Shown here: piece by piece, positions 1 through 64,000 of the stretch
How the letters are laid out: each line of letters begins with the position of its first letter
Position numbering within the stretch: the first letter of the stretch is position 1
From: Deltaproteobacteria bacterium
Lineage (GTDB): Bacteria > UBA10199 > JACPAL01 > JAHFST01
Direction: 5' to 3'
Assembly (NCBI GenBank): GCA_023265625.1
Contig: JAHFST010000003.1
Location: 37,478-101,477 of the forward strand
Length of the DNA: 64,000 nt
The notes under the pieces: generated by a model
What the model was told of the DNA's origin: nothing
The model's input: only the letters and a program-made list of their open reading frames with translations
Databases searched by the model: none
Position numbers and translations under genes: made by a program

Positions 1-3000
1 ACGGGGATGCGGTGAATGATACGTATAGCGGGCAGGGCGGAGCCGGGATTGTGTACACGAAGTTGGCGTCGGATAGTCGTGGTGATTTTACGTCGGATAA
101 CGAGGCGACGGCGTCGACGACGATCAATGGCGGGACAGCGGTGACGGCGACATCGACGACTCAGATTACGGTGGCTGATGCGAGCAGCTTTCCGTATGCG
201 GGGGTTGTTCTGATTGAGAGTGAGTTGATTGAGTATCAAGGGACAGATGGGACGCATTTAGGGACGGTGTCGATTATCAAGCGAGGCGCGTACGGGACGG
301 TATCGGCGGCGCATGCGGACACGACGACGGTGAAGCAGTATATATATCCGATTGTGGCGGCGACGACACAGAAGGCAAGCACGTCGTACAGTGCACAGAA
401 CTTCACGGTGAAGAACGGGACGAGGTACGTGATTCCGTCCGGAGATACGGTGAATGTGAGTGCGGCGACGTTTGGGAGTTCGACGATAGATGCGTCGATC
501 AAGAACAGTGGGACGTTGACGTTACCGGCGACGTTTACGATTCCGGCGAAGGTGAATTTGATTCATGTTAGCACAGGCACATTGACATCTTCATCGGGTG
601 TCTCATTGACGATCAATGGAACATTCACCCAGGATAGTTACACCACTTCTTCCACAGCATTAATTCTAGCGGCGGTGACAGTTGGCAATGGTGGTCTACT
701 GACACATTCGGATAATACGAGTTCTCTAGCCCACATTGTCAAAATGACTGTGCAAGGTTCCCTCAATATCAATAGCGGAGGATCTATTGATGTGAGTTCG
801 AAGGGATATCAGGGAGCACAGAGTGCCCAAGCGGATGGAGCAGGGACTGGGAAGGGTTTGGCTGGTAGCAGTGGCAATAGCAGCAGTGATGGTGGAGGAG
901 GTGCACATGGAGGTGCTGGCGGCACTGGAACGGATAGTGGTGGAGCAGGTGGTTCTGCCTATGACAGTTCCTCCAATCCTGCGGATGCCGGTTCGGGAGC
1001 TGGTTCAGGGTACAGTGTTAGTAGAGGGTTGGGCATGGGGGGTGATGGTGGCGGACTCATTATTCTTGTGGTGAATGATACCCTGACGGTTGGTGGGACG
1101 ATTAATGCCAATGGTCAAACCCCCAGTAAGTCATCAGGGGGTGCTACGGGTGGAGGTGGTGCTGGTGGTGGGATCAAGATTACGACCGTCACACTGGCTG
1201 GGAGTGGAAATATTACTGCCAATGGGGCGGATGGGGCTTCAAATAGTAGTGGCACACGCAATGGCGGTGGTGGTGGTGGTGGATTGGTTTATATCCTTTA
1301 CAATGGATCGAGTCATTCCGGCAGTCGGACAGCCGCGGCCTCTTCAGGTGCGGGTAGCCCAGCAGCTGGTACAGTTACCTATACAGCAAATAGCACCGGG
1401 ACTTTGACATCGACCAACGTGGAGCCCGCCTCACTCGTGGCCGGGGCGACGCCATCCAACACGATTAGTTTTACGACGGTCAATGCGATTCCGACCGGAG
1501 GCAAGATCAAGATCACTTATGGCAGCGACTTTGACGTCTCCGGCGCCAACGGTGCGACTTGTTCGACGATGGATGGTTCGTTTGCCACAGCGGTTTCTGG
1601 CCAAGTGGTCACTATCACCCGTTCCGCTGGGACCTCGCAAAGCGCGGCGACTGAAAGTTGCACGGTGGCGGGAATAAAAAATCCGGCGGTGAGCGGCTCC
1701 ACCGGGACTTACACCATCACGACGACTGATAGCTCTGATTCTACGATTGATACGGACGCGGCGGTCACCGCCGACACCATCACCGCCGCGGCCCTGGCCT
1801 CGACCAATGTGGAACCTCCGATACTGGTGGCCGGTTCCACGGGTGCGCCGGTGGTGAGTTTTACGACGACCAATCCGATTCCCATCACGGGAAAAATCAA
1901 GGTGACCTTTCCTACCGGATTTGACGTGAGCGGGGCGAATGGGGCGAGTTGTTCGACGATGGATGGATCTTTTGCGACCGGGGTTTCCGGACAAGTGGTG
2001 ACGATCACGCGCTCAGCAGGTAGTTCCCAGAGCGCGGCGGCGGAGACCTGCAGCATCGGCGGGGTTAAGACGCCGGCGGTATCCGGTTCAACGGGGACCT
2101 ATACTATTTCAACGACGAACAGCAGCGATGCGGTGATTGATACGGATGCGGCGGTCACCGCGGATACGATCACGGCCGGGGCGCTCAGTGCCACCAATGT
2201 GGAACCAGTCTCCTTGGCAGCTGGCACGACCGGTTCGGTGACGGTGAGTTTGACGACGGCCAATCCCATTACATCGGATGGCAAGATCAAAATCACGTTT
2301 GGTTCTGGTTATGATGTGAGTGGGGCAAATGGGGCGACTTGTTCGACGATGGATGGTTCGTTTGCGACCGGAGTGTCCGGCCAAGTCGTGACGATCACTC
2401 GTTCGGCAGGGAGTTCCCAGAGTGCGGCGGCCGAGAGTTGCACAATTGCCGGGATTCGAAATCCCCAGATCACCGGTTCAACCGGCACTTACACCATCAC
2501 CACGACCAACACGAGCGACACGACCATCGACACCGATGCCGCCGTGACTGCCGACACCATCACCCCCGGAGTGTTGACCTCGACCAATGTTGCCCCGGCG
2601 ACTTTGGTGGCGAAGGCGAACGGAACTGCGACCGTGACCTTCACGACGGTCAATCCGATTCCCGTGGATGGAAAAATCAAGGTGACCTTTGGCGCTGGAT
2701 TTAACGTTTCCGGAGCGACCGGGGGGACCTGTTCCACCATGGATGGTTCTTTTGCCACCTCGGTCTCAGGACAGGTGGTGACCTTGACCCGGTCCGGCGG
2801 CGGCATCCAAACGGCCGACTCCGAAAGTTGTACGATCGGCACGGTCATCAATCCGACCAGTACCGGCAGCACCGGGACTTACACCATTACCACGACTAAC
2901 AGCGCCGACACCACGATCGATCAAGACAGCGCGGTGGCGGCCGATACGATCATCAAGGGGACCTTGACCATTGCCATCGGTGGTGCCAACCCGAGTGCCT

Positions 3001-6000
3001 CGGTGGTTGCACCCACGGCCGGAAATTTGGCCCTGCTGCAATTCAGTCTCACCACCAGCGCAGAAGAGGCGATCCGGATCGACAGTATCGCGGTCACCCC
3101 GTCGGGCACGATCAATGAAACTACCGCCGCCCTGACTGAATGCGAGCTGTGGGTCGACAATGACAGCGATGGAGTGGTCGATGATGGCACCGGTGACACC
3201 GAATTGACGATCACTGGCGCCCCGAAGGCCTTTGCGGCGAACAATGGTGTTGAGACATTTACGATTACCGGCGGTTACAGCATGGCTGCTTCCTCCGCCA
3301 AGGTGTTACTCTTCTCCTGCGATTTGAATGGCAACGGGGCGGCGGCCCAGACCCTGATCATGTCCCTGGCGGCGAACACCGATGTCGGGGCGACCGGGAG
3401 CACTTCGACCCTGACCCCCAATTATTCCGGCACCCCCGCCTACACCGGCGGGACCAAGACGATCAACAGTCCCCCCGTGGTCGACGCCGGGGCGCATGTC
3501 ACCTCGATTACGGAGACGGAGAGCCTGGTCCTCAGTGCGGCCTCGACCCCTCCGACGGCCACGGATGTTAACTCGCAAACCCTGACCTATACTTGGAGCC
3601 TCACTGACAGCGCCTCGGGAAAGTGCACTTTGTCGAATACCAGCCAACTGATCGCCACGATCAACACGAGCCAGCACACCACCAACTATAACTGCACGGC
3701 GCAGCTCAGTGTGACGGATGGTGTGGTCGCCTCGGCGGTGACCGACAGCATCACCGTGACGGTGGCGGCGGACAACGACGCGCCGACAGGGGTGAGCGCC
3801 GGGTCCGATCAAAGCCTCATTTCCAACGCCGGGCCGGTGACACTGACGGCGGTTGCGGCGACTGAACCGGAAGGACAAACCTTGACCTACACCTGGAGCG
3901 AGACGGCTGATACGGGTAACGGCTGCACCTTGACCGATGCCGACACCAGCGATCGCTTGGCCAGTGTGGCCATTACGCAAACGGCGACCTTCACCTGCAC
4001 GATGCGGGTTTCCGTGTCGGACGGGACGACCGCCGTCACCGATGACATGGTCATCAATGTCACCGCCTCCAACCAGACCCCGGTGGCCAATGCCGGAGTC
4101 GATCAAACGGTCAATGACAGCGTGGGGACAGTGACCTTGAACGGTACCGGTTCCTCCGATGCCGACACCAGTCAGACCCTGACCTATGCCTGGAGCGAGA
4201 CGGCGGATGCCCAGGGTGTTTGCAGCCTAAGCGGGGCGACCTCCAGCCAACCGACGGTGACCGTCACTAACGGCGCGAGCAGCACCACGTGCACTTATAG
4301 TCTAACGGTCAACGACGGCATCATCAGTTCCAGTGCCGATTCCATGACCCTCACGATCACCGGGGACAACGACGCCCCGGTTATTTCCGGTGTGTATGTC
4401 GATGAAACGGATGCCTCGACCGGCAGCGCCGATCCGACGGGGCTCACCAGCCTGACCCCTGTCTTCTCGGTCGCCTATACGGACGGCGAGGGGAATGCCG
4501 GGAGCAAGTTCTGCATCACTGTGGAAAATGACGATGATGAAAATGAGCAAGTCTGGGTTTCGGACAACGCCGCTTGTGTCACTGGAACCTCCTTCACCGC
4601 GGCGGGGCCGAGTGGTGATTTATTGGCAAACGTGTCTAACAATTCCCGGACCCAAGATATTGATTATCAAATCGAGGGGGCTGCGGGGAATGAGACGGCG
4701 GCCGATCTGTCTTGGTGCACCAATTACACCGTTCGGATGAAAATTTTTGATACCAGCGGTTCGGTTTCCAACGAAGCGTCCACCTCATTTAAAACCGATT
4801 GTCCCCCGGTCTTGGCCGATGTCAGCACGGTGACCGCCACCGAAGGGGGGAATGCCTCGGTGACCCTGACCAACACCGATGCGGACACTGAATTTGCCAA
4901 TTTTAGTTGCACCTCCGCTTCACTCGCCGCCAAGGGGATTGCGGTGAATGGGGCTCTGACCAATAATGGCAACAACACGGCCACCTTGAGTCTGACCAGC
5001 TTGGGAAACACCACCTATGGGACCTATCCGGTGACTTGCACGGCGACCGACCCGAACAATACGGCGCTCACCTCCGGCAAGACCTTTAACCTGATTATTG
5101 CCAACAACAATCAGGCCCCGGTGCTGACCGCCATTGGTGCGAAAACGGCCTATCTGGGCGGTTCCCTGAGCTTCACCGTCTCGGCCACCGATGCCGACAC
5201 CGACGATTCCCTCACCTACCTCACCAACTCGCTGGTGCCCGGGATGAAATTCGATCCCGCCACCCACCTGTTCACTTGGACACCGATTGCCAGCCAACTG
5301 GGGGCCCATCAGGTGACCTTCATGGTGATCGACAATGCCGAAGGGAAGGGGAACAGCAGCAACGGCAATGATTCGGAGATCGTTACCATTACTGTGGCGC
5401 GCCTGATTCCCACGGTGGATGCGGGGCTCGATCAAAGTATCTTGGAAGGATATTCGACGACCCTGACCGGGGTGGCTAATGGCGGGAATGTCCTGACCTA
5501 TGCGTGGTCGATTGTCTCGGGGCCCGGGAGCCTGCTCAATAGCGCTTCCGCCCAGGCCACCTTTGTGACGACCGATGTGAGCGAGTCCCAGCAGAGCATC
5601 GTGCAGTTGGTGGTGACGAATGAATATGGGGAATTTGCGAGTGACACCCTCCCCGTCACCACCCTGGACAAGAGCAATACCCCCACCCAGACCTCGGACA
5701 AGAAGGTGATCGGCAAGATTGGCGATGATTTGATCTATGAGACCACCGAGGAAGGCAGTGATAGTGCGACGTTGAAGCTGGCGCGTGCGACGCGCGTGAA
5801 TGCGTTGGAGATCCGCGGTAAAAAAATTATTTTGGAAGGGTATCGCACGTATCGTTATCGCGTGGATGGCGACGGCCGTTTAGTGATCTCGGACCCCATG
5901 GCCGACAGTCGCCGGGGACGCGTCTATTTCTTCCAAACTGCGATTGCCGATCTCCCTGCGGTGTTTGACCTGAATGAGGCCTCCGTGCGAGATGGGAGCT

Positions 6001-7109
6001 ATGTGAGAACGGTGTCAGGCAATAGCAGCGGGGATATGTTTGGCAATTCGATCGACGTGGGCAGCACGCGCACGGTCATCAGCGCCCCGGGCGCCAATCG
6101 CGAGCGGGGACTGGCCTACGTCTACGATAATAGTCAGGAAGTGGTCTCGATCGTGTTTGGTTCTGAACAGAGAAGGATTCGCTCGGTTCGCTTGCAAAAT
6201 TATTATGCCAATGATGCGCGTCGGGACCTGTTTTTTAGCCCTGAAGTGGCGAGTGACACATCCTCTACCCAGCTTGCCGCGACGACCTCGAGCCGGGCCC
6301 TGTTTTTGTTGCGAGACGCCGAATCGTTGGTGGAGACGGTGGAACTCGATCAGACCGAACCCAATTTAGTGATCCAAAGCGGCACGGATTTTACCGCGAC
6401 CACATTTGGGGATGTGAATGGCGATGGTCGGCAGGACCTCATTGCGAGTTCCGAGGCGGCGGGCCGAGTTTACGTTTATTTCGGTTCGGACAACCCACCG
6501 GCGACTCGGACGACGGACGACGCCGATATTGAGATGGTCGCCGGGCAGGACAGCGGAGGTTTTGGGCATAGTGTGGTGGTGCAAGATGTGACCGGTGACG
6601 GGGTAGATGACGTGGTCATCGGCAGTCCCGAGGCCGGCAGCAGTGGGGCCGGAAGGATTGACGTCGTCATTGGCCGGTCGGATTGGGACAACACGGTGGA
6701 TATGGATACGGATACGAATACCTTAAAAGTGGCAGGGATGGCGGGTCAAGCCTTGGGTGGCGATCTGACCTTGGTGGATTACGATGGGGATGGCAACAGC
6801 GATATTGTCAGCAGTGATGACACCACATCGACTATCTTGAATTTGCATACCTCGACGGCCACGACGACTGGGGGCAATGAGGGCAGTGCCGGTGGCGGTG
6901 CGGCGTCTTCCGGGGCCTCGGGGGGATGTTCGTTGGTTTTGGGGGCAGGGACGGATGGGGCGCAGCATCCGCCGGAGGCGGATCAGCCTCTGGCTGAAGC
7001 GGCGCCCCTACAGGGTGGCCTGATTATTTTGTGGTGGCTGGGACGAAATTACCGAAAACGCGCAAAATCAGCCGTTCGTTTTTCCAAAAACGCGGACATG
7101 CCCTCGTGA
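1..7109 (+). CDS. Giant repetitive surface protein with FG-GAP repeats (5' truncated)
   Basis: The frame is open to the left edge, so the true start lies outside the window; at least 2365 residues are visible, counted here from a GTG at 12. In order I see: a threonine/serine-rich beta region, a glycine-rich stretch (about 270-460), four 130-residue repeats (about 464-983), PKD/cadherin-like Ig domains (about 1150-1460; 'TLTYTWS', 'NDAPV' signatures), a He_PIG-like domain (about 1700-1800), and FG-GAP/integrin-type repeats with DVNGDGRQD and DYDGDGNSD Ca-binding loops (about 2000-2275). The tail has GASGGCSL, then a short hydrophobic segment (GGLIILWW) and a basic end, resembling cysteine-containing CTERM sorting signals. 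Role inferred: cell-surface adhesin or matrix protein. The 3' end overlaps the convergent crotonase gene by 61 bp. Ligand unknown. Confidence 0.85.
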   Translation, partial: GDAVNDTYSGQGGAGIVYTKLASDSRGDFTSDNEATASTTINGGTAVTATSTTQITVADASSFPYAGVVLIESELIEYQGTDGTHLGTVSIIKRGAYGTVSAAHADTTTVKQYIYPIVAATTQKASTSYSAQNFTVKNGTRYVIPSGDTVNVSAATFGSSTIDASIKNSGTLTLPATFTIPAKVNLIHVSTGTLTSSSGVSLTINGTFTQDSYTTSSTALILAAVTVGNGGLLTHSDNTSSLAHIVKMTVQGSLNINSGGSIDVSSKGYQGAQSAQADGAGTGKGLAGSSGNSSSDGGGGAHGGAGGTGTDSGGAGGSAYDSSSNPADAGSGAGSGYSVSRGLGMGGDGGGLIILVVNDTLTVGGTINANGQTPSKSSGGATGGGGAGGGIKITTVTLAGSGNITANGADGASNSSGTRNGGGGGGGLVYILYNGSSHSGSRTAAASSGAGSPAAGTVTYTANSTGTLTSTNVEPASLVAGATPSNTISFTTVNAIPTGGKIKITYGSDFDVSGANGATCSTMDGSFATAVSGQVVTITRSAGTSQSAATESCTVAGIKNPAVSGSTGTYTITTTDSSDSTIDTDAAVTADTITAAALASTNVEPPILVAGSTGAPVVSFTTTNPIPITGKIKVTFPTGFDVSGANGASCSTMDGSFATGVSGQVVTITRSAGSSQSAAAETCSIGGVKTPAVSGSTGTYTISTTNSSDAVIDTDAAVTADTITAGALSATNVEPVSLAAGTTGSVTVSLTTANPITSDGKIKITFGSGYDVSGANGATCSTMDGSFATGVSGQVVTITRSAGSSQSAAAESCTIAGIRNPQITGSTGTYTITTTNTSDTTIDTDAAVTADTITPGVLTSTNVAPATLVAKANGTATVTFTTVNPIPVDGKIKVTFGAGFNVSGATGGTCSTMDGSFATSVSGQVVTLTRSGGGIQTADSESCTIGTVINPTSTGSTGTYTITTTNSADTTIDQDSAVAADTIIKGTLTIAIGGANPSASVVAPTAGNLALLQFSLTTSAEEAIRIDSIAVTPSGTINETTAALTECELWVDNDSDGVVDDGTGDTELTITGAPKAFAANNGVETFTITGGYSMAASSAKVLLFSCDLNGNGAAAQTLIMSLAANTDVGATGSTSTLTPNYSGTPAYTGGTKTINSPPVVDAGAHVTSITETESLVLSAASTPPTATDVNSQTLTYTWSLTDSASGKCTLSNTSQLIATINTSQHTTNYNCTAQLSVTDGVVASAVTDSITVTVAADNDAPTGVSAGSDQSLISNAGPVTLTAVAATEPEGQTLTYTWSETADTGNGCTLTDADTSDRLASVAITQTATFTCTMRVSVSDGTTAVTDDMVINVTASNQTPVANAGVDQTVNDSVGTVTLNGTGSSDADTSQTLTYAWSETADAQGVCSLSGATSSQPTVTVTNGASSTTCTYSLTVNDGIISSSADSMTLTITGDNDAPVISGVYVDETDASTGSADPTGLTSLTPVFSVAYTDGEGNAGSKFCITVENDDDENEQVWVSDNAACVTGTSFTAAGPSGDLLANVSNNSRTQDIDYQIEGAAGNETAADLSWCTNYTVRMKIFDTSGSVSNEASTSFKTDCPPVLADVSTVTATEGGNASVTLTNTDADTEFANFSCTSASLAAKGIAVNGALTNNGNNTATLSLTSLGNTTYGTYPVTCTATDPNNTALTSGKTFNLIIANNNQAPVLTAIGAKTAYLGGSLSFTVSATDADTDDSLTYLTNSLVPGMKFDPATHLFTWTPIASQLGAHQVTFMVIDNAEGKGNSSNGNDSEIVTITVARLIPTVDAGLDQSILEGYSTTLTGVANGGNVLTYAWSIVSGPGSLLNSASAQATFVTTDVSESQQSIVQLVVTNEYGEFASDTLPVTTLDKSNTPTQTSDKKVIGKIGDDLIYETTEEGSDSATLKLARATRVNALEIRGKKIILEGYRTYRYRVDGDGRLVISDPMADSRRGRVYFFQTAIADLPAVFDLNEASVRDGSYVRTVSGNSSGDMFGNSIDVGSTRTVISAPGANRERGLAYVYDNSQEVVSIVFGSEQRRIRSVRLQNYYANDARRDLFFSPEVASDTSSTQLAATTSSRALFLLRDAESLVETVELDQTEPNLVIQSGTDFTATTFGDVNGDGRQDLIASSEAAGRVYVYFGSDNPPATRTTDDADIEMVAGQDSGGFGHSVVVQDVTGDGVDDVVIGSPEAGSSGAGRIDVVIGRSDWDNTVDMDTDTNTLKVAGMAGQALGGDLTLVDYDGDGNSDIVSSDDTTSTILNLHTSTATTTGGNEGSAGGGAASSGASGGCSLVLGAGTDGAQHPPEADQPLAEAAPLQGGLIILWWLGRNYRKRAKSAVRFSKNADMPS
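1401..2960 (+). repeat. Four in-frame 390-bp tandem repeats inside the giant surface gene
   Basis: Repeat units begin at 1401, 1791, 2181 and 2571, an exact 390-bp period with no indels. Each encodes a 130-residue domain starting TSTNVEP or a variant and containing CSTMDGSFAT, SGQVVT and STGTYTI. Synonymous divergence between units argues against an assembly artefact. Confidence 0.95.
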
Positions 7110-7828
7110 AGTTCGGCGCTGCCGTAGATCTTTTGCAGTTTCTTTAAATCCCGTTCCAGTTCCTTCAAGATTCCTTCATGCAAGGCTTGCCGGGCCAGGC
7201 GCAGGGCCTGCGGGCTCATCACGAGCAATTCTTGGGCGACACGTTGCGTGGTGGTATCCAGATCGGACGTCGGAACGACCCGATTAATGAGTCCCATCTC
7301 CAAGGCTTCGGCGGCCGAGTAGGGGTGGCAGAGAAAGATCATCTCCTTGGCCCGCTTCATCCCCACGAGACGCGGGAGGATTTGCGTCCCGCCCCAGAGC
7401 GGGATGCTGCCTACCTTGGGACCGACCTGTCCGAAGGTGGAACGATCACTGGCGATGGTGAGGTCGCAGAACAATTGGATCTCATTGCCCCCGCCCAGAC
7501 AGTAGCCATCGACCTTGGCCAGGAGCGGTTTGGGTGCGTTGAGCAAGGTGCGGCCGAGATGGAGTAGGCGTTGCATAAAGCCGGGACAGGTTTGCGCGGT
7601 GAGGGTTTTCATCTCAGCTAAATCGCCCCCCACGCAAAAACTGGGTTTGGCCGCTTGGGCCCCGGTGATCACGATCACCCCGATGGCTTTATCTTTAATG
7701 GCGGCATTCAAGGCCTGGGTGAGTTCTCCCAGGGTTTGACTCCGAAACGCGTTTAACTTTTCCGGACGATTCAGGGTGATGGTGGCGACGCCATTGGCAC
7801 TGGCGTAGAGGATGTCTTGGTAAGGCAT
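7049..7828 (-). CDS. Enoyl-CoA hydratase/isomerase family protein, MenB/BadI-like
   Basis: A 259-residue crotonase-fold protein. The N-terminus has ITLNRPEKLNAF, the oxyanion-hole region reads FCVGGDL, and GYCLGGGNE and FGQVGPKVGS follow. The FGQ-GPK-GS block and the downstream 'EALEMGLINRVVP' are typical of the MenB (DHNA-CoA synthase) and BadI (2-ketocyclohexanecarboxyl-CoA hydrolase) branch rather than plain hydratases. No other men genes are visible, so the substrate is uncertain; a BadH-like SDR at 20824-21564 makes an alicyclic-acid role possible. It starts 8 nt after the upstream 835-residue gene on the same strand, with AGGAGTAAG as ribosome binding site, so the two are probably co-transcribed. 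Confidence 0.85.
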   Translation of the reverse strand: MPYQDILYASANGVATITLNRPEKLNAFRSQTLGELTQALNAAIKDKAIGVIVITGAQAAKPSFCVGGDLAEMKTLTAQTCPGFMQRLLHLGRTLLNAPKPLLAKVDGYCLGGGNEIQLFCDLTIASDRSTFGQVGPKVGSIPLWGGTQILPRLVGMKRAKEMIFLCHPYSAAEALEMGLINRVVPTSDLDTTTQRVAQELLVMSPQALRLARQALHEGILKELERDLKKLQKIYGSAELHEGMSAFLEKRTADFARFR

Positions 7829-7836
7829 GGTCGACC

Positions 7837-10344
7837 TTACTCCTGTTCCGTGCCGGGTTGCAAGAGTTCAAGAAAGGCCTGAATCGGGTTAAAATTTTGC
7901 CAGGGGTCGCCGATCAATTTATCGCTGAGCTCTTCGATGCCGGCGCGGGACACCGGGTGAAAGTGATAACTGAATTTATGTCTTCCAACCAAGGCTCGGA
8001 TTTTTGCAAAGCGTCTCAAGGCGAGGAGTTTTTTCTCTGTTTTTGGCAAGGATGCGAAGTCAACCGTGCCGGAAAATTCAAAGAGACCCGGTAAATAGGT
8101 GTCGCGTACGACATAGCATTTCTCATTTCCCCCTGCGGGGACGATTTGACACGAGACCCGCGGGTCATTGCGATCATAGCAACTGGGTTTTGGCTCCAGA
8201 TCGCAGAGATCCGCTTCCTGGAGTTCGTATTTTCCTTGGACCAGTCGGTCGACATGGCGTACCCGCCAGGCAAGTTGTGAGACCAGCGGGGGAGATCGAT
8301 ATTGTTGCTTCTCACCCAGCAAGTAAAGCGCATCACCGGGATTGCCTCCCACCAGGAGGTTGCCGTCGAAGCGGGAATTTTCAAACTCAACTTTACCAAA
8401 CCCGCTCAACCCCACCTCTAGCGCCATGGGGAGGTAGATGGGTTTAATCTCATGAACTTTGAGGAGGCCGTTCAACTTGGCAAATTCGACCCGACCCGCT
8501 TCAGGCCACCATTCGAGGGTCAGCGGGTCATAGGGTGGGTTGGCCAAGGAGAGTTCGATGGGGCCGGTGACATCGCCTAGGGTGGCTGGGCGCGGTTGAT
8601 TGGCGGTCAGGCTGAGTTCGTCAATTTCCATTTGGATGGAACTGGCCTTGGGGTGGGCCAAGGCGCTCAGACGTAGGACTAGATCGTTCAAAATAATTTC
8701 ACTGCCGGCGGTGAATTGTTCCAGTTGCAGTTGCAATTCAATCGGGATGCCATCTGACGCCTCGTGGGAGCCTAGCAGGGCCTGGAGGGTGAATGACGCA
8801 TCTTGTGCCTGGGAACGATTGCCTCGGAGAAAGAGGTGATAGCCGGCGCGTTGAAATTCGTAGGGTGTTTGACCGATAGGCAGATATTTTGGATCATTCG
8901 TCAAAGTCGCCACGGCGGCGTTTACGATCCATGAGTCCGTGTGATAAATATTGAGGTCGCGGAAAAAAATGACACTCGGACCGGCCAGTTCCAATGGTTG
9001 CACTGCTCCTCGTTTGAGGATGACATCCCATTCGAGGTGGCTGACCAAGCGGACACTTCCGTTGGTGGGTAGATGGGTATCGAGGTCCACTTGGGCCTCG
9101 CCCGTCAGATGATATCGTCCGTTTCCTAGGGGTTCAATTTTAAGTCCGGTTGCAGTGATGACGCCTGAGTTAATGGTGAATTGTGAAGCGTCTCCCAGTT
9201 TGGGTTTAATGTCGAATTTTAATGGGTTGAGTTGCAGCCAGTTTCCATCCAGCAGAACCTGGGCTTGGAGATGTCCCCGGGCGCCGCTGGCCCATTGCAG
9301 CTCCCAATCGATCTGAAAATTAGCATTCAAGCGGAATGATTGATCGCGCGGCAGACTGAGATGAATCCCGGGCTCGAAGGCCAATTCCCCCAAATAGGTG
9401 GGGCTGTCCGGTAGCCCGGAGATCCCGGAGGTGAGCGTCCCTCCGGAGATCATAACGGGGGTCTGCGGCACTCCCGTTGGGGGGAGAAAGTGGAGTTGGA
9501 GATTATCCAAATGGTAATTCGGGTAGCGCACATCGTTTTCGACCGTCATCCGAAGCCGTGCTTGCGATGGCTGTCCGCCCACCTCTCCCAAACGGATGAG
9601 ACCAGGTACTGAGAGATTGGTGAGGGCGTCGATGTTGAAGGTGATGGCCATATCTCGGAAGAGATCGCGCGAGTAATCGAAGAGTTGCCGGCTGCCGGCC
9701 AGGTGACACTCCGGGATGGTGGTCTTGCAGTGTCCCCCGAGACCACTGGCCGCGAACGGGATGGCAAAGAAGGCCGCCAGCGGTGCCACCGGGAATCCGC
9801 TGGGGAGGAGACCGTTGTCAATCGCCGGGTGTTTCCAAGTGGTGGGGAAAAATTCGTTTAAGACGCGGCTGCGGTTGGGCGGGGGATAGCGGTCGCTCGG
9901 TGCAGACCCCAGGGTAAAGAGCAGGGTGGCGATGCCTCCCAAGGGGGGCGTCCCGTTTTGATAATCGAATGGGCTTGCCCAGCCGGGAAACATGACAAGA
10001 CTGGGATCGGATCCGTTAAAGTTCAACGGGCCGTCGACGTAGACTCCATGGAGTTCCGCGAGGGTGAGTGGTTCCGGGCGAGGACCGCGATTGAGGGCTG
10101 CCACCTGGTTGTCTTGGATAAAAAATTTGGCCAGACCGTAGGCCTTGTTGAAATGAATGTCCCCCCAGAGGGGGATGGGGAAGGACATGCCCAAAATTTT
10201 AAAGTCATCAATGCGGGGTGTGTCACAAGAAATATCTCCCTGAAAATGGCTGAACAAATGCCACTCGCCGCGCGCGAGGTCATAAGTGACCCCTCGCAAC
10301 TCCGGAGGGATGGCTGATGTGTCGGTGACATCCGGTCCTCCCAT
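7837..10344 (-). CDS. Unassigned large beta-rich protein (835 aa)
   Basis: I do not recognise this family. The protein is long, rich in alternating hydrophobic and polar residues and 'L-V/I-G' strands typical of beta-sheet proteins, with cysteine pairs near CKTTIPEC and CDLEPKPSCYD. Its general texture recalls AsmA/DUF3971 proteins but no diagnostic motif is visible and there is no signal peptide. An ATG at 10362 exists, but the promoter-like -10 (10366-10373) would put the transcript start inside it. The ATG at 10344, preceded by AAAGGGG, is therefore the better start. It shares the motif found upstream of most unassigned genes here and probably forms an operon with the crotonase gene. Function unknown. 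Confidence 0.7.
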   Translation of the reverse strand: MGGPDVTDTSAIPPELRGVTYDLARGEWHLFSHFQGDISCDTPRIDDFKILGMSFPIPLWGDIHFNKAYGLAKFFIQDNQVAALNRGPRPEPLTLAELHGVYVDGPLNFNGSDPSLVMFPGWASPFDYQNGTPPLGGIATLLFTLGSAPSDRYPPPNRSRVLNEFFPTTWKHPAIDNGLLPSGFPVAPLAAFFAIPFAASGLGGHCKTTIPECHLAGSRQLFDYSRDLFRDMAITFNIDALTNLSVPGLIRLGEVGGQPSQARLRMTVENDVRYPNYHLDNLQLHFLPPTGVPQTPVMISGGTLTSGISGLPDSPTYLGELAFEPGIHLSLPRDQSFRLNANFQIDWELQWASGARGHLQAQVLLDGNWLQLNPLKFDIKPKLGDASQFTINSGVITATGLKIEPLGNGRYHLTGEAQVDLDTHLPTNGSVRLVSHLEWDVILKRGAVQPLELAGPSVIFFRDLNIYHTDSWIVNAAVATLTNDPKYLPIGQTPYEFQRAGYHLFLRGNRSQAQDASFTLQALLGSHEASDGIPIELQLQLEQFTAGSEIILNDLVLRLSALAHPKASSIQMEIDELSLTANQPRPATLGDVTGPIELSLANPPYDPLTLEWWPEAGRVEFAKLNGLLKVHEIKPIYLPMALEVGLSGFGKVEFENSRFDGNLLVGGNPGDALYLLGEKQQYRSPPLVSQLAWRVRHVDRLVQGKYELQEADLCDLEPKPSCYDRNDPRVSCQIVPAGGNEKCYVVRDTYLPGLFEFSGTVDFASLPKTEKKLLALRRFAKIRALVGRHKFSYHFHPVSRAGIEELSDKLIGDPWQNFNPIQAFLELLQPGTEQE

Positions 10345-10365
10345 AAATGAAGCCCCTTTCATCCA

Positions 10366-10393
10366 GCTTCGGTGGGGGGTGGATTAAGTTGTG
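10366..10393 (-). promoter_or_regulatory. Orphan-regulon promoter motif for the 835-aa gene
   Basis: On the minus strand CACAACTTAA is followed, 13 nt after the CAACT core, by ACCGAAGC. This matches the shared motif RCAACTTTT-N-GCCGATA described in the findings. Predicted transcription starts near 10358, between the rejected ATG (10362) and the SD of the preferred ATG (10344). Confidence 0.5.
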
Positions 10394-10410
10394 AAAAATT
10401 TACTGCTAGA

Positions 10411-10438
10411 CGCAACTTTCTTCCAGGGAGTACGAGGA
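10411..10438 (+). promoter_or_regulatory. Orphan-regulon promoter motif for the 351-aa gene
   Basis: CGCAACTTTC is followed at the standard 13-nt spacing by TACGAGGA, a weaker match to GCCGATAA. It lies back to back with the motif on the other strand at 10366-10393 and 39 nt upstream of the ATG at 10477. Confidence 0.4.
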
Positions 10439-10476
10439 TGGGGCAAGCGCATTTCAACTTTTATGGGGAGGCAACT

Positions 10477-11532
10477 ATGTCTTTGCAACTTGTTGATGTC
10501 ATGGGTCGGGTGTTGGGGTCTGCTATGCCCAGGTCTTTTTTGCCAGTTGGTCAGGGGTTGGAGGCCTTGGGGGGAGAGGTCAGTCAGATGGGGTTGCGCA
10601 GCGCGGCCTCTTGTCTCACGGCGCCGTTTGTCGGGGATCGGGGATTGAGGCAGGCGGCGGAATTCGTCCTGGTCCATCTCGCCCAGCGGTCGGATGCGGT
10701 GGGTGATGCGGCCCTGGTGCGGCTTTATGAAGTGACGGGGACTCCCGTTGATCGGGTGGCCTTGATAGCCCGGGCGGGGATCGATAAAAATGCTCCTTGG
10801 GCGGGTGACTCCATTGAGCCTTTGGCTCGTGCGGCGCGGGAGTGGCAGCAAGTGCCCGTATCCACCTCGCTACATTCTGAAGAAGCCAGTCTGAATGCGC
10901 AGCTGGCATCGTTGGGTTTTGATTCAATTACACTTTCTGGGGAACTGACTTGGAAAGTCCACCCCCAATGGCGCGGGGTGGCCCATACGACTTCGTTGTT
11001 TCGCGACAAAATTACGGGGACGGCGGTGCTCGGCATCTACATGGCTCCTTTTATTGTCTATCCGGAACACCTTCATGTGGGGATCAAAGATCCAGCAGGA
11101 GACAAGGGCGAGGCCGTGATCTTTTTGCCGGGGAGTGGTTCTATGTCTGACTGGCAGGGGAGCTATGCCAAAACGGCCGACTATGCCCAGGTGTTGGGTT
11201 CGATCCATACCCCCTGGACCGGTCGAGAGGCGGCCTTCTTCTTGGGGATTGCCTGGGGCGGTGTGGTGATAAGCAATCTCCCCGGGACCGAGTTGGCTGA
11301 TCTGGTGGCCGCCAGTCCCATCGAAGGGTCCCTGCTCTCCGCTGTTTTTACGGGAGTGCCTGCCAAAGACCAAGCGGATGTCATGAGTTTTGTGGTCAAG
11401 GTGTTGCAAAACAGTCAGGGGAAGGCGGACGACATGCCTGTGACAAGTCCTCGGGTGAAATTGTTGAGTCTGCCGATCCATCCCGCTGCAAACCGGGCTG
11501 GTCTTGTCAGGCGCCAAATGGGTGTAGTTTAG
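10477..11532 (+). CDS. Unassigned protein (351 aa)
   Basis: Not recognised. The start at 10477 is chosen for the GGGGAGG Shine-Dalgarno 5 nt upstream; an earlier in-frame start at 10372 would precede the promoter-like motif at 10411-10438. The N-terminal third is helical and alanine/glycine-rich. The middle has YMAPFIVYPEHLHVGIKDP and a glycine-rich EAVIFLPGSGSMSDW segment, suggesting a globular cytosolic protein. No signal peptide or membrane segment is evident. It faces the 835-residue gene divergently and converges on the mazF-like toxin gene, overlapping its stop by 4 nt. Function unknown. Confidence 0.7.
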   Translation: MSLQLVDVMGRVLGSAMPRSFLPVGQGLEALGGEVSQMGLRSAASCLTAPFVGDRGLRQAAEFVLVHLAQRSDAVGDAALVRLYEVTGTPVDRVALIARAGIDKNAPWAGDSIEPLARAAREWQQVPVSTSLHSEEASLNAQLASLGFDSITLSGELTWKVHPQWRGVAHTTSLFRDKITGTAVLGIYMAPFIVYPEHLHVGIKDPAGDKGEAVIFLPGSGSMSDWQGSYAKTADYAQVLGSIHTPWTGREAAFFLGIAWGGVVISNLPGTELADLVAASPIEGSLLSAVFTGVPAKDQADVMSFVVKVLQNSQGKADDMPVTSPRVKLLSLPIHPAANRAGLVRRQMGVV

Positions 11533-11870
11533 AGACTGCCGATCAGCCGTAGTTTTTCTTCGACCTCGGCCAACAGCGGTTGGGGGATGGCGCCGAGGGT
11601 TTTTTCCAGGCGACGGTTGTCGATAGTGCGCGACTGATCCACCATCACATCGCATTCTTTGTGATTGCCCGCGCACCCTGAAGGCAGGCGCACCCGCAAG
11701 ATATTGGTGGGGGTGAGTTGCGTGGTGCAGGGGAGGACCCAGGTTGAGGGATGTCCCGCCTCGTTGAGTAGATCACTTTGGATGACCACAACGGGGCGAA
11801 GCTTGCCGGCTTCCGTCCCCCGCGGCGGATTGAGATTCGCCAGGTAGAGGGTGCCGCGCTTCACCTTCAC
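11529..11870 (-). CDS. MazF/PemK-type endoribonuclease toxin
   Basis: A 113-residue protein with the hallmark MazF N-terminus KRGTLYLANLNPPRGTEAGK followed by RPVVVIQSD, the middle strand 'TWVLPCTTQL', and the later block CDVMVDQSRTID. MazF toxins are sequence-specific mRNA interferases; the conserved Arg and Ser/Thr used in catalysis appear to be present. Its start overlaps the end of the antitoxin gene by 4 nt (ATGA-type coupling), the usual antitoxin-first order. Its stop overlaps the stop of the convergent 351-residue gene. Expression is probably autoregulated through the antitoxin and the dyad at 12103-12140. Confidence 0.93.
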   Translation of the reverse strand: MKVKRGTLYLANLNPPRGTEAGKLRPVVVIQSDLLNEAGHPSTWVLPCTTQLTPTNILRVRLPSGCAGNHKECDVMVDQSRTIDNRRLEKTLGAIPQPLLAEVEEKLRLIGSL

Positions 11871-12121
11871 GCGAGATCGTCTCCCACGGTGCGATCGAGA
11901 TCGGCCATGTCTTGTCGATTGACCTTCCTCACCAGCAGCGACGCTTCCTGAAACTGCGCGCGGAGTTTTTCCCGATCAATCTTGGCCTCCAATTCCCGCA
12001 GGGCCCGCCGGACAACCTCGGTGTTTGACTTGAGCCGCAGGTGCCGCTTCAATCGACGCACCACCAAAACTTCATCGGCCGGCAGCGTAAAAGAGGACTT
12101 ATCAATAGTATGAGATTGCAT
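11867..12121 (-). CDS. MazE-like/RHH antitoxin partner of MazF
   Basis: An 84-residue protein directly upstream of the MazF-type toxin, with VRRLKRHLRLKSNTEVVRRALRELE, which looks like a ribbon-helix-helix DNA-binding segment, and an acidic flexible C-terminus (DMADLDRTVGDDLA) suited to toxin neutralisation. The assignment rests mainly on context plus this architecture; the exact antitoxin family is not certain. The 4-nt overlap with the toxin implies translational coupling. Confidence 0.85.
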   Translation of the reverse strand: MQSHTIDKSSFTLPADEVLVVRRLKRHLRLKSNTEVVRRALRELEAKIDREKLRAQFQEASLLVRKVNRQDMADLDRTVGDDLA

Positions 12122-12140
12122 ACTTTAATCATACCTATTG
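12103..12140. promoter_or_regulatory. Dyad at the start of the mazEF-like locus
   Basis: CAATAGTATGA (12103-12113) and TCATACCTATTG (12129-12140) form an inverted repeat around the antitoxin start codon (12121), with one unpaired base. A plausible autoregulatory operator; no experimental support. Confidence 0.45.
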
Positions 12141-12177
12141 TTGTGAATCTGTCAATTCCAAATTTTCATGTTATGTC

Positions 12178-12205
12178 CGCAACTTTTCCTAAAAAGAGCC
12201 GAAGA
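12178..12205 (+). promoter_or_regulatory. Orphan-regulon promoter motif for the methyltransferase-GNAT gene
   Basis: CGCAACTTTT is followed at 13-nt spacing by GCCGAAGA, whose last base is the A of the first ATG (12205). Transcription would then start near 12212, pointing to the ATG at 12214 as the true start with almost no leader. Confidence 0.55.
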
Positions 12206-12213
12206 TGCTTGCT

Positions 12214-13617
12214 ATGCGGATTGCCTTAGGAAATGTCTCCCTGGAATTGGCCAAGGTGGCGGCCTGCGCCTGGCGGGCGGGGAACGAGCCGTTGGCGCGC
12301 GAGGCCTTTGCCCGAGGGTTTTTTCCGGCGGGGGTGGCGGGGCCGATTGCCGACTTGGGGACTGGCTATGGAGACTTTGCCATCGACTTGGCGCGGCGCT
12401 ATCCTGGGTGCAGTGTTTGGGGGGTGGATTCTGGGCCGATCCTTGGTTGGCAGGGGAGAAAGGGCCTTCCGTCTAACCTGCTTGATTGCGGCGAAACCCA
12501 CTTTGATGATTTTGTCCGTGCCGTGCGTGACCCGCAGTTCGGTGATCCTTGCACCTTTGATCTTGCCTATATCCTTTACCCCAATCCCACCGCCGTCGGC
12601 GCCTTCTTGAGCGCTGCGCAGGGGGTGGTGGGCAAACAAGGCGAAATCCATCTGCTGACCGAATTGGAGGACACGGCGCGGTGGGCCGAACACGCGCTCA
12701 CCCGCGGCGGTTTTTTGGTACGATCCGCCATGCTCCCCCCGGAAGTGAGTGGCGTCACCGGTTATGGCCGACTTCTTTCTTCGAGTGATACGGTTCATTG
12801 GTTGGTGGCGCGTCACCATCGACCCGATGAATTTGTCATCCCTCCAGTCAAGGCCATGTCCCCAGTCCCCTGGCCCAACTATCTGCGCATCGGCAACAAG
12901 AGATTTCAGGAGAGGGACCGGGGGCCGGCGACAGAAGCCCTGTCGCAAATCTTTGGTCGTCCCATCGACCTTGACCAACTGCTTGGTGCCGTCAGGATTG
13001 ATGTCCCTGGAGTTTACTTGGATCAATTATGTCTCGTGCCAGAGGATGAAGGTGCCGTTTCGTTTGAGGGATATTTTGTCGATGCTGACGGTCAATGGTG
13101 CGGACATTTTATTCGGTCTTTGCCAGCGACTCCGATCTCGGGCGGATTATGGATATCTGAAGGGTACGGTTTTAATTCCCATGAAAAGCATGGCAAGCGG
13201 ATCACTAAGAAAATGAAACACGGGATAGCCCGATCCTGGCACCAACATTTTCTCCCCTTTTTGGCTGCCCAGGGTGTCGACCTTTTTCAACTGACGGCCA
13301 CTGAGAAGGGGAGTTACGCCTGGGCCTCGTTGGGATTTGATTTTCGGAATGAAGAGGTGAGGCAGGAGTTGATTGATGAGTTTCGTGTTTGGCTGGTATG
13401 CGATGCTCGCAACACTACCTTGGATGATAGGGCCCGCTCCCTCCAACATGCCTGGGATCTCGCCGACTTTACCGATGAGAATGGGGTGAGGCTCGGCAGG
13501 GACTTTCTCCTATGGCGCGGGATAACGGCACCTCAGGGCTGGGAGTCTTCATTCTCCCTACATCCCTCCTATCCCGGCTGGCGGCGGTTGTTTCGGGCAA
13601 ACGGCAATTCACCCTGA
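12214..13617 (+). CDS. SAM methyltransferase-like + GNAT-like fusion protein
   Basis: About 467 residues. The N-terminal half has a class I SAM-binding motif (IADLGTGYGDFAIDLARRYP, then SVWGVDS as the acidic end of strand 2), with FDLAYILYPNP in the motif IV position. The C-terminal half has DLFQLTATEKGSYAWASLGFDF, which resembles the acetyl-CoA-binding end of GNAT-fold proteins ('G-x-YAWA-x-x-GFDF'). The fusion is not one I recognise as a named family; substrates are unknown. An ATG at 12205 is in frame, but the -10-like element overlaps it, so 12214 is preferred. The methyltransferase call is moderately sure, the GNAT call less so. Confidence 0.65.
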   Translation: MRIALGNVSLELAKVAACAWRAGNEPLAREAFARGFFPAGVAGPIADLGTGYGDFAIDLARRYPGCSVWGVDSGPILGWQGRKGLPSNLLDCGETHFDDFVRAVRDPQFGDPCTFDLAYILYPNPTAVGAFLSAAQGVVGKQGEIHLLTELEDTARWAEHALTRGGFLVRSAMLPPEVSGVTGYGRLLSSSDTVHWLVARHHRPDEFVIPPVKAMSPVPWPNYLRIGNKRFQERDRGPATEALSQIFGRPIDLDQLLGAVRIDVPGVYLDQLCLVPEDEGAVSFEGYFVDADGQWCGHFIRSLPATPISGGLWISEGYGFNSHEKHGKRITKKMKHGIARSWHQHFLPFLAAQGVDLFQLTATEKGSYAWASLGFDFRNEEVRQELIDEFRVWLVCDARNTTLDDRARSLQHAWDLADFTDENGVRLGRDFLLWRGITAPQGWESSFSLHPSYPGWRRLFRANGNSP

Positions 13618-13623
13618 GGAGTT

Positions 13624-13651
13624 CGCAACTTTTTCTTGTCTATGCCGATAC
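13624..13651 (+). promoter_or_regulatory. Orphan-regulon promoter motif for the 340-aa gene
   Basis: CGCAACTTTT and GCCGATAC at the standard 13-nt spacing, one of the best matches to the shared motif. It begins 7 nt after the stop of the preceding gene, and the preferred ATG (13660) is 8 nt after the -10. Confidence 0.6.
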
Positions 13652-13659
13652 CCTTCCAT

Positions 13660-14682
13660 ATGTCTTTGATCCAACCGCGTCATCTCGATTATCCCCATGA
13701 CTGGCGGCCCTTTGTGGAGAGTTTGCATGCAGGTTTGCCCACGGCGCCGATTTCTCCCACAGCCGCTGAGCCCCTTCTTGATGTGAGTCAACAGTTGTTA
13801 AACATGGCATCGATTCCGGAGGCGTCGGCTTATGCGTTGGCCGATCGTTATTGGTATGCCCTCACTCGTCATGCCTTTGAGCGCATCCCGGGACGCAAAT
13901 CGGTCGTGGTCTATGGTGCGGAGCGTTTGAACGACCGATTGACGTTGCAACGACCTGGCACCGAAGGTTTTTCGGAAGCGGAACCGGGCGTGGAAGAGGG
14001 ACGTGTTTTTGAGGTACACTGTTCGCGCCGCGCTTTTGACGAAGCCCGTTTGTTGGAACCCTATGGAAAAGATTGGTTGGTGGAATGGTTGGCGGAGGGG
14101 CGTAAATCTTACGGTCTACAACACCATTTTTTGCCGGACACAGAGGGAATGAAGTTGACTGAAGAAGAGTTTTCTTATCTGGCGTTTCGTTGGGAGAGTC
14201 CTGGTATCGGTCGACGTCTTCGGAGGGAAGTCAATGGGGTGCGTGCCTTGGAACCGGCTTACACCACGGAACCGTCGACTCCCCTGGAGGTTGTTAATTT
14301 TTATCGCAAAGGTAGACGCGTGGAATTGTTACCCACCAAGCCCGTGCCTCTTCATGGTGACTCCTCAAATAGTTGTCTGGCCTCTTGGTTTCATGATCGG
14401 ATCCACGAAGGAGTGATTGCCGGTCTCGAGGTGGTCCTGCAGGATCTCTCGATGGGCGTTTTTGCGGCGGCGCTTGAACTGTTGCCTTGGCGGCTTCTGG
14501 AAGACTTCGTCGGCGAGGGCCCTGTGGATCGCTTAGGCGACTTGTTTGATATCCGTTCCGAGCAGGATGTCCGAAAAGAGTCGAATGAGTTGCTGCGCCG
14601 GGCTCGTTTCCGCGCTAAGGATGATGCCAAACTCCTGGCACAATGTGATCTTCTCCAAGCCAGGAGCGCGGCGCTCTTCTAG
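13660..14682 (+). CDS. Unassigned protein (340 aa)
   Basis: Not recognised. Upstream in-frame starts (TTG 13636, ATG 13642) lie inside or before the promoter-like element, so the ATG at 13660, giving MSLIQPRHLDYP, is preferred. The protein looks soluble, with no signal peptide, many Arg/Glu-rich helices and a helical C-terminal quarter (SNELLRRARFRAKDDAKLLAQ). A central segment, LPDTEGMKLTEEEFSYLAF, has no family signature I know. It follows the methyltransferase-GNAT gene but has its own motif, so it may be separately transcribed. Function unknown. Confidence 0.7.
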   Translation: MSLIQPRHLDYPHDWRPFVESLHAGLPTAPISPTAAEPLLDVSQQLLNMASIPEASAYALADRYWYALTRHAFERIPGRKSVVVYGAERLNDRLTLQRPGTEGFSEAEPGVEEGRVFEVHCSRRAFDEARLLEPYGKDWLVEWLAEGRKSYGLQHHFLPDTEGMKLTEEEFSYLAFRWESPGIGRRLRREVNGVRALEPAYTTEPSTPLEVVNFYRKGRRVELLPTKPVPLHGDSSNSCLASWFHDRIHEGVIAGLEVVLQDLSMGVFAAALELLPWRLLEDFVGEGPVDRLGDLFDIRSEQDVRKESNELLRRARFRAKDDAKLLAQCDLLQARSAALF

Positions 14683-14759
14683 TCAGACTCCGAACACGCG
14701 TCATTGTAAGATAAGACGGAGTAAAAATATTCTATCTAATTGATATTATTAATAATTAA

Positions 14760-14789
14760 TTGACATAATATATTATGTCATAGTAATAT
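14760..14789 (+). promoter_or_regulatory. Promoter with embedded 20-bp operator for the XRE/NTase locus
   Basis: A -35 TTGACA (14760-14765), an 18-nt spacer and a -10 TAATAT (14784-14789). The spacer is largely filled by a perfect 20-bp palindrome at 14761-14780 (TGACATAATA and its complement), so a bound repressor would block RNA polymerase. The gene starts at 14795, almost at the transcript start. Confidence 0.75.
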
Positions 14790-14794
14790 TAGTT

Positions 14795-15361
14795 ATGATT
14801 CAATTGAGATCCATTCGGGAACGGCATGGCTTTTCTCAGCGGCAATTGGCGGCCCTGGCTCGGGTGGCTTTTCGCACGATTCAATTGATCGAATCCGCAC
14901 ATCATGATCCGCGGTTATCCACTTTACAAAGTATTGCCCAGGCCATGGGTTATCCGCGTGATAGCGTGGCAGGGAAAATCCAGACGCTTTTTGAAACCTC
15001 GCCCGATTCGGTCATCATGATCTCGGAGCGTATCTTGCGTGACGGCATTAACTCTTGGAAGCTCTGGCTGTTTAACTTTGTCGATTATTTTCGTGCCCAC
15101 CCAGACCGGGCTTTGGTTGAATCGCCGCCTCATCTCCATACCACGGAAAAAATCTTGGCCTTGCTGGCGGCCACCGTGGAAACCTTGTGCGAGGAACAGG
15201 CGGTGCCTAAACCGCGTTGGTGTTCGAGTATCCCACCCCTCGCGACCCCCTGGTTTGTCTCGGAGACGGAAAATTTGAAGGCCATGGCCTTGGTGGAGAG
15301 TCCTGTTCATTTTCGGAAACGGAATATCTTTGTTTTGGAAAACTTTTTGGAGCGGAGGTAG
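14795..15361 (+). CDS. XRE-family HTH regulator/antitoxin
   Basis: 188 residues. The first about 60 form an XRE helix-turn-helix: RERHGFSQRQLAALARVAFRTIQLIE then STLQSIAQAMGYP. The C-terminal 120 residues are specific to this kind of two-gene locus and probably contact the partner. The next gene, a nucleotidyltransferase-fold protein, begins 3 nt after the stop. The arrangement matches XRE plus DUF6036/AbiEii-like toxin-antitoxin pairs. A palindrome inside its promoter suggests autorepression. Confidence 0.85.
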   Translation: MIQLRSIRERHGFSQRQLAALARVAFRTIQLIESAHHDPRLSTLQSIAQAMGYPRDSVAGKIQTLFETSPDSVIMISERILRDGINSWKLWLFNFVDYFRAHPDRALVESPPHLHTTEKILALLAATVETLCEEQAVPKPRWCSSIPPLATPWFVSETENLKAMALVESPVHFRKRNIFVLENFLERR

Positions 15362-15364
15362 CCT

Positions 15365-15874
15365 TTGTTGGATGTGGCAAAAATCAAACAACTCTTTGCA
15401 GCTCTCAATGAGGAGTTGAGCAAGATGCAGGTCAAGGGTGAGATCGGCATCTGTGGCGGGGCGGTGATGTGTCTGGTTTTTCAGGCTCGGCAGGCCACCA
15501 AGGATGTTGACGGCATCTTTCAGCCGACCCGGGAAATCCACCAGGCGAGCCAGCGGGTCGCCGCGCAGTTTGGACTGGATGAAAATTGGCTGAATGATGC
15601 GGCCAAGGGCTATTTTCACGTCGATCCGCCGCAAGAGGAGGTGTTGCAGTTCTCAAACTTGCGGGTGTGGGCCCCGCGGGCGGACTACATGCTGGCCATG
15701 AAGTGCCTCTCGGCGCGCTTCGATAGCGCCGATCGCGACGATGTGAAATTTTTGCTCCAATATCTTAAACTGACGTGTCCGGAGCAGGTTTATCGGATCA
15801 TCGAACAATACTACCCTCAATCCCAGATACCGCCGAAGACGCAATTTTTGGTTGAGGAATTGTTAAAGCCTTAA
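15365..15874 (+). CDS. DUF6036/AbiEii-like nucleotidyltransferase, probable toxin
   Basis: 169 residues. EIGICGGAVMCLVF and ATKDVDGIF look like the GG and DxD motifs of the minimal nucleotidyltransferase fold; LAMKCLSARFDSADRDDVKFL matches the later conserved block of DUF6036-type proteins. It starts with TTG at 15365, or TTG at 15368, behind a strong CGGAGGTAG site that overlaps the end of the upstream XRE gene. Toxins of this class are thought to transfer nucleotides to tRNA or protein targets; the target here is unknown. Confidence 0.78.
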   Translation: MLDVAKIKQLFAALNEELSKMQVKGEIGICGGAVMCLVFQARQATKDVDGIFQPTREIHQASQRVAAQFGLDENWLNDAAKGYFHVDPPQEEVLQFSNLRVWAPRADYMLAMKCLSARFDSADRDDVKFLLQYLKLTCPEQVYRIIEQYYPQSQIPPKTQFLVEELLKP

Positions 15875-15880
15875 ATTATT

Positions 15881-16564
15881 TTATCCCAGAGTGACCCAGC
15901 TGTTTTTTTCTTCCCCGGGACGAGTCCCGAAGATTTTAAAAAAGTGTTGCAAGACAGGCGTATCCCCAATGGTCTGGATTTTTTTCCGATCCAAGGCCGC
16001 GCTAAAGGTCAATTGCCTGCCGATGATCTCGATCAGGGTCTGCTCCTCGAGGGTGAAGGTAAGATCCGGTTTCGGGGCCGCCTCTTGCAAGACGTTCATT
16101 TTTTTGCCGTGGACCTGAATTTGGATGGTCTCCGGTCCCACGATGAACTGGTAGGTTTCGTTCAACCCCTCGGCGGCCTTTGCATCGAAGGCGCCGTAGA
16201 GAAATGAGATGGCCCAGTGGGGACGGAAGGTCTCGTCATGCTCCGCCTGCCCCAACAAGGCAAAGCCCCAACGCGCTAATTCTTGCAAGGCCGGCCCCAA
16301 TTTTTTTCCGCGGTAGGCCAACTGATAAACGAAAACGCCCGCGTGAGTGGACAACGGCCGTCGCTCGAGCAGTCGGGACTCTTCCAACTCCTTGAGCCGT
16401 GTGGCCAACAGGTTTGTCCCCATTCCTGGAAGAGCCCCCACCAGGTCCTTGTAACGTTTGGGCCCGGTGATGAGTTCCCGCAAAATCAGTAGGGTCCACC
16501 GCTCCCCCACCACATCCAAGGCCTTAGCCAGGGCGCAGTATTGATGATAACTTCTCTTAATCAT
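15881..16564 (-). CDS. HxlR-family transcriptional regulator with SCP2-like C-terminus
   Basis: 227 residues. The N-terminal 100 are a classic HxlR winged helix: CALAKALDVVGERWTLLILREL, then GPKRYKDLVGALPGMGTNLL and RLKELEESRLLERR. The C-terminal half (KPDLTFTLEEQTLIEIIGR) resembles the SCP2 sterol-carrier fold that some HxlR proteins carry, perhaps for ligand sensing. It converges on the nucleotidyltransferase gene with a 6-nt gap. The 116-bp AT-rich region upstream is shared with the divergent gene at 16682. Regulated genes are unknown. Confidence 0.9.
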   Translation of the reverse strand: MIKRSYHQYCALAKALDVVGERWTLLILRELITGPKRYKDLVGALPGMGTNLLATRLKELEESRLLERRPLSTHAGVFVYQLAYRGKKLGPALQELARWGFALLGQAEHDETFRPHWAISFLYGAFDAKAAEGLNETYQFIVGPETIQIQVHGKKMNVLQEAAPKPDLTFTLEEQTLIEIIGRQLTFSAALDRKKIQTIGDTPVLQHFFKIFGTRPGEEKNSWVTLG

Positions 16565-16681
16565 TGTATTTTTTTGTTCCTCCGTCTTACTGACAAACTA
16601 GTATATTTTTTTAAAGTGGACAATTAAATAATTTGTACTATATATTTTTAAAGTAATTAGGGACATCGGAAGGAGGTGTAA

Positions 16682-17680
16682 ATGATTGTATCAACACCGC
16701 AAGAAGTGGTTCGAGGGGAGATGACCCGGTTGTTGTCTCTGGTACAACTATCACCCTCACTGTTAGAGGGGTCACAAGGGTTTGGAGCATGTCGTCTCCC
16801 TTTGGCAACGATTCCGGAACGTGACTGGAGAATGATCTTGCAAGGGGAGTCGAGATGGTGCGCAGAGGAGGATGTATTGGTCGACGGGGATTGCCTCACA
16901 CTTGCGACAGCCCGTCTGGATAACCCCGATCGGCCGTTGTTTGAGTCAAGGATCTTGTTCAAACCATACAACCACAGCAGTATGTGGTGTCAGACCAATT
17001 GGCTCACATGCCAGTTCAGCCATCGTTTGGTTACCGAAGGTTCCGAGGTTTGGGAGATGCTTGTCATCGAGACGGATATTCACGATTTTCAAATAAATAA
17101 TACTGGCTGGGGTGGCGATTGTGCCACCCTATCCGCCCGGTTAGTCTTCTCCCGACCTGAGGCGAATCGGGTCGGTTTGTTTGGTTTGGTGGATTGCGAT
17201 TCTTCCTTGTCGAAAAACTATGCGTCATTTAATGAATTCAAAAGCCGCCCGCCGCGTATGGCGCGCGATACGAGCGGCCATCCGGAGGATCCCGAATACC
17301 TTTCGTTTATTTGTCGTCACGCTAGGGCCGCTTGGTGTTGCTTCGAGGAACATCTCCGTAAGAAAGGAACGCACGACCGTTATTGGGAGCGCCTGTTACA
17401 GGAGCTCCCCGATGGGCGTGTCCCTGGCAAACGGTTCATGGACCAGTGTGCTCACTTGAGACACCTAGCGGGTCGCCTGTTTGAGTGTGAGAGAAACAGG
17501 AAACAAGCCCTGCAGGCGGTTTCCCGGGCTGAACAATACATCCTGTCGGGAAAACTCCGTTCCGCCGGCGGGACTTTGGCCACCGTGGTGCGTGTTGGTC
17601 GGAATGAGGGCGCGGACGAGTTGGTGAAAGAGGTGGAGAAGTTGCGTGAGAGGCTCGTTTCAGTAGGAACGGGAGGTTGA
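16682..17680 (+). CDS. Unassigned protein (332 aa), first of a pair
   Basis: Not recognised. The start is firm: a near-perfect GGAAGGAGGTG Shine-Dalgarno lies just upstream of the ATG. The centre is cysteine- and tryptophan-rich (SSMWCQTNWLTCQFSH, NNTGWGGDCATL, RAAWCCFEEHL). The C-terminal 60 residues are helical, with a possible TPR-like or coiled-coil element (ALQAVSRAEQYILSGKL). No signal peptide is evident. The next gene begins 3 nt later, so the two form an operon. Unlike most unassigned genes here, it lacks the RCAACTTTT/GCCGATA promoter motif. Confidence 0.72.
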   Translation: MIVSTPQEVVRGEMTRLLSLVQLSPSLLEGSQGFGACRLPLATIPERDWRMILQGESRWCAEEDVLVDGDCLTLATARLDNPDRPLFESRILFKPYNHSSMWCQTNWLTCQFSHRLVTEGSEVWEMLVIETDIHDFQINNTGWGGDCATLSARLVFSRPEANRVGLFGLVDCDSSLSKNYASFNEFKSRPPRMARDTSGHPEDPEYLSFICRHARAAWCCFEEHLRKKGTHDRYWERLLQELPDGRVPGKRFMDQCAHLRHLAGRLFECERNRKQALQAVSRAEQYILSGKLRSAGGTLATVVRVGRNEGADELVKEVEKLRERLVSVGTGG

Positions 17681-17683
17681 CCG

Positions 17684-18643
17684 ATGGATTTAAAAGCGCA
17701 ATTTGCCCACCTGCAGACCTTAGGGGTTAACCCCGCCCGATTGGTTTCCGTCGTTTTTCTCGATGACTCCGCTCGCAAAGGGATGAGGCATGCCGTTTCC
17801 ATTTACTATGGTGCCGAAAAAATTTTGGAACAATCGCTGCAAGGTGATTTTGCGACGCTTTTAGGGGAAGTGGCGGAACCGGAAAAACTTCCTGAGATGC
17901 GCCACGAATTCCAGACCGTGTTTGAAACCGACCGGGTTCGTCGTTATCTGGAGCGCCTTTGTCGCTCGACCGCGCCGGCATTGGAATTGAACTTCGGGGC
18001 CCGTTTAAGCGCCGATTCCCCAGGCCCGAATCCGGTGCATCCCTTCTGGATGATGCCGGATCTTTCCCATCCGGGAGGGTTCAAGGCCATGCTTTTGGGA
18101 GGGGCCAAACTCTTCATCCGGGGAGGACGTGGCAAAAGCCCCCATGAATTGATCTATGAGGGCCCCCATCCCCATCAAGTACGCACACGGCCGGTGAGCA
18201 ACGCCCTCTTGGCCCAGGTGGATGAGATTCGGGAAGGAGCCTGCCCCCGGGGGCATGTGATCGCCTTGGATCGCACCCCTCTTTATCTCGCCGTGACCGA
18301 CCGTTTCGAAGAAGACCGGGTTGATTTGCCGCAGGGAGAACTGAAACTCAGGCGTGAGCTCGATTTTTGCTACGATCAAATCAGTTTTCGGGCCCGCATG
18401 GCCGATTTTCCGGAGGGTGAGCATCTGCCCCAAGTGTTCGTGTATGGGGAAAGGCTTGTTTTTGGACGGGACTCTGATGCGACGGAACCGGACGGGGACT
18501 GGATCGCGCGGGTCAGTCATCGTTTTACGGGAAAACTGGTGATTCGGATCGAGGATGATCAGGGGGAAGTGATTCGTTGGGGATTTTGGAATTCTATGGC
18601 TCTGAGCAATAATCGGGTGACCTCCTGCCGGTTTATGTTTTAA
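17684..18643 (+). CDS. Unassigned protein (319 aa), second of a pair
   Basis: Not recognised. It starts at ATG 17684 with GGGAGG upstream, only 3 nt after the previous stop. The N-terminal region (NPARLVSVVFLDDSARKGMRHAVSIYYG) looks alpha/beta; the middle contains FIRGGRGKSPHELIYEGPHPHQ and the end is beta-rich (HRFTGKLVIRIEDDQGEVIRWG). There is no transmembrane segment or signal peptide. Co-transcription with the 332-residue gene suggests a joint role, which I cannot name. Confidence 0.7.
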   Translation: MDLKAQFAHLQTLGVNPARLVSVVFLDDSARKGMRHAVSIYYGAEKILEQSLQGDFATLLGEVAEPEKLPEMRHEFQTVFETDRVRRYLERLCRSTAPALELNFGARLSADSPGPNPVHPFWMMPDLSHPGGFKAMLLGGAKLFIRGGRGKSPHELIYEGPHPHQVRTRPVSNALLAQVDEIREGACPRGHVIALDRTPLYLAVTDRFEEDRVDLPQGELKLRRELDFCYDQISFRARMADFPEGEHLPQVFVYGERLVFGRDSDATEPDGDWIARVSHRFTGKLVIRIEDDQGEVIRWGFWNSMALSNNRVTSCRFMF

Positions 18644-18650
18644 TATTCAG

Positions 18651-18833
18651 TTATTCATCCTCCCGCCGCGCGCCCACCTCGCTTCCGTCTTCGGAGTAGG
18701 AGACGGTGAAGACAATCGGTCGACAACAGACATGGCAGTCTTCCACATACTCGATGGGGGCGTCGGAGGGTTCCGGCTCGATCACCAAGGATTCGCCGCA
18801 ATAGGGACAGGGGACGGAGAGGGCTTCGTTCAT
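18651..18833 (-). CDS. CPXCG-motif cysteine-rich small protein
   Basis: A 60-residue protein with two zinc-knuckle-like pairs, CPYCGESL and CHVCCRP, and an acidic tail. This is the widespread CPXCG family of small, probably zinc-binding proteins of unknown function. It is convergent with the unassigned pair, 7 nt away. Confidence 0.88.
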   Translation of the reverse strand: MNEALSVPCPYCGESLVIEPEPSDAPIEYVEDCHVCCRPIVFTVSYSEDGSEVGARREDE

Positions 18834-18892
18834 GGGCCTATCTACATTTAGATTTCGTTATTTTTCAATGATTATTCTTGCTATAAGATATC

Positions 18893-18908
18893 ATTATGAT
18901 ATCATAAT
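18893..18908 (+). promoter_or_regulatory. 16-bp palindromic operator of hicAB
   Basis: ATTATGATATCATAAT is a perfect 16-bp palindrome ending 2 nt before the hicA start codon. HicB antitoxins commonly repress their own promoter, and this is the obvious site. A TATAAG (18882-18887) just upstream could be the -10. Confidence 0.65.
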
Positions 18909-18910
18909 CC

Positions 18911-19123
18911 ATGCCTCGAAAAGTGAGGGATTTAATCAGGGATTTGGAGGCGGTTGGCTTCCAGAATCGGGGAGGGAAGGGGAGTCATCGTAATTTTTCC
19001 CATCCGAGATGTCACCTGCCTGTGACGTTGTCTGGGAAAGAGGGTGATGACGCCAAACGTTATCAAGAAAAGGCTGTGAGACAGGCCTTGAAGGAGGTGA
19101 AGGATGAAAAGAAAGCTCAGTGA
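18911..19123 (+). CDS. hicA: HicA mRNA interferase toxin
   Basis: 70 residues with the double-stranded-RNA-binding-like HicA fold: RDLIRDLEAVGFQNRGGKGSHRNF, in which the His of GSHRNF is the expected catalytic residue, and the C-terminal KRYQEKAVRQALKEV helix. It overlaps hicB by 20 nt, giving the classic toxin-first order. The very short distance between the palindrome at 18893-18908 and the ATG implies a minimal leader. Confidence 0.93.
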   Translation: MPRKVRDLIRDLEAVGFQNRGGKGSHRNFSHPRCHLPVTLSGKEGDDAKRYQEKAVRQALKEVKDEKKAQ

Positions 19124-19442
19124 TCGGTACCTGAAAGTTGTGGAATGGTCTGAAGAAGATCGCTGCTATGTGGGGACTTCGCCCGGGTTGATCATCGGTG
19201 GGGTTCATGGCGCGAATCAGGCCAAGGTGTTTGCCCAACTATGTGTGGCTGTGGAAGAGGCCATCCAACTCTTGCAGAAAGACGGGCGTCCCCTTCCCGC
19301 GGCCACGGTCGACAAGAAATGCTCCGGAAAGATTTTGCTGAGAATTCCGCCTGAATTGCATAAATCGCTGATGATCAGGGCCCTGCAAGAAGGGGAGAGT
19401 ATCAACAAACTGATTCAGCATGAGCTAGAAGCGAGAGCGTAG
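19104..19442 (+). CDS. hicB: HicB antitoxin
   Basis: 112 residues. The N-terminal part is the partially degraded RNase H-like HicB fold (WSEEDRCYVGTSPGLIIGGVHG), and the C-terminal part is a ribbon-helix-helix DNA-binding region (KILLRIPPELHKSLMIRALQEGESINKLI). It starts inside hicA with an AAGGAGG Shine-Dalgarno. The stop codon directly abuts a decayed fragment of an SDR gene on the other strand (19443-19568), so this locus probably arrived or was rearranged next to that gene. Confidence 0.92.
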   Translation: MKRKLSDRYLKVVEWSEEDRCYVGTSPGLIIGGVHGANQAKVFAQLCVAVEEAIQLLQKDGRPLPAATVDKKCSGKILLRIPPELHKSLMIRALQEGESINKLIQHELEARA

Positions 19443-19568
19443 TTAACCCGCCATCGTCAACCCGCCGGAAACCGAAAGAACCCGCCCAGTTACATAATCC
19501 GCATCTGGCGAAGCGAAGAAGGCGACCCCGGCGGCGATTTCTTCCGGCTGGGTGATGCGCTTGATTGG
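19443..19568 (-). pseudogene. 3'-terminal remnant of an SDR gene
   Basis: Read on the minus strand, this 126-bp stretch encodes IKRITQPEEIAAGVAFFASP and continues through DYVTG to VSGGLTMAG and a stop. It is nearly identical to the last 42 codons of the intact SDR at 20824-21564. An in-frame stop lies just upstream of the homology and no start exists, so it is a decayed partial duplicate. Confidence 0.9.
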
Positions 19569-19605
19569 TTAATGGCGTTGAGTAAGATTCTCTCGGCAAA
19601 CATGT

Positions 19606-19630
19606 GGTTATTTTACGCGGTAAAATAACC
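19606..19630. terminator. Perfect 11-bp hairpin, possible terminator
   Basis: GGTTATTTTAC, loop GCG, GTAAAATAACC. There is no long T-run after it on either strand, so termination is only a guess; it might end hicAB transcription. Confidence 0.4.
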
Positions 19631-19753
19631 TGATATCAATATTTGTTTATCCTTCCATCGACAGACGATTCGTTTGGGCCAATGAAGCTGGATCCTCGCT
19701 AAAGTAAGGGGGGCATTTGTTGAAATTGTAACGCCAATAAATTTTCAAAAACA

Positions 19754-19781
19754 CGCAACTTATCCAAACCCTACACGAAGG
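19754..19781 (+). promoter_or_regulatory. Orphan-regulon promoter motif for the 301-aa gene
   Basis: CGCAACTTAT and CACGAAGG at 13-nt spacing. The predicted transcript start near 19788 leaves a short leader that still contains the AGGAGA ribosome binding site of the ATG at 19799. Confidence 0.45.
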
Positions 19782-19798
19782 TAATACCAGGAGATCTT

Positions 19799-20704
19799 AT
19801 GACGACACCTGTGAATTCATACCGGACCGTTGGCAATCCAATTACTAGTATTTTGGCGCCTTATTTTAAATTGGAGAGTGGTGCCTCAACAGCCGATTTG
19901 TTCACCAATCTCTTTAATTGGGCGACTAGCACAATTGAAGGTCGGGTAACAGGTGGTATGCAAGGGCTTCCCGTGCGCGGGGTTCAATTTTTTATGACGG
20001 TCGTCAGTCACGTCATTGATAAGTTGGATCCTGCGAATCCGTTACGAATGGCCCACGAGCGGGTTCAAGGACAGAACGATGAAGCCGAACGTCAGCGTTA
20101 TGCTAGGGCATTTGTGGGCCACCTGGTGTTGGGGGCGGCGGCGGTTTTTTTGGCGGAGCAGCGCGTCGCTCACTTGGAAGCCGAGATGGTTCAAGCTCGT
20201 GTGGCGGAAGGGGCTGCTTTGGAGACGCTGGTACCCGATGAAATCTTATTGAATCTGTCTGAGATGATTCGGGGAGTGTCGGCGAGTTTACCAAAAGGAT
20301 TGCCTCAAGTGGTGGGGGAGTTTCTGACTGCTGTGGAGGCTGAGACGGTCGAGAGAATTCTTCCCAAAAGGATGGGCCTTCTCAGGGATTGCTTAACAAT
20401 TGCCCAGCGTTGTTCAGATCCCAGGCGGGCTCGCATGATCCAGCAAGTCATTCCACTTTTGATCAAGGCGGTTGTTGAACAAAGGAATTGGGATTGTTTT
20501 AAGGATATTGATTGGGTTGCATTAGGTGCTGAGGCGGATACCTTGTTTCGAGGATTGGCGAATGAGATTTCATCTCTGACCGGAAAAGAACGTTTCAAGG
20601 CCCTGACAGCGTGTCGGGCTCTCCCGCAAAAACTACGACAGACCGAGGGTGAAACTGCGATGGCTGAGAGATTCGAAATAATCCTTTTGGAGGTTATATC
20701 CTGA
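19799..20704 (+). CDS. Unassigned helical protein (301 aa)
   Basis: Not recognised. The start has a good AGGAGA Shine-Dalgarno 6 nt upstream. The protein is predominantly helical, with an amphipathic N-terminal half (STADLFTNLFNWATSTIEG) and an alanine-rich hydrophobic stretch (AFVGHLVLGAAAVFLAEQRV, about residues 103-122) that could be a buried helix or a membrane-associated segment. Helical repeats follow to the end. There is no signal peptide. It carries the shared promoter motif and converges on the SDR gene. Function unknown. Confidence 0.7.
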   Translation: MTTPVNSYRTVGNPITSILAPYFKLESGASTADLFTNLFNWATSTIEGRVTGGMQGLPVRGVQFFMTVVSHVIDKLDPANPLRMAHERVQGQNDEAERQRYARAFVGHLVLGAAAVFLAEQRVAHLEAEMVQARVAEGAALETLVPDEILLNLSEMIRGVSASLPKGLPQVVGEFLTAVEAETVERILPKRMGLLRDCLTIAQRCSDPRRARMIQQVIPLLIKAVVEQRNWDCFKDIDWVALGAEADTLFRGLANEISSLTGKERFKALTACRALPQKLRQTEGETAMAERFEIILLEVIS

Positions 20705-20823
20705 TAGTTCAGACTCCAATCATCAGCGAGGGTTCTTCCTCATTTTGGATATGGCGTTGAATAACGCCTGAAAACGATTTTCAAATTGTTGTTTGGTGAC
20801 CATATCACCACGAATAAGTTCAA

Positions 20824-21564
20824 TTATCCCGCCATGGTGAGTCCACCCGAGACCGACAACACCTGCCCGGTGACATAATCCGCATCTGGCGAAGCGAAGA
20901 AGGCGACCCCGGCGGCGATCTCCTCGGGTTGGGCGATGCGCTTGAGCGGGATGATCTGGGTGAAGGCCTCTTTGATCTTGGGCGTAATGGCCTCGGCATA
21001 GAGTTGGGTGTCGGTGGGGCCGGGGCAGATACAATTGACATTGATCTGAAAACGCGCGACCTCGCGGGCCAGGGCCTTGGTGAAGCCGATCACGCCTCCC
21101 TTGCAGAGTGAATACACCACCCCCTGCATCTGGCCGACCCGGCCGGCGTCCGAGGCGATGTTGACAATCTTGCCACCTTTTCTTTTACTCATGTCTTTTA
21201 AGACGGCAGAGGTGACGAGCAGCTGGGTCTTGGAATTGACCGCCAAGACCTGGTCCCAATACGCCTCATCTTCATCAATGAAGAAGGTTGGGAGGGCCCA
21301 GCCGATGTTGTTGACTAAAATGTCGATCTTGCCGAATTTTGCAATGGCCTGGGCGACGGAGGTCTCAACCTCCGATTTTTTGGTGCAATCCGTCTTGAGA
21401 AACAACGCCTTCGCGCCCAATTCCCTGGCGGTGGCCTCACCGACATCACTCTTCACATCAAAAAAGGCGACCGAGGCCCCTTCGTCGAGCAATCGTTTGG
21501 TGATGGCCTTGCCAATCCCTTGTGCCCCTCCGGTGACTACCGCCACTTTATCTTTTAGTCGCAT
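20824..21564 (-). CDS. Short-chain dehydrogenase/reductase, BadH-like
   Basis: 246 residues. An NAD(P)-binding motif TGGAQGIG is near the N-terminus, then LVNNIGWA, NIASDAGRVGQMQG and the catalytic YSLCK. The block following the active site (CICPGPTDTQL) and the end VLSVSGGLTMAG closely recall BadH, 2-hydroxycyclohexanecarboxyl-CoA dehydrogenase of anaerobic alicyclic-acid degradation, though FabG-like proteins share much of this. Paired with the BadI/MenB-like crotonase at 7049-7828 it hints at cyclic acyl-CoA metabolism; that is inference. A decayed copy of its 3' end lies at 19443-19568. Family call firm, substrate uncertain. Confidence 0.88.
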   Translation of the reverse strand: MRLKDKVAVVTGGAQGIGKAITKRLLDEGASVAFFDVKSDVGEATARELGAKALFLKTDCTKKSEVETSVAQAIAKFGKIDILVNNIGWALPTFFIDEDEAYWDQVLAVNSKTQLLVTSAVLKDMSKRKGGKIVNIASDAGRVGQMQGVVYSLCKGGVIGFTKALAREVARFQINVNCICPGPTDTQLYAEAITPKIKEAFTQIIPLKRIAQPEEIAAGVAFFASPDADYVTGQVLSVSGGLTMAG

Positions 21565-21664
21565 GGTTCCCTCCCAATGTTGAATTTTGGCTACTGGATT
21601 GTGTAGTGGATTGCAATAGATTTGAAATGCTGTTACTCCAAACCTTCAACCACGAGGGGGCACT

Positions 21665-22120
21665 ACGCGAAAAATTTATGTTGTTTTAGCATCAGGCCTT
21701 GGTTTTGGTTACATGCCCATCGCCTCCGGTACCTGGGGGAGTCTGTGGGGGATTCCGTTGTATTTGGGGTTGTATCGACTGCAATTGATCCCCTATCTCG
21801 TGACCCTTTTCACCTTGATTATCTTAGCCTCTTGGATTGCGAATGAAGCCGAGTTGACCGGCAACAAAAAAGATCCCGGATGGATTGTGATCGATGAAGT
21901 GGTGGGGATGTTGACCGCGCTGAGTTTTTTGCCTCTCACCTGGCAATGGTTCCTCGCCGCTTTTTTACTGTTCCGCCTCTTCGATATTTGGAAACCCTTC
22001 CCCTGTCGCCTCATCCAAGACCGCGTCCCGGGGGGATGGGGGATTGTGGGGGACGACGTAATGGCGGGGATCTATGCGAACATCATCCTGCAGATTGCCC
22101 TGAGATTTCTTTGGGGGTGA
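21665..22120 (+). CDS. pgpA: Phosphatidylglycerophosphatase A, probable non-ATG start
   Basis: PgpA dephosphorylates phosphatidylglycerophosphate to phosphatidylglycerol in the inner membrane. Recognisable motifs are PIASGTWGS near the N-terminus, DPGWIVIDEVVGM (the acidic catalytic region) and DRVPGGWGIVGDDVMAG near the end, with several hydrophobic segments. The first ATG (21713) would remove the conserved N-terminal strand: the frame upstream reads RKIYVVLASGLGFGY, matching the family. No ATG, GTG or TTG exists in that stretch before a stop at 21623; an ACG at 21665, five bases after GAGGGGG, is the best candidate, with ATT at 21674 as alternative. It precedes cinA, separated by a hairpin element. 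Confidence 0.85.
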   Translation, partial: TRKIYVVLASGLGFGYMPIASGTWGSLWGIPLYLGLYRLQLIPYLVTLFTLIILASWIANEAELTGNKKDPGWIVIDEVVGMLTALSFLPLTWQWFLAAFLLFRLFDIWKPFPCRLIQDRVPGGWGIVGDDVMAGIYANIILQIALRFLWG

Positions 22121-22131
22121 GTTGGGGAGAA

Positions 22132-22225
22132 TTAGGGGACGTTGTTGACTGGATCAACTTTCGTTGGTGGGCTACCCCGGTTTAATTTGTGGAGAGATAG
22201 TTCACTCAGTCAACAACGTCCCTAA
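22132..22225. repeat. 94-bp hairpin element with near-perfect 19-20-bp inverted arms
   Basis: TTAGGGGACGTTGTTGACTG (22132-22151) is the reverse complement of CAGTCAACAACGTCCCTAA (22207-22225) apart from one extra G. About 55 nt lie between. The size and structure resemble REP/MITE elements mobilised by RAYT-type transposases. It sits between pgpA and cinA; no transposase is nearby. Confidence 0.75.
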
Positions 22226-22277
22226 AGCCTATTTCTCCCGGTTGACACCTTCGGCTTTATGGTGGAAGTGTTGGGTA

Positions 22278-23528
22278 ATGGCGCTCAAAATCGAAGTCAT
22301 CACCATCGGCGACGAGATCCTTTCCGGTAATATTGTCGACACCAACTTCGCCTGGATCGGTGACCAGCTCTGGTCGCGCGGGTATGATCTTTTTTGGCAT
22401 ACTACGGTCGCTGACGACTCGGAGCGGATCCGCGAGGCCTTGTTGTTTGCGGCGCAGCGTTCGCAAGTGGTGCTGGTGACCGGGGGGCTGGGGCCGACGA
22501 CCGATGACATCACCTTGCGCTCCGCTGCGGAGGCCTTTGGGGTGGCTTATGAGCATAGTGAGACGGCCTTCCACATCGTCAAAAGATTCTTTGAAAAGAC
22601 CGGGCGCGAGATGAGTCCCAACAATCGGCTCCAGGCCTTCCTCCCCCAGGGAGGGGAGGTGATGGAGAACGATGTGGGTACGGCGCCGGGGTGTCATTTT
22701 CACTTCCAAAAAACAGATTTCTTCTTTATGCCCGGGGTGCCGCAGGAGATGAAGCCGCAGGTGCAAAACACGGTCATTCCGTTCCTGCAAAAACAGTCTC
22801 CCAGTCAGTTTTGTTATCGGTTCTTTCGATGTTACGGCCTGCCGGAGGCACAGTTCGATCAAAAGCTGCGCCAGGTGGAGGCCCTGCAAAAAATCCCCGG
22901 CCTGCGTTTGGCTTATCGGGTTTCATTCCCGGAGATCTTCATCAAGATTTCCTCCAATGAGCCGGGACAGGCGGAGGCGCGGGTGGTGCAGGCGGCGCAG
23001 ATCATCCAAGAACAAATCGGCGCCTACATCTACGCCGAGGGCGACAATCCCATTGAAAAGGTGGTGGGGCAGTTGCTGCGAGAACGCAAGCAAACCTTAG
23101 CCCTGGCCGAGTCCTGCACCGGGGGTTTTGTTTCGGATAAGATTACCGATGTCTCGGGGAGCTCAGAATATTTTGAGCGGGGGATTGTGACGTACAGTAA
23201 TCGTTCCAAGATAGAACTGTTGGGAGTGTCGGAAGAGTTGATAGCGAAGCATGGGGCGGTCTCCGCCGAGGTGGCCCTGGCGATGGCGGCGGGGATCCAA
23301 AAAGTCTCAGGCACGGACTATGGCATCGGCATCACCGGCATTGCCGGCCCGACCGGCGCCACCGCCGACAAGCCGCTTGGCACCGTCCACATCGCCCTGG
23401 CCTATCCGGGTGGCGTCAAAGAGCGAAAATTTCAATTTTTCCGCGACCGGCATTGGTTCAAGGTCTTTACCACCCATGCGGCGTTGCATATATTACGCAG
23501 GAAGATTCTTGGATTGGGCAAAGACTAG
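22278..23528 (+). CDS. cinA: CinA: competence/damage-inducible protein with nicotinamide-nucleotide amidase domain
   Basis: 416 residues. The N-terminal MoCF/MogA-like domain begins IEVITIGDEILSGNIVDTN and contains LVTGGLGPTTDDIT. The C-terminal PncC domain (ALAESCTGGFVSDKITDVSG, SYGVTG-like GIGITGIAGPTGAT) hydrolyses nicotinamide mononucleotide, recycling pyridine nucleotides. Its length is typical for full two-domain CinA. The ATG at 22278 is chosen because the family begins at 'MxxEVITIGDE'; an in-frame start at 22164 would run through the hairpin element. It follows pgpA, and is possibly co-transcribed. Confidence 0.96.
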   Translation: MALKIEVITIGDEILSGNIVDTNFAWIGDQLWSRGYDLFWHTTVADDSERIREALLFAAQRSQVVLVTGGLGPTTDDITLRSAAEAFGVAYEHSETAFHIVKRFFEKTGREMSPNNRLQAFLPQGGEVMENDVGTAPGCHFHFQKTDFFFMPGVPQEMKPQVQNTVIPFLQKQSPSQFCYRFFRCYGLPEAQFDQKLRQVEALQKIPGLRLAYRVSFPEIFIKISSNEPGQAEARVVQAAQIIQEQIGAYIYAEGDNPIEKVVGQLLRERKQTLALAESCTGGFVSDKITDVSGSSEYFERGIVTYSNRSKIELLGVSEELIAKHGAVSAEVALAMAAGIQKVSGTDYGIGITGIAGPTGATADKPLGTVHIALAYPGGVKERKFQFFRDRHWFKVFTTHAALHILRRKILGLGKD

Positions 23529-23656
23529 CTAAACCCCTCGCAAAATTATTTTTCAGATGACGCAACTGGAGCGTGCCCCTTGGCCGATCTGGAGGGTAGT
23601 CGATTGTTTTTTTAATTATTGATTTAAGTATATTAAAAGTATATTATTTATATGGA

Positions 23657-23923
23657 ATGAAAAATAAATCTTCAGTGAAGCGTTTCAAAACGACCGAGGA
23701 GATGGATGAGTACCTTGAGAATAACGATTTAGGCGATCTCCTCAGGGGTAAAGGGGTCCTCAAAAGAGGCATTCTCAAAAAAATCAATCTAGATCTTCCG
23801 GCAACGGTCGTGGACAAGGTGGACCAAATTGCGAATAAAATCGGGATCGCCAGACAGCCGCTCTTGAAGATGTGGATTCATGAACGATTGCAGAAAGAAG
23901 AGTCTGCTAGCACTTCCTCTTAA
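23657..23923 (+). CDS. Solitary BrnA/CopG-like antitoxin
   Basis: 88 residues. The C-terminal half, KKINLDLPATVVDKVDQIAN then RQPLLKMWIHERL, is a ribbon-helix-helix domain very like that of the BrnA-type antitoxin at 57058-57372 (ISIRLPIYVLDKLKQVS / LIRLWVTEKL). The N-terminal half is charged. No toxin gene lies on either side, so it is either a solitary regulator or the remainder of a broken locus. The 128 bp upstream are AT-rich and contain a weak version of the orphan promoter motif at 23561-23590 with 15-nt spacing. Confidence 0.75.
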   Translation: MKNKSSVKRFKTTEEMDEYLENNDLGDLLRGKGVLKRGILKKINLDLPATVVDKVDQIANKIGIARQPLLKMWIHERLQKEESASTSS

Positions 23924-23928
23924 TTGCC

Positions 23929-23945
23929 CCCGTTAATTGAACGGG
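23929..23945 (+). terminator. Short hairpin after the solitary antitoxin
   Basis: CCCGTT, loop AATTG, AACGGG, then T-rich sequence beginning CTGACTTATTTT. A weak candidate terminator. Confidence 0.35.
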
Positions 23946-23986
23946 CTGACTTATTTTGTTGCACTATTTTTCTTGTAATCAATTCA

Positions 23987-24014
23987 AGCAACAATTATCT
24001 CCGCGTGCCGAGAA
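23987..24014 (+). promoter_or_regulatory. Orphan-regulon promoter motif for the CarD-like fusion gene
   Basis: AGCAACAATT and GCCGAGAA at the standard 13-nt spacing. The ATG at 24024 lies 9 nt after the -10 and has no Shine-Dalgarno, consistent with a leaderless mRNA. Confidence 0.5.
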
Positions 24015-24023
24015 TAACCGATC

Positions 24024-26699
24024 ATGGGTTCATTGACGAGTAACAGAAGTGTTTTGGGGACTTTGTCCCATCCGGCGGCCTGGGAAAGCCTTGGTGCGCT
24101 GTTTGCCGGTGTTTGTAATCCGGTTTCCGGATCGGCGATCGAGGTGCCGTGGGAACGGATGCAACCGTTTGTGGCCCGTTTTTTGGAGATTCGGCCGCGT
24201 TGGGGTGCGGCCGTGGATCGTTGGAGAGAGGCCGTTCCGGATCCGGAGAGACTGACATTCCTTTTTGCCGAGTTATGGGAGGTTTTGGACGACCAGGACC
24301 TCCTGACCGCCGAATCGAACGTCATGGAGCAGTCATGCGTCCTTTTTTTGGCGGATCTATCTGCAGAACTTCGTGAACCGATGGTCGGTCAGCAGGTTTT
24401 CGTTCAACCTTCCACGGCGGATTTCTTGAAAAAGAATGTTTGTTTGGCCGTGAGTTATCTCAATTCGTTGCGAGGTTGGCTGGGTGATCCGGAACTGAGC
24501 GCGTCTCTACCCAAGGGGTATCAAGTTTTGACCTACCAGTTGCAGGAGTTGTTGGAGGCGGTTGCGGTGATGCCTGCGGCTTATCGGGGATTTTTTTATT
24601 TTGGCGTCTGTGTGTTGGGTCAATGGCATCCGGAATCGCTGACAAATTTTTTGGAAACATTCAACCTAACCAGGGAAACAGGGTTTCGGCTGATCCCTTT
24701 TGAGGATGATCCGACCGGTGTTGGACGTTTGCTCGTTTCCCCGCAAGAGACCTGGCGCGAGATTTATCGGGCGACTCATGGTTTGTGTCAAGATCTGGCC
24801 ATCGGCGTGTTTGATCAAGATATCCTGGTCGCTTCTCATCGGCCGGTCTTGGCTGATTTATCTTCGGCGTTGGGGGTTGTCCTGCAAAGTTTTCCGGAAC
24901 TGAGGGGGGCGGTGGAGGTGTTGCAACGTTTTGCCCGCTCTCAATCTCAAGGGGGCGTTTTGATCCCTTTGCCGCATTTGCGGGCGGCGGGCGCGGCGGT
25001 GCGGGACAGGTTTGCCGGCCGGTTGGGCCCCGCCTGGTGCCGTGCGTTGAACCAAGCCTTGGAAGAGGGGTCCGGCGCCGGTGTATGGCCGGCGGAGTGC
25101 CCCAAGCCTTCGGAGATTCAAAGGGCTTATCGCTCCTTTCCGGAATCGCTCCAGAACGATTTGGAGCGTGCGGCCGGGAAGAACAAGGAGCGATCGGGAG
25201 CCTTCCGGGAAGCCGACGTGGATAAGAGCCCTCTGCTCCTGAGGGCGGCTGCAAAAACGGTGATGGAGGAGATATTTCAAAAGGGAGGCGCCGCATTAAT
25301 CATCCTCCGTCCGTTGTTCGACTGGTTGGCGACGACGCCCCAAGGTTATTTTAACAGCATTCTGGTCGCTTGGAGGAGGGATCCCTCTTTGCGGATGTAT
25401 GGCAGTGTGGTGACGATGCGCGGGTTGCTCCAGGTGGTCAATGTCGCCTGCTCCACTCATTACACCCTGGAATTAGCCGGGGTGAGGCCCCACCGGGTGG
25501 TATGTCTGCGGGTCCGTCCTCCCGATTCACCTGAGGATGTTCAGAACAGGAATCGATTTCAAACAATCGTTCCCGACCCCGCGTTGCGAAAAGTGATATT
25601 CGAGGCCTCCGGTCTTGGCGAGACGGAGTTGCTTCGTCAGGAGAACCTCCCCGTCGCCTTGGCGCGTGCCCTGGCGACCTTGTCCCTTCCCAGTGTGGAA
25701 GCAGGGGACGAATCGAAACGACTCGGAGCTTGTGCGGCGATCTTGGAGTTGTTCCAGGAACCCGATCCTCTTCTCCCCACTGCCGCCTTTTTCCGTGCCC
25801 GTTTGGTGGCACAGGGGATGTCGCGCAACTCTTTGGTGGGGCTCTTGAGCCGGATCAAGTTACATTTGGGGATTGATTACCGGTACTCGGTCAGGAAAGG
25901 TGTAGTCCGTGTGTCACCGTTGGAGCGAGAAGTTCCCCCGCAGGATGAGCCCCTGATGGCTATTGAGGAAACGGTTGCAACGGGTTATTCGATCGGTGTG
26001 CCGATCACCGCTCCGTCCATGGCCTTTACGGTGGGAGATATTACGGTATCGGCGGATGCCTTGGGGGAAGGGGGACGTCGCTTTATTCAGGGCCCCGGGA
26101 CCGAAATGGTCCAGGCAGAGGATGCGCAAGAGAGAGATGAAACAGCGCAGTTGCCACTCCCGCCTGGGTCGCCTGCCCCGTCTTTAGGATCTACGACTTA
26201 CGTCCATGGACAGCAGGTTGCAGTGGCCGGTTGCGGTGTGGGGACGGTTCTGAGCATTGAGACAATAACGGCTTCCTCTGGGACCGGCATTTTTTTGAGG
26301 GTGAAGGTGCCCCGAACTCCGAAACTTGTCCCAATCAACTCGCCGAATATCCGCAGCCTGGAATCTGAAGAGGGGGTGGCCGGTGCGTATCGGGAGTTGG
26401 ATCAGCCGGTCCCAAAGTTGCGCCTGCCTGAAGAGGGAGTAGCGGAATGGAAAACGAGAATGGCGCGGCGTTGGCAATCCGCCAGAAATCTTAAGGAAGT
26501 GGCCGCCCTGGTGCGTGACTTGAGTGCCTGGTATCAAGAAGCGCGGAAGAGGGGAAAAGGCGTGGATGTGCGTGTCAAAGAAATCCTGCAAGGCGTCGCC
26601 CGGCACTTGATCGACGAGGTTGTCGCTGTGAGCGGGAAAGAGGCCGCGTCTGTACGAGGGGAGATCGAAACGGCGCTGGGTCGTTCTGTCGGGTTATAG
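24024..26699 (+). CDS. 891-aa unassigned protein ending in a CarD/CdnL-like domain
   Basis: The first about 650 residues are helical and match no family I know. A low-complexity acidic/proline linker follows (about 690-720). Residues about 724-885 look like CarD/CdnL: a Tudor-like beta domain (YVHGQQVAVAGCGVGTVLSI, then LVPINSPNIRSLESEE, matching 'GVGxVxxI', 'VPxxxxxxLRxLxSxEE'), a linker with 'WKTRMARRWQSARN', and a helical part containing EVAALVRDLSAWY, as in 'ELAEVVRDL'. In CarD/CdnL/TRCF-RID proteins this beta domain binds the RNA polymerase beta subunit and stabilises open complexes. Here it would tether a large unknown body to RNA polymerase. Followed 65 nt later by another unassigned gene with its own motif. 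CarD similarity is my own reading. Confidence 0.75.
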   Translation: MGSLTSNRSVLGTLSHPAAWESLGALFAGVCNPVSGSAIEVPWERMQPFVARFLEIRPRWGAAVDRWREAVPDPERLTFLFAELWEVLDDQDLLTAESNVMEQSCVLFLADLSAELREPMVGQQVFVQPSTADFLKKNVCLAVSYLNSLRGWLGDPELSASLPKGYQVLTYQLQELLEAVAVMPAAYRGFFYFGVCVLGQWHPESLTNFLETFNLTRETGFRLIPFEDDPTGVGRLLVSPQETWREIYRATHGLCQDLAIGVFDQDILVASHRPVLADLSSALGVVLQSFPELRGAVEVLQRFARSQSQGGVLIPLPHLRAAGAAVRDRFAGRLGPAWCRALNQALEEGSGAGVWPAECPKPSEIQRAYRSFPESLQNDLERAAGKNKERSGAFREADVDKSPLLLRAAAKTVMEEIFQKGGAALIILRPLFDWLATTPQGYFNSILVAWRRDPSLRMYGSVVTMRGLLQVVNVACSTHYTLELAGVRPHRVVCLRVRPPDSPEDVQNRNRFQTIVPDPALRKVIFEASGLGETELLRQENLPVALARALATLSLPSVEAGDESKRLGACAAILELFQEPDPLLPTAAFFRARLVAQGMSRNSLVGLLSRIKLHLGIDYRYSVRKGVVRVSPLEREVPPQDEPLMAIEETVATGYSIGVPITAPSMAFTVGDITVSADALGEGGRRFIQGPGTEMVQAEDAQERDETAQLPLPPGSPAPSLGSTTYVHGQQVAVAGCGVGTVLSIETITASSGTGIFLRVKVPRTPKLVPINSPNIRSLESEEGVAGAYRELDQPVPKLRLPEEGVAEWKTRMARRWQSARNLKEVAALVRDLSAWYQEARKRGKGVDVRVKEILQGVARHLIDEVVAVSGKEAASVRGEIETALGRSVGL

Positions 26700-26727
26700 C
26701 ATGGTTGAATTATTCCCAAAGAATCTT

Positions 26728-26756
26728 CACAACTTTTTCCAACAGCGTGCCGATAG
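26728..26756 (+). promoter_or_regulatory. Orphan-regulon promoter motif for the 528-aa gene
   Basis: CACAACTTTT and GCCGATAG with 14 nt between the CAACT core and the -10. The ATG at 26765 is 8 nt downstream of the -10, close to the predicted transcript start. Confidence 0.6.
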
Positions 26757-26764
26757 CGATAGTC

Positions 26765-28351
26765 ATGAGCGCCAGACTCATTATTGATGTTGCCGGACCG
26801 GTGTTAGGCCTCTTGAGTCGGGCCTTGTACCACGATGAGCCTCGTTTGAGGGGGGGCTATCTTTTGCCGCAGGCGGGGGAAGCGGATCAGGCCTGGCAGG
26901 CGGGGGTGAAATATCTGACGGCGTTGCGCGAGGCGGTCCCGGAAGGGCATGCCGGGGATCTACGAGCTCTGGAGTTGCTCGTGCGTGGCCGCCTGGCGCG
27001 CCTGGTGTCCGGGCGTTGGATCAATGCCTCGATTCCTCAGGAGGATAGGAGAGTCGACCTCTATGCCGCGAAGGTGGGAGCTTTTGAGGAGAAGGCGCAT
27101 CTGCTTGTAGCGGCCACTCAAAATAGTATGGCTTTGCAACGACATAGCGCTTTTTCTAAACCTCCTGAGCTTGATTTGGCCGATCATAAAATTCTCCGCA
27201 AGAGGGCCAGGGAATTCGCCCAGGCGGACACCCTCGAGGATCTGGATGCGCGCTTGTTCCGGCGGGGATTGCCCGAGTATGGACAGGGCTACTTTAATGG
27301 AAAATATGATTTTGTGGATCTCCCAGAAGTGGTCCAGGCCAAGGTGTGGGAGCTGTCCCTGGTCTACAGCAGTTTTTTGGAGACCGAGTTCTTCGCCCCA
27401 ATTCCCTATGCGATGATCCAATCCCACCCGCGGATCTTTCCCGTGCCGCCGCCCACCGTTTATCATGAGTTTGTCAGCCTGGCCAAGGAGCTGTTTGGCG
27501 GTCAGGTGGATATGAAGACCGCCTATTATTTTTTTAAATGGCTGATCCCGGCACTCCAAGAGGCGCGTACCCTTGGCGAAATGAAATTCATCTTCAATGG
27601 GCGTACCAAGTTCTACGAAGATCGCCTGCCATGGCCCCCGGGGGTGAAGGCCAATTTTATGGGTTCTTTGAGCCATTTGGAAGATTTACTGGGTGCCGGT
27701 TTTGTCACACCGCATGACCTGAATGGGGTCCCGACCATTTTTGGATTACGTCGTCGTGCCGCCGAGATCCTCCATCTTTCCTATCCGGCGCCTTCGGAGT
27801 CGGCGAGAGATTTGGCTGCGGAACAGGGCCATTTGCAAAGGGAGCTGGCGATGTGCCAGGAGGCGTTGGGCGTGGAAAAACTCATTGCCCGTGTCGTGGA
27901 ACCCTGGGTGAGTGGGTCGTTAGACGGGAAACTTTTATATCGCGTGAGATCCTTGCGCAACGACGTACGGGAAAAATCTCGGTTGGAAGATTGGTGCCGC
28001 GACATCCCCGTCTGGATCAGGATGCCTGAAGACCCATGGCGGCAGGTTCGCTCCCGGGCGATTGCCGAAGTGACGACGGCGGAAGCGGCCCTGGAGAAAT
28101 TTCAAACAGACCTCGCGCGTGCCGAGCGGTGCGTGCCGTTCCGTATGAAATTTTGGTATGATCGGAAACAAATCTTGGACCAGGGGCTCCGTGAGGCCAG
28201 GCGTTATATGGATCTTATCAGAGACGTGGAATCGTTGCGCCATCTGCCGAAGGTGCCGCCGGGTCAAACGGATATCGAGGTTCGGTTGCAAGCTGAATTG
28301 CGCAAGGTGCAGGTGCATCTTGATTTCCTAGTGGCAAGCCTGAATGTCTGA
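26765..28351 (+). CDS. Unassigned helical protein (528 aa)
   Basis: Not recognised. An in-frame TTG at 26705 lies upstream of the promoter-like motif, so the ATG at 26765 (MSARLIIDVAGPVLG) is preferred. The protein is largely helical; the C-terminal half has heptad-like stretches typical of coiled coils (AEQGHLQRELAMCQEALGVE, and the final EVRLQAELRKVQVHLDFLV). A mid-region, FFAPIPYAMIQSHPRIFPVP, is proline-rich. There is no signal peptide. It follows the CarD-like fusion gene. Function unknown. Confidence 0.7.
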   Translation: MSARLIIDVAGPVLGLLSRALYHDEPRLRGGYLLPQAGEADQAWQAGVKYLTALREAVPEGHAGDLRALELLVRGRLARLVSGRWINASIPQEDRRVDLYAAKVGAFEEKAHLLVAATQNSMALQRHSAFSKPPELDLADHKILRKRAREFAQADTLEDLDARLFRRGLPEYGQGYFNGKYDFVDLPEVVQAKVWELSLVYSSFLETEFFAPIPYAMIQSHPRIFPVPPPTVYHEFVSLAKELFGGQVDMKTAYYFFKWLIPALQEARTLGEMKFIFNGRTKFYEDRLPWPPGVKANFMGSLSHLEDLLGAGFVTPHDLNGVPTIFGLRRRAAEILHLSYPAPSESARDLAAEQGHLQRELAMCQEALGVEKLIARVVEPWVSGSLDGKLLYRVRSLRNDVREKSRLEDWCRDIPVWIRMPEDPWRQVRSRAIAEVTTAEAALEKFQTDLARAERCVPFRMKFWYDRKQILDQGLREARRYMDLIRDVESLRHLPKVPPGQTDIEVRLQAELRKVQVHLDFLVASLNV

Positions 28352-28386
28352 TGGACATTTTTTCCACCATTGAGTAGTTTTCCTAA

Positions 28387-30033
28387 ATGTTCCAAGCCCT
28401 GCATATCCGAAATTTTGCCCTGATTGAAAATATCACCATCGAATTTGGCACCGGCCTCAATATCCTCTCCGGCGAGACCGGGTCGGGAAAGTCGATCATC
28501 GTTCAGGCCTTGGAGTTGTTGATTGGCGGACGCGGCTCGGTCGAACTGATTCGCGAAGGGGAAGAAGAGGCCGAGGTGACGGGCCTGTTTACGGAGATTG
28601 GGGAGGAGGACGAGGTGGCGATTCGTCGTGTCTTGACCCGCCAAGGCAAACATAAGACCTACATCAACGACCGACCGGCCTCACTGGCGGCCCTCGAGGC
28701 GTTGGGGCAACGCCTGATTGACCTGGCCAGCCAGCACGAACAGCAAAGCCTGTTGCAACCCCTGCATCATGTGAAACTGTTGGATGATTTTTCCCTCGAC
28801 CCGAGTGTGCTGAAAAATTATCAGGGGGCCTTCGCGCAGTATCAAGCCGCGGCGCAAGAAGTGGCCACGCTCCATCTGAAGGTGGCCCAGGTGCGGCAGC
28901 AGGAGGAGTTCATGCGTTTCCAGTTGCGCGAGATTCAAGGGGCCAATCTGTCTGCGGGTGAGGAAGAGGCCCTCTCTCAAGAACGGGCCCGTTCCAAAAA
29001 TGGGGTCAGGCTCGGGCAAATCGTGACCGCTGGCGAGGAACTGCTCGATTCCGGCGAAGGGGCGATCTTGGAACGGGCGAATTTATTAAAAAAGAGTTTG
29101 GAGGAAGGTGCTCAATTGGATGCCAGCTTGGCGTCGTTGCTTACGGAACTTCAGGAAGGCCTGTGTCATCTGGAAGAAGTGGCCCAAGGGTTGCGGCGCT
29201 ATCAAGACCAGCTTTCCTGCGACCCGGAGCGTTTGCAGGAAGTGGAAGATCGATTGGCGTTGCTCTCCCAGTTGAAGAGGAAGCATGGCGGCGACCTGGA
29301 GGCGGTGCTCAAACGTCAGCAGGAGTTGGAACAATCGCTGCTCTTGTTGGATGATTTTGCGGGCGAACTGACACAGCGTGAACAATTATGCCAGCAACAG
29401 GCCCAGGCGGTGATCACCCTGGCCCGGCAGTTGGATGAGCAACGTCGGGCCGCCGGGATCAAACTGGCCCAGGCGGTGGAAAAAGAATTGCGCCAGTTGG
29501 GCGTCCCCCAGGGAAAGTTTGAGGTGGCTTGGACCCCCTTAAATACGGGAGCCGAGTTAGCGGGTAAATTTTATAATGAGAGTGGGATGATGTCCGGGGA
29601 GTTTCTCTTGGCGCCGAATGTCGGGGAGGGATTTCGTCCCTTGGCGAAGGTGGCCTCCGGCGGGGAGCTGTCGCGGATCCTGCTTGCCATTAAGAAGGTG
29701 ATTGGCCAGGCCCGGTCGGTGACCACCTATGTCTTTGATGAGGTGGATGCCGGTATTGGCGGCCGGATTGCGGAGGTGGTGGGCAAGAGTTTGGCGCAGC
29801 TGGCGGCGAAACGGCAGGTCTTGTGTGTGACGCATTTGCCCCAAGTGGCTTGTTTTGGGGAACAGCATTTTGTCATTTCCAAAAGAACGGAGCGGGGTCG
29901 GACCAAGACCTTGGTGGCACGATTGGAATCACGGGAGCGCGAGGAGGAGATTGCCCGGATGTTGGCGGGTATCCAGGTGACGGAACAGGCCAGGGCTCAT
30001 GCCCGAGAGATGATCCGCATCGCACGCGAGTAA
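28387..30033 (+). CDS. recN: DNA repair protein RecN
   Basis: 548 residues, normal for RecN, an SMC-like ATPase that helps join and repair double-strand breaks. The N-terminus MFQALHIRNFALIENITIEF leads to the Walker A GETGSGKS; a long coiled coil follows (about 150-370), then the ABC signature region (ASGGELSRILLAIK), Walker B VFDEVDAGIGG and the terminal VTHLPQVA block. It stands before pmbA, separated by a spacer with a REP-like sequence. Confidence 0.98.
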   Translation: MFQALHIRNFALIENITIEFGTGLNILSGETGSGKSIIVQALELLIGGRGSVELIREGEEEAEVTGLFTEIGEEDEVAIRRVLTRQGKHKTYINDRPASLAALEALGQRLIDLASQHEQQSLLQPLHHVKLLDDFSLDPSVLKNYQGAFAQYQAAAQEVATLHLKVAQVRQQEEFMRFQLREIQGANLSAGEEEALSQERARSKNGVRLGQIVTAGEELLDSGEGAILERANLLKKSLEEGAQLDASLASLLTELQEGLCHLEEVAQGLRRYQDQLSCDPERLQEVEDRLALLSQLKRKHGGDLEAVLKRQQELEQSLLLLDDFAGELTQREQLCQQQAQAVITLARQLDEQRRAAGIKLAQAVEKELRQLGVPQGKFEVAWTPLNTGAELAGKFYNESGMMSGEFLLAPNVGEGFRPLAKVASGGELSRILLAIKKVIGQARSVTTYVFDEVDAGIGGRIAEVVGKSLAQLAAKRQVLCVTHLPQVACFGEQHFVISKRTERGRTKTLVARLESREREEEIARMLAGIQVTEQARAHAREMIRIARE

Positions 30034-30064
30034 CTTAGGGGCTGTCTAGAAAAAGAGGAAAGTG

Positions 30065-30085
30065 ATGGTTCGACAAGCTCACCAT
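30065..30085. repeat. REP-like element
   Basis: ATGGTTCGACAAGCTCACCA followed by T, with ATGGT/ACCAT ends, set in a 105-bp recN-pmbA spacer that also has imperfect CTGTC/GACAG flanks. Sequences of this form recur as repetitive palindromes in many bacterial genomes; a second copy is not seen here, so the call is from memory of the motif. Confidence 0.45.
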
Positions 30086-30138
30086 GTCCATTTTTTGACA
30101 GGATTAGAAAATAGAAAACTTTTTTCGGGTAAGCCCTT

Positions 30139-31467
30139 ATGGAATTAATCGATCAAATTGAGAAACGCCTGTGTCGCCTCCCGGTGGATCATTACGAGGT
30201 CTATCTCCAAGAGCGTCGGGTGTTTCAGACGGAGAGTCGTCACGAAAAACTCTTTAGTTTGGAAGAGGCGCATGAGCGCGGTTTTGCGGTGCGGTTGTTC
30301 CGGGGGGATCGCATTGGTTTTGCCCATGGCAATGAAGGTCAGGCCGCTGGGGTGAATCGGGTCATCGAGCTGGCCCTGCAAAATTTGGCCGCCATCGATG
30401 CCGTACAGGTCTTCCCGCTCCCATCCCAACCGAGTGTCCCTTTGTGGACGCCCCCGTTTGATGACCAATTAAGAAAATATTCCCATCAAGAAAAATTTAC
30501 CTTGGCCTGCCGGATGGAGCAGGTCGCCACGCAAACGGACCGAAGGATTGCCCGCGTGCGTGGGGCCCAATATGATGAGGAGGTCCTGGCGGTGACCTTG
30601 AGAAATTCTCGGGGGTTTGCCGGACATTACCAGAGCTCCCGTTGCGCCCTTTCGCTGATGGCCGTGGCCGAGGAGGGTGGTTTGCAAGAATCGAGTTGGG
30701 AGAGCGATTTTTCCCCCCATTTGAACCAACTGAACCCCGAAAAGGTTGGGCAAGGGGCCGCGCACAAGGCCCTGGCCCTACTGGGGGGGAGGCCCGTGCG
30801 GAGCCAAACGGCCCGGGCGTTGTTGGGGCCGGTGGTGGCCTCCTCGTTTTTGGGGGTCTTGGCCAGTTCGTTTTTGGGGGATCAGGTGAGAAAGGGGCGG
30901 TCGGCCTTGGCGGACCGGGTGGGTGAGACGATTTATTCCCCCTTAATCCACCTGATCGATGATCCCCAGGTGTTGCATGGGTACCAGCCGTTTCCATTTG
31001 ATGCCGAGGGAACTTTGGCCGAGCGAACCGAGGTGGTCCGGGCCGGCGTGTTACAGGGATTTTTGTATGATGGGCCCACGGCAGGCTTGGTACAGCAACG
31101 ATCGACTGGCAATGCCATCCGCATCAGCTATAAGGAACCGCCTCGGGTGGGGATGAGTAATTTTTTGGTGCAACCTGGCACGGCGACCTTGGCCGAATTA
31201 ATGGTGGCGTTGGGGGACGGGTTTTTGATCAGCGATGTGATCGGGGTCCATACCGCGGATCCCGTGACGGGCGACTTTTCGCTCGGGGCGAGCGGCTATT
31301 GGGTGGAACGGGGGGAGAAACAGGGTGCGGTTCGAGGGGTGGCCATTTCCGGTAATCTCCACGAGTTGTTTAACCGAGTCATTCAAGTGGGGGAAGGCCT
31401 GCGTTTTTATAATAATTATGGTTCCCCACCCCTCCTGATTTCTGCTATTGGTATCAGCGGTACCTAG
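30139..31467 (+). CDS. pmbA: PmbA/TldE-type metalloprotease subunit
   Basis: 442 residues of the TldD/PmbA (U62) family. TldD-PmbA heterodimers degrade unfolded peptides and mature some peptide products; PmbA is the non-catalytic subunit and indeed I see no HExxxH metal motif. Typical features are ESRHEKLFSLEEAHERGFAVR near the start, then GETIYSPL, FDAEGT, GVLQGFLYDGPTAG and the closing ISGNLHELF. A TldD partner is not in the window. Confidence 0.93.
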   Translation: MELIDQIEKRLCRLPVDHYEVYLQERRVFQTESRHEKLFSLEEAHERGFAVRLFRGDRIGFAHGNEGQAAGVNRVIELALQNLAAIDAVQVFPLPSQPSVPLWTPPFDDQLRKYSHQEKFTLACRMEQVATQTDRRIARVRGAQYDEEVLAVTLRNSRGFAGHYQSSRCALSLMAVAEEGGLQESSWESDFSPHLNQLNPEKVGQGAAHKALALLGGRPVRSQTARALLGPVVASSFLGVLASSFLGDQVRKGRSALADRVGETIYSPLIHLIDDPQVLHGYQPFPFDAEGTLAERTEVVRAGVLQGFLYDGPTAGLVQQRSTGNAIRISYKEPPRVGMSNFLVQPGTATLAELMVALGDGFLISDVIGVHTADPVTGDFSLGASGYWVERGEKQGAVRGVAISGNLHELFNRVIQVGEGLRFYNNYGSPPLLISAIGISGT

Positions 31468-31513
31468 CAAAACGGCTGTTTTTTTTATAAAATTTCGTTA
31501 TAATAGGGAACTC

Positions 31514-32287
31514 ATGCCAGTGAATGCCTACGGAGTTTCGGATGTTGGGAAGAAGCGGGAACGCAACGAGGACAGCTTCCTTGTTGCCGAAGAACAGGGC
31601 CTATTTTTGGTGGCTGATGGCATGGGTGGGCATCTGGGTGGGGAATGTGCGAGCCGCTTAGCGACCGAGACCATCCAAGAGGTCGTGAAACAACTGCAAG
31701 AAGACCCCGAATCAACCCTACTGATGCCGGGGATCGTGAATCGCAATCATCCCGGGGAACAACTGCGCTACGCCATTCGGGCGGCCTCCAAACGCGTCTT
31801 TGATGAGTCGGTGCTGGATGTCAATCTTCGGGGGATGGGGACTACGGTCGTGGCCCTGCTGTTTGACAAGGAGCAGGCGGATGGCTCCAGGCAAGTTCAT
31901 TTGGCTCATGTGGGGGACAGTCGCGCCTATTTGGTGAGGGATGATACCATTCGGCAATTGACCACGGATCACTCCTTGGTGACGGAACAGTTGAAGGCGG
32001 GCATTATCACCCCGCAAGAGGTGAAACATCATCGGCTCAAAAATATCATCACCCGGTCGGTCGGGTTCCAAAGCGATGTGGAATGCGATGTGACGGCCTT
32101 GTCGATTGAACCCGGGGATACTTTTTTGCTTTGTTCCGACGGCTTGACCAATATGTTGGAGGATAAGGATATATTAAGATTGATCGCCCGCAATGATCCC
32201 AAATTTGTTTGTGAACGGTTGATCGAACTCGCCAATCGCCGTGGCGGGGACGACAATATCACGGTGGTGGTTGTGTCCTGTGTTTAG
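31514..32287 (+). CDS. PP2C-family serine/threonine protein phosphatase
   Basis: 257 residues, starting at ATG 31514 with AGGGAA upstream; an in-frame start at 31448 would overlap pmbA. Complete PP2C motif set: [17 protein letters not shown] (metal-binding Asp), [31 protein letters not shown] and [11 protein letters not shown]. No transmembrane or sensor domain, so it is a stand-alone phosphatase that probably opposes a Ser/Thr kinase encoded elsewhere. A TATAAT at 31499-31504 region just upstream may be its -10. A perfect palindrome begins directly after its TAG stop. Confidence 0.96.
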
Positions 32288-32315
32288 GTAGGGGTTCAAA
32301 ATTTTGAACCCCTAC
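32288..32315. repeat. Stop-codon-associated palindrome, copy 1
   Basis: A perfect 28-bp palindrome, GTAGGGGTTCAAAA joined to its complement TTTTGAACCCCTAC, immediately after the phosphatase stop codon. It shares the GTAGGGG end with elements at 44823 and 52007. It may act as a transcription terminator or mRNA-stabilising hairpin. Confidence 0.85.
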
Positions 32316-32479
32316 AATCCCCCGAATTAAAAGCTTGACACCCCCTAAGCTGGCTTGGTAAGTCTTGGCCTCGCCTGATTTAAGGCTAAGCTCAAAAAAA
32401 AAATTCAAAGACCATTCGCATACGAAGCGTTTTAGAAAATAATAGATTTCTCCATCTAGGGTTTAGGGGCTCGGGCAAC

Positions 32480-33445
32480 ATGGCAAAAGAGAAGAAACAT
32501 AAAAGAAGGTGTTCTTATAGCCTTTTTCTCATCCCCGAAGATCATCGGCGGATTCATAAAGTCCACATTGCGCAAAAGCACATTGCCTTGATGGTGGGGG
32601 CGGGCCTGGCCACGTTTCTTTTCCTGGTTTTTAATGTGGTGGGGTTTTGGTATTACCGAAGTGTCAATGTCTCTCTGCTGGCGGAAAAGGCCTCCTTTGA
32701 TGAGTTTCAAGGTGAGAAGGTTGAGTTGGTCAAGAGGATGCAGCAGTTGGAAGACACCGTCAGCCAGACCGAAAAATATGCGGTGCAGTTGAGTTCCCTG
32801 GTCAACACGGCGACCCCGTCTTTGGCGAAGGGGATTGGTCCGATTCCATCGCTGCCCGATGAGGCCTTTTCAGTGCCCGATCATACAGCTCCGGTGTCTT
32901 TGAACGGGATGAAGCCTAAGATTGAGGACTTGCAAGAACGTGCGAAAGGTCTCCAAAACAAGATTCAAGAACTCTACCGCGTCCAGAAAGATCATGTGAG
33001 TTTCGTGGCCTCCACGCCGTCCATCTGGCCGGTCAAGGGTTGGGTGACCAGCGATTTTGGTCATCGTCGTTCCCCATTTGGGTATTCGAATGAATTTCAT
33101 AAAGGGATGGATATTGCCTCACAGTCCGGTACCCCAGTGGTGGCCTCCGCCGATGGGGTTGTGACCTTGGCTAATTATAAAGGAGGATATGGTCAATCTG
33201 TGATAATCAATCATGGATTTGGTGTGAATACTCTTTATGGCCATAACTCCAGTATCTTGGTGCATGAAGGGCAGCGCATCAAAAAAGGGACCCCGATTGC
33301 CTTGGTGGGAAGCACGGGACATTCTACCGGGCCGCACTGCCACTTTGAGGTGCATGTTGACGGCGTGCCGGTGGATCCGATGCGTTTCTTGATGAATGAA
33401 GCCCCCCTAGTCGCCAGCGCCAGACATTTAAAATATCGTCGTTAA
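32480..33445 (+). CDS. M23-family (LytM) peptidoglycan peptidase, membrane-anchored
   Basis: 321 residues. A basic N-terminus, then one transmembrane segment (about 36-58, IALMVGAGLATFLFLVFNVV), a periplasmic coiled coil (about 65-100), a linker and a C-terminal LytM domain. Zn ligands are visible: the H and D of FHKGMD, and the HCHFEVH motif, with GHRRSPFG typical of the group. It is probably an active DD-endopeptidase that remodels the cell wall. The 192-bp spacer upstream contains a CTTGACA -35-like element and the palindrome above. It precedes secA. Confidence 0.95.
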   Translation: MAKEKKHKRRCSYSLFLIPEDHRRIHKVHIAQKHIALMVGAGLATFLFLVFNVVGFWYYRSVNVSLLAEKASFDEFQGEKVELVKRMQQLEDTVSQTEKYAVQLSSLVNTATPSLAKGIGPIPSLPDEAFSVPDHTAPVSLNGMKPKIEDLQERAKGLQNKIQELYRVQKDHVSFVASTPSIWPVKGWVTSDFGHRRSPFGYSNEFHKGMDIASQSGTPVVASADGVVTLANYKGGYGQSVIINHGFGVNTLYGHNSSILVHEGQRIKKGTPIALVGSTGHSTGPHCHFEVHVDGVPVDPMRFLMNEAPLVASARHLKYRR

Positions 33446-33491
33446 CATCCCTGCTTGAAAAACCTTTCTTGAAACTCTATAACCCCTCCCC

Positions 33492-36242
33492 ATGTTTAAC
33501 TTCGCCAAAAAGCTGTTCGGCAGCCGCAATGATCGCGCCCTGAAGTCCCTTTGGCCCTTGGTGGCGCGTATTAATGATTTGGAAGCGGGGATACGCCCCT
33601 TAACGGACGTTCAATTGCAGAACAAAACGGTTGAATTTAAGACCCGACTCTCCCAGGGGGCGGTGCTGAATGAGCTGTTGCCCGAGGCTTTTGCGGTGGT
33701 GCGTGAGGCCTCGCGTCGTATCCTCAATATGCGCCATTTCGATGTGCAGTTGTTGGGCGGCGCCGTCTTGCACGAAGGGCGGATTGCCGAGATGAAGACC
33801 GGTGAGGGCAAGACGCTGGTGGCGACCCTGCCGGTTTATCTCAATGCCCTCGAAGGCAAAGGGGTTCACCTGGTGACGGTGAATGACTACCTGGCGCGTC
33901 GTGATGCTGAGTGGATGGGCAAGCTTTATCATTTTCTCGGGATGAGTACTGGGATCATTGTGCACGGCCTCAAGGATTTCGAGCGGCAGCGTTCTTATCA
34001 ATCCGATGTCACCTACGGGACCAACAACGAATTCGGTTTTGATTACCTGCGTGACAACATGAAGTACTCGCTCGATTCCTATGTGCAGCGCGAGCTGCAT
34101 TACGCCATTGTGGATGAGGTGGACTCCATCCTGATCGACGAGGCCCGCACCCCGCTGATCATCTCCGGCTCTTCGGAAGACTCGACGGATCTCTACTATC
34201 GGATTGACACCATCATCCCCAAATTGGTGAAGGGTCAGATCATTGAAGAAAAAGGCGGGACGAAACGCACCACCAACGACTACGTCATTGACGAAAAAGC
34301 ACGCTCCGTGGTGTTGACGGAGGAGGGCGTGGCCAAGGTTGAAAATCTTTTATCGATCCCGAATCTGTACGACCCGCAAAATCTCGAAATTGTCCACCAC
34401 GTGAATCAAGGGTTGAAGGCGCATACCCTGTTTAGGCTCGATGTGGATTATGTGGTGAAAGACGGCGAGGTCCTCATTGTGGATGAGTTTACCGGCCGCC
34501 TGATGCCCGGCAGACGTTGGAGTGACGGGCTTCACCAGGCGGTCGAGGCCAAGGAAAAGGTGGAGATTGAGAATGAAAACCAGACGCTGGCCACCATCAG
34601 TTTCCAGAATTATTTCAGGATGTATAAAAAATTGGCCGGCATGACCGGGACGGCCGACACCGAGGCGGCGGAGTTTGCCAAAATTTATAATTTGGAGGTG
34701 AATATCATGCCTCCCAATCTGCCCATGGTGCGCCAGGATAGCCCCGATGAGATTTACAAGAGTGTTCAGGAAAAGTTTCACATGGTGGTGGAAAAGATTC
34801 AGGAACTGCACAAGCTGGGGGCCCCGATCTTGGTGGGGACGACCTCGGTGGAGAATTCGGAAAAACTATCGGCGCTCTTGAAACGGCAGGGCGTGACGCA
34901 TCACGTGCTCAATGCCAAGCATCATGAGCGCGAGGCCGAGATTATCGCGCAGGCGGGCCGGTTTGGTTCCGTGACGATCGCCACCAACATGGCCGGTCGC
35001 GGCACCGATATCCTGTTGGGCGGCAATCCGGAAACCATGGCGCGGCACAAGGTGGATCTCGATCAGGAGCCGGACCGTTATCAACAAGTCTTGGCGGAGT
35101 TTCGGACCCAATGCGAGGCGGAAAAACAAAAGGTCGTGGGGGTGGGCGGGTTGCACATCATCGGTACGGAGCGACATGAGGCGCGGCGTATTGATAATCA
35201 GTTGCGCGGGCGCGCCGGACGTCAGGGAGATCCCGGGGCCTCGTTGTTTTTTCTCTCCCTGGAAGATGATTTGATGCGGATTTTTGGTTCGGAGCGGATT
35301 GCGGGCATGATGGAGCGTTTGGGGATGGAGGAGAATGAGGTCATTACCCACCCCTGGATCAGCAAGGCAATTGCCAATGCGCAAAAACGGGTGGAGGGGC
35401 ACAACTTTGAGATCCGGAAACACCTGCTCGATTATGACGATGTGATGAACCAGCAGCGCAAGACCGTCTACACGATGCGCCGGGAGTTTCTCGCCGGGGA
35501 TAATTTGCGGGACAAGGTCTTGGACCTGACGGATGAGCTCTTGACGGAGATTATTGAAGATGGGGTGCCGGAAAAAGCCAGTCGGGAGCAGATGGAAGCC
35601 GCCTCGATTGAAGAGAAGCTGTTAAAATTCTTCAATCTCAATATGTCGCTGAACGATTTGAAGATCGAGGACTGGAGCCAGCAGAATTTTGGACTGGCGT
35701 TGTTTGCAGTGATTCAAAAACTCTACGAAGTGAGGGAGACGGAATGTCCCACCGAGGTGTTTCGGCATGCCGAGAAGGTCATCCTGCTCTCGACCTTGGA
35801 CGCTTTGTGGAAGGATCATTTGTTGTCGATGGATCATTTGCGCGAAGGGATCGGTCTGCGGGGCTACGGGCAGAAGGACCCGCTGTTGGAGTACAAGCGG
35901 GAGGGGTTTGCGATTTTTCAAAACATGCTCCGCGAGTTTCGGGATGGCGTGATTGAAAAGGTCTTTCATATTCGCATCACGGAGGAGAGCCAGACCGAGT
36001 CGATCCCAATGCCGTCCCGCTCCCACCAACCCATGATGATGGGCCGCGGCGAGGTCCCGGGGTTGCGGCCCGCCCAGGCGGAAGAGGAACCGGAAGACTT
36101 GGTGGTCAACGCGCGCGCCGGTGGCGGGGTGCGTTTGGGCCCGACGGCCCAGCCGGTGGCCCCGGAGGTCGCCAAGGTGGGGCGCAATGATTTTTGTCCC
36201 TGTGGGAGTGGAAAGAAATATAAGAAATGTCACGGTCAATAA
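33492..36242 (+). CDS. secA: Preprotein translocase ATPase SecA
   Basis: 916 residues, full length. It contains the Walker A-like [14 protein letters not shown], the DEAD-type [36 protein letters not shown] in NBD2, the [13 protein letters not shown] motif and the C-terminal zinc finger [14 protein letters not shown] that binds SecB and lipids. SecA drives proteins through SecYEG. There is no Shine-Dalgarno before the ATG (the sequence is CCCCTCCCC), which is odd for a highly expressed gene. Its end overlaps argJ by 16 nt. Confidence 0.98.
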
Positions 36243-37438
36243 ACAATCCCAAAGGGTTTCGATTTTCCGGCATTGTGGCCGGCATCAAGGAGACTGGCAA
36301 AAAAGATTTGGCGTTGATTGTCTCCGAGGTTCCGGCGGTGGCGGTGGGGCTTTTTACGAGTAGTTTGGCCCCGGCGGCACCTGTGGAGTTGTCGCGTCGC
36401 GTTTTACGCACGGGGAGTTGTCAGGCCATCCTGGTGAACAGTGGCAATGCCAATGCCTGCACGGGGGCTCGAGGGTTGAAGGATGCGGCACGGATGCAGC
36501 GCGAGACGGCGCGGCTGTTGGGGATCGAGGCGCGGCGGGTGGCGGTTTGTTCGACGGGGAAGATTGGGGTGCCGTTGCCGATTGACAAAATGAGCAAGGT
36601 CCTGCCACGCGCGGTGCAGGGACTTGCCCCTAAAAATTTTCTGCAGGCGGCTCAGGCGATTCTGACCACAGATCAATTTGTCAAAATAGGTTCTTTCACT
36701 GGCCAGGTGCGCGGCAAAAAATATTCCCTACTTGGTTTTGCCAAGGGGGCCGGGATGATTGAGCCTCACATGAAAACGGTTTCCGGCCTGCATGCCACGA
36801 TGTTGGCCTACTTCCTGACGGATCTGGAGATTGAGCGGAAGGTGTTGCAGCCCATCTTTGCACGTGCGGTCGAATTGAGTTTTAACCGGATCACCGTTGA
36901 TGGGGACATGTCGACCAATGATACGGCCATTCTGTTGGCCAACGGCCAGGCCGGCAATGGGAGTGTCAATGCCCGGGAGTTGGTTGTGTTTGAGCGGGAA
37001 CTGACGAAACTCATGCAACAGCTGGCCTGCGACATGGTGCGCGATGGGGAAGGGGCCACCAAGGTGGTGCGGATCGAGGTGCGTGGGGCCAAGAGTGATG
37101 GCCAAGCGCGCCAGGCCGCCTACGCCATCGGCAATTCCCCCCTGGTCAAGACGGCCTTCTATGGATCCGACCCCAACTGGGGCCGCATTGTCGGTGCGGC
37201 GGCCCGTGCCGGGGTGGCCTTTGATCCCGACAAGGTGTCGGTGGCCTTCGACTCAGTGGTCGTGGCCCGAAACGGTCTGGCCACGCCCCCCCCCAATGAA
37301 AAAAAGGCCCATCAAGTGATGGCTCGCCCCCGATTTTCCGTTACTGTCGACTTCCACCTCGGCACAGGTTCCCACTGGATCTGGGCCAGCGACCTGACCC
37401 ACGGCTATGTGACTTTGAATGCTCACTACCGGACATAA
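36227..37438 (+). CDS. argJ: Glutamate N-acetyltransferase / amino-acid acetyltransferase ArgJ
   Basis: 403 residues. ArgJ transfers the acetyl group from N-acetylornithine to glutamate in cyclic arginine biosynthesis and self-cleaves before a nucleophilic Thr. Motifs are [34 protein letters not shown]...HATMLAYF (self-cleavage site), [11 protein letters not shown] and [11 protein letters not shown]. Compared with the usual P-N-M-A-T-M-L, seven residues (KTVSGLH) are inserted between the Met and the ATML; whether autocleavage is affected is unknown. It starts inside secA in another frame, so it is likely co-transcribed. Confidence 0.95.
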
Positions 37439-37460
37439 TTTACACCCTCTTGAGTAATCT

Positions 37461-37736
37461 CTACAAGCTTCGATAAACTTCCTTGCGGTGCCCTATTTTG
37501 ATGACCAAGAGGATAAGGACGTTTTGACGAATCTCATACACCAGGCGGTAGTCGCCGAACCGGATTCGGTAGAGAGAGTCCGCTCCCTTTAATTTTTTGA
37601 TCTTGAGCAGCTCCGTAAAAGGACTCTGGGCGAGAATCTTTAGGGCCTCCACGACCCGTTTCTGCACGGCTGCGGGAAGACACCCATATTCCTTTTGGGC
37701 ACTCTTGGTGAGTTCAACGCGGTAGGGAGCGGCCAT
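37461..37736 (-). CDS. RelE/ParE-family toxin
   Basis: 91 residues. YRVELTKSAQKEYGCLPAAVQKRVVEAL, LKGADSLYRIRFGDYRLVYEI and the ILLVIKIGHRKEVYR ending are classic RelE signatures (mRNA interferase that acts on the ribosome). The final Arg/Tyr residues used in catalysis are present. It follows its antitoxin with a 2-nt gap. Confidence 0.94.
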   Translation of the reverse strand: MAAPYRVELTKSAQKEYGCLPAAVQKRVVEALKILAQSPFTELLKIKKLKGADSLYRIRFGDYRLVYEIRQNVLILLVIKIGHRKEVYRSL

Positions 37737-37738
37737 GC

Positions 37739-37957
37739 CTATTTTTTCTTTTTGGAGCCTGCCAAGATTCGTTCCAGCGGGACGGTTTCCTCATGGCGCC
37801 TTTGATGATAGGCCTCCAGGTCAATCTCATCCTCGAGCTGTTCGACAAGGGCCTGTTCAACTAGATGTCGGAGCTTGAGCCCCCGTTTCTTGCAAAACCG
37901 TGTGGTGGCTTCTTTGACCTGGGAATCTATGAGGGTTGATAAGACGGCATCAGACAT
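37739..37957 (-). CDS. Antitoxin partner of RelE-type toxin
   Basis: 72 residues: a helical N-terminal region (LSTLIDSQVKEATTRFCKKRGLKLRHLVEQALV) that looks like a ribbon-helix-helix or related dimer domain, and a charged tail ending in lysines. It precedes the toxin directly, as RelB-type antitoxins usually do. Family membership is judged mainly from context. An imperfect AAGGTAA/TTACTT dyad near 37960-37975 could be its operator. Confidence 0.82.
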   Translation of the reverse strand: MSDAVLSTLIDSQVKEATTRFCKKRGLKLRHLVEQALVEQLEDEIDLEAYHQRRHEETVPLERILAGSKKKK

Positions 37958-38053
37958 AAGGTAAGATTACTTTTAAAAAAATGAAAATTCAAGAAAAAAC
38001 TTTAAAATAATTGAGCACCATCACTTGTCGAGAGTTGACCCTATTCTTTCCCT

Positions 38054-38093
38054 TTGACAAGTTCCTGCCAAACATGTACAAATTAATTGTACA
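38054..38093 (+). promoter_or_regulatory. Promoter and operator of the Phd-VapC locus
   Basis: -35 TTGACA (38054-38059), 17-nt spacer, -10 TACAAA (38077-38082), overlapped by an inverted repeat TGTACAA-ATTAA-TTGTACA (38075-38093). Binding at the repeat would occlude the -10, consistent with autoregulation. Confidence 0.7.
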
Positions 38094-38114
38094 CTTTAAA
38101 TTTCAGGAGATATC

Positions 38115-38345
38115 ATGACCACCGTAGCCATTAGCGAGCTTCGCGCCCATCTTCCCGCCTTCATCAAGAAGGTGCGCCGGGGGGAGGAGATTATCCTGAC
38201 CTCCCGGGGAAAGGCGGTGGCCCATCTTGTGCCTCCCGACCGGGGGCGGCGTAACGCCCTGAAGGCCTTGCAGGCCCTGCGAAAGAAATGCCGCATTGGC
38301 GACATTGTTTCTCCCGTTGATGCCCCTTGGGATGTCTTGAAATGA
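38115..38345 (+). CDS. Phd/YefM-family antitoxin
   Basis: 76 residues beginning MTTVAISELRAHLPAFIKKV, then GEEIILTSRGKAVAHLVPP, the standard Phd/YefM DNA-binding fold; the C-terminal tail ending in DAPWDVLK would wrap the toxin. Its stop overlaps the start of the PIN toxin (ATGA). An AGGAG site lies before the ATG. Confidence 0.93.
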   Translation: MTTVAISELRAHLPAFIKKVRRGEEIILTSRGKAVAHLVPPDRGRRNALKALQALRKKCRIGDIVSPVDAPWDVLK

Positions 38346-38737
38346 TCCTGCTGGACACCTGTGTCATCATCTGGAACGCCCTCGATCCCCACCGCCTCTC
38401 AAAACCGGCCAAAAAGGCCATCGAGCGGGCCAACCAGGCGGACGACATCTATTTTTGCGACATCAGTCTCTGGGAGATTGCGATGCTGATCAAAAAGGGG
38501 CGATTGGACCCGGGGACCGATTACAAGACATTTGTCGATCTGCTCTTCCAGGCCAACCAGTTTCAACTGGTCGGCATCGATGCGGAGATTGCTTACGCAT
38601 CGGTTAACCTCCCCCCAGCAATCAACCAAGACCCCGCCGACCGGATCCTTGCCGCCACTTCAATCATCAAAAAGGCCCCCCTGGTCACGGGGGATAAGAA
38701 CCTGCGTGATGCGGATGGTCTTGAGATCATTTGGTGA
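38342..38737 (+). CDS. VapC-family PIN-domain toxin
   Basis: 131 residues from ATG 38342; an in-frame start 15 bp earlier is less likely given the ATGA overlap with the antitoxin. PIN-domain acidic residues are in ILLDTCVIIWNA, DISLWEIAML and NQDPADRILAATSI. VapC toxins cleave specific RNAs, often tRNAs. Confidence 0.94.
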   Translation: MILLDTCVIIWNALDPHRLSKPAKKAIERANQADDIYFCDISLWEIAMLIKKGRLDPGTDYKTFVDLLFQANQFQLVGIDAEIAYASVNLPPAINQDPADRILAATSIIKKAPLVTGDKNLRDADGLEIIW

Positions 38738-38744
38738 ATTTTGC

Positions 38745-38796
38745 AGACGGAGTTAATTAACCAATTGAAATTATTTGTTTTTTTGTTCCTCCGTCT
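38745..38796. repeat. AGACGGAG inverted repeat
   Basis: AGACGGAG (38745-38752) and CTCCGTCT (38789-38796) in an AT-rich spacer between the vapC and sctV-like genes. The right arm sits in the 21-nt sequence T7-GTTCCTCCGTCTTA, which recurs at 16569-16589. Function unknown. Confidence 0.5.
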
Positions 38797-38808
38797 TATA
38801 CGGAATCA

Positions 38809-38838
38809 CGCAACTCGTGCCCCTCTCGCAACCGATAA
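38809..38838 (+). promoter_or_regulatory. Orphan-regulon-type promoter motif before the sctV-like gene
   Basis: CGCAACTCGT and ACCGATAA with 15 nt between the CAACT core and the -10, two longer than usual. The predicted transcript start is near 38845; the gene's GGAG Shine-Dalgarno and ATG (38882) follow. Weaker than the best copies. Confidence 0.4.
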
Positions 38839-38881
38839 TCCTTAGTAATAACAGGTATTTTTGTGTTAGAATTGGAGCTTC

Positions 38882-41014
38882 ATGGCGGAAGAACCTAAAG
38901 TCCTAACGGGCATTAATTTTATCATCAGCAAGTACAGCGACCTGATCTTGGCCGCGTTGGTGATCTCTGTCTTGGGGACGATCATTGTCCCGTTGCCTTC
39001 TTGGCTCCTGGATATTTTGCTGACAATCGATATCTCGGTGGGGGTCTTGATCTTGCTCGTGGCCCTTTATATCTCCGATGCCCTCAAGATTGCCTCTTTT
39101 CCGACCATCCTCTTAATTACCACCCTCTACCGATTGGCGCTGAATATTGCCGGTACCCGTTTGATCCTGAGCACGGGTGACGCCGGAGAAGTCATCCATG
39201 CCTTCGGGAGTTTCGTGGTTGGGGGCAATTATGTGGTGGGTGGCATCTTGTTTGCCATCATTACCTTGATCAATTTTATCGTCATCGCCAAAGGCGCGGA
39301 GCGTGTCTCGGAGGTCGGTGCCCGGTTTACCTTGGACGCCATGCCCGGCAAGCAGATGTCGATTGATGCCGATCTGCGTGCCGGGGTGATCAACATGGAG
39401 CAGGCCCAGGAGCGTCGTTCCATCCTGCAGCGCGAGTCGCAATTGTACGGGGCGATGGATGGATCGATGAAGTTTGTCAAAGGGGACGCGATCGCCGGGA
39501 TCATCATCACCATCATCAACGTGGTGGGGGGGTTGATCATTGGGGTCATGCAGCGCGGGCTCACCATTGGGGATGCGGCCAAGATTTATACCTTGCTCAC
39601 CATCGGGGATGGATTGGTGGCGCAGATCCCGGCTCTGATCATTTCGGTCTCCGCCGGTGTGGTGGTCACGCGGGTGGCCTCGGAATCGAAGGAATCCAAT
39701 CTCGGACGTGAAATTATCACCCAGATGACGGCCTACCCGAAGGCACTGGTGGTGTCTGCGGTCTTTCTCCTCATCATGGGTTTGATCCCCGGGTTGCCCA
39801 AACTCCCCTTCTTTGTCATCTCCGCTAGCCTTGCGGTGCTGGCGTTTTTCTTGGTGCGGGGGAAGACCAAACAGACTCAACAAATCATGGATACCCCGAA
39901 GGATGAAGTGGTCAAGAAGGCGGTGGCCAAGCACGGGGATGTCTTACCCTTCATTATGCCTTCCCCGATTTCTTTGGAGGTGGGAAGCGATCTGATCCCG
40001 TTTGTGGACGACTCGCAAGACGGCGGGCGGTTTATCAACGAATTGATTCCGCTCCTGAGGCACGGCCTTTATTACGAACTGGGAGTCAATTTTCCCGGGA
40101 TTCAGGTGCGTGGCCAGACGATGGACATGGACCAGGAAAGTTATGTGATCAACATCAACGAGATCCCGGTGGCGCGCGGCAAGATCGAGAAGGGCTGCAT
40201 CTTGGTGGGGGAGTCGCTCGAGCAGTTGGCCCTGTTCAACATCACCGGCAAGGAGACCTTGCACCCGATTGATAATTCCGTGGTGACGTGGATTTCGACC
40301 GAGTTCAAGGAGATCGCCGTCCAGGCCGGGTTTCGGATGTGGGATATCCCGGAATATTTGATTCTGCATCTCTCCTACATCTTGCGCAAACATTCGCATG
40401 AGTTTTTGGGGGTGCAAGAGGTGCAGACGATGTTGACGGAACTGGAGAAGACCCACCCGGCCTTGGTGAAGGAGCTGATTCCCAAGGTGATCAATATCTT
40501 GCAATTGGCGGAAATCTTTCAGCGGCTGGTGCAGGAGGATATCTCCATCCGTGATTTGAAAAACATCTTTGCGACGCTGGCCCAGTGGGGCGAGGTGGAG
40601 CGGGAGACGGTGGCCCTGACCGAGCATGTGCGTGCCGGCCTGAAGCGTTATGTGACCCATAAGTATGCCGGCCACATGGGGACCTTGGCGGTCTATTTGT
40701 TAGACCCCGAGATTGAGGAGGCGATTCGGGCCGCGATTCGCAAGACCGATAAAGGCAATTACCTGGCCCTGGAGCCGGAGATCACCCAGGATATTGTGGA
40801 GTCGGTCGGCAAAGAAATCGCCAGCCACCCCTTGCCCCCCGGGGCCAAGCCGCCGGTGATCCTGACCATCGCCGAGGTGAGGCGGTATTTTCGCAAGATC
40901 ATTGAATTGGAATTTCCACAACTGGCCGTTCTTTCCTATCAGGAACTCTCCGAAAACCTACGCATCCAACCCATCGCCCGGGTGACGGTACCGTCGATTG
41001 CCAATGCTGCCTAA
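38882..41014 (+). CDS. SctV/FlhA-family type III export-gate protein
   Basis: 710 residues. The N-terminal half has about eight membrane segments and family blocks PLPSWLLDILLTIDI, ITTLYRLALNIAGTRLIL, FVVGGNYVVG, ARFTLDAMPGKQMSIDADLRAG, GAMDGSMKFVKGDAIAG and LTIGDGLVAQIPALI; the C-terminal half is the cytosolic nonameric ring domain. It forms the proton-driven export gate of type III systems. The KGAERVSEVGARF, RESQLYGAMDGSMKFVKGDAIAG and VVVTRVASE wording leans towards the virulence/injectisome branch (SctV), not flagellar FlhA, but this is not decisive by eye. It stands alone: no other type III or flagellar gene is in the window, and TA loci flank it. Confidence 0.93.
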   Translation: MAEEPKVLTGINFIISKYSDLILAALVISVLGTIIVPLPSWLLDILLTIDISVGVLILLVALYISDALKIASFPTILLITTLYRLALNIAGTRLILSTGDAGEVIHAFGSFVVGGNYVVGGILFAIITLINFIVIAKGAERVSEVGARFTLDAMPGKQMSIDADLRAGVINMEQAQERRSILQRESQLYGAMDGSMKFVKGDAIAGIIITIINVVGGLIIGVMQRGLTIGDAAKIYTLLTIGDGLVAQIPALIISVSAGVVVTRVASESKESNLGREIITQMTAYPKALVVSAVFLLIMGLIPGLPKLPFFVISASLAVLAFFLVRGKTKQTQQIMDTPKDEVVKKAVAKHGDVLPFIMPSPISLEVGSDLIPFVDDSQDGGRFINELIPLLRHGLYYELGVNFPGIQVRGQTMDMDQESYVININEIPVARGKIEKGCILVGESLEQLALFNITGKETLHPIDNSVVTWISTEFKEIAVQAGFRMWDIPEYLILHLSYILRKHSHEFLGVQEVQTMLTELEKTHPALVKELIPKVINILQLAEIFQRLVQEDISIRDLKNIFATLAQWGEVERETVALTEHVRAGLKRYVTHKYAGHMGTLAVYLLDPEIEEAIRAAIRKTDKGNYLALEPEITQDIVESVGKEIASHPLPPGAKPPVILTIAEVRRYFRKIIELEFPQLAVLSYQELSENLRIQPIARVTVPSIANAA

Positions 41015-41032
41015 GTGGTTTTATTAAAATTT

Positions 41033-41401
41033 TTACAAAATAACCACATCCGGAAGTTGCCGAAAATCATTATCGGCCGTGACCAGTTTGGCCTGATGGG
41101 TCAAGGCGGTGGCGTAGATAATGGAGTCGGCCATGGCCAGGTCGTGTTTTAAGGAGAGATCGGCGGCGTAGAGGGCGGTTTCGTCATCCAGGGGGACCAT
41201 GGTTTGTGTGCCCATCTGGGTGGCGGCGAAGATCGCCTCTTCTTCCCCCTTTAATTTTTTGATCTTTCGATAGACCTCAAACAGCACCAGGGTAGGGACG
41301 ATGATCTCGTCGGCGCCGAGCAGATATTTGGCGAAGGCGTCTCCCTTGGGACCCGCCCCGAAGAACTCAATCCAACCCGAGGAGTCGATCAGGGAGGTCA
41401 T
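41033..41401 (-). CDS. VapC-family PIN-domain toxin
   Basis: 122 residues with PIN motifs SLIDSSGWIEFF, VPTLVLFEVYRKIK and AMADSIIYATAL and the terminal VTADNDFRQL. Overlaps its AbrB-type antitoxin by 4 nt, antitoxin first. It is convergent with the sctV-like gene, 18 nt away. Confidence 0.94.
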   Translation of the reverse strand: MTSLIDSSGWIEFFGAGPKGDAFAKYLLGADEIIVPTLVLFEVYRKIKKLKGEEEAIFAATQMGTQTMVPLDDETALYAADLSLKHDLAMADSIIYATALTHQAKLVTADNDFRQLPDVVIL

Positions 41402-41607
41402 AGCCGGTCTTTTTTATCCCGAAGTCCCGCGGTATCCAGCCCCTTTAAAAACCCCTTCATCTTGGCGAGCGGGACCTCCGGGATGAGGTGGATGATCCCC
41501 CGTTTTTCCATGACGATCAGCCGCTGCTTGGGCCGCAGCGCCATCTTACGGCGCACTTCCTTGGGGATCACGATTTGGAACTTGGGGGAAATAGAGGTGT
41601 ACGTCAT
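41398..41607 (-). CDS. AbrB/MazE-type (SpoVT-AbrB) antitoxin
   Basis: 69 residues; the first 45 form a swapped-hairpin AbrB domain (SISPKFQIVIPKEVRRKMALRP, then IVMEKRGIIHLIPEV) that binds DNA as a dimer; the C-terminal tail contacts the PIN toxin. It probably represses the locus through the dyad upstream of its start. Confidence 0.93.
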   Translation of the reverse strand: MTYTSISPKFQIVIPKEVRRKMALRPKQRLIVMEKRGIIHLIPEVPLAKMKGFLKGLDTAGLRDKKDRL

Positions 41608-41658
41608 AAAGTATATTTATCATACATATTATTAATCGTTAATAATAATGTACGTCAT
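41598..41658 (-). promoter_or_regulatory. Candidate operator region of the AbrB-VapC locus
   Basis: A dyad TATTATTAA-TCG-TTAATAATA (41627-41647) lies between two direct copies of TGTACGTCAT (41598-41607, overlapping the start codon, and 41649-41658). Confidence 0.55.
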
Positions 41659-41711
41659 TTTAAAATATTGTCAACTTTTCGTTTTGCCGCATCATGAAGA
41701 ACTCTTCGACC

Positions 41712-41740
41712 TTGACAAAAACCGCCCATTTTTTTAAGAG
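41712..41740 (+). promoter_or_regulatory. Promoter of the SAM-riboswitch operon
   Basis: -35 TTGACA (41712-41717), 17-nt spacer, -10 TAAGAG (41735-41740, weak). The implied transcript start near 41747 falls at the left strand of riboswitch helix P1 (41749). Confidence 0.6.
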
Positions 41741-41866
41741 CTTACCTCCTTATCCGGAGTGACCGAGGGATCTGGCCCGATGACGTCACAGCAACCTGTC
41801 CTTAAATTTTAGGGAAAAAGGTGCTAACTCCCACCCCAATGTTTTGGGGAGAGATAAGAAGAGCGC
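41741..41866 (+). ncRNA. SAM-I riboswitch (S-box)
   Basis: Canonical S-box landmarks in order: P1 left strand CTTATC (41749-41754), the ACCGAGGGATCTGGCCCGAT block, the kink-turn region GATGACG, CAGCAACC, a P3-type helix, AGGTGCTAACTCC, the P4 hairpin CCCCAATGTTTTGGGG, and P1 right strand GATAAG (41853-41858). S-adenosylmethionine binding stabilises P1 and normally turns the downstream genes off. Bases 41856-41863 (AAGAAGAG) can pair with the left arm of the following terminator (41876-41883), forming an antiterminator when SAM is low. Confidence 0.96.
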
Positions 41867-41874
41867 CAACCAAA

Positions 41875-41905
41875 CCTCTTCTTACTCATCAAGAAGGGGT
41901 TTTTT
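41875..41905 (+). terminator. Riboswitch-controlled rho-independent terminator
   Basis: CCTCTTCTT (41875-41883), 7-nt loop, AAGAAGGGG (41891-41899), then six T residues. The right arm also contains the only purine-rich ribosome binding sequence before the ATG at 41911, so the hairpin could block translation as well. Confidence 0.92.
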
Positions 41906-41910
41906 ATTTT

Positions 41911-43137
41911 ATGAGTTATATCAAAGCTCTCAAATGTCGTGAATGTGGACATCCATTTCCCAAAGAGGCCATCCATGTCTGCGAGTATTGTTTTGGCCCG
42001 CTCGAGGTGGACTACAACTATGCGGCGATCAAAAAGGTCCTGACTCGGAAGAAGATCGAGAGTCGCGACCAAAATATGTGGCGTTACCGCGAGCTCATGC
42101 CCATTGAGGGAGAGCCAACCGTCGGGGCTCAAGTGGGTGGGACCCCGCTGGTGCATGCGAAGAATCTGGCCAAGGCGCTGAAGGTCAAGGAGGTTTGGGT
42201 TAAGAATGATGCCGTCAATTATCCGACCCTTTCTTTTAAGGATCGGGTGGTTGCGGTAGCGTTGACCCGTGCCTTAGAGCTGGGGTTCAAGGTGGCTGCT
42301 TGCGCCTCCACTGGCAATCTGGCCAATTCAGTCTCAGCCAACGCCGCGGCCGCGGGGATGGAGAGCTACATCTTTATTCCGCATGATCTCGAGCAGGGAA
42401 AAGTGTTGGGGACCCTCGTTTATGGGACCAATCTCATTGGGATCCGTGGCACCTACGATGAAGTGAATCGCCTTTGTAGCGAGATTGCCGCCAAGTACAA
42501 GTGGGCCTTTGTGAATATCAATATCCGTCCCTACTATGCGGAAGGCTCGAAGACGCTTTTTTACGAGACCATGGAACAGCTGGGTTGGCGTCTGCCGGAC
42601 AATGTGGTGGTGCCAATGGCTGGCGGGTCCCTGATCACCAAGGTCTGGAAGTCGATCAAGGAATTCCATCAGCTGGGCTTGATTCCCTCCAAGAAGTGCC
42701 GGGTGTTTGGGGCCCAGGCGACGGGTTGTTCCCCGATTACCTCGGCGATGAAAGAAGGGTGGGAGCTTTTTAGGCCGGTGCGGCCCAAGACCATTGCCAA
42801 GTCATTGGCGATCGGTAATCCAGCCGATGGTTTTTATGCGATGGGTGTGATGCGTGAAACCGGAGGATGGGGCGAGGATGTGAGTGATGAAGAAATTGTC
42901 GATGCCATGAAATTGTTGGCGGAGACGGAAGGCATCTTTGCGGAGACGGCGGGCGGGGTGACGCTCGGGGTGACGCAGAAGTTGATCAAACAGGGACGCA
43001 TCAAGAGTGATGAATCCGTGGTGATCTGTATCACCGGCAACGGTCTCAAGACCCAGGAGGCCGTGGCGCATCATGTGGGTAAACCGCAGCTTATTGATGC
43101 AAAAGTGTCTGAATTTGATGCATTGTTGAAAAAGTAA
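41911..43137 (+). CDS. Threonine synthase-like PLP enzyme under SAM-riboswitch control
   Basis: 408 residues, from the ATG just after the terminator; an apparent start at 41821 lies inside the riboswitch. An N-terminal zinc-ribbon-like CRECGHPFPKEAIHVCEYC, then the PLP fold of fold-type II enzymes: YPTLSFKDR (PLP lysine), ACASTGNLANSVSA, VVPMAGGSLITK and FAETAGGVTLG. Similar to ThrC, which converts O-phosphohomoserine to threonine. Control by SAM and its place at the head of a sulfur operon are unusual for ThrC, so a methionine-branch role using O-phosphohomoserine is worth considering; that is inference. Confidence 0.88.
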   Translation: MSYIKALKCRECGHPFPKEAIHVCEYCFGPLEVDYNYAAIKKVLTRKKIESRDQNMWRYRELMPIEGEPTVGAQVGGTPLVHAKNLAKALKVKEVWVKNDAVNYPTLSFKDRVVAVALTRALELGFKVAACASTGNLANSVSANAAAAGMESYIFIPHDLEQGKVLGTLVYGTNLIGIRGTYDEVNRLCSEIAAKYKWAFVNINIRPYYAEGSKTLFYETMEQLGWRLPDNVVVPMAGGSLITKVWKSIKEFHQLGLIPSKKCRVFGAQATGCSPITSAMKEGWELFRPVRPKTIAKSLAIGNPADGFYAMGVMRETGGWGEDVSDEEIVDAMKLLAETEGIFAETAGGVTLGVTQKLIKQGRIKSDESVVICITGNGLKTQEAVAHHVGKPQLIDAKVSEFDALLKK

Positions 43138-43163
43138 CCATCAGTGACAAAAGGAAACGAGCC

Positions 43164-43418
43164 ATGAAAAAAAAACAAGAGGTCAAACGCAAGATCTATC
43201 TGACTTTCCCCGCGGAAAAAACCAAAGAGGGGCTGATCTGCGAAATGTATGACCGATATAAAGTTCGTTTCAATATTCGCGCCGCCTCGGTGACCGAGGA
43301 TTTGGGGCTGATCGCCCTGGAATTGACCGGACCCGAAGACAAGATGAAACAGGCCTTTGATTTTTTTCGAAAAAACGGTCTCAAAGTCGAGCCGATCGAG
43401 ATTAACGTCATCGAATAA
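43164..43418 (+). CDS. Stand-alone NIL-domain protein
   Basis: 84 residues, KRKIYLTFPAEKTKEGLIC, then 'FNIRAASVTEDLGLIALELTG' and a closing amphipathic helix. This ferredoxin-like NIL fold usually occurs at the C-terminus of the methionine importer ATPase MetN or with ferredoxin domains in homocysteine-forming enzymes. Here it is free-standing, 26 nt after the threonine synthase-like gene, with GGAAACGAG upstream. Possible sulfur-amino-acid sensor or partner subunit. Confidence 0.88.
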   Translation: MKKKQEVKRKIYLTFPAEKTKEGLICEMYDRYKVRFNIRAASVTEDLGLIALELTGPEDKMKQAFDFFRKNGLKVEPIEINVIE

Positions 43419-43445
43419 CTCCTTTTGGGGGGTGTTATCTTCACT

Positions 43446-44348
43446 ATGAAACACTCAAGTATCATTGAGAGTATCGGCAATACCCCGTTGGTCCAGATTC
43501 GCGAGATTGGTCAGGAAATTTCCCAAGTTAAGTCAGGCCGTGTCCGGATTTTTGGTAAAGTGGAGTTCATGAACCCAGGTGGTTCGGTGAAGGACCGGCC
43601 CGCGTTGCGGATGATTCAAGAGGCGATTAAGAGTGGGCAATTAACCAAGGACAAGATGATCCTTGATTCCACCTCGGGCAACACCGGTGTGGCCTACGCC
43701 ATGATTGGCGCGGCGTTGGGATATCAGTCGGAGTTGGTGATGCCCCCCAATGTGAGTTTGCAACGGAAAAAATTGATTGAGGTCTGCGGGGCCAAGATTA
43801 CCTACTCGTCCGCCTTTGAGGGGTCGGATGGGGCGATTCGGCTTGCGAAGAAATTGTTGGCGGAGTCTCCGGAAAAATATTTTATGCCGGACCAGTACAA
43901 CAACCCGATGAACCCCCAGGCTCATTATGATTCCACAGGGGTGGAGATTTGGCGGGATACGGATCAGCAGGTCACGCATTTTATCGCGGGGATTGGGACG
44001 GGCGGCACGGTCATGGGGACGGGCCGGCGGCTCAAGGACTACAACCGGCAGGTGCAGGTGATTGCGGTCGAGCCCGACGATTCACTGCATGGCCTGGAAG
44101 GGCTGAAGCACATGGCCACTTCGATTGTGCCGGGAATCTACCATGAGAAGGAATTGGATGAGAAAATATCCCTGCCGACCGAGCCGGCCTATCACATGTC
44201 CGAACGTCTGGCCAAGGAGGAGGGTTTGATTGTGGGACATTCCTCCGGCGCGGCGATGGTGGCGGCCTTTCAGGTGGCGCAGCGGATCAAAGAAGGGGTG
44301 ATTGTCGCCTTGTTTCCCGACCACGGGAGTCGGTATTTTATGGACTGA
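43446..44348 (+). CDS. PLP-dependent cysteine synthase, CysM/CysK family
   Basis: 300 residues from ATG 43446. PLP lysine in MNPGGSVKDRPA, substrate loop TSGNTGVA, phosphate cup GIGTGGTVMGTGRRL and the ending VIVALFPDHGSRY. The layout resembles actinobacterial CysM, which uses O-phosphoserine and a CysO thiocarboxylate; the JAMM protease and sulfur carrier immediately downstream support that mechanism. It uses a carrier-bound or free sulfide to make cysteine. Confidence 0.92.
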   Translation: MKHSSIIESIGNTPLVQIREIGQEISQVKSGRVRIFGKVEFMNPGGSVKDRPALRMIQEAIKSGQLTKDKMILDSTSGNTGVAYAMIGAALGYQSELVMPPNVSLQRKKLIEVCGAKITYSSAFEGSDGAIRLAKKLLAESPEKYFMPDQYNNPMNPQAHYDSTGVEIWRDTDQQVTHFIAGIGTGGTVMGTGRRLKDYNRQVQVIAVEPDDSLHGLEGLKHMATSIVPGIYHEKELDEKISLPTEPAYHMSERLAKEEGLIVGHSSGAAMVAAFQVAQRIKEGVIVALFPDHGSRYFMD

Positions 44349-44360
44349 GGGAAGAACGGG

Positions 44361-44825
44361 ATGCTGATTATTTGCCAAGAAACATTAGACAAAATTATTC
44401 AAGACGCCGTCAGCCATTACCCGGACGAGTCTTGCGGGATGCTCATTGGAGAAAAGGGACAGGATTCGGTGGTGGAGTTTCGTCCCTGCCGGAATGTCTA
44501 CGATGAGATGCACGCCCGTCATCCCGAGACCTATCCTCGGACGGCCCGTACCGCATATCTGATCGATGCCCAGGAGCAGCAGGGTATCTTTGCCGAGGTG
44601 GAGCGGAACCATCAAGAGGTGAAGGCCATTTATCATTCCCATACCGATCACGATGCGTATTTTTCGGAGGAGGATAAATTGGTGGCCGCCCCGTGGGGGG
44701 AGCCCAGTTATCCGGGCATGTCCTATTTGGTGGTTTCGGTCTGGAATCGGCAGTTAAAAGAGATCAATGAATTTTATTGGGATCAGGGTCAGCAAGATTT
44801 TGTAAAGAGATCAATTCAAATGTAG
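44361..44825 (+). CDS. JAMM/MPN+ metalloprotease (Mec/HcyD-like)
   Basis: 154 residues. The JAMM zinc motif is complete: upstream Glu in YPDESCGMLIGE, then YHSHTDHDAYFSEED. In bacteria such proteins act beside ThiS/MoaD-like carriers, releasing cysteine from CysO (Mec) or trimming the carrier's C-terminus to expose Gly-Gly (HcyD type). The adjacent carrier ends in GGN, so trimming is a good possibility here. The stop codon is the TAG of the GTAGGGG palindrome at 44823. Confidence 0.93.
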   Translation: MLIICQETLDKIIQDAVSHYPDESCGMLIGEKGQDSVVEFRPCRNVYDEMHARHPETYPRTARTAYLIDAQEQQGIFAEVERNHQEVKAIYHSHTDHDAYFSEEDKLVAAPWGEPSYPGMSYLVVSVWNRQLKEINEFYWDQGQQDFVKRSIQM

Positions 44826-44846
44826 GGGCGAACCTTGTGTTCGCCC
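44823..44846. repeat. Stop-codon-associated palindrome, copy 2
   Basis: TAGGGGCGAAC-CTTGT-GTTCGCCC; stem GGGCGAAC (44826-44833) with GTTCGCCC (44839-44846). Its first three bases are the stop codon of the JAMM protease gene. It lies just before the Shine-Dalgarno of the sulfur-carrier gene. Confidence 0.8.
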
Positions 44847-44862
44847 TTTTCAAGGAGGCACT

Positions 44863-45141
44863 ATGTCCGTAAAAGTGAGAATTCCCACCCCGTTGCAAAA
44901 GATGACCGGTAACAAGCCCGAGGTGGAGGCCAAGGGGAGTGATGTCAAGGCGATCTTGGCCGACTTGGAGAAACAATTTCCCGGGATCAAGGAACGGCTC
45001 TACGACGAAAAAGGGGCCCTGCGCCGATTCATCAATTTTTATGTTAACAATGAGGATATTCGGTTCTTGAAGGGCGACAGTACGACGGTCAAGGCCGGTG
45101 ACGAACTGTCGATTGTGCCCGCCATCGCCGGCGGGAACTAA
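44863..45141 (+). CDS. ThiS/MoaD-family sulfur carrier (CysO/HcyS-like), ending GGN
   Basis: 92 residues with the ubiquitin-like fold: VRIPTPLQKMTGNKPEVEA, GALRRFINFYVNNEDIR and the terminal DELSIVPAIAGGN. The C-terminal Gly-Gly of these proteins is adenylated and converted to a thiocarboxylate. Here one extra Asn follows Gly-Gly, so a protease must remove it; the JAMM protein encoded next door is the obvious candidate. It supplies sulfur to the CysM-type enzyme and perhaps the threonine synthase-like enzyme. A strong AAGGAGG site precedes the ATG. Confidence 0.93.
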   Translation: MSVKVRIPTPLQKMTGNKPEVEAKGSDVKAILADLEKQFPGIKERLYDEKGALRRFINFYVNNEDIRFLKGDSTTVKAGDELSIVPAIAGGN

Positions 45142-45193
45142 TGTCAATTCCCATTTGACTTACCCGGTCATATTGACTAGCAAAGGAGCCCCA

Positions 45194-46342
45194 ATGATTC
45201 CTGCACATGGCGGTAAACTGGTAAATCGCGTCTTGGACGAAAAGGCTCGGGCTCAAGCCTTGGCGAGCGCCCAGGGGCTGGCCCGCATTGTCCTGAGTTC
45301 ACGTGAGATGAGCGATCTGGATATGATCGCCTGTGGTGCCCTGTCCCCTCTCGAAGGATTTATGGGGCAAGCCGATTACGAATCTGTGGTCAAGAAGATG
45401 CGTCTGGCCAATGGAACAGTTTGGCCGATCCCGATCACCCTCTCAGCGACCGAAGAAGAGGCCAAACAGTACGGGATTGGTTCGGATGTGTTGTTGACGG
45501 ATCCCGCTGGAATCCCCTTGGCGATTTTGCATCTCAAAGAGAAGTACACTTATGATTGGCAGATCGAGGCCCAGCATGTCTACAAGACCGTCGAGGAGGC
45601 CCATCCAGGGGTGGCGGTGATCAAAAATCAGGGGAAGATTTACCTCGCAGGCCCGATTGATCTGCTTAATCGAGTCACCTACACCGATTTTTTGGAGTTT
45701 CGCAAAGATCCGGTCGAATTGCGGCAGTTGTTTACGGAGAAAAAATGGCGGCGTGTGGTGGGCTTTCAGACGCGCAATCCCATCCATCGGGCCCATGAGT
45801 ATTTGACTAAAAGCGCCTTGGAGATCTGTGATGGGTTGCTGATTCATCCGCTGGTGGGCGAGACTAAGTCGGATGATATCCCTGCCGATGTGCGGATGGA
45901 GTGTTATCAGGTGTTGATGAAAAACTACTACCCATCCAGTCGCGTGATGTTGGCGGTTAATCCGGCAGCGATGCGTTATGCGGGGCCTCGTGAGGCCGTG
46001 TTTCACGCCCTGATCCGGAAAAACTACGGTTGTACGCACTTCATCGTCGGTCGGGATCATGCCGGGGTGGGGAATTACTACGGCACCTTCGACGCCCATT
46101 TTATCTTTGACGAATTTCAGCCGGACGAGATTGGGATTACCCCGCTCTTTTTCGACCACACCTTTTTTTGCCGCAAGTGTGGCGAAATGGCCTCGAACAA
46201 GACCTGTCCCCACGAGCCCGCGGATCGAGTGAGTCTCTCTGGAACCAAGGTGCGTGAACTCCTGTCTCAAGGAGAGTTGCCCCCGCCGGAGTTTTCTCGG
46301 CCGGAGGTGGCGCGTATTCTCATTAAATCCATGAAGGCGTAG
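45194..46342 (+). CDS. sat: Sulfate adenylyltransferase (ATP sulfurylase)
   Basis: 382 residues from ATG 45194 behind AAAGGAG. Active-site motifs QTRNPIHRAHEY and GRDHAGVGNYYG are intact, and a CxxC...C-x-H zinc-like site (FFCRKCGEMASNKTCPHE) follows, typical of bacterial homomeric Sat. It activates sulfate to APS, the first step of sulfate assimilation, or works in reverse in sulfur oxidation. Its place in a SAM-riboswitch operon with a sulfur carrier points to assimilation. Confidence 0.97.
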   Translation: MIPAHGGKLVNRVLDEKARAQALASAQGLARIVLSSREMSDLDMIACGALSPLEGFMGQADYESVVKKMRLANGTVWPIPITLSATEEEAKQYGIGSDVLLTDPAGIPLAILHLKEKYTYDWQIEAQHVYKTVEEAHPGVAVIKNQGKIYLAGPIDLLNRVTYTDFLEFRKDPVELRQLFTEKKWRRVVGFQTRNPIHRAHEYLTKSALEICDGLLIHPLVGETKSDDIPADVRMECYQVLMKNYYPSSRVMLAVNPAAMRYAGPREAVFHALIRKNYGCTHFIVGRDHAGVGNYYGTFDAHFIFDEFQPDEIGITPLFFDHTFFCRKCGEMASNKTCPHEPADRVSLSGTKVRELLSQGELPPPEFSRPEVARILIKSMKA

Positions 46343-46349
46343 TGTTCCT

Positions 46350-46874
46350 ATGACGACTGACATTCCACAAGACGAATCTTCCCAGGAAGAGGTCACCGGT
46401 GAAGAAGCGATTTCCCAGGCCCAGGAAGAAGCACCCGAGGTGCAAAAATTAGCCGAGGTCGAGGCAAAATATTTACGCCTTTATGCGGAGTTTGAAAATT
46501 ACAAAAAAAGGGCGATGAAAGAACGTGAAGAGATTCGCCTGCTGAGTCAGGAGCGCCTGCTCCGTGATGTGGTAGAGATCAAAGATCACCTCGAATTAGC
46601 CCTCGATCACGCCACCCAGGGGACTTCTGTGGAGGGGCTCAAAGAGGGTGTGACATTGACGTTGCGCCAGATGATTCAATTCTTGGAAAAAACCGGCGTG
46701 AAAGAAATCAAGTCGTTGGGCGAGATGTTTGATCCCAATCGGCATGAGGCCATTGGTCAGATCGAGAGTCCGGAACCGACCGGAATGATTTTGCAGGAAT
46801 TCCAAAAGGCCTATCTTTTTAATGACCGCCTGTTGCGACCTTCTCGTGTGATGGTTGCGAAGGCGAAGTCTTAA
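46350..46874 (+). CDS. grpE: GrpE nucleotide exchange factor
   Basis: 174 residues: acidic disordered N-terminus, long helix (KYLRLYAEFENYKKRAMKER) and the conserved C-terminal beta domain with FDPNRHEAIGQ and RPSRVMVAK. GrpE drives ADP release from DnaK. It lies 7 nt after sat and 19 nt before the lipoprotein gene; dnaK/dnaJ are not in the window. A CIRCE element is not seen. Confidence 0.96.
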   Translation: MTTDIPQDESSQEEVTGEEAISQAQEEAPEVQKLAEVEAKYLRLYAEFENYKKRAMKEREEIRLLSQERLLRDVVEIKDHLELALDHATQGTSVEGLKEGVTLTLRQMIQFLEKTGVKEIKSLGEMFDPNRHEAIGQIESPEPTGMILQEFQKAYLFNDRLLRPSRVMVAKAKS

Positions 46875-46893
46875 TTTTCAAGAAAGGACCTCC

Positions 46894-48819
46894 ATGCGTG
46901 CTTTGTTGATCCTGATCCTCCTGCCGGTTTTATTTTCCTGTGCGACATTTCAAGGTGAAAAGGGGAAGAAGGCCCAGGTCATCCCGGCGACCCAGGAGAT
47001 GCAGAAAGAATTCAATGCCGTTGAACGACTTTACTTTGCCAAAAAATATGACCTCGCCCGTACCGGTTATCAGGATTACTTAAAGTCTCATCCCGAAAAT
47101 GCGTTGACCGGAAAAACCTATTATCGACTCGGAGAAATTGGCCTGACCCAAGGGAATTTGGATGAGGCCATCAGCTTTTACCGGAAAGCCGCCGAACGCG
47201 GTGGCCAGAGCGAGTGGGGGATGGATGCTTGGTATAAGCAGGCCGTGGCCCTCCACAAGGCGGGCAAGTATGACAAGATTTTCAAGGTCCTGGATCATCT
47301 CTCAGGAGAGGGTGCCAGTCAGGCCCTAGCGGTGAAGGCCGGTTCGTTGCGTGTGTCCGCCGCCAAAAAAATGACGGGACAGGAAGTGGAGGAGATCAAG
47401 GGCTATTTGGAGGTGTTGGATGCCTATCAGCGTTTTGGGGCGGCCACCACGCCGATGGCTGAGCTCAATTGGCTGGTCAGTTCTTCCCAGGCTGAATCGG
47501 AGATTCGAGATTGGATTAAAGTGGAATCCAAGGATGGCAATCAGTGGGCCTCTCTCGCAGCGCGCTTTTCGGGACGTCCCGTGGGGTATTTTGTTTTTTG
47601 GAAGTTGGGAAATACCTTCAATGCGCAGGGGGATTATAAGAAGGCTTATCTTTATTTGAACAAGCTGACCCAGGAATACCCCAAGTGTGAATTTATCTCT
47701 GAGGCCCGGGATCTCCGCGCCGAGCTGGAAAAGCGTGGCATCACAGTGGCCAATGATACCACCGCAGAGCCGGCCCCCTCTGGCGATCTTTTCTCCGTTG
47801 GCGTTTTGTTGCCCCTGAGTGGCAAGTATGCGGTTTATGGGGAGTCGGTGTTGCACGGCATTGAATGCGCGGCGGGGATGTTTGAGCCCTGCCATAGTGA
47901 TTTTAAGGTCAATCTGGTGATTCGAGATACCCAAGGAGATCCTAAAATGGCGGCGCGCCGCCTGAAGGAATTGGCGGAGAATAAAAGCATCTTGGGGGTG
48001 ATTGGTCCGTTGCCGCAAGTGGAAGTGGATGATGTGGTGCCAGTGGCCGAGGCCCAGCAAATCCCCATTGTGGCCCTCTCGCAGCGCGAGGATGTGGCCC
48101 GTCTCGGTGAAATGGCCTTTCGTAACTTTCTCACGGTTCAGGATCAGGTGGGGACCTTGGTGCATTATGCCTGCAAGGAGAAAAAGTGGAAAAAAATGGG
48201 GATCTTTTATCCCGACAATTCGGCTGGGGAAGAATTTTTAAAGCAGTTTGAACAAGAAGTGAACTCCTGCGGTGGCAAGGTGGTGGCCAAGCAGTCTTAT
48301 CATGGCCCTGCCGAAAACTATGTGGAGGGTTTGAAGGTGTTACAAGCCCAGGGGAAGTTTCAGGCCCTGTTTATCCCGGATGTGTATCGTCGCGTGCTGG
48401 AAATCATCCCTTCGTTGGAATTTGCCAATATGTCGGATGTCGTCCTGCTGGGAGGTGCCGGCTGGGATCACAGGGATTTGTTGGGCGGAGGGGCGCGGTT
48501 GGAGGGGGCGGTTTTTGTGGATGGATTTTTTGAAGGTTCAGGTCAATACGGCACCAGAGATTTTTCTCAAATGATTCAATCCTCCTATGGGGGCGCTCCA
48601 ACCCTGCTAGAGGCTTATGCTTACGATACGATGAAATTAATTGGTAACATGGTGAGTCGCCACCGTATTGACTCGCGTAGTGGCCTGCACGACGCCCTGT
48701 TGGGACTGCATGATTTTCCCGGTGTCACGGGGGATATTTCCTTTGATAAAGATGGGGATGCCCGCCGTAAACTTTTTTTGCTGACCGTTTCTAATGGCGA
48801 CATCAAAGAGATTCAGTAA
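46894..48819 (+). CDS. Lipoprotein with TPR and periplasmic-binding domains (LpoA-like)
   Basis: 641 residues. A type II signal peptide ends at the lipobox LLPVLFSC, so Cys16 should be lipidated. Residues about 40-290 hold TPR-like repeats (LARTGYQDYLKSHPENA, KTYYRLGEIGLTQGNLDEAI), and about 305-640 form a Leu/Ile/Val-binding-like domain (SVGVLLPLSGKYAVYGESV, GVIGPLPQVEVDDVVPVAEA). This is the arrangement of LpoA, the outer-membrane activator of penicillin-binding protein PBP1A. ATG 46894 follows AAAGGA. Its end overlaps thiL by 26 nt. Confidence 0.88.
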   Translation: MRALLILILLPVLFSCATFQGEKGKKAQVIPATQEMQKEFNAVERLYFAKKYDLARTGYQDYLKSHPENALTGKTYYRLGEIGLTQGNLDEAISFYRKAAERGGQSEWGMDAWYKQAVALHKAGKYDKIFKVLDHLSGEGASQALAVKAGSLRVSAAKKMTGQEVEEIKGYLEVLDAYQRFGAATTPMAELNWLVSSSQAESEIRDWIKVESKDGNQWASLAARFSGRPVGYFVFWKLGNTFNAQGDYKKAYLYLNKLTQEYPKCEFISEARDLRAELEKRGITVANDTTAEPAPSGDLFSVGVLLPLSGKYAVYGESVLHGIECAAGMFEPCHSDFKVNLVIRDTQGDPKMAARRLKELAENKSILGVIGPLPQVEVDDVVPVAEAQQIPIVALSQREDVARLGEMAFRNFLTVQDQVGTLVHYACKEKKWKKMGIFYPDNSAGEEFLKQFEQEVNSCGGKVVAKQSYHGPAENYVEGLKVLQAQGKFQALFIPDVYRRVLEIIPSLEFANMSDVVLLGGAGWDHRDLLGGGARLEGAVFVDGFFEGSGQYGTRDFSQMIQSSYGGAPTLLEAYAYDTMKLIGNMVSRHRIDSRSGLHDALLGLHDFPGVTGDISFDKDGDARRKLFLLTVSNGDIKEIQ

Positions 48820-49774
48820 GGGCTCGCTCTCTGATTTAGGCGAATTTGGCCTGATTAGGCGATGGGCGCACAAGCTCCCTCTTCTGGAGTCAGGGGTCGG
48901 GATTGGCGATGATGCAGCCGTCTTGCCAGGCCCGGGCCGCAAAAAAATTCTGTTTACCACCGACATGCTCATCGAACGCCATCACTTTCGCAAGGAGTGG
49001 GGGCATTTTTCTTGGTTGGGGCAGAAGGCGCTCCTGGTCAATATTTCCGATATTTCCGCGATGGGCGGTATCCCAAAATATGCGGTTATTTCTCTGGGGC
49101 TTTCGGATTGTCCCGTGCGTCTGATGGATCAACTGTACGTTGGGTTTAATCAGGTGGCCCGTCGCACCGGTTTAAGGATTGTCGGAGGCGACACAAATGC
49201 GGCCCCTTGTCTGATCATTAATGTGGCGATTGTGGGAGAGGTGGCAGGAAATCCCTTGTTACGGAGTGGGGCCCGTGTGGGCGATTGGATCTATGTGACC
49301 GGCACCCTTGGGTCTGCCGCCCTTGGTTTGAAAAAATTACAAAGTGGAAAAAAAATAACCAATGATCCGCTCATTCGCAGACATTTTCTTCCGCCAATCC
49401 GAACGGACGTTGCGCTGCAGCTAAAAAAACGGCGGGTTCACGCCATGATTGATGTGAGTGATGGCTTGCTTGCGGATTTAAGTCATATCTTGCAAGCGAG
49501 TCGTGTGGGTGCGGAGCTTTGGCCCGAAAACTTGCCACGTTTGCGCGGATCCGGTTTTTCGCCCGAGGTGATGCGCAAGGCCCAACTCACAGGGGGGGAA
49601 GATTACGAGCTGCTTTTTACCCATCCGGGTTTGCTGCCCACTCGTATTGCCGGTGTGCCCATCACACGAATCGGGCGTTGCCACCCCCCACAGTTTGGAT
49701 TGAAACTTAAAGGAAAGTGCGATACACAGGTAAGCTTTCAAGATTACTTGGGTTTTAACCATTTTAAGGCGTAA
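48794..49774 (+). CDS. thiL: Thiamine-monophosphate kinase
   Basis: 326 residues. GIGDDAAVL near the N-terminus, DMLIERHHF, NISDISAMGG, GGDTNAA, MIDVSDGLLADL and LTGGEDYELLF are the AIR-synthase-like ThiL set. The enzyme phosphorylates thiamine monophosphate to the active diphosphate. The ATG chosen lies inside the previous gene; no later in-frame ATG keeps the GEFGLI block. Confidence 0.96.
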   Translation: MATSKRFSKGSLSDLGEFGLIRRWAHKLPLLESGVGIGDDAAVLPGPGRKKILFTTDMLIERHHFRKEWGHFSWLGQKALLVNISDISAMGGIPKYAVISLGLSDCPVRLMDQLYVGFNQVARRTGLRIVGGDTNAAPCLIINVAIVGEVAGNPLLRSGARVGDWIYVTGTLGSAALGLKKLQSGKKITNDPLIRRHFLPPIRTDVALQLKKRRVHAMIDVSDGLLADLSHILQASRVGAELWPENLPRLRGSGFSPEVMRKAQLTGGEDYELLFTHPGLLPTRIAGVPITRIGRCHPPQFGLKLKGKCDTQVSFQDYLGFNHFKA

Positions 49775-49779
49775 ATCGT

Positions 49780-50769
49780 ATGATGCATTGGCTCTTGATC
49801 CTCCTGTTATTAGCCTGTTCGGCGCTTTTTTCCAGCTTAGAGACGGCGCTTTTTTCTTTGAGTTCGTATGATCGACATCGCCTGAAGCAATCGGGTGGGA
49901 TTTCAACGTTGGTACTCAAGACTATCGAGCATCCGCGAGAAGTGTTGTCGACCATTTTATTTGGCAATGAGTTGGTCAATGTGGCGATTTCCGTATTGGT
50001 GGCCTCCATGGTTTATGGATTGTTCTATTCAGGAGGGGCCGAGTCTCGGAGTGCTTATCTGGCCTCCGTGGGAGGCACCACGCTCTTATTGTTAGTTTTT
50101 GGTGAGATCACCCCGAAGAATATTGCGGTGAGAAATCCAATCTTTTTAGCGCAGGTTTTAATCATACCTTATCAGGCCTTTTTTTGGCTGATTACCCCGC
50201 TCCGTTTTGTGCTGGGCCATTTGACCGACTTTATTGTGGGGTTATTCGGGGTAGAGGCGCAAAAACAACGGCGTTTGATTGTGGAAGAAGAGATCGAGAC
50301 CTTACTTGAGATGGGCAACAGGCAAGGAACCTTGGGGGCGCTGGAGACGGATTTGATCCGAGGGACGTTTGATTTCTCGCAAATACGTGTGGCGCAAGTG
50401 ATGACGCCGAGGGAAAAGATCATTGCGATCGCGCAAAATACCCCGATGGACGAGATTTTTAGCCGGTTTGAAGCGACTGTATTTTCCCGTTTTCCAGTTT
50501 ATGAGGGTGATTTGGATCACGTTGTCGGTATTTTTTTAGCCAAGAATCTGCTGCCTTATCGGCTCGGGGAGCAGACAATGCCGGTGAATTGGGCGGATTT
50601 GCTGGTGCCTTTCTCGATTGTTCAGGCCGATCAGACCCTCGATGATGCTTTTTTTACGCTGCAATCCCAACAAGTTCATATGGCCTTGGTGAAAACACGG
50701 GAGCGGGTTGTGGGACTGGTTACGATGGATGACCTGTTGAACAAATTTTTAGGGGAATCCAAAAGATGA
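49780..50769 (+). CDS. CNNM/CorC-type membrane protein (DUF21 + CBS)
   Basis: 329 residues. An N-terminal DUF21 membrane domain with about four helices (MHWLLILLLLACSALFSSLE is the first) and the KNIAVRNP conserved turn, then paired CBS domains (VAQVMTPREKIIAIAQNTPM onward). No C-terminal CorC/HlyC domain. These proteins are linked to Mg2+/Co2+ transport or resistance. Its stop overlaps the next, related gene by 4 nt. Confidence 0.92.
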   Translation: MMHWLLILLLLACSALFSSLETALFSLSSYDRHRLKQSGGISTLVLKTIEHPREVLSTILFGNELVNVAISVLVASMVYGLFYSGGAESRSAYLASVGGTTLLLLVFGEITPKNIAVRNPIFLAQVLIIPYQAFFWLITPLRFVLGHLTDFIVGLFGVEAQKQRRLIVEEEIETLLEMGNRQGTLGALETDLIRGTFDFSQIRVAQVMTPREKIIAIAQNTPMDEIFSRFEATVFSRFPVYEGDLDHVVGIFLAKNLLPYRLGEQTMPVNWADLLVPFSIVQADQTLDDAFFTLQSQQVHMALVKTRERVVGLVTMDDLLNKFLGESKR

Positions 50770-52010
50770 TTTCTATCGAATGGATTCGACTTGGACTTTG
50801 GACCTTGGGCTGTCTCTTGATAGAAGGTTTTTTCTCCGGATCTGAGATGGCCCTTGTTTCATCCGATAAGTTGCGCCTCTCTCACTTGGCGGCTCAGGGA
50901 GATCGTGGGGCGAAGCTGGCCCTGAATATGGCCAGTCGTCCCGACTGGTTTTTTAGTACGACCCTATTGGGGCAAAACCTCTTTATCGTGGCCAATACCG
51001 TTGTGGTGACCTTTTTCATCATTGATCACCTGGGCCCCCAATATGAGTTCCTGGCACTGTTTCTCTCCCCACTCATTTTAATTTTTGGAGAAGCGGTGCC
51101 AAAAAGCATATGCCAGCAATCGGCCAACCGTCTTGTCACACGGACCACCCCCGTGGTGGTATTTTTTTCCTATGTTTTTTATCCTGTTATTTGGATCTTG
51201 TCCAAGTTGACCCTTCTTTTGTTAGGCGGAATGAAGGGCGGGGGAGCTCAGGCCGAAAAAATCACTCCAGAACTCTTAGAATTTTTAGTTCATGATTCAG
51301 TAGAAGTTCCCCAATCCCTTTCGTTGCCTCTCAAAAATACTTTATTGCGCATTCTTAACTTCTCCCGTCTCGAGGTTGGGGAAATTATGACTCCGATTGT
51401 CGATGTGTTTTCCCTGCGTGAGCAGGCCACGCTGCGTGAAGCGATTGCCGGTTGTTTGGAGGAACCCTACACGACGGTGCCTGTATTTCAAAAGCGCGCG
51501 CATAACATTACAGGCGTGTTGAAGCTCACAGAGCTGATCCGGCGTCATGACTTAAATCTGTCGGTGGCCAGCTTAATGAAGCCGGCTCTGTATGTGCCGC
51601 GTGAGATGGTTGTGAAGGATCTCTTTTATATTTTTCGTGATGAGAAGAAAAACTTCGCGGTGGTGATTGACGAATATGGCGGGGCGGTGGGTATCGTGAC
51701 GTTAGAGGATATTTTAGAGGAAATTGTGGGCGAGATTGAGGATGAATACGACGAAAAGCGCATCAGCTGGGTTGAAGTGGATGCCCAGCATTATTTATTG
51801 GAAGGCCGGGTATCGATCGATGAAATTAACGAAAAACTGCGTTGGGGGCTCCCCAAAGACGGTTATACCACGTTGACTGGTTTTCTATTGGCTCAACAAA
51901 AGAAGTTCCCGAGGCAAGGGGAAGAGGTCCGTTTTGGGAATTTGACATTTCGCATTGAAGCCGCTACGGCACGGACGATTGATCAGGTGTTAGTGCAGGT
52001 TGATAGGTAG
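50766..52010 (+). CDS. CNNM/CorC-type membrane protein with transporter-associated domain
   Basis: 414 residues. A DUF21 domain (EGFFSGSEMALVSSDKLRLSH, GEAVPKSICQQSANR), two CBS domains (VGEIMTPIVDVFSLREQATL; VVIDEYGGAVGIVTLEDILEEIVGEI) and the C-terminal CorC_HlyC domain ('YTTLTGFLLAQQKKFPRQGEE'). A paralogue of the preceding gene; the two are translationally coupled and may form a heteromer. Its TAG stop is part of the palindrome at 52007. Confidence 0.94.
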   Translation: MISIEWIRLGLWTLGCLLIEGFFSGSEMALVSSDKLRLSHLAAQGDRGAKLALNMASRPDWFFSTTLLGQNLFIVANTVVVTFFIIDHLGPQYEFLALFLSPLILIFGEAVPKSICQQSANRLVTRTTPVVVFFSYVFYPVIWILSKLTLLLLGGMKGGGAQAEKITPELLEFLVHDSVEVPQSLSLPLKNTLLRILNFSRLEVGEIMTPIVDVFSLREQATLREAIAGCLEEPYTTVPVFQKRAHNITGVLKLTELIRRHDLNLSVASLMKPALYVPREMVVKDLFYIFRDEKKNFAVVIDEYGGAVGIVTLEDILEEIVGEIEDEYDEKRISWVEVDAQHYLLEGRVSIDEINEKLRWGLPKDGYTTLTGFLLAQQKKFPRQGEEVRFGNLTFRIEAATARTIDQVLVQVDR

Positions 52011-52034
52011 GGGCGTATTGCAATACGCCCGTAC
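52007..52034. repeat. Stop-codon-associated palindrome, copy 3
   Basis: GTAG-GGGCGTATTG joined to CAATACGCCC-GTAC: a perfect 20-bp core (52011-52030) with GTA/TAC ends. Bases 52008-52010 are the stop codon of the CorC-type gene. Confidence 0.85.
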
Positions 52035-52045
52035 ACGAAATAAAT

Positions 52046-52792
52046 ATGAACCCCGATTGGATAAAGAAAATTTTACAGGATGTCAGCTCGGGCCATCTCT
52101 CTGTCGAACAGGCCCTAGGATCCTTGCGGGACCTCCCTTACAGCGACTTAGGTTTTGCGCGTCTTGATCAACACCGGCAGTTACGCACCGGGTTGCCCGA
52201 AGTTATTTTTGGCGAGAAAAAAACGGTGGAACAAATGTCGGCCATTATTCGCCGGATGTCGGAACAAACCGGGTTGGTGATGGCCTCCCGAGTGGATGAG
52301 TCCAAGGGGCAGGCCTTATTGAAAGAATTTCCGCAGGGGCAATATCACGCGACCGCCCGGATTTTTTCCGTAGGAATCCACACCCCGGAGAAACCAGGGC
52401 GTGGAAAGATCATGGTCTTAGCGGCGGGTTCCTCGGATCTCCCGGTCGCGGAAGAAACCTTAGTGACGCTACGGCTTTTGGGCAACCCAGTGGAACACGC
52501 CTATGATGTTGGGGTGGCGGGTCTGCACCGCTTGTTGGCGGAACTCCCGCGTATCCGTGAGGCGACTGTTTTGGTGGTGATTGCGGGGATGGAGGGGGCC
52601 CTGCCATCGGTCGTGGCTGGGCTAGTGGGAAAGCCCATTGTGGCCGTACCCACCTCTGTGGGTTACGGGACCAGTTTTGCCGGGATCACCGCTTTACTGG
52701 CGATGCTCAATTCGTGTGCTCCTGGGGTGACGGTGGTGAATATTGACAATGGTTTCGGTGCGGCGGTAGCCGCCCACCTCATGAATTTATGA
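52046..52792 (+). CDS. larB: LarB, nickel-pincer cofactor carboxylase/hydrolase
   Basis: 248 residues. The C-terminal half is a PurE/NCAIR-mutase-like domain (MVLAAGSSDLPVAEETLVTL, VVIAGMEGALPSVVAGLVGKP, PTSVGYGTSFAGITALLAMLN). LarB carboxylates and hydrolyses nicotinic acid adenine dinucleotide in the first step of making the pincer cofactor of LarA-type racemases. No Shine-Dalgarno is evident before the ATG; the palindrome ends 11 nt upstream. Overlaps the LarC2 gene by 4 nt. Confidence 0.95.
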   Translation: MNPDWIKKILQDVSSGHLSVEQALGSLRDLPYSDLGFARLDQHRQLRTGLPEVIFGEKKTVEQMSAIIRRMSEQTGLVMASRVDESKGQALLKEFPQGQYHATARIFSVGIHTPEKPGRGKIMVLAAGSSDLPVAEETLVTLRLLGNPVEHAYDVGVAGLHRLLAELPRIREATVLVVIAGMEGALPSVVAGLVGKPIVAVPTSVGYGTSFAGITALLAMLNSCAPGVTVVNIDNGFGAAVAAHLMNL

Positions 52793-53223
52793 AAATCATA
52801 CAAATTGAGGCCAATATTGATGATATGAACCCCGAGTGGTACCAGCCGTTGATGGAAAATCTTTTTGCCGCGGGCGCCCGAGATGTCGCCCTGATCCCTG
52901 CCATCATGAAGAAGGGTCGTCCGGGGGTGAAGGTGGAAATCCTCTGTGATGCGAGCAAACGCGCCAAACTTAGTTTGATCCTTTTGGAAGAGTCGACCAC
53001 CTTGGGGGTGCGATTTTGGTCCGTGCAGCGTCAGGAACTTGCGCGAGAGGTTTTACAGGTCAAGACTCCCTATGGGTCGGTGCAGATCAAGGTGGGACGC
53101 GATGCGCGCGGAAAAATTATCAATCAGGCCCCGGAATATGAGTCCTGCCGCAAGCTGGCGGAGGCCCAAAAAATTCCAATTAAATTGATCTACCAGGCAG
53201 CCATGCAGGCCAAACTAAGTTAG
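52789..53223 (+). CDS. Stand-alone LarC C-terminal domain (LarC2)
   Basis: 144 residues matching only the second half of LarC (nickel insertase): QIEANIDDMNPEWYQPLMENLF, ALIPAIMKKGRPGVKVEILC, STTLGVRFWSVQR, VKTPYGSVQIKV and the NQAPEYESCRKLA ending. The N-terminal LarC1 half is not in any frame next to it; upstream is larB. In Lactobacillus plantarum larC is made by frameshifting between larC1 and larC2. Here the halves must be encoded separately or LarC1 has been lost. Confidence 0.92.
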   Translation: MKIIQIEANIDDMNPEWYQPLMENLFAAGARDVALIPAIMKKGRPGVKVEILCDASKRAKLSLILLEESTTLGVRFWSVQRQELAREVLQVKTPYGSVQIKVGRDARGKIINQAPEYESCRKLAEAQKIPIKLIYQAAMQAKLS

Positions 53224-53231
53224 AATATTCC

Positions 53232-54350
53232 ATGGACAAAATAGTGACTATCGAAAGACTCGCCTTCGGGGGCGAGGGGGTGGGGCGTGTGGACGGAAAA
53301 GTTGTCTTTGTCCCACTCACGGTCCCGGGTGACCGGGTCAAGGTGCGGATTGTTTCCGATCATCGGCGCTATGAGCGCGGCGAACTCATCGAGGTTCTAA
53401 CGGCCTCGCAAGACCGTACTACGCCTCGCTGTGCCGTCTTTGGCCAGTGTGGCGGTTGCCAGTGGCAGCATATCTCCTATGCCAAACAATTGGTCGCGAA
53501 AGAAGAGATTTTACGCGATACCTTGCAGCGCTTGGCCCAGTGCGATGGTTTTGAGTTACTGCCCATCATTCCCAGTGAGCCCGTTTGGAATTACCGCAAC
53601 CGCATTCAATTGAAGAACAACGGGCGCCAGATTGGTTTCTATGGATCAGGCAATCATCGCATTATCCCTTTTGATCATTGTGATATTGCGCATCCCAGTT
53701 TGAATAAAGAGCTGAAGACTTTGCAGCAAGAACCTCAAAAGTTGGGTGAGAAGTTTGAACTTTGGGTCAATGCCCAAGGCCACACGGAGTACCTCAATTT
53801 GCCGGACGGTGAGCGGACTTTTTCCCAGGTGAATCCCGCCCAGAATGAACGGATGAAACAGGAGCTGTTGCATTTTGTGTTTGGCCGGGCGAATGCGGTC
53901 TTTACCCGGAAGAAAAATATTGTCGAGCTTTATGCCGGTTCCGGGAATTTGACTTTTTCATTAGCGGAGCGTGCCGGGCAAGTGGTGGCGGTGGAGGAAA
54001 ATCAAGCGGCCATTGAGCAACTCGAGGCGGATTGTCTTGAACAGAAGTTGCACAACGTAGAGTGTGTCCCCGGCACCGCCGAATGGGGCCTGAAAAAGAT
54101 CTATCGTCGTCGTACCTCCATTGACGATCTGGTGATCGATCCCCCCCGGGGTGGGGCCAAGGATATCCTGGATTTGATCCTGATCGCCAAGCCCAGGCGG
54201 GTCATTTACATCTCCTGCGACCCCTCCACACTGGCCCGCGACATCAAGGTCTTGTCCCGCGATTATCGCCTGGAAAAAGTGCAGCCGATTGATATGTTCC
54301 CGCAAACTTACCATATTGAGTCGATCTCGGAGCTGGTTCGTAGAGTGTAA
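53232..54350 (+). CDS. 23S rRNA (uracil-5-)-methyltransferase, RlmD/TrmA family
   Basis: 372 residues. An N-terminal TRAM domain (IERLAFGGEGVGRVDGKVVF), the Fe-S cluster cysteines in CAVFGQCGGCQWQ, the SAM motif VELYAGSGNLTF, the DPPRGGAKD loop and the catalytic cysteine in YISCDPSTLARD. Methylates C5 of a uridine in rRNA or tRNA; RlmCD/RlmD versus TrmA cannot be told by eye. It lies 8 nt after the LarC2 gene. Confidence 0.95.
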   Translation: MDKIVTIERLAFGGEGVGRVDGKVVFVPLTVPGDRVKVRIVSDHRRYERGELIEVLTASQDRTTPRCAVFGQCGGCQWQHISYAKQLVAKEEILRDTLQRLAQCDGFELLPIIPSEPVWNYRNRIQLKNNGRQIGFYGSGNHRIIPFDHCDIAHPSLNKELKTLQQEPQKLGEKFELWVNAQGHTEYLNLPDGERTFSQVNPAQNERMKQELLHFVFGRANAVFTRKKNIVELYAGSGNLTFSLAERAGQVVAVEENQAAIEQLEADCLEQKLHNVECVPGTAEWGLKKIYRRRTSIDDLVIDPPRGGAKDILDLILIAKPRRVIYISCDPSTLARDIKVLSRDYRLEKVQPIDMFPQTYHIESISELVRRV

Positions 54351-54368
54351 TTATGTTATCTTGATCGG

Positions 54369-55409
54369 ATGCAACGTCAGGGCGATCATTATGGCCTGCA
54401 TCGTGTGGTGGCGCGACCGGGCGATTTTCCCCAAGCCGCGGAGCGGTTGAATCCTCATCTTCCTATTTATGATAATGAAATATTGATCGACGTTGAATTC
54501 TTAAACATCGATGCCGCCAGCTTTCACCAGATGGGTGAGAAGGTGAATGGCGATTCTGAGGGGGTGAAGCGGCAGATCTTGGAGATTGTGGCGCATCGGG
54601 GGAAGATGCACAACCCGGTGACGCAGTCGGGTGGAATGTTGCTCGGGACGGTGAAGGAGATCGGGGACAAGGCCTTAGGGAGGGGATTTCAGCAAGGAGA
54701 GAGGATTGCGACGCTGGTGTCCCTGACGCTCACTCCGTTGCACCTTGATGCCATCCAGGCGATCGATATGCCGAATGATCAGGTCCAGGTGCGAGGCCAT
54801 GCCATTTTGTTTGAATCAGGGATTGCCCATCGTCTTCCGAGTGATCTGCCGGAACAGGTGACCTTGTCGATCTTCGATGTGTGCGGGGCCCCGGCCTTGT
54901 TGTCCCATCATGTGCGCGCGGGTGAGACTGTGGTGATCTTTGGTGCCGGGAAGGCCGGAGTCTTAGCGGCCGCCGAGGCGCGTAAAAAAGTGGGGAAGGG
55001 CGGCGCCATTTATCTTTTGGAACAAAACCCCCAGGCCTTACAGGCCGCGGCCCAACTGCCCTTCGTCACGGCCATCCATCCAGCCGACCTACGACAGCCC
55101 AAGGAGACCATGGATTTGGTGAGTCAATTGACCCAAGGCAAGATGGCCGACCTGGTGGTCAACTGCGTCAATGTCCCCAAGACCGAGATGGCCTCGATCC
55201 TGGCCGCCAAGCGTTCTGGAAAAGTTCTCTTCTTCAATATGGCCACCTCGTTCCAAGCGGTGGTGTTGGGGGCTGAGGGGGTAGGCCATGAGACCCAGTT
55301 GATTATGGGCAATGGCTACACGCCGGGCCATGCCGATCTGGCGATCCAGTTGGTGCGCCACAACCCGGAGTTGTTGGGTTGGTTTACGAAACGGATGGCT
55401 GTGCCGTAG
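54369..55409 (+). CDS. kdd: L-erythro-3,5-diaminohexanoate dehydrogenase
   Basis: 346 residues of the Kdd family: GDHYGLHRVVARPGDFPQAA at the start, VEFLNIDAASFHQM, GTVKEIGDKALGR, a Rossmann motif VVIFGAGKAGVLAAAEARK, and GNGYTPGHADLAIQLVR near the end. Kdd oxidatively deaminates 3,5-diaminohexanoate in lysine fermentation to acetate and butyrate. The aminomutases acting just before it are encoded at 59040-62979. The 3' end overlaps the convergent unassigned gene by 26 bp. Confidence 0.95.
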   Translation: MQRQGDHYGLHRVVARPGDFPQAAERLNPHLPIYDNEILIDVEFLNIDAASFHQMGEKVNGDSEGVKRQILEIVAHRGKMHNPVTQSGGMLLGTVKEIGDKALGRGFQQGERIATLVSLTLTPLHLDAIQAIDMPNDQVQVRGHAILFESGIAHRLPSDLPEQVTLSIFDVCGAPALLSHHVRAGETVVIFGAGKAGVLAAAEARKKVGKGGAIYLLEQNPQALQAAAQLPFVTAIHPADLRQPKETMDLVSQLTQGKMADLVVNCVNVPKTEMASILAAKRSGKVLFFNMATSFQAVVLGAEGVGHETQLIMGNGYTPGHADLAIQLVRHNPELLGWFTKRMAVP

Positions 55410-56664
55410 GAAACCGTGTCCGGTAAGCCTGCAAGATTTTATCCTCTACCAGCAATCCGGTAAATCCCTTCTCAGCCACCAGTGGCTTGATATTATCCCA
55501 AGATGGCCAATAGGTATTGAGCAGCAAGAGCTCTTCCACGAGTCCCTGCCTCCTTGGGTCGTTCGGCAACTTACTTGTGACGTGGTGGTATAAAAATTCG
55601 AAGAGCGCGGCAATTTTTTCTGCCATGTCATCCGCTTTTTGATCCCTGGCCGTTTCGTGACAGTCCGCAACGGTCCGGTATAAATCAGAGAGGGCATAAT
55701 GGGCGATCACCCGGCACAAGTCTGAGAGATCGCGGATGACAAATTCATACACTCGATTGTCCTGGATGAACCTGATGGCCGCGAAATCGGCGATATTCTT
55801 TTTTACGATTCCCTGTAATTGGGGAAAATCGTTGAGCAACGGACAGGCTTGCAATCCTTCACTGATGTGCAAAAAAATATCGTAGAGATTCCGTCGGACA
55901 TAAGACATGACGGTGCCATGGTAATGAATGTCATGAAGGTAGTATTTTAACGGGCGTTCCTTTCTTTTGATATCGGCCTCATGTCTGGACCTGGTGAGAA
56001 GACTGGCGGGATTTTCTCCGCGCAGTCGCATTCTTTGGAGCTGTTTTTTGCGGAAATTGAGACCTGGTTTCAAAGTGATACGATCTGCCTCACCTAGGCC
56101 GAGCCGCTGTTGGTTTTTCGTCAAGATTTTTTGCCACGCGGATCTGGTCGTTATCCGAAGCGTGACGATGTCCCCTACCTCCAGAGTCCAGGTTTGGATG
56201 GCCCCCTTCGAGAGTACCTGGGGCAGGTCGAAGAGCTCGGCATCCCAGGGCCCAGTGAACAAGCTCCAAAGAGGCCCCTGCAACCGAATCGCGAGCCGTG
56301 CCAGAGGGGAGAGTTCTTCCTCATCCAGACCTTCTGGATAGACCTCCGAGATCCCGATGATTTGTGTCTCCACACCGGGTGCCTGCCAGCCTTCGTCGAT
56401 GGCCATGGCCAAGACAAAGAGATCGACATAGTCCAGGGCATGGATCCTCCCTTCCAGGGCTAGTTGGACAAACTCCGCAACAGGAGGGGCTTCGCTGGTT
56501 TGCGATTGCATGCCGTTGCGATGACCCTTCAAGAGAGACTGAAATGGGGCGTTATCCCGGGAAAAGTGCCCCGGCGCCTCGGTCCGGATCAAACCGCCGA
56601 GTAAGTTCAATGTCTCAGTCCAAGTATTTGGGGCTAAGACCTGTGGTAGGGAGATGATGCACAT
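55384..56664 (-). CDS. Unassigned protein (426 aa)
   Basis: Not recognised. An ATG at 56670 is two codons upstream, but the promoter-like -10 ends at 56674, so the ATG at 56664 fits a near-leaderless start better. The protein is mixed, with an acidic mid-section (GLDEEELSPLARLAIRLQG), a basic helical region (FRKKQLQRMRLRGENPASLL) and a helical C-terminus rich in aromatic residues (TYWPSWDNIKPLV). No signal peptide. Part of the island that separates kdd from kamA. Confidence 0.7.
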   Translation of the reverse strand: MCIISLPQVLAPNTWTETLNLLGGLIRTEAPGHFSRDNAPFQSLLKGHRNGMQSQTSEAPPVAEFVQLALEGRIHALDYVDLFVLAMAIDEGWQAPGVETQIIGISEVYPEGLDEEELSPLARLAIRLQGPLWSLFTGPWDAELFDLPQVLSKGAIQTWTLEVGDIVTLRITTRSAWQKILTKNQQRLGLGEADRITLKPGLNFRKKQLQRMRLRGENPASLLTRSRHEADIKRKERPLKYYLHDIHYHGTVMSYVRRNLYDIFLHISEGLQACPLLNDFPQLQGIVKKNIADFAAIRFIQDNRVYEFVIRDLSDLCRVIAHYALSDLYRTVADCHETARDQKADDMAEKIAALFEFLYHHVTSKLPNDPRRQGLVEELLLLNTYWPSWDNIKPLVAEKGFTGLLVEDKILQAYRTRFPTAQPSVS

Positions 56665-56673
56665 CGTCATTCA

Positions 56674-56701
56674 TCATCGGTGAGGCGCGGAAAAAGTTGT
56701 G
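56674..56701 (-). promoter_or_regulatory. Orphan-regulon promoter motif for the 426-aa gene
   Basis: On the minus strand CACAACTTTT and ACCGATGA at the standard 13-nt spacing. The ATG at 56664 begins 9 nt after the -10. Confidence 0.6.
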
Positions 56702-56745
56702 GATAAACAGGGGTATTTTTTTGTTACTTGGTCTATAACAAGGCA

Positions 56746-56773
56746 TTGACTTATGTAGTGATTTGTATATACT
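56746..56773 (+). promoter_or_regulatory. Promoter of the brnTA locus
   Basis: -35 TTGACT (56746-56751), 16-nt spacer, -10 TATACT (56768-56773). The transcript would start near 56780, just upstream of the GAAAGG ribosome binding site. Confidence 0.7.
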
Positions 56774-56792
56774 TATTCTGGAAAGGTTCTAC

Positions 56793-57086
56793 TTGGGTTT
56801 TTCGACTTTCAAGGGGTTTGAATGGGATGTGGGCAATATTTCGAAGGTGCAGGCTCGGTTGGATCTTGCGGCGGTTGAGTTTGCCTTTCAGGGACAGCCC
56901 TATGTCGGTGATGACGAGATTCATTCCGATTCGGAAAAAAGATGGTTTCTGGTCAACCGGATTCAGGATCGGTATATTTTTGTGGTTTTCACTGTTAGAG
57001 AGGAACTGATCCGGGTGGTTTCGGCCCGTTATATGAGGAAGAGGGAGGCGAAGCGTTATGAGGAACACTTTAAAGATGAGTCGTAA
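56793..57086 (+). CDS. brnT: BrnT-family ribonuclease toxin
   Basis: About 97 residues. FKGFEWDVGNISKVQARLDLA is the BrnT opening ('FEWD...'), followed by FLVNRIQDRYIFVVFTVREELIRVVSARYMRKREAKRYEEH, matching 'VVFT...R-I-SAR-A..RE...Y'. BrnT is a RelE-fold mRNA interferase. TTG at 56793, 6 nt after GAAAGG, is preferred; an earlier in-frame TTG at 56763 lies within the -10 region. It overlaps brnA. Confidence 0.9.
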   Translation: MGFSTFKGFEWDVGNISKVQARLDLAAVEFAFQGQPYVGDDEIHSDSEKRWFLVNRIQDRYIFVVFTVREELIRVVSARYMRKREAKRYEEHFKDES

Positions 57087-57372
57087 GAAGAAGGGGTTTT
57101 CTGAGGAAAAGATCGATCAGTGGTTGCAGGGTGTCGATTTGGCGACACTTTCCCCAAAGATTAAATTGCAGCGGGCCTCTTTCCCCAATCTGAAACCGAC
57201 CAATTGGAATAAGCTCTATGAAGATTTTCAAAAAAGCCGCCCCATTAGCATTCGACTCCCCATTTATGTGTTGGATAAATTAAAACAGGTCTCACTCCAG
57301 AAGGGGATTGGATACCAGACGCTAATCCGCCTGTGGGTGACTGAGAAACTACAGACGAGTTTACAACCGTAG
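57058..57372 (+). CDS. brnA: BrnA-family antitoxin
   Basis: 104 residues from ATG 57058 (GGGAGG upstream); ATG 57076 is an alternative with GAGGAA. The C-terminal ribbon-helix-helix reads SIRLPIYVLDKLKQVS then YQTLIRLWVTEKL; the N-terminal part is charged and probably binds the toxin. It starts inside brnT. The C-terminal domain is closely similar to that of the solitary antitoxin at 23657-23923. Confidence 0.88.
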   Translation: MRNTLKMSRKKKGFSEEKIDQWLQGVDLATLSPKIKLQRASFPNLKPTNWNKLYEDFQKSRPISIRLPIYVLDKLKQVSLQKGIGYQTLIRLWVTEKLQTSLQP

Positions 57373-57395
57373 CCGTCTGGCCCGGTAATGTCATA

Positions 57396-57472
57396 ATGGG
57401 GTCAAGGCTTTACCTTATTCAGGTTGGATTAGAATTGTGATAATCCTGAATAAGGTAAAGCCTTGACCCCAT
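57396..57472. repeat. Perfect 28-bp inverted repeat (REP/MITE-like hairpin)
   Basis: The arm beginning ATGGGGTCAAGGCTTTACC (57396-57423) is the exact reverse complement of 57445-57472, with a 21-nt centre that itself contains GGATTA/TAATCC. It lies between the convergent brnA and unassigned genes and could terminate both transcripts. Resembles RAYT-associated palindromes. Confidence 0.85.
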
Positions 57473-57509
57473 ATTCATATTCCATATTTCAATAGGGAAG
57501 ATTCCGGGT

Positions 57510-58235
57510 TTATCGGGATCTTAATTTTTCCCGGAGGTCGTGATGGGTTTGGTCTAAGCTCGCTATCAGAGCGTCCGGAATATCGTTCGTTTGGAAGACT
57601 TCATTCGAGTCTTCACTTGGGGATGATCGAGTGGCTGCTTGAAGAACTCGCTTCACTTCTCCTGCCGATATCCCTTTCATGGAAAGGGTGTCTGCGGACC
57701 ATGGCGAATTTGTGAACGTGGATTCAATCGGCATTGACACACGCACCTCTCCCTTTATGAGTGTGATCCAATCAACACTGGGTTCGACCTTACGATGCGC
57801 ATGAAAAAAATCAATGGTAGCATCCCCCTCTCGGCGCAATCTGTCTTCAGGTGTCCTGCGATAGGCCAGTATGATCGTGACCTCCCCGTGTATAGGAGCT
57901 TCTTTTGAGCCGTGGGTGATATGTCCCCCGATCAAGAGGCCTGCCGTGCCGCCATCAAGCATGGGGGCGGCAAAGACCAGTTCGGTGGCAAAGGCCGCGC
58001 AGGGATAAGTGCTGACTAGCGGGGCTATGGTGGGGAGTGGCGTGGTTAGCAACGGATGAACTATCCCGGGGTCCTTTTTCACAGTGGTTAACAATCCCAA
58101 GGTATCGGCAAAGGTTTTGACTAACCCGTGGAGGTCCGTCGGTGAACAGGCATGACAGGTCTCTCCCGTAAGAGATCTAGGCAAACGATCTCCTAAAAGC
58201 ATGGGTATTGCCTCGAACATTTCGCCCCATTGCAT
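57510..58235 (-). CDS. Unassigned protein (about 241 aa)
   Basis: Not recognised. A longer frame begins at 58367, but it would run through the operator palindrome (58301-58318) and the start of the divergent antitoxin gene; ATGs at 58235 (MQWGEMFEA) or 58220 (MFEAIPMLLGD, with GGGG upstream) are more likely. It contains GETCHACSPTDLHGLVKTF, TELVFAAPMLDGGTAGLLIGGH and HGEVTIILAYRRTPEDRLR; no family signature known to me. It may be a soluble alpha/beta protein. It lacks the orphan promoter motif. Confidence 0.6.
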   Translation of the reverse strand: MQWGEMFEAIPMLLGDRLPRSLTGETCHACSPTDLHGLVKTFADTLGLLTTVKKDPGIVHPLLTTPLPTIAPLVSTYPCAAFATELVFAAPMLDGGTAGLLIGGHITHGSKEAPIHGEVTIILAYRRTPEDRLRREGDATIDFFHAHRKVEPSVDWITLIKGEVRVSMPIESTFTNSPWSADTLSMKGISAGEVKRVLQAATRSSPSEDSNEVFQTNDIPDALIASLDQTHHDLREKLRSR

Positions 58236-58300
58236 GTGGGGAGGGGGCGCTAAGACGGCCGAAATCAGTTTTTTTCTCTTGATCAAAATAATATTTGCTG

Positions 58301-58318
58301 TATGCTGTATACAGCATA
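58301..58318 (+). promoter_or_regulatory. 18-bp palindromic operator of the CopG-VapC locus
   Basis: TATGCTGTATACAGCATA is a perfect palindrome 12 nt before the antitoxin ATG, preceded by an extra TGCTG half. A typical site for a ribbon-helix-helix autorepressor. Confidence 0.75.
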
Positions 58319-58330
58319 AAAGGAGAAATG

Positions 58331-58573
58331 ATGGCCCATCGGACCCAGCTTTATTTGGAGGATGCACAGTACGAATACCTGAAGGAGCTCACGCGCATCC
58401 AGAAAAAATCCATGGCGCGGATTATCCGCGATTGGATTGAGGAGAAACGCCAGGCTCGTAATTTGAAAAATTATCTGGATGATCCCCTTTTCAAGATCTG
58501 CGGGCTTTTTCACAGTGGGCGTCCCGATATGGCGGAACATTTTGATGACTACCTCTACGGGGGTAAGGAATAA
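58331..58573 (+). CDS. CopG/RHH antitoxin of a VapBC locus
   Basis: 80 residues from the second of two adjacent ATGs (58331), which is correctly spaced from AAGGAGAA. AHRTQLYLEDAQYEYLKEL, then SMARIIRDWIEE, is a ribbon-helix-helix; the rest is acidic and ends DDYLYGGKE. It precedes the PIN toxin by 2 nt. Confidence 0.9.
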   Translation: MAHRTQLYLEDAQYEYLKELTRIQKKSMARIIRDWIEEKRQARNLKNYLDDPLFKICGLFHSGRPDMAEHFDDYLYGGKE

Positions 58574-58575
58574 AT

Positions 58576-58977
58576 TTGTCCATGGAAAGGTTTTTCGATT
58601 CGAGCGCCTTATTTGCCTGGGGGGATGAGGATTCTGTTCCAGGCAAGGCCATCAACAAGCTTATCACGGAAACAAAACCGTCTCTTGTTACGACGGATTT
58701 TGTATTTGCGGAGACCCTATCCCTGGTTACCAAGCGGGTCGGTAAATATCATGGAATCCGACTGGGTGAGAGAATTCGTAACAGTCAGATCCTCAAGGTC
58801 ATTGACATCGATAGGGCTGTTCAAGAAGAGGCCTGGAACCTGTATAAAAAATATCGTGATAAAGATTTCGATTTTATCGATGCCACCAGTTTCATTGTCT
58901 GCCGTCGCCGGAAGATTCAAGAAGTCCTCACCCTCGACCGCCATTTTCAGCAGATGGGATTTGTCGTGGTTCCGTGA
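58576..58977 (+). CDS. VapC-family PIN-domain toxin
   Basis: 133 residues, TTG at 58576 (AAGGA 6 nt upstream) or ATG at 58582. PIN acidic residues in RFFDSSALFAWG, TTDFVFAETLSL, FDFIDATSFIV and LTLDRHFQQMGF. Predicted RNase toxin, paired with the upstream antitoxin. Confidence 0.92.
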   Translation: MSMERFFDSSALFAWGDEDSVPGKAINKLITETKPSLVTTDFVFAETLSLVTKRVGKYHGIRLGERIRNSQILKVIDIDRAVQEEAWNLYKKYRDKDFDFIDATSFIVCRRRKIQEVLTLDRHFQQMGFVVVP

Positions 58978-58999
58978 CGCAGATCTGAATTCACATCGC

Positions 59000-59028
59000 T
59001 TGCCGCTCCCCCGATAAGCTGTTAAAAT
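59000..59028 (+). promoter_or_regulatory. Promoter of the kamADE-kal operon
   Basis: -35 TTGCCG (59000-59005), 17-nt spacer, -10 TAAAAT (59023-59028). Transcription would start near 59035, only about 5 nt before the kamA ATG, which has no Shine-Dalgarno. Confidence 0.55.
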
Positions 59029-59039
59029 CATAAGTAGAT

Positions 59040-60272
59040 ATGGAAAATTTGTATTGGCAACGGTATCCGCTTTGGAGAGATGTGCCGCCGGAGCAGTGGT
59101 ATGACTGGCACTGGCAGTACCGGCATATTGTCTCGACGATGGAGGACCTGGTGCAAGTCTTGCCGATGACCCCCGAGGCGATCGAAGGGGCGAAGTCCAC
59201 CATGTCGGATTACAAATTCGCCTCGACCCCTTATTACCTGACCCTGATTGACGCGAAGAATCCGGAATGCCCGATTCGCCTGCAGACGATCCCGGATTTT
59301 AAAGAGGTCTCGCGTGCCGCGATGGATATGGAGGACCCGCTCGGTGAGGATTCCCATATGCCGGTGCCGGGCTTGGTGCATCGCTATCCCGATCGCGTGC
59401 TTTTTTTGGTGACCACCTCCTGCGCGATGTATTGCCGTTTTTGCACGCGCCGCCGGATTGTGCTGAACAAGGAACATCGCACCGAGCGCGAGCTGGAAAA
59501 TGTTTTTAACTACCTGCGGGAACACAAAGAGGTGCGGGACATCATCATCTCGGGTGGCGATGCCCTGTTTATCGGGGATAAATTTTTAGAAACCTGCCTG
59601 GAGGGGTTTCGGTCCATCCCGCATATTGAGATCATTCGTATCGCGACCCGGATCCCCATCGTTTGTCCGATGCGGGTCGATGAGAAATTAGTGACGATGT
59701 TGCGCAAGTACGCCCCGCTTTATTTGATGACGCATTTCAACCATCCCTATGAGCTGACTGATGAGGCGAAAAAGGCTTGTGCGATGTTTGTGGACCATGG
59801 TATCCCGATGATGAATCAGACGGTCCTGCTCCGGAAGGTAAATAGCGATCCGGTGATTTTGCGGGCCCTGTTTCATGAACTTTTGAAGAATAGGGTCAAA
59901 CCGTATTATTTGTATCAGTGTGATTTATCAGAGGGGATCGAACATTTTCGCACGCCGGTCCAAAAGGGGATCGAGATTATCGAGAGCTTGAGGGGACATA
60001 CCTCGGGGCTCGCCGTGCCGGAGTTTGTGATCGATGCCCCCGGGGGTGGTGGCAAGGTGCCTGTGATGCCACAGTATTTGATTTCCGAGTCGGATAAGAA
60101 GGTGGTCGTAAGAAATTATCGCGGGTTTATTTCAGTCTACGAGCAGCCCCGCGAGACCGATTGCGAATGTTCCACGACCGAGGAAATCAATAAGCTCTAT
60201 CCTGCCCCCCCCTCAGAAGGTCCCGACTTGCTGATGCATAGCAAGCGAGTCGGGATTGAACCGAGTAAGTAA
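59040..60272 (+). CDS. kamA: Lysine 2,3-aminomutase
   Basis: 410 residues, normal size. A radical-SAM cluster CAMYCRFC within TTSCAMYCRFCTRRRIV, the SAM-binding IIISGGDALF, and the PLP-binding lysine region FVIDAPGGGGKVPVMPQY. The enzyme interconverts L-alpha-lysine and L-beta-lysine, the first step of this lysine fermentation. First gene of the kamA-kamD-kamE-kal operon. Alternative family members act on glutamate (EAM) or arginine; the aminomutases next door support lysine. Confidence 0.95.
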   Translation: MENLYWQRYPLWRDVPPEQWYDWHWQYRHIVSTMEDLVQVLPMTPEAIEGAKSTMSDYKFASTPYYLTLIDAKNPECPIRLQTIPDFKEVSRAAMDMEDPLGEDSHMPVPGLVHRYPDRVLFLVTTSCAMYCRFCTRRRIVLNKEHRTERELENVFNYLREHKEVRDIIISGGDALFIGDKFLETCLEGFRSIPHIEIIRIATRIPIVCPMRVDEKLVTMLRKYAPLYLMTHFNHPYELTDEAKKACAMFVDHGIPMMNQTVLLRKVNSDPVILRALFHELLKNRVKPYYLYQCDLSEGIEHFRTPVQKGIEIIESLRGHTSGLAVPEFVIDAPGGGGKVPVMPQYLISESDKKVVVRNYRGFISVYEQPRETDCECSTTEEINKLYPAPPSEGPDLLMHSKRVGIEPSK

Positions 60273-60295
60273 ACATCGGTTAGGGGTTTAATTAA

Positions 60296-62119
60296 GTGTC
60301 AAAACTGAATCTGGACCGGGACCAAGTCAACGAGTGCCGGTTCCTGGCCGGAAAAATAGCCGCTCAAGTTCAAGAGTTTGTCATGCGCCACTCCACGGTG
60401 TCGGTGGAGCGGGCGGTGTTGCGTCTCCTGGGCATCAACGACTCCTACAAAGGCAAGCCGCTGGCCAATCACCTCGTGGAATCGCTCCCGCCGGAAAAAT
60501 TGGCGCAAGGGATCTCTGTTTGGTTCGGGCGCGCCATGGCGACACATCGTGGTGATCCTACGGCCCTGGCCCTGCGCATTGCCGAGGGTAAGATCAGCTG
60601 GGATTTGCCCAAGATGGATATGGAGACCAGCCGTCGTCCCATCATCGCCCTAGCCCGTCAGGCCGTGCGGCGCCTTGAGGAGATTGCGGAGAAGAAACGA
60701 CAGTTGATTCAAGGCGTTCATCAAGCCCGTCCGCTCAAATATGTCATCGTCGCCACCGGCAATATCCACGACGATGTGGTGCAGGCGCGTGCCGCCGTGC
60801 TGGGCGGAGCGGATTGCATTGCGGTGATACGGAGCACCGCCCAAAGTTTGATTGATCACGTCCCGCATGGGGCTACCACACAAGGATTTGGCGGTACCTA
60901 TGCCACACAAGAAAATTTTCGGATCATGCGCCACGCCTTGGATGACATCAGCAAAAAGGTGGGGCGGTATATTCGACTCGTCAATTATTCGTCCGGGCTC
61001 TGTATGCCGGAGATTGCCGTCTTGGGCGCGATCGAGGGCCTGGATTATCTGTTGAACGACAGTATGTACGGGATTTTATTCCGCGACATCAACATGAAGC
61101 GGACCTTTTGCGACCAATATTTTTCCCGCTTGGTCATCGCCCGGGCCGGGATCATCATCAATACGGGGGAGGACAATTACCTCACGACCGCGGAGTCGTT
61201 TCGTGCCTTTCCCCAGGTTTTAGGCTCCCATTTTATCAACGAACAGTTGGCCAAGGCGGCCCAGGTGCGCGAAGAGCAAATGGGCTTGGGGCACGCCTTT
61301 GAGATGGATCCCACCATTGAAGATAGCCTGCTCTACGAGATTGCCCAGGCGGAAATGGTGCGGGAAATTTTTCCGAACGCCCCGCTCAAGTACATGCCGC
61401 CGACCCGGCATATGACCGGGGATCTGTTTTTTGGCCACGTGTTGGATAGCCTGTTTAATTTGGTGGGGGTAATGACCCAGCAGGAGATTCAATTGTTGGG
61501 GATGCCCACTGAGGCGATTCATAATCCGCTGTTGCAGGATCGGGCGATGAGTTTGAAGTCGGCGAATTATATCTTCCATGCGGCTCGCTCGCTGTCCGAC
61601 GAGATCAGCTGGTCTCCCAACGGCAAGGTGATTCGCCGCGCCCGTTCGGTGCTCGAAGACACGCATAAGTTGCTGCAAAAGGTTAATCAGGTGGGTCTGA
61701 TGAAGGCGATTAGCCTCGGGTATTTTGCCAATATGACCCGTGATGTTGAGGGAGGTCGAGGCTTGGATGGGGTGATCCGCAAGGATCAAGGCTATTGGAA
61801 CCCTCTGCAAGAGTTGTTGGAGCGACCGCTCGAGGTTCATCTTCCGACTCATGGAGACCGTTCCGCGCATCGGGCGCCCCATCATCCCCCCCATCGTTCG
61901 CAGCATCGGTCGGCGCCTCGTGGCCCACAGCGAGATGCGTCTCCTTCGCAGGAACGTGTCGAAGCGCCCCAAGGTGAGAGAAGACGGCGGCGCCGGAGTC
62001 GGCGTCCGCGTAATTTTAGAAGAGAGGGTAATCCCGCGGTCGCTGGGCCAGGGCAAGAGGTTACAGCACGTGAGCCAGCGAAGCCACCGACGCCCGATAG
62101 TCCTGAAGGGACGTCATGA
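60296..62119 (+). CDS. kamD: Lysine 5,6-aminomutase alpha subunit with extra basic tail
   Basis: 607 residues from GTG 60296. Residues 1 to about 515 match KamD: RDQVNECRFLAGKIA, HSTVSVERAVLRLLGI, TGNIHDDVVQARAAVLGGAD, NYSSGLCMPEIA, YFSRLVIARAGIIINTGEDN and the usual family end GGRGLDGVIRKDQGYWNPL. With KamE it shifts the 6-amino group of beta-lysine using adenosylcobalamin and PLP. About 90 further residues follow, rich in His, Pro and Arg, including the run GERRRRRRSRRPRNFRREG; this tail is not part of the usual enzyme. The stop overlaps kamE by 4 nt, so the tail is genuinely translated in frame. Confidence 0.95.
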   Translation: MSKLNLDRDQVNECRFLAGKIAAQVQEFVMRHSTVSVERAVLRLLGINDSYKGKPLANHLVESLPPEKLAQGISVWFGRAMATHRGDPTALALRIAEGKISWDLPKMDMETSRRPIIALARQAVRRLEEIAEKKRQLIQGVHQARPLKYVIVATGNIHDDVVQARAAVLGGADCIAVIRSTAQSLIDHVPHGATTQGFGGTYATQENFRIMRHALDDISKKVGRYIRLVNYSSGLCMPEIAVLGAIEGLDYLLNDSMYGILFRDINMKRTFCDQYFSRLVIARAGIIINTGEDNYLTTAESFRAFPQVLGSHFINEQLAKAAQVREEQMGLGHAFEMDPTIEDSLLYEIAQAEMVREIFPNAPLKYMPPTRHMTGDLFFGHVLDSLFNLVGVMTQQEIQLLGMPTEAIHNPLLQDRAMSLKSANYIFHAARSLSDEISWSPNGKVIRRARSVLEDTHKLLQKVNQVGLMKAISLGYFANMTRDVEGGRGLDGVIRKDQGYWNPLQELLERPLEVHLPTHGDRSAHRAPHHPPHRSQHRSAPRGPQRDASPSQERVEAPQGERRRRRRSRRPRNFRREGNPAVAGPGQEVTAREPAKPPTPDSPEGTS

Positions 62120-62979
62120 AAAAACCGGATTTAAAAGCGATTCGACCTTATGGCGACCATCTGGACGATGGGATCATGCAATTTTCTTTCACCTTGCCCA
62201 TCCCGCCTTCCGATGAGGCCAGGGAGGCGGCCAAGCTTTATTTAGAAAAATTGGGATTTACCCATGTGCAAATTGTCTCGATGGAGCTGGTCGGGGAGGA
62301 GTTTGCTTTTTTCGTGGCCTATGCGCAATCGGAGGCCACTCTCAATTTTACCAAGATCTCGGTGCCCAAGCCGGAATTTCCGATCATTCCTCACGATCAG
62401 TTGTTGAAGCGGGTCCAGGAAAAGATCGGCCGGAGGTTGGTCGTGATCGGAGGCACCACGGGTTCGGATGCGCATACGGTCGGGATTGATGCGATCCTGT
62501 CCATCAAGGGGATCAAGGGCGACAAGGGGTTGGAGTATTATCCGTGTTTTCAGGTCATCAATCTCCGGGCGCAGGTCTCCAATGAGCGTTTGGTGGAGCG
62601 GGCCTTGGAATTAAAGGCCGATGCCTTGCTTGTCTCCCAGGTGGTGACCCAACAGGATCAGCATTTAAAAAATCTTCGCGAGTTGACGCAGTTGCTCAAA
62701 AAGACGCACGGTTTGCCGCCGCACTTGTTGTTGATCGCCGGCGGCCCGCGCATGGATCATCGCACGGCCCTGTCCGTGGGTTTTCACGGCGGTTTTGGTC
62801 CCGGGACCTTGCCATCGCAGGTGGCGAATTTTATTGTTCATGAGCTGATCCGGAGGATGCATGGTCATGGCAAAAAAGAAACGAGCTCAGGTCGGGTGGA
62901 AGAGCACGTTCCGCATAAAGCTCCGCCCAAAAGACTCTCATTATTCGGGTGGCTTAGTGGCGGGGGCAAAGGTTCTTGA
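62116..62979 (+). CDS. kamE: Lysine 5,6-aminomutase beta subunit
   Basis: 287 residues. The N-terminal dimerisation part (IRPYGDHLDDGIMQFSFTLP) precedes a cobalamin-binding Rossmann domain with the DxHxxG motif in TGSDAHTVGIDAIL and IKGDKGLEYYPCF, the loop expected to carry the PLP lysine; LLIAGGPRMDHRTALSVGFHGGFGPG closes the B12 site. The last about 45 residues (HGHGKKETSSGRVEEHVPHK...) lie beyond the usual fold and are encoded where kal begins in another frame. Confidence 0.95.
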   Translation: MKKPDLKAIRPYGDHLDDGIMQFSFTLPIPPSDEAREAAKLYLEKLGFTHVQIVSMELVGEEFAFFVAYAQSEATLNFTKISVPKPEFPIIPHDQLLKRVQEKIGRRLVVIGGTTGSDAHTVGIDAILSIKGIKGDKGLEYYPCFQVINLRAQVSNERLVERALELKADALLVSQVVTQQDQHLKNLRELTQLLKKTHGLPPHLLLIAGGPRMDHRTALSVGFHGGFGPGTLPSQVANFIVHELIRRMHGHGKKETSSGRVEEHVPHKAPPKRLSLFGWLSGGGKGS

Positions 62980-63229
62980 GCTGTTCGGTGACGCCGCCAC
63001 CCAACTCTGTCTCCGCGAGGCTGGGGTGGAGGGGTTGTTTCGGGCCTATGAGTCGGTTGATTTTCTCGCTCCGGTTTATGCGGGTGATACCCTTCGAGTC
63101 ACCGCTACCATCATCCAGGTGGGTCACACCTCTCGTCGGATGAAGTTTGTGGCCCTTAAATCAAAAAAGATAGTTTGTCGGGCCCTGGGTACGGTGGTGA
63201 TCCCAGAGTTAGGTCGAGATGAAGCGTGA
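62861..63229 (+). CDS. kal: 3-aminobutyryl-CoA ammonia-lyase (Kal), hotdog fold
   Basis: 122 residues. HYSGGLVAGAKVLELFGDAATQL, EGLFRAYESVDFLAPVYAGD and TIIQVGHTSRRMKF match Kal, which eliminates ammonia from 3-aminobutyryl-CoA to crotonyl-CoA in lysine fermentation. ATG 62861 (or 62867) follows GGAGG, both inside kamE in a different frame; the conserved 'RIKLRPKDSHYSGG' block starts before the kamE stop, so the 119-nt overlap is real and not a start-site error. Confidence 0.92.
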   Translation: MVMAKKKRAQVGWKSTFRIKLRPKDSHYSGGLVAGAKVLELFGDAATQLCLREAGVEGLFRAYESVDFLAPVYAGDTLRVTATIIQVGHTSRRMKFVALKSKKIVCRALGTVVIPELGRDEA

Positions 63230-63236
63230 CGTAGAT

Positions 63237-63264
63237 AGCAACTTTTAATCGTTTTCGACGATAG
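63237..63264 (+). promoter_or_regulatory. Orphan-regulon promoter motif for the terminal unassigned gene
   Basis: AGCAACTTTT and GACGATAG at the standard 13-nt spacing, starting 8 nt after the kal stop. The ATG at 63271 is 6 nt after the -10 and has no Shine-Dalgarno. Confidence 0.55.
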
Positions 63265-63270
63265 CTCGGC

Positions 63271-64000
63271 ATGATTTCTGACAGCTTGTTAGTGGCGTGG
63301 CGAGGATTACCTCCTGACCTTTTGAAGAGTGCCGCGCCCGTCTTGCAGGAGCTTTGTTGCACGTATGGTGCCGGTGGTCCCATTTCTTTGTTACAAGGGG
63401 AGCGGTTTCTTCGTGATCTGACGATTCGACCCGATTTGCAGGCTAGGGTTGTCGGACTGTTTGGGTTGCCACCCAGCGCAATATCCAATGAAACACAAGA
63501 TAAGGCGGAGGAGAATCGCCATCTTCCCGTTGCGTCACCCAATCATTTTTTGACCTTTGACTATGTGCAGTGGCGTTTAAATACCGCGACGCGGCGAGTG
63601 AAGTGCTCTTGGGGAGACTTCAAAGAACAACTCTCAGGATTTTTGCGGGACAATGTAGCGTTGCCCATTCCCTACGATCCTACGATTGATCAGCGTCGTG
63701 TAATGGTAGAGGACATCCATAAAGATGTCGCCTTGTTGGAAGACCCTCAACTCTCTAGGCGGGAACAAAATATCGTTCAAAAGGCCTTCCAACGACTCTT
63801 GGGGACCATTGAAATTTATGGACAGTTGATTGCAGAGACACCAGATTCTCGTGATTATCGTCGTACTTTTCTCGCTGCTTTGTGGAAGATTTATGGCCGC
63901 AAGGAAGAACCCCGTAATCGTTTTCGTTTTTCCTATTATGCCAGTGACCGGGCCTTTCGGTTGCAGCCGAGGGAAGACAAAACATCCAATTCACTTTTTG
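63271..64000 (+). CDS. Unassigned protein, 3' truncated by window end
   Basis: An uninterrupted frame of 243 codons from ATG 63271 (MISDSLLVAWRGLPPDLLKS) runs off the right edge. It is too long and too coding-like to be chance, and it carries the orphan promoter motif. Visible sequence is soluble and mainly helical (EDIHKDVALLEDPQLSRREQ, FQRLLGTIEIYGQLIAETP), with an aromatic-rich later part (RFRFSYYASDRAFRL). No family recognised. Confidence 0.7.
   Translation, partial: MISDSLLVAWRGLPPDLLKSAAPVLQELCCTYGAGGPISLLQGERFLRDLTIRPDLQARVVGLFGLPPSAISNETQDKAEENRHLPVASPNHFLTFDYVQWRLNTATRRVKCSWGDFKEQLSGFLRDNVALPIPYDPTIDQRRVMVEDIHKDVALLEDPQLSRREQNIVQKAFQRLLGTIEIYGQLIAETPDSRDYRRTFLAALWKIYGRKEEPRNRFRFSYYASDRAFRLQPREDKTSNSLF

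Follow-up and report, generated by a model that had tools for sequence, protein, structure and literature searches.

In a window of 64,000 nucleotides (the whole stretch of DNA that was analysed), we identified a gene for an 891-residue protein whose C-terminus, at residues ~724-885, is very likely a divergent but complete CarD/CdnL domain. This module is very likely part of a real fusion to a partner of ~700 residues. Ordinarily, CarD is a small housekeeping protein with the task of stabilising open promoters. From sequence and structural models we propose, with a probability of about 0.6, that the 891-residue protein is a lineage-specific, large accessory protein or regulator tethered to RNA polymerase (RNAP).

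A divergent CarD/CdnL domain at the end of a large protein

The reading frame was confirmed on the plus strand, and its base composition by codon position, including GC, is coding-like. The gene and the parts of its product are as follows.

24024..26699, +: open frame of the gene for the 891-residue CarD-fusion protein
24024..24779, +: N-terminal segment, residues 1-252; by eye a putative degenerate copy of the repeat
24780..25946, +: helical repeat domain, residues 253-641; common to paralogues on contigs C20 (two copies), C36 and C28
25947..26192, +: low-complexity acidic linker, residues 642-723, with no domain match
26193..26678, +: CarD/CdnL domain, residues 724-885, with a Tudor-like RID (731-778) and a helical C-terminal part (784-885)
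26292..26333, +: F757, L768 and P770, aligned by eye with M. xanthus CdnL F36, M49 and P51
26448..26450, +: W809, counterpart by alignment of the minor-groove wedge Trp in CarD (Tth W86, Mtb W85, M. xanthus W88)

The CarD domain ends at residue 885 of 891, and the linker carries a net charge of -9 over residues 642-715. Searches of Pfam, NCBIfam, PHROGs and, with phmmer, PDB sequences assigned the protein to no family; phmmer did not find CarD, and an HMMER profile built from 30 CdnLs of the class gave no significant match. With the C-terminal piece, Pfam CarD_C scored E=0.042 (14.3 bits against a cut-off of 23.1). Neither CarD_TRCF_RID nor CarD_C reached its curated cut-off in the 891-residue protein, a cut-off that is a database threshold and not a biological feature of the CarD_CdnL_TRCF family; the paralogue on C36 alone passes it (CarD_TRCF_RID, 23.5 against 23).

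More sensitive comparisons revealed the relationship. BLASTP aligned residues 721-882 with residues 1-159 of the genome's own 164-residue CdnL at E=6.5e-4 to 4e-3, values computed in a tiny database of few proteins. Against the alignment of class CdnLs, hhalign gave E=7.4e-4 over 143 collinear columns; none of 446 controls (400 shuffles, the reversed sequence, and natural stretches from the same protein family and its neighbour) matched this score or length, the longest control alignment having 20 columns. The three paralogous C-termini, taken without any CdnL, matched the CdnL alignment with 98% probability in a profile-profile comparison, and when their profile was searched against PDB sequences, CarD/CdnL entries came out on top (best E=4e-17). 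A leave-one-out profile of CdnL and two paralogues gave the domain of the 891-residue protein 9.1 bits, against 7.8 for the best of 2000 shuffles. Because this margin is slim and the CdnL HMMER profile misses the domain, we relied on structure and on profile-profile comparison with controls. The CarD part was placed wrongly in full-length multiple alignments, and the domains were therefore aligned one by one. The values E=1e-58 and E=1e-181 are scores of sequences that built the respective profiles and are not evidence. The domain has about 20-25% identity to CdnL, and its beta-hairpin region is shortened.

An AlphaFold (AF2) model of residues 715-891, computed from an alignment of two paralogous C-termini only, with CdnL rows excluded, had a mean pLDDT of 73 (51-63 for the other four models). 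It contains five predicted strands (731-734, 738-750, 753-761, 766-770 and 776-778), which form the Tudor-like beta domain (RID) of the CarD_CdnL_TRCF family, followed by five predicted helices within 784-885. These helices, together with the alignment to the CdnL C-terminus, correspond to the five-helix C-terminal domain of CarD/CdnL, which Mfd does not have. Foldseek retrieved Thermus CarD first (4l5g, E=5e-8), then CarD on RNAP beta1 or in initiation complexes and M. xanthus CdnL, and then the Tudor domains of Mfd and UvrD. The TM-scores of about 0.5 may reflect a variable angle between the two halves of the domain.

Thus, the CarD sequence order that the original prediction had read at residues ~724-885 is borne out: the segments it quoted are present, profile, paralogue and model evidence agree, and the profile and structure comparisons it had proposed both match CarD/CdnL. 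Its "W-rich linker" was loosely worded, W809 being the informative Trp.

W809 occupies the conserved wedge position in the hhalign alignment and lies close to the N-terminus of the predicted helix 805-819. The wedge Trp is kept in >95% of CarD proteins and its replacement impairs Thermus CarD (PMC4593161); in M. xanthus CdnL, W88A had little effect (PMC4182748). F36, M49 and P51 of M. xanthus CdnL are tested RNAP-beta contact residues (PMC4182748). In an alignment made by eye only, F757 and P770 are identical to F36 and P51, and L768 replaces M49. The R90/R91/R93 patch is retained in register only in part. In the alignment of the CarD copies, the P51 equivalent is retained in all three, and two paralogues have a Tyr near the wedge Trp position.

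The repeat domain and its paralogues

The repeat domain spans ~390 residues, and the two halves of one repeat are weakly similar. It belongs to no Pfam family, and its AF2 model, of moderate confidence (pLDDT 69.7), matched no PDB fold by Foldseek. No DNA-binding signature or fold was found for the N-terminal domain by Foldseek, or by Pfam on sub-segments. A winged-helix reading of the repeat, which AF2 renders as three helices and a hairpin, was likewise unsupported by either search, and the repeat profile's matches to Cullin-2 (E=0.06) were taken as chance. In residues 1-252, a profile did not detect the repeat and no significant matches were obtained.

The genome (2.93 Mb, 37 contigs) encodes a stand-alone CdnL of 164 residues on C3 and Mfd on C16, with a third CarD match on C36. 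The records nearest to this CdnL come from uncultured 'Deltaproteobacteria' MAGs, one of those listed carrying the label UBA10199, and the lineage may belong to that candidate phylum. Since the stand-alone CdnL is retained, the fusion is an additional protein, much as M. xanthus has both CarD and CdnL (PMC4182748). With its N-terminal part, the 891-residue protein matches a 1088-residue protein on C20 (E about 1e-14; about 1e-17 for the repeat domain compared pairwise), which has the same order, a repeat domain followed by a C-terminal CarD domain (E=1.5e-5 with an independent CdnL profile). On C36, a frame that encodes the same N-terminal domain is immediately followed by a CarD domain (E=8e-9 with the class CdnL HMMER profile). 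The repeat and CarD parts are read in different frames, and no start codon (ATG, GTG or TTG) precedes the first strand of the CarD part (L003 524-2034); therefore the locus reads as one broken gene; this third copy is either a broken gene or an assembly error. The search for the same fusion that had been suggested thus yielded one further intact copy and one frame-broken copy, and the paralogues keep the full length of the CarD domain. A 1310-residue paralogue on C28 contains the repeats (L017 3757-7689), and CarD was not detected in it. By eye, its C-terminus (FQVGDRVRREDG...) resembles a short SH3/Tudor-type end in place of CarD, with no database match.

None of 384 other genomes, 45 of them from the same class, contains the repeat domain, and searches of phages, plasmids, viral contigs and genome contigs yielded no relatives. 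Exactly one match, the stand-alone CdnL, was present in 41 of the 45 other class genomes. In a CarD_C scan of 371 genomes, frames among the matches listed measured 92-447 residues, although a domain as divergent as that of the 891-residue protein would escape CarD_C. The two longest frames among the matches listed (L171 and L172) resemble M. xanthus CarD, with the CarD domain first and disordered tails that are AT-hook or Lys/Pro/Ala-rich. A C-terminal CarD domain on a partner of ~700 residues, which the original prediction had called unfamiliar, was seen in no other genome sampled. Mfd, which it gave as the other known fusion, stands, and M. xanthus CarD (CarD with an HMGA-like tail) should be added to that list.

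A class-wide FliA-like promoter motif and a putative orphan regulon

Motifs with the geometry of a FliA/sigma28 promoter precede the fusion gene and the gene that follows it.

23988..24014, +: FliA/sigma28-geometry promoter GCAACAATTATCTCCGCGTGCCGAGAA (GCAAC-N14-GCCGAGAA), one mismatch to the motif
26729..26756, +: similar promoter-like motif with a spacing of 15, 8 nt before the ATG (26765) of the next gene
26765-28351, +: orphan gene of 528 residues after the CarD fusion, no match in Pfam, NCBIfam or PHROGs

The motif GCAAC-N14-GCCGAnAA ends 9 nt before the ATG of the 891-residue gene, whose transcript, judged from this spacing, is probably leaderless. FliA/sigma28 promoters have the form TAAAGTTT-N11-GCCGATAA. 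The site at 23988-24014 shares their spacing within a 27-base geometry and an GCCGATAA-type -10 element; they differ in the -35 element, which is TAAAGTTT there and GCAACTTT here (GCAACTTT-N11-GCCGATAA). With at most one mismatch allowed, the genome has 92 sites for the pattern GCAACNNTN11GYCGAWAR and 5 for the reversed pattern, used as a control; for the TAAA form, the one-mismatch sites number 6, and those of its control 2. Each of the 25 class genomes tested had exact matches, 2-46 per genome. In the loci compared (L051-L080), start codons often lie 6-12 nt past the motif, which implies leaderless mRNAs; these start codons were chosen by longest frame, so the spacing is a description and not a test. 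Few of 26 sampled products behind the motif match Pfam. The motif is in the same position in the C20 and C28 paralogues.

The promoter of the fusion gene thus belongs to a shared, strongly enriched motif, in line with the original prediction that the protein is part of an orphan regulon. Since the motif is class-wide and the fusion family was found in one genome only, the protein would be a private member of a wider regulon, not the regulator that defines it.

The genome also encodes two FliA/WhiG-like sigma factors (G000:C21:59011-59688 and G000:C10:162816-163451; 231 and 147 bits). Either could be a candidate reader of the GCAAC-type promoter.

Comparison with known CarD-type proteins

The whole-domain fold (Tudor-like RID and helical C-terminal domain), the collinear sequence, the wedge Trp and, by alignment, the Phe and Pro at RNAP-contact positions are common to the 891-residue protein and to Thermus and Mycobacterium CarD and M. 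xanthus CdnL. Those proteins stand alone at about 160 residues, whereas here the domain is the C-terminus of an 891-residue protein and is far more divergent than the CdnLs of the class.

In M. xanthus CarD, which works at promoters of alternative sigma factors, a CarD domain is fused to a DNA-binding tail. Like the 891-residue protein, it combines a CarD domain with an extra part and has CdnL alongside; it is linked to alternative sigma factors, and the 891-residue gene has a FliA-like promoter. However, in M. xanthus CarD the CarD domain is N-terminal and the tail is HMGA-like, with AT-hooks, disordered and DNA-binding, whereas in the 891-residue protein the CarD domain is C-terminal and its partner is a large folded helical repeat domain. 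The AT-hook motif RGRP, which marks the tail of the M. xanthus CarD subfamily, was not found in the 891-residue protein.

Mfd/TRCF and UvrD/PcrA also carry a Tudor-like RNAP-binding module on a large protein, at the C-terminus in the case of UvrD. Both have the Tudor part only, together with a helicase, whereas the 891-residue protein has a full CarD domain and no helicase.

A putative RNAP-tethered regulator

In the model that we favour, the Tudor-like half would dock on the RNAP beta1 lobe, and the flexible acidic linker would allow the helical repeats at the N-terminus to contact DNA or a partner protein close to the promoter, which would provide the CarD module with a target or a signal. 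The gene would probably be transcribed into a leaderless mRNA with a sigma factor of the FliA family, and the protein would thus be made together with that regulon. In favour of this model are the identity of the domain by sequence and by fold, the same domain order in the paralogues, the retention of W809, F757 and P770 by alignment, the separate CdnL and the promoter motif. By analogy, this logic is close to that of M. xanthus CarD, with the order reversed and a structured partner. Several observations count against this role: the domain is highly divergent, M49 is replaced by Leu, the basic patch is partial and the paralogues have Tyr at the wedge, a substitution that impairs Thermus CarD; moreover, the N-terminal part has no recognized fold or DNA-binding signature, and the family was found in one genome only.

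Some of these same features suit a different, rather unlikely, mode of action, in which the CarD module docks on RNAP as an antagonist or competitor, displacing CdnL from the beta1 lobe or blocking open-complex stabilisation, and so re-programs RNAP. The retained CdnL would occupy the same site, the wedge Trp is aligned with Tyr in two paralogues and the basic patch of the 891-residue protein is altered; however, W809 is kept in the latter. Slightly less likely still, the CarD fold may have been kept while RNAP binding was lost, for instance in a scaffold or in a fast-evolving family under weak constraint. Very low sequence conservation, one frame-broken paralogue and another with repeats in which CarD was not detected would fit such a loss, but by alignment the 891-residue protein keeps the F36 and P51 equivalents, the latter shared by all three copies, and the paralogues preserve the full domain length. 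A resemblance to CarD that arose by chance or as an artefact of the model is very improbable: Pfam, NCBIfam, phmmer and the CdnL HMMER profile miss the domain in the 891-residue protein alone, but hhalign with its controls, profile retrieval from the PDB, AlphaFold with Foldseek, and significant CarD matches at the same place in the paralogues all argue against it.

An extension of the RNAP-tethered role, which we regard as speculative, is that the paralogues are giant RNAP-docking cofactors expressed from, and acting on, a FliA-type regulon of leaderless orphan genes, that is, an alternative sigma factor with dedicated open-complex cofactors. CarD-tipped proteins five to seven times larger than CarD, with a repeat domain that matched no PDB fold, would represent a new way to hang a regulator on RNA polymerase, and our comparisons suggest that this shape of putative regulator, a large protein ending in CarD, has not been described before. 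The family lies downstream of promoters of a FliA-like class that is widespread and little studied. Should RNAP docking prove true, CarD would have been re-used as a recruitment tag, and the family would give an entry point to the control of many orphan genes in an uncultured lineage.

Neighbouring genes

Toxin-antitoxin-like genes lie directly upstream in three of the four family members. They comprise a CopG/BrnA-type antitoxin (window 23657-23923), a Phd and PIN pair, and a PIN gene followed by a small ORF; those upstream of paralogues are at L007 5849-6570 and L017 7753-8432. Elsewhere in the window, 12-7109 encodes a 2365-residue protein with PKD and FG-GAP domains, which is probably secreted or exposed at the surface.
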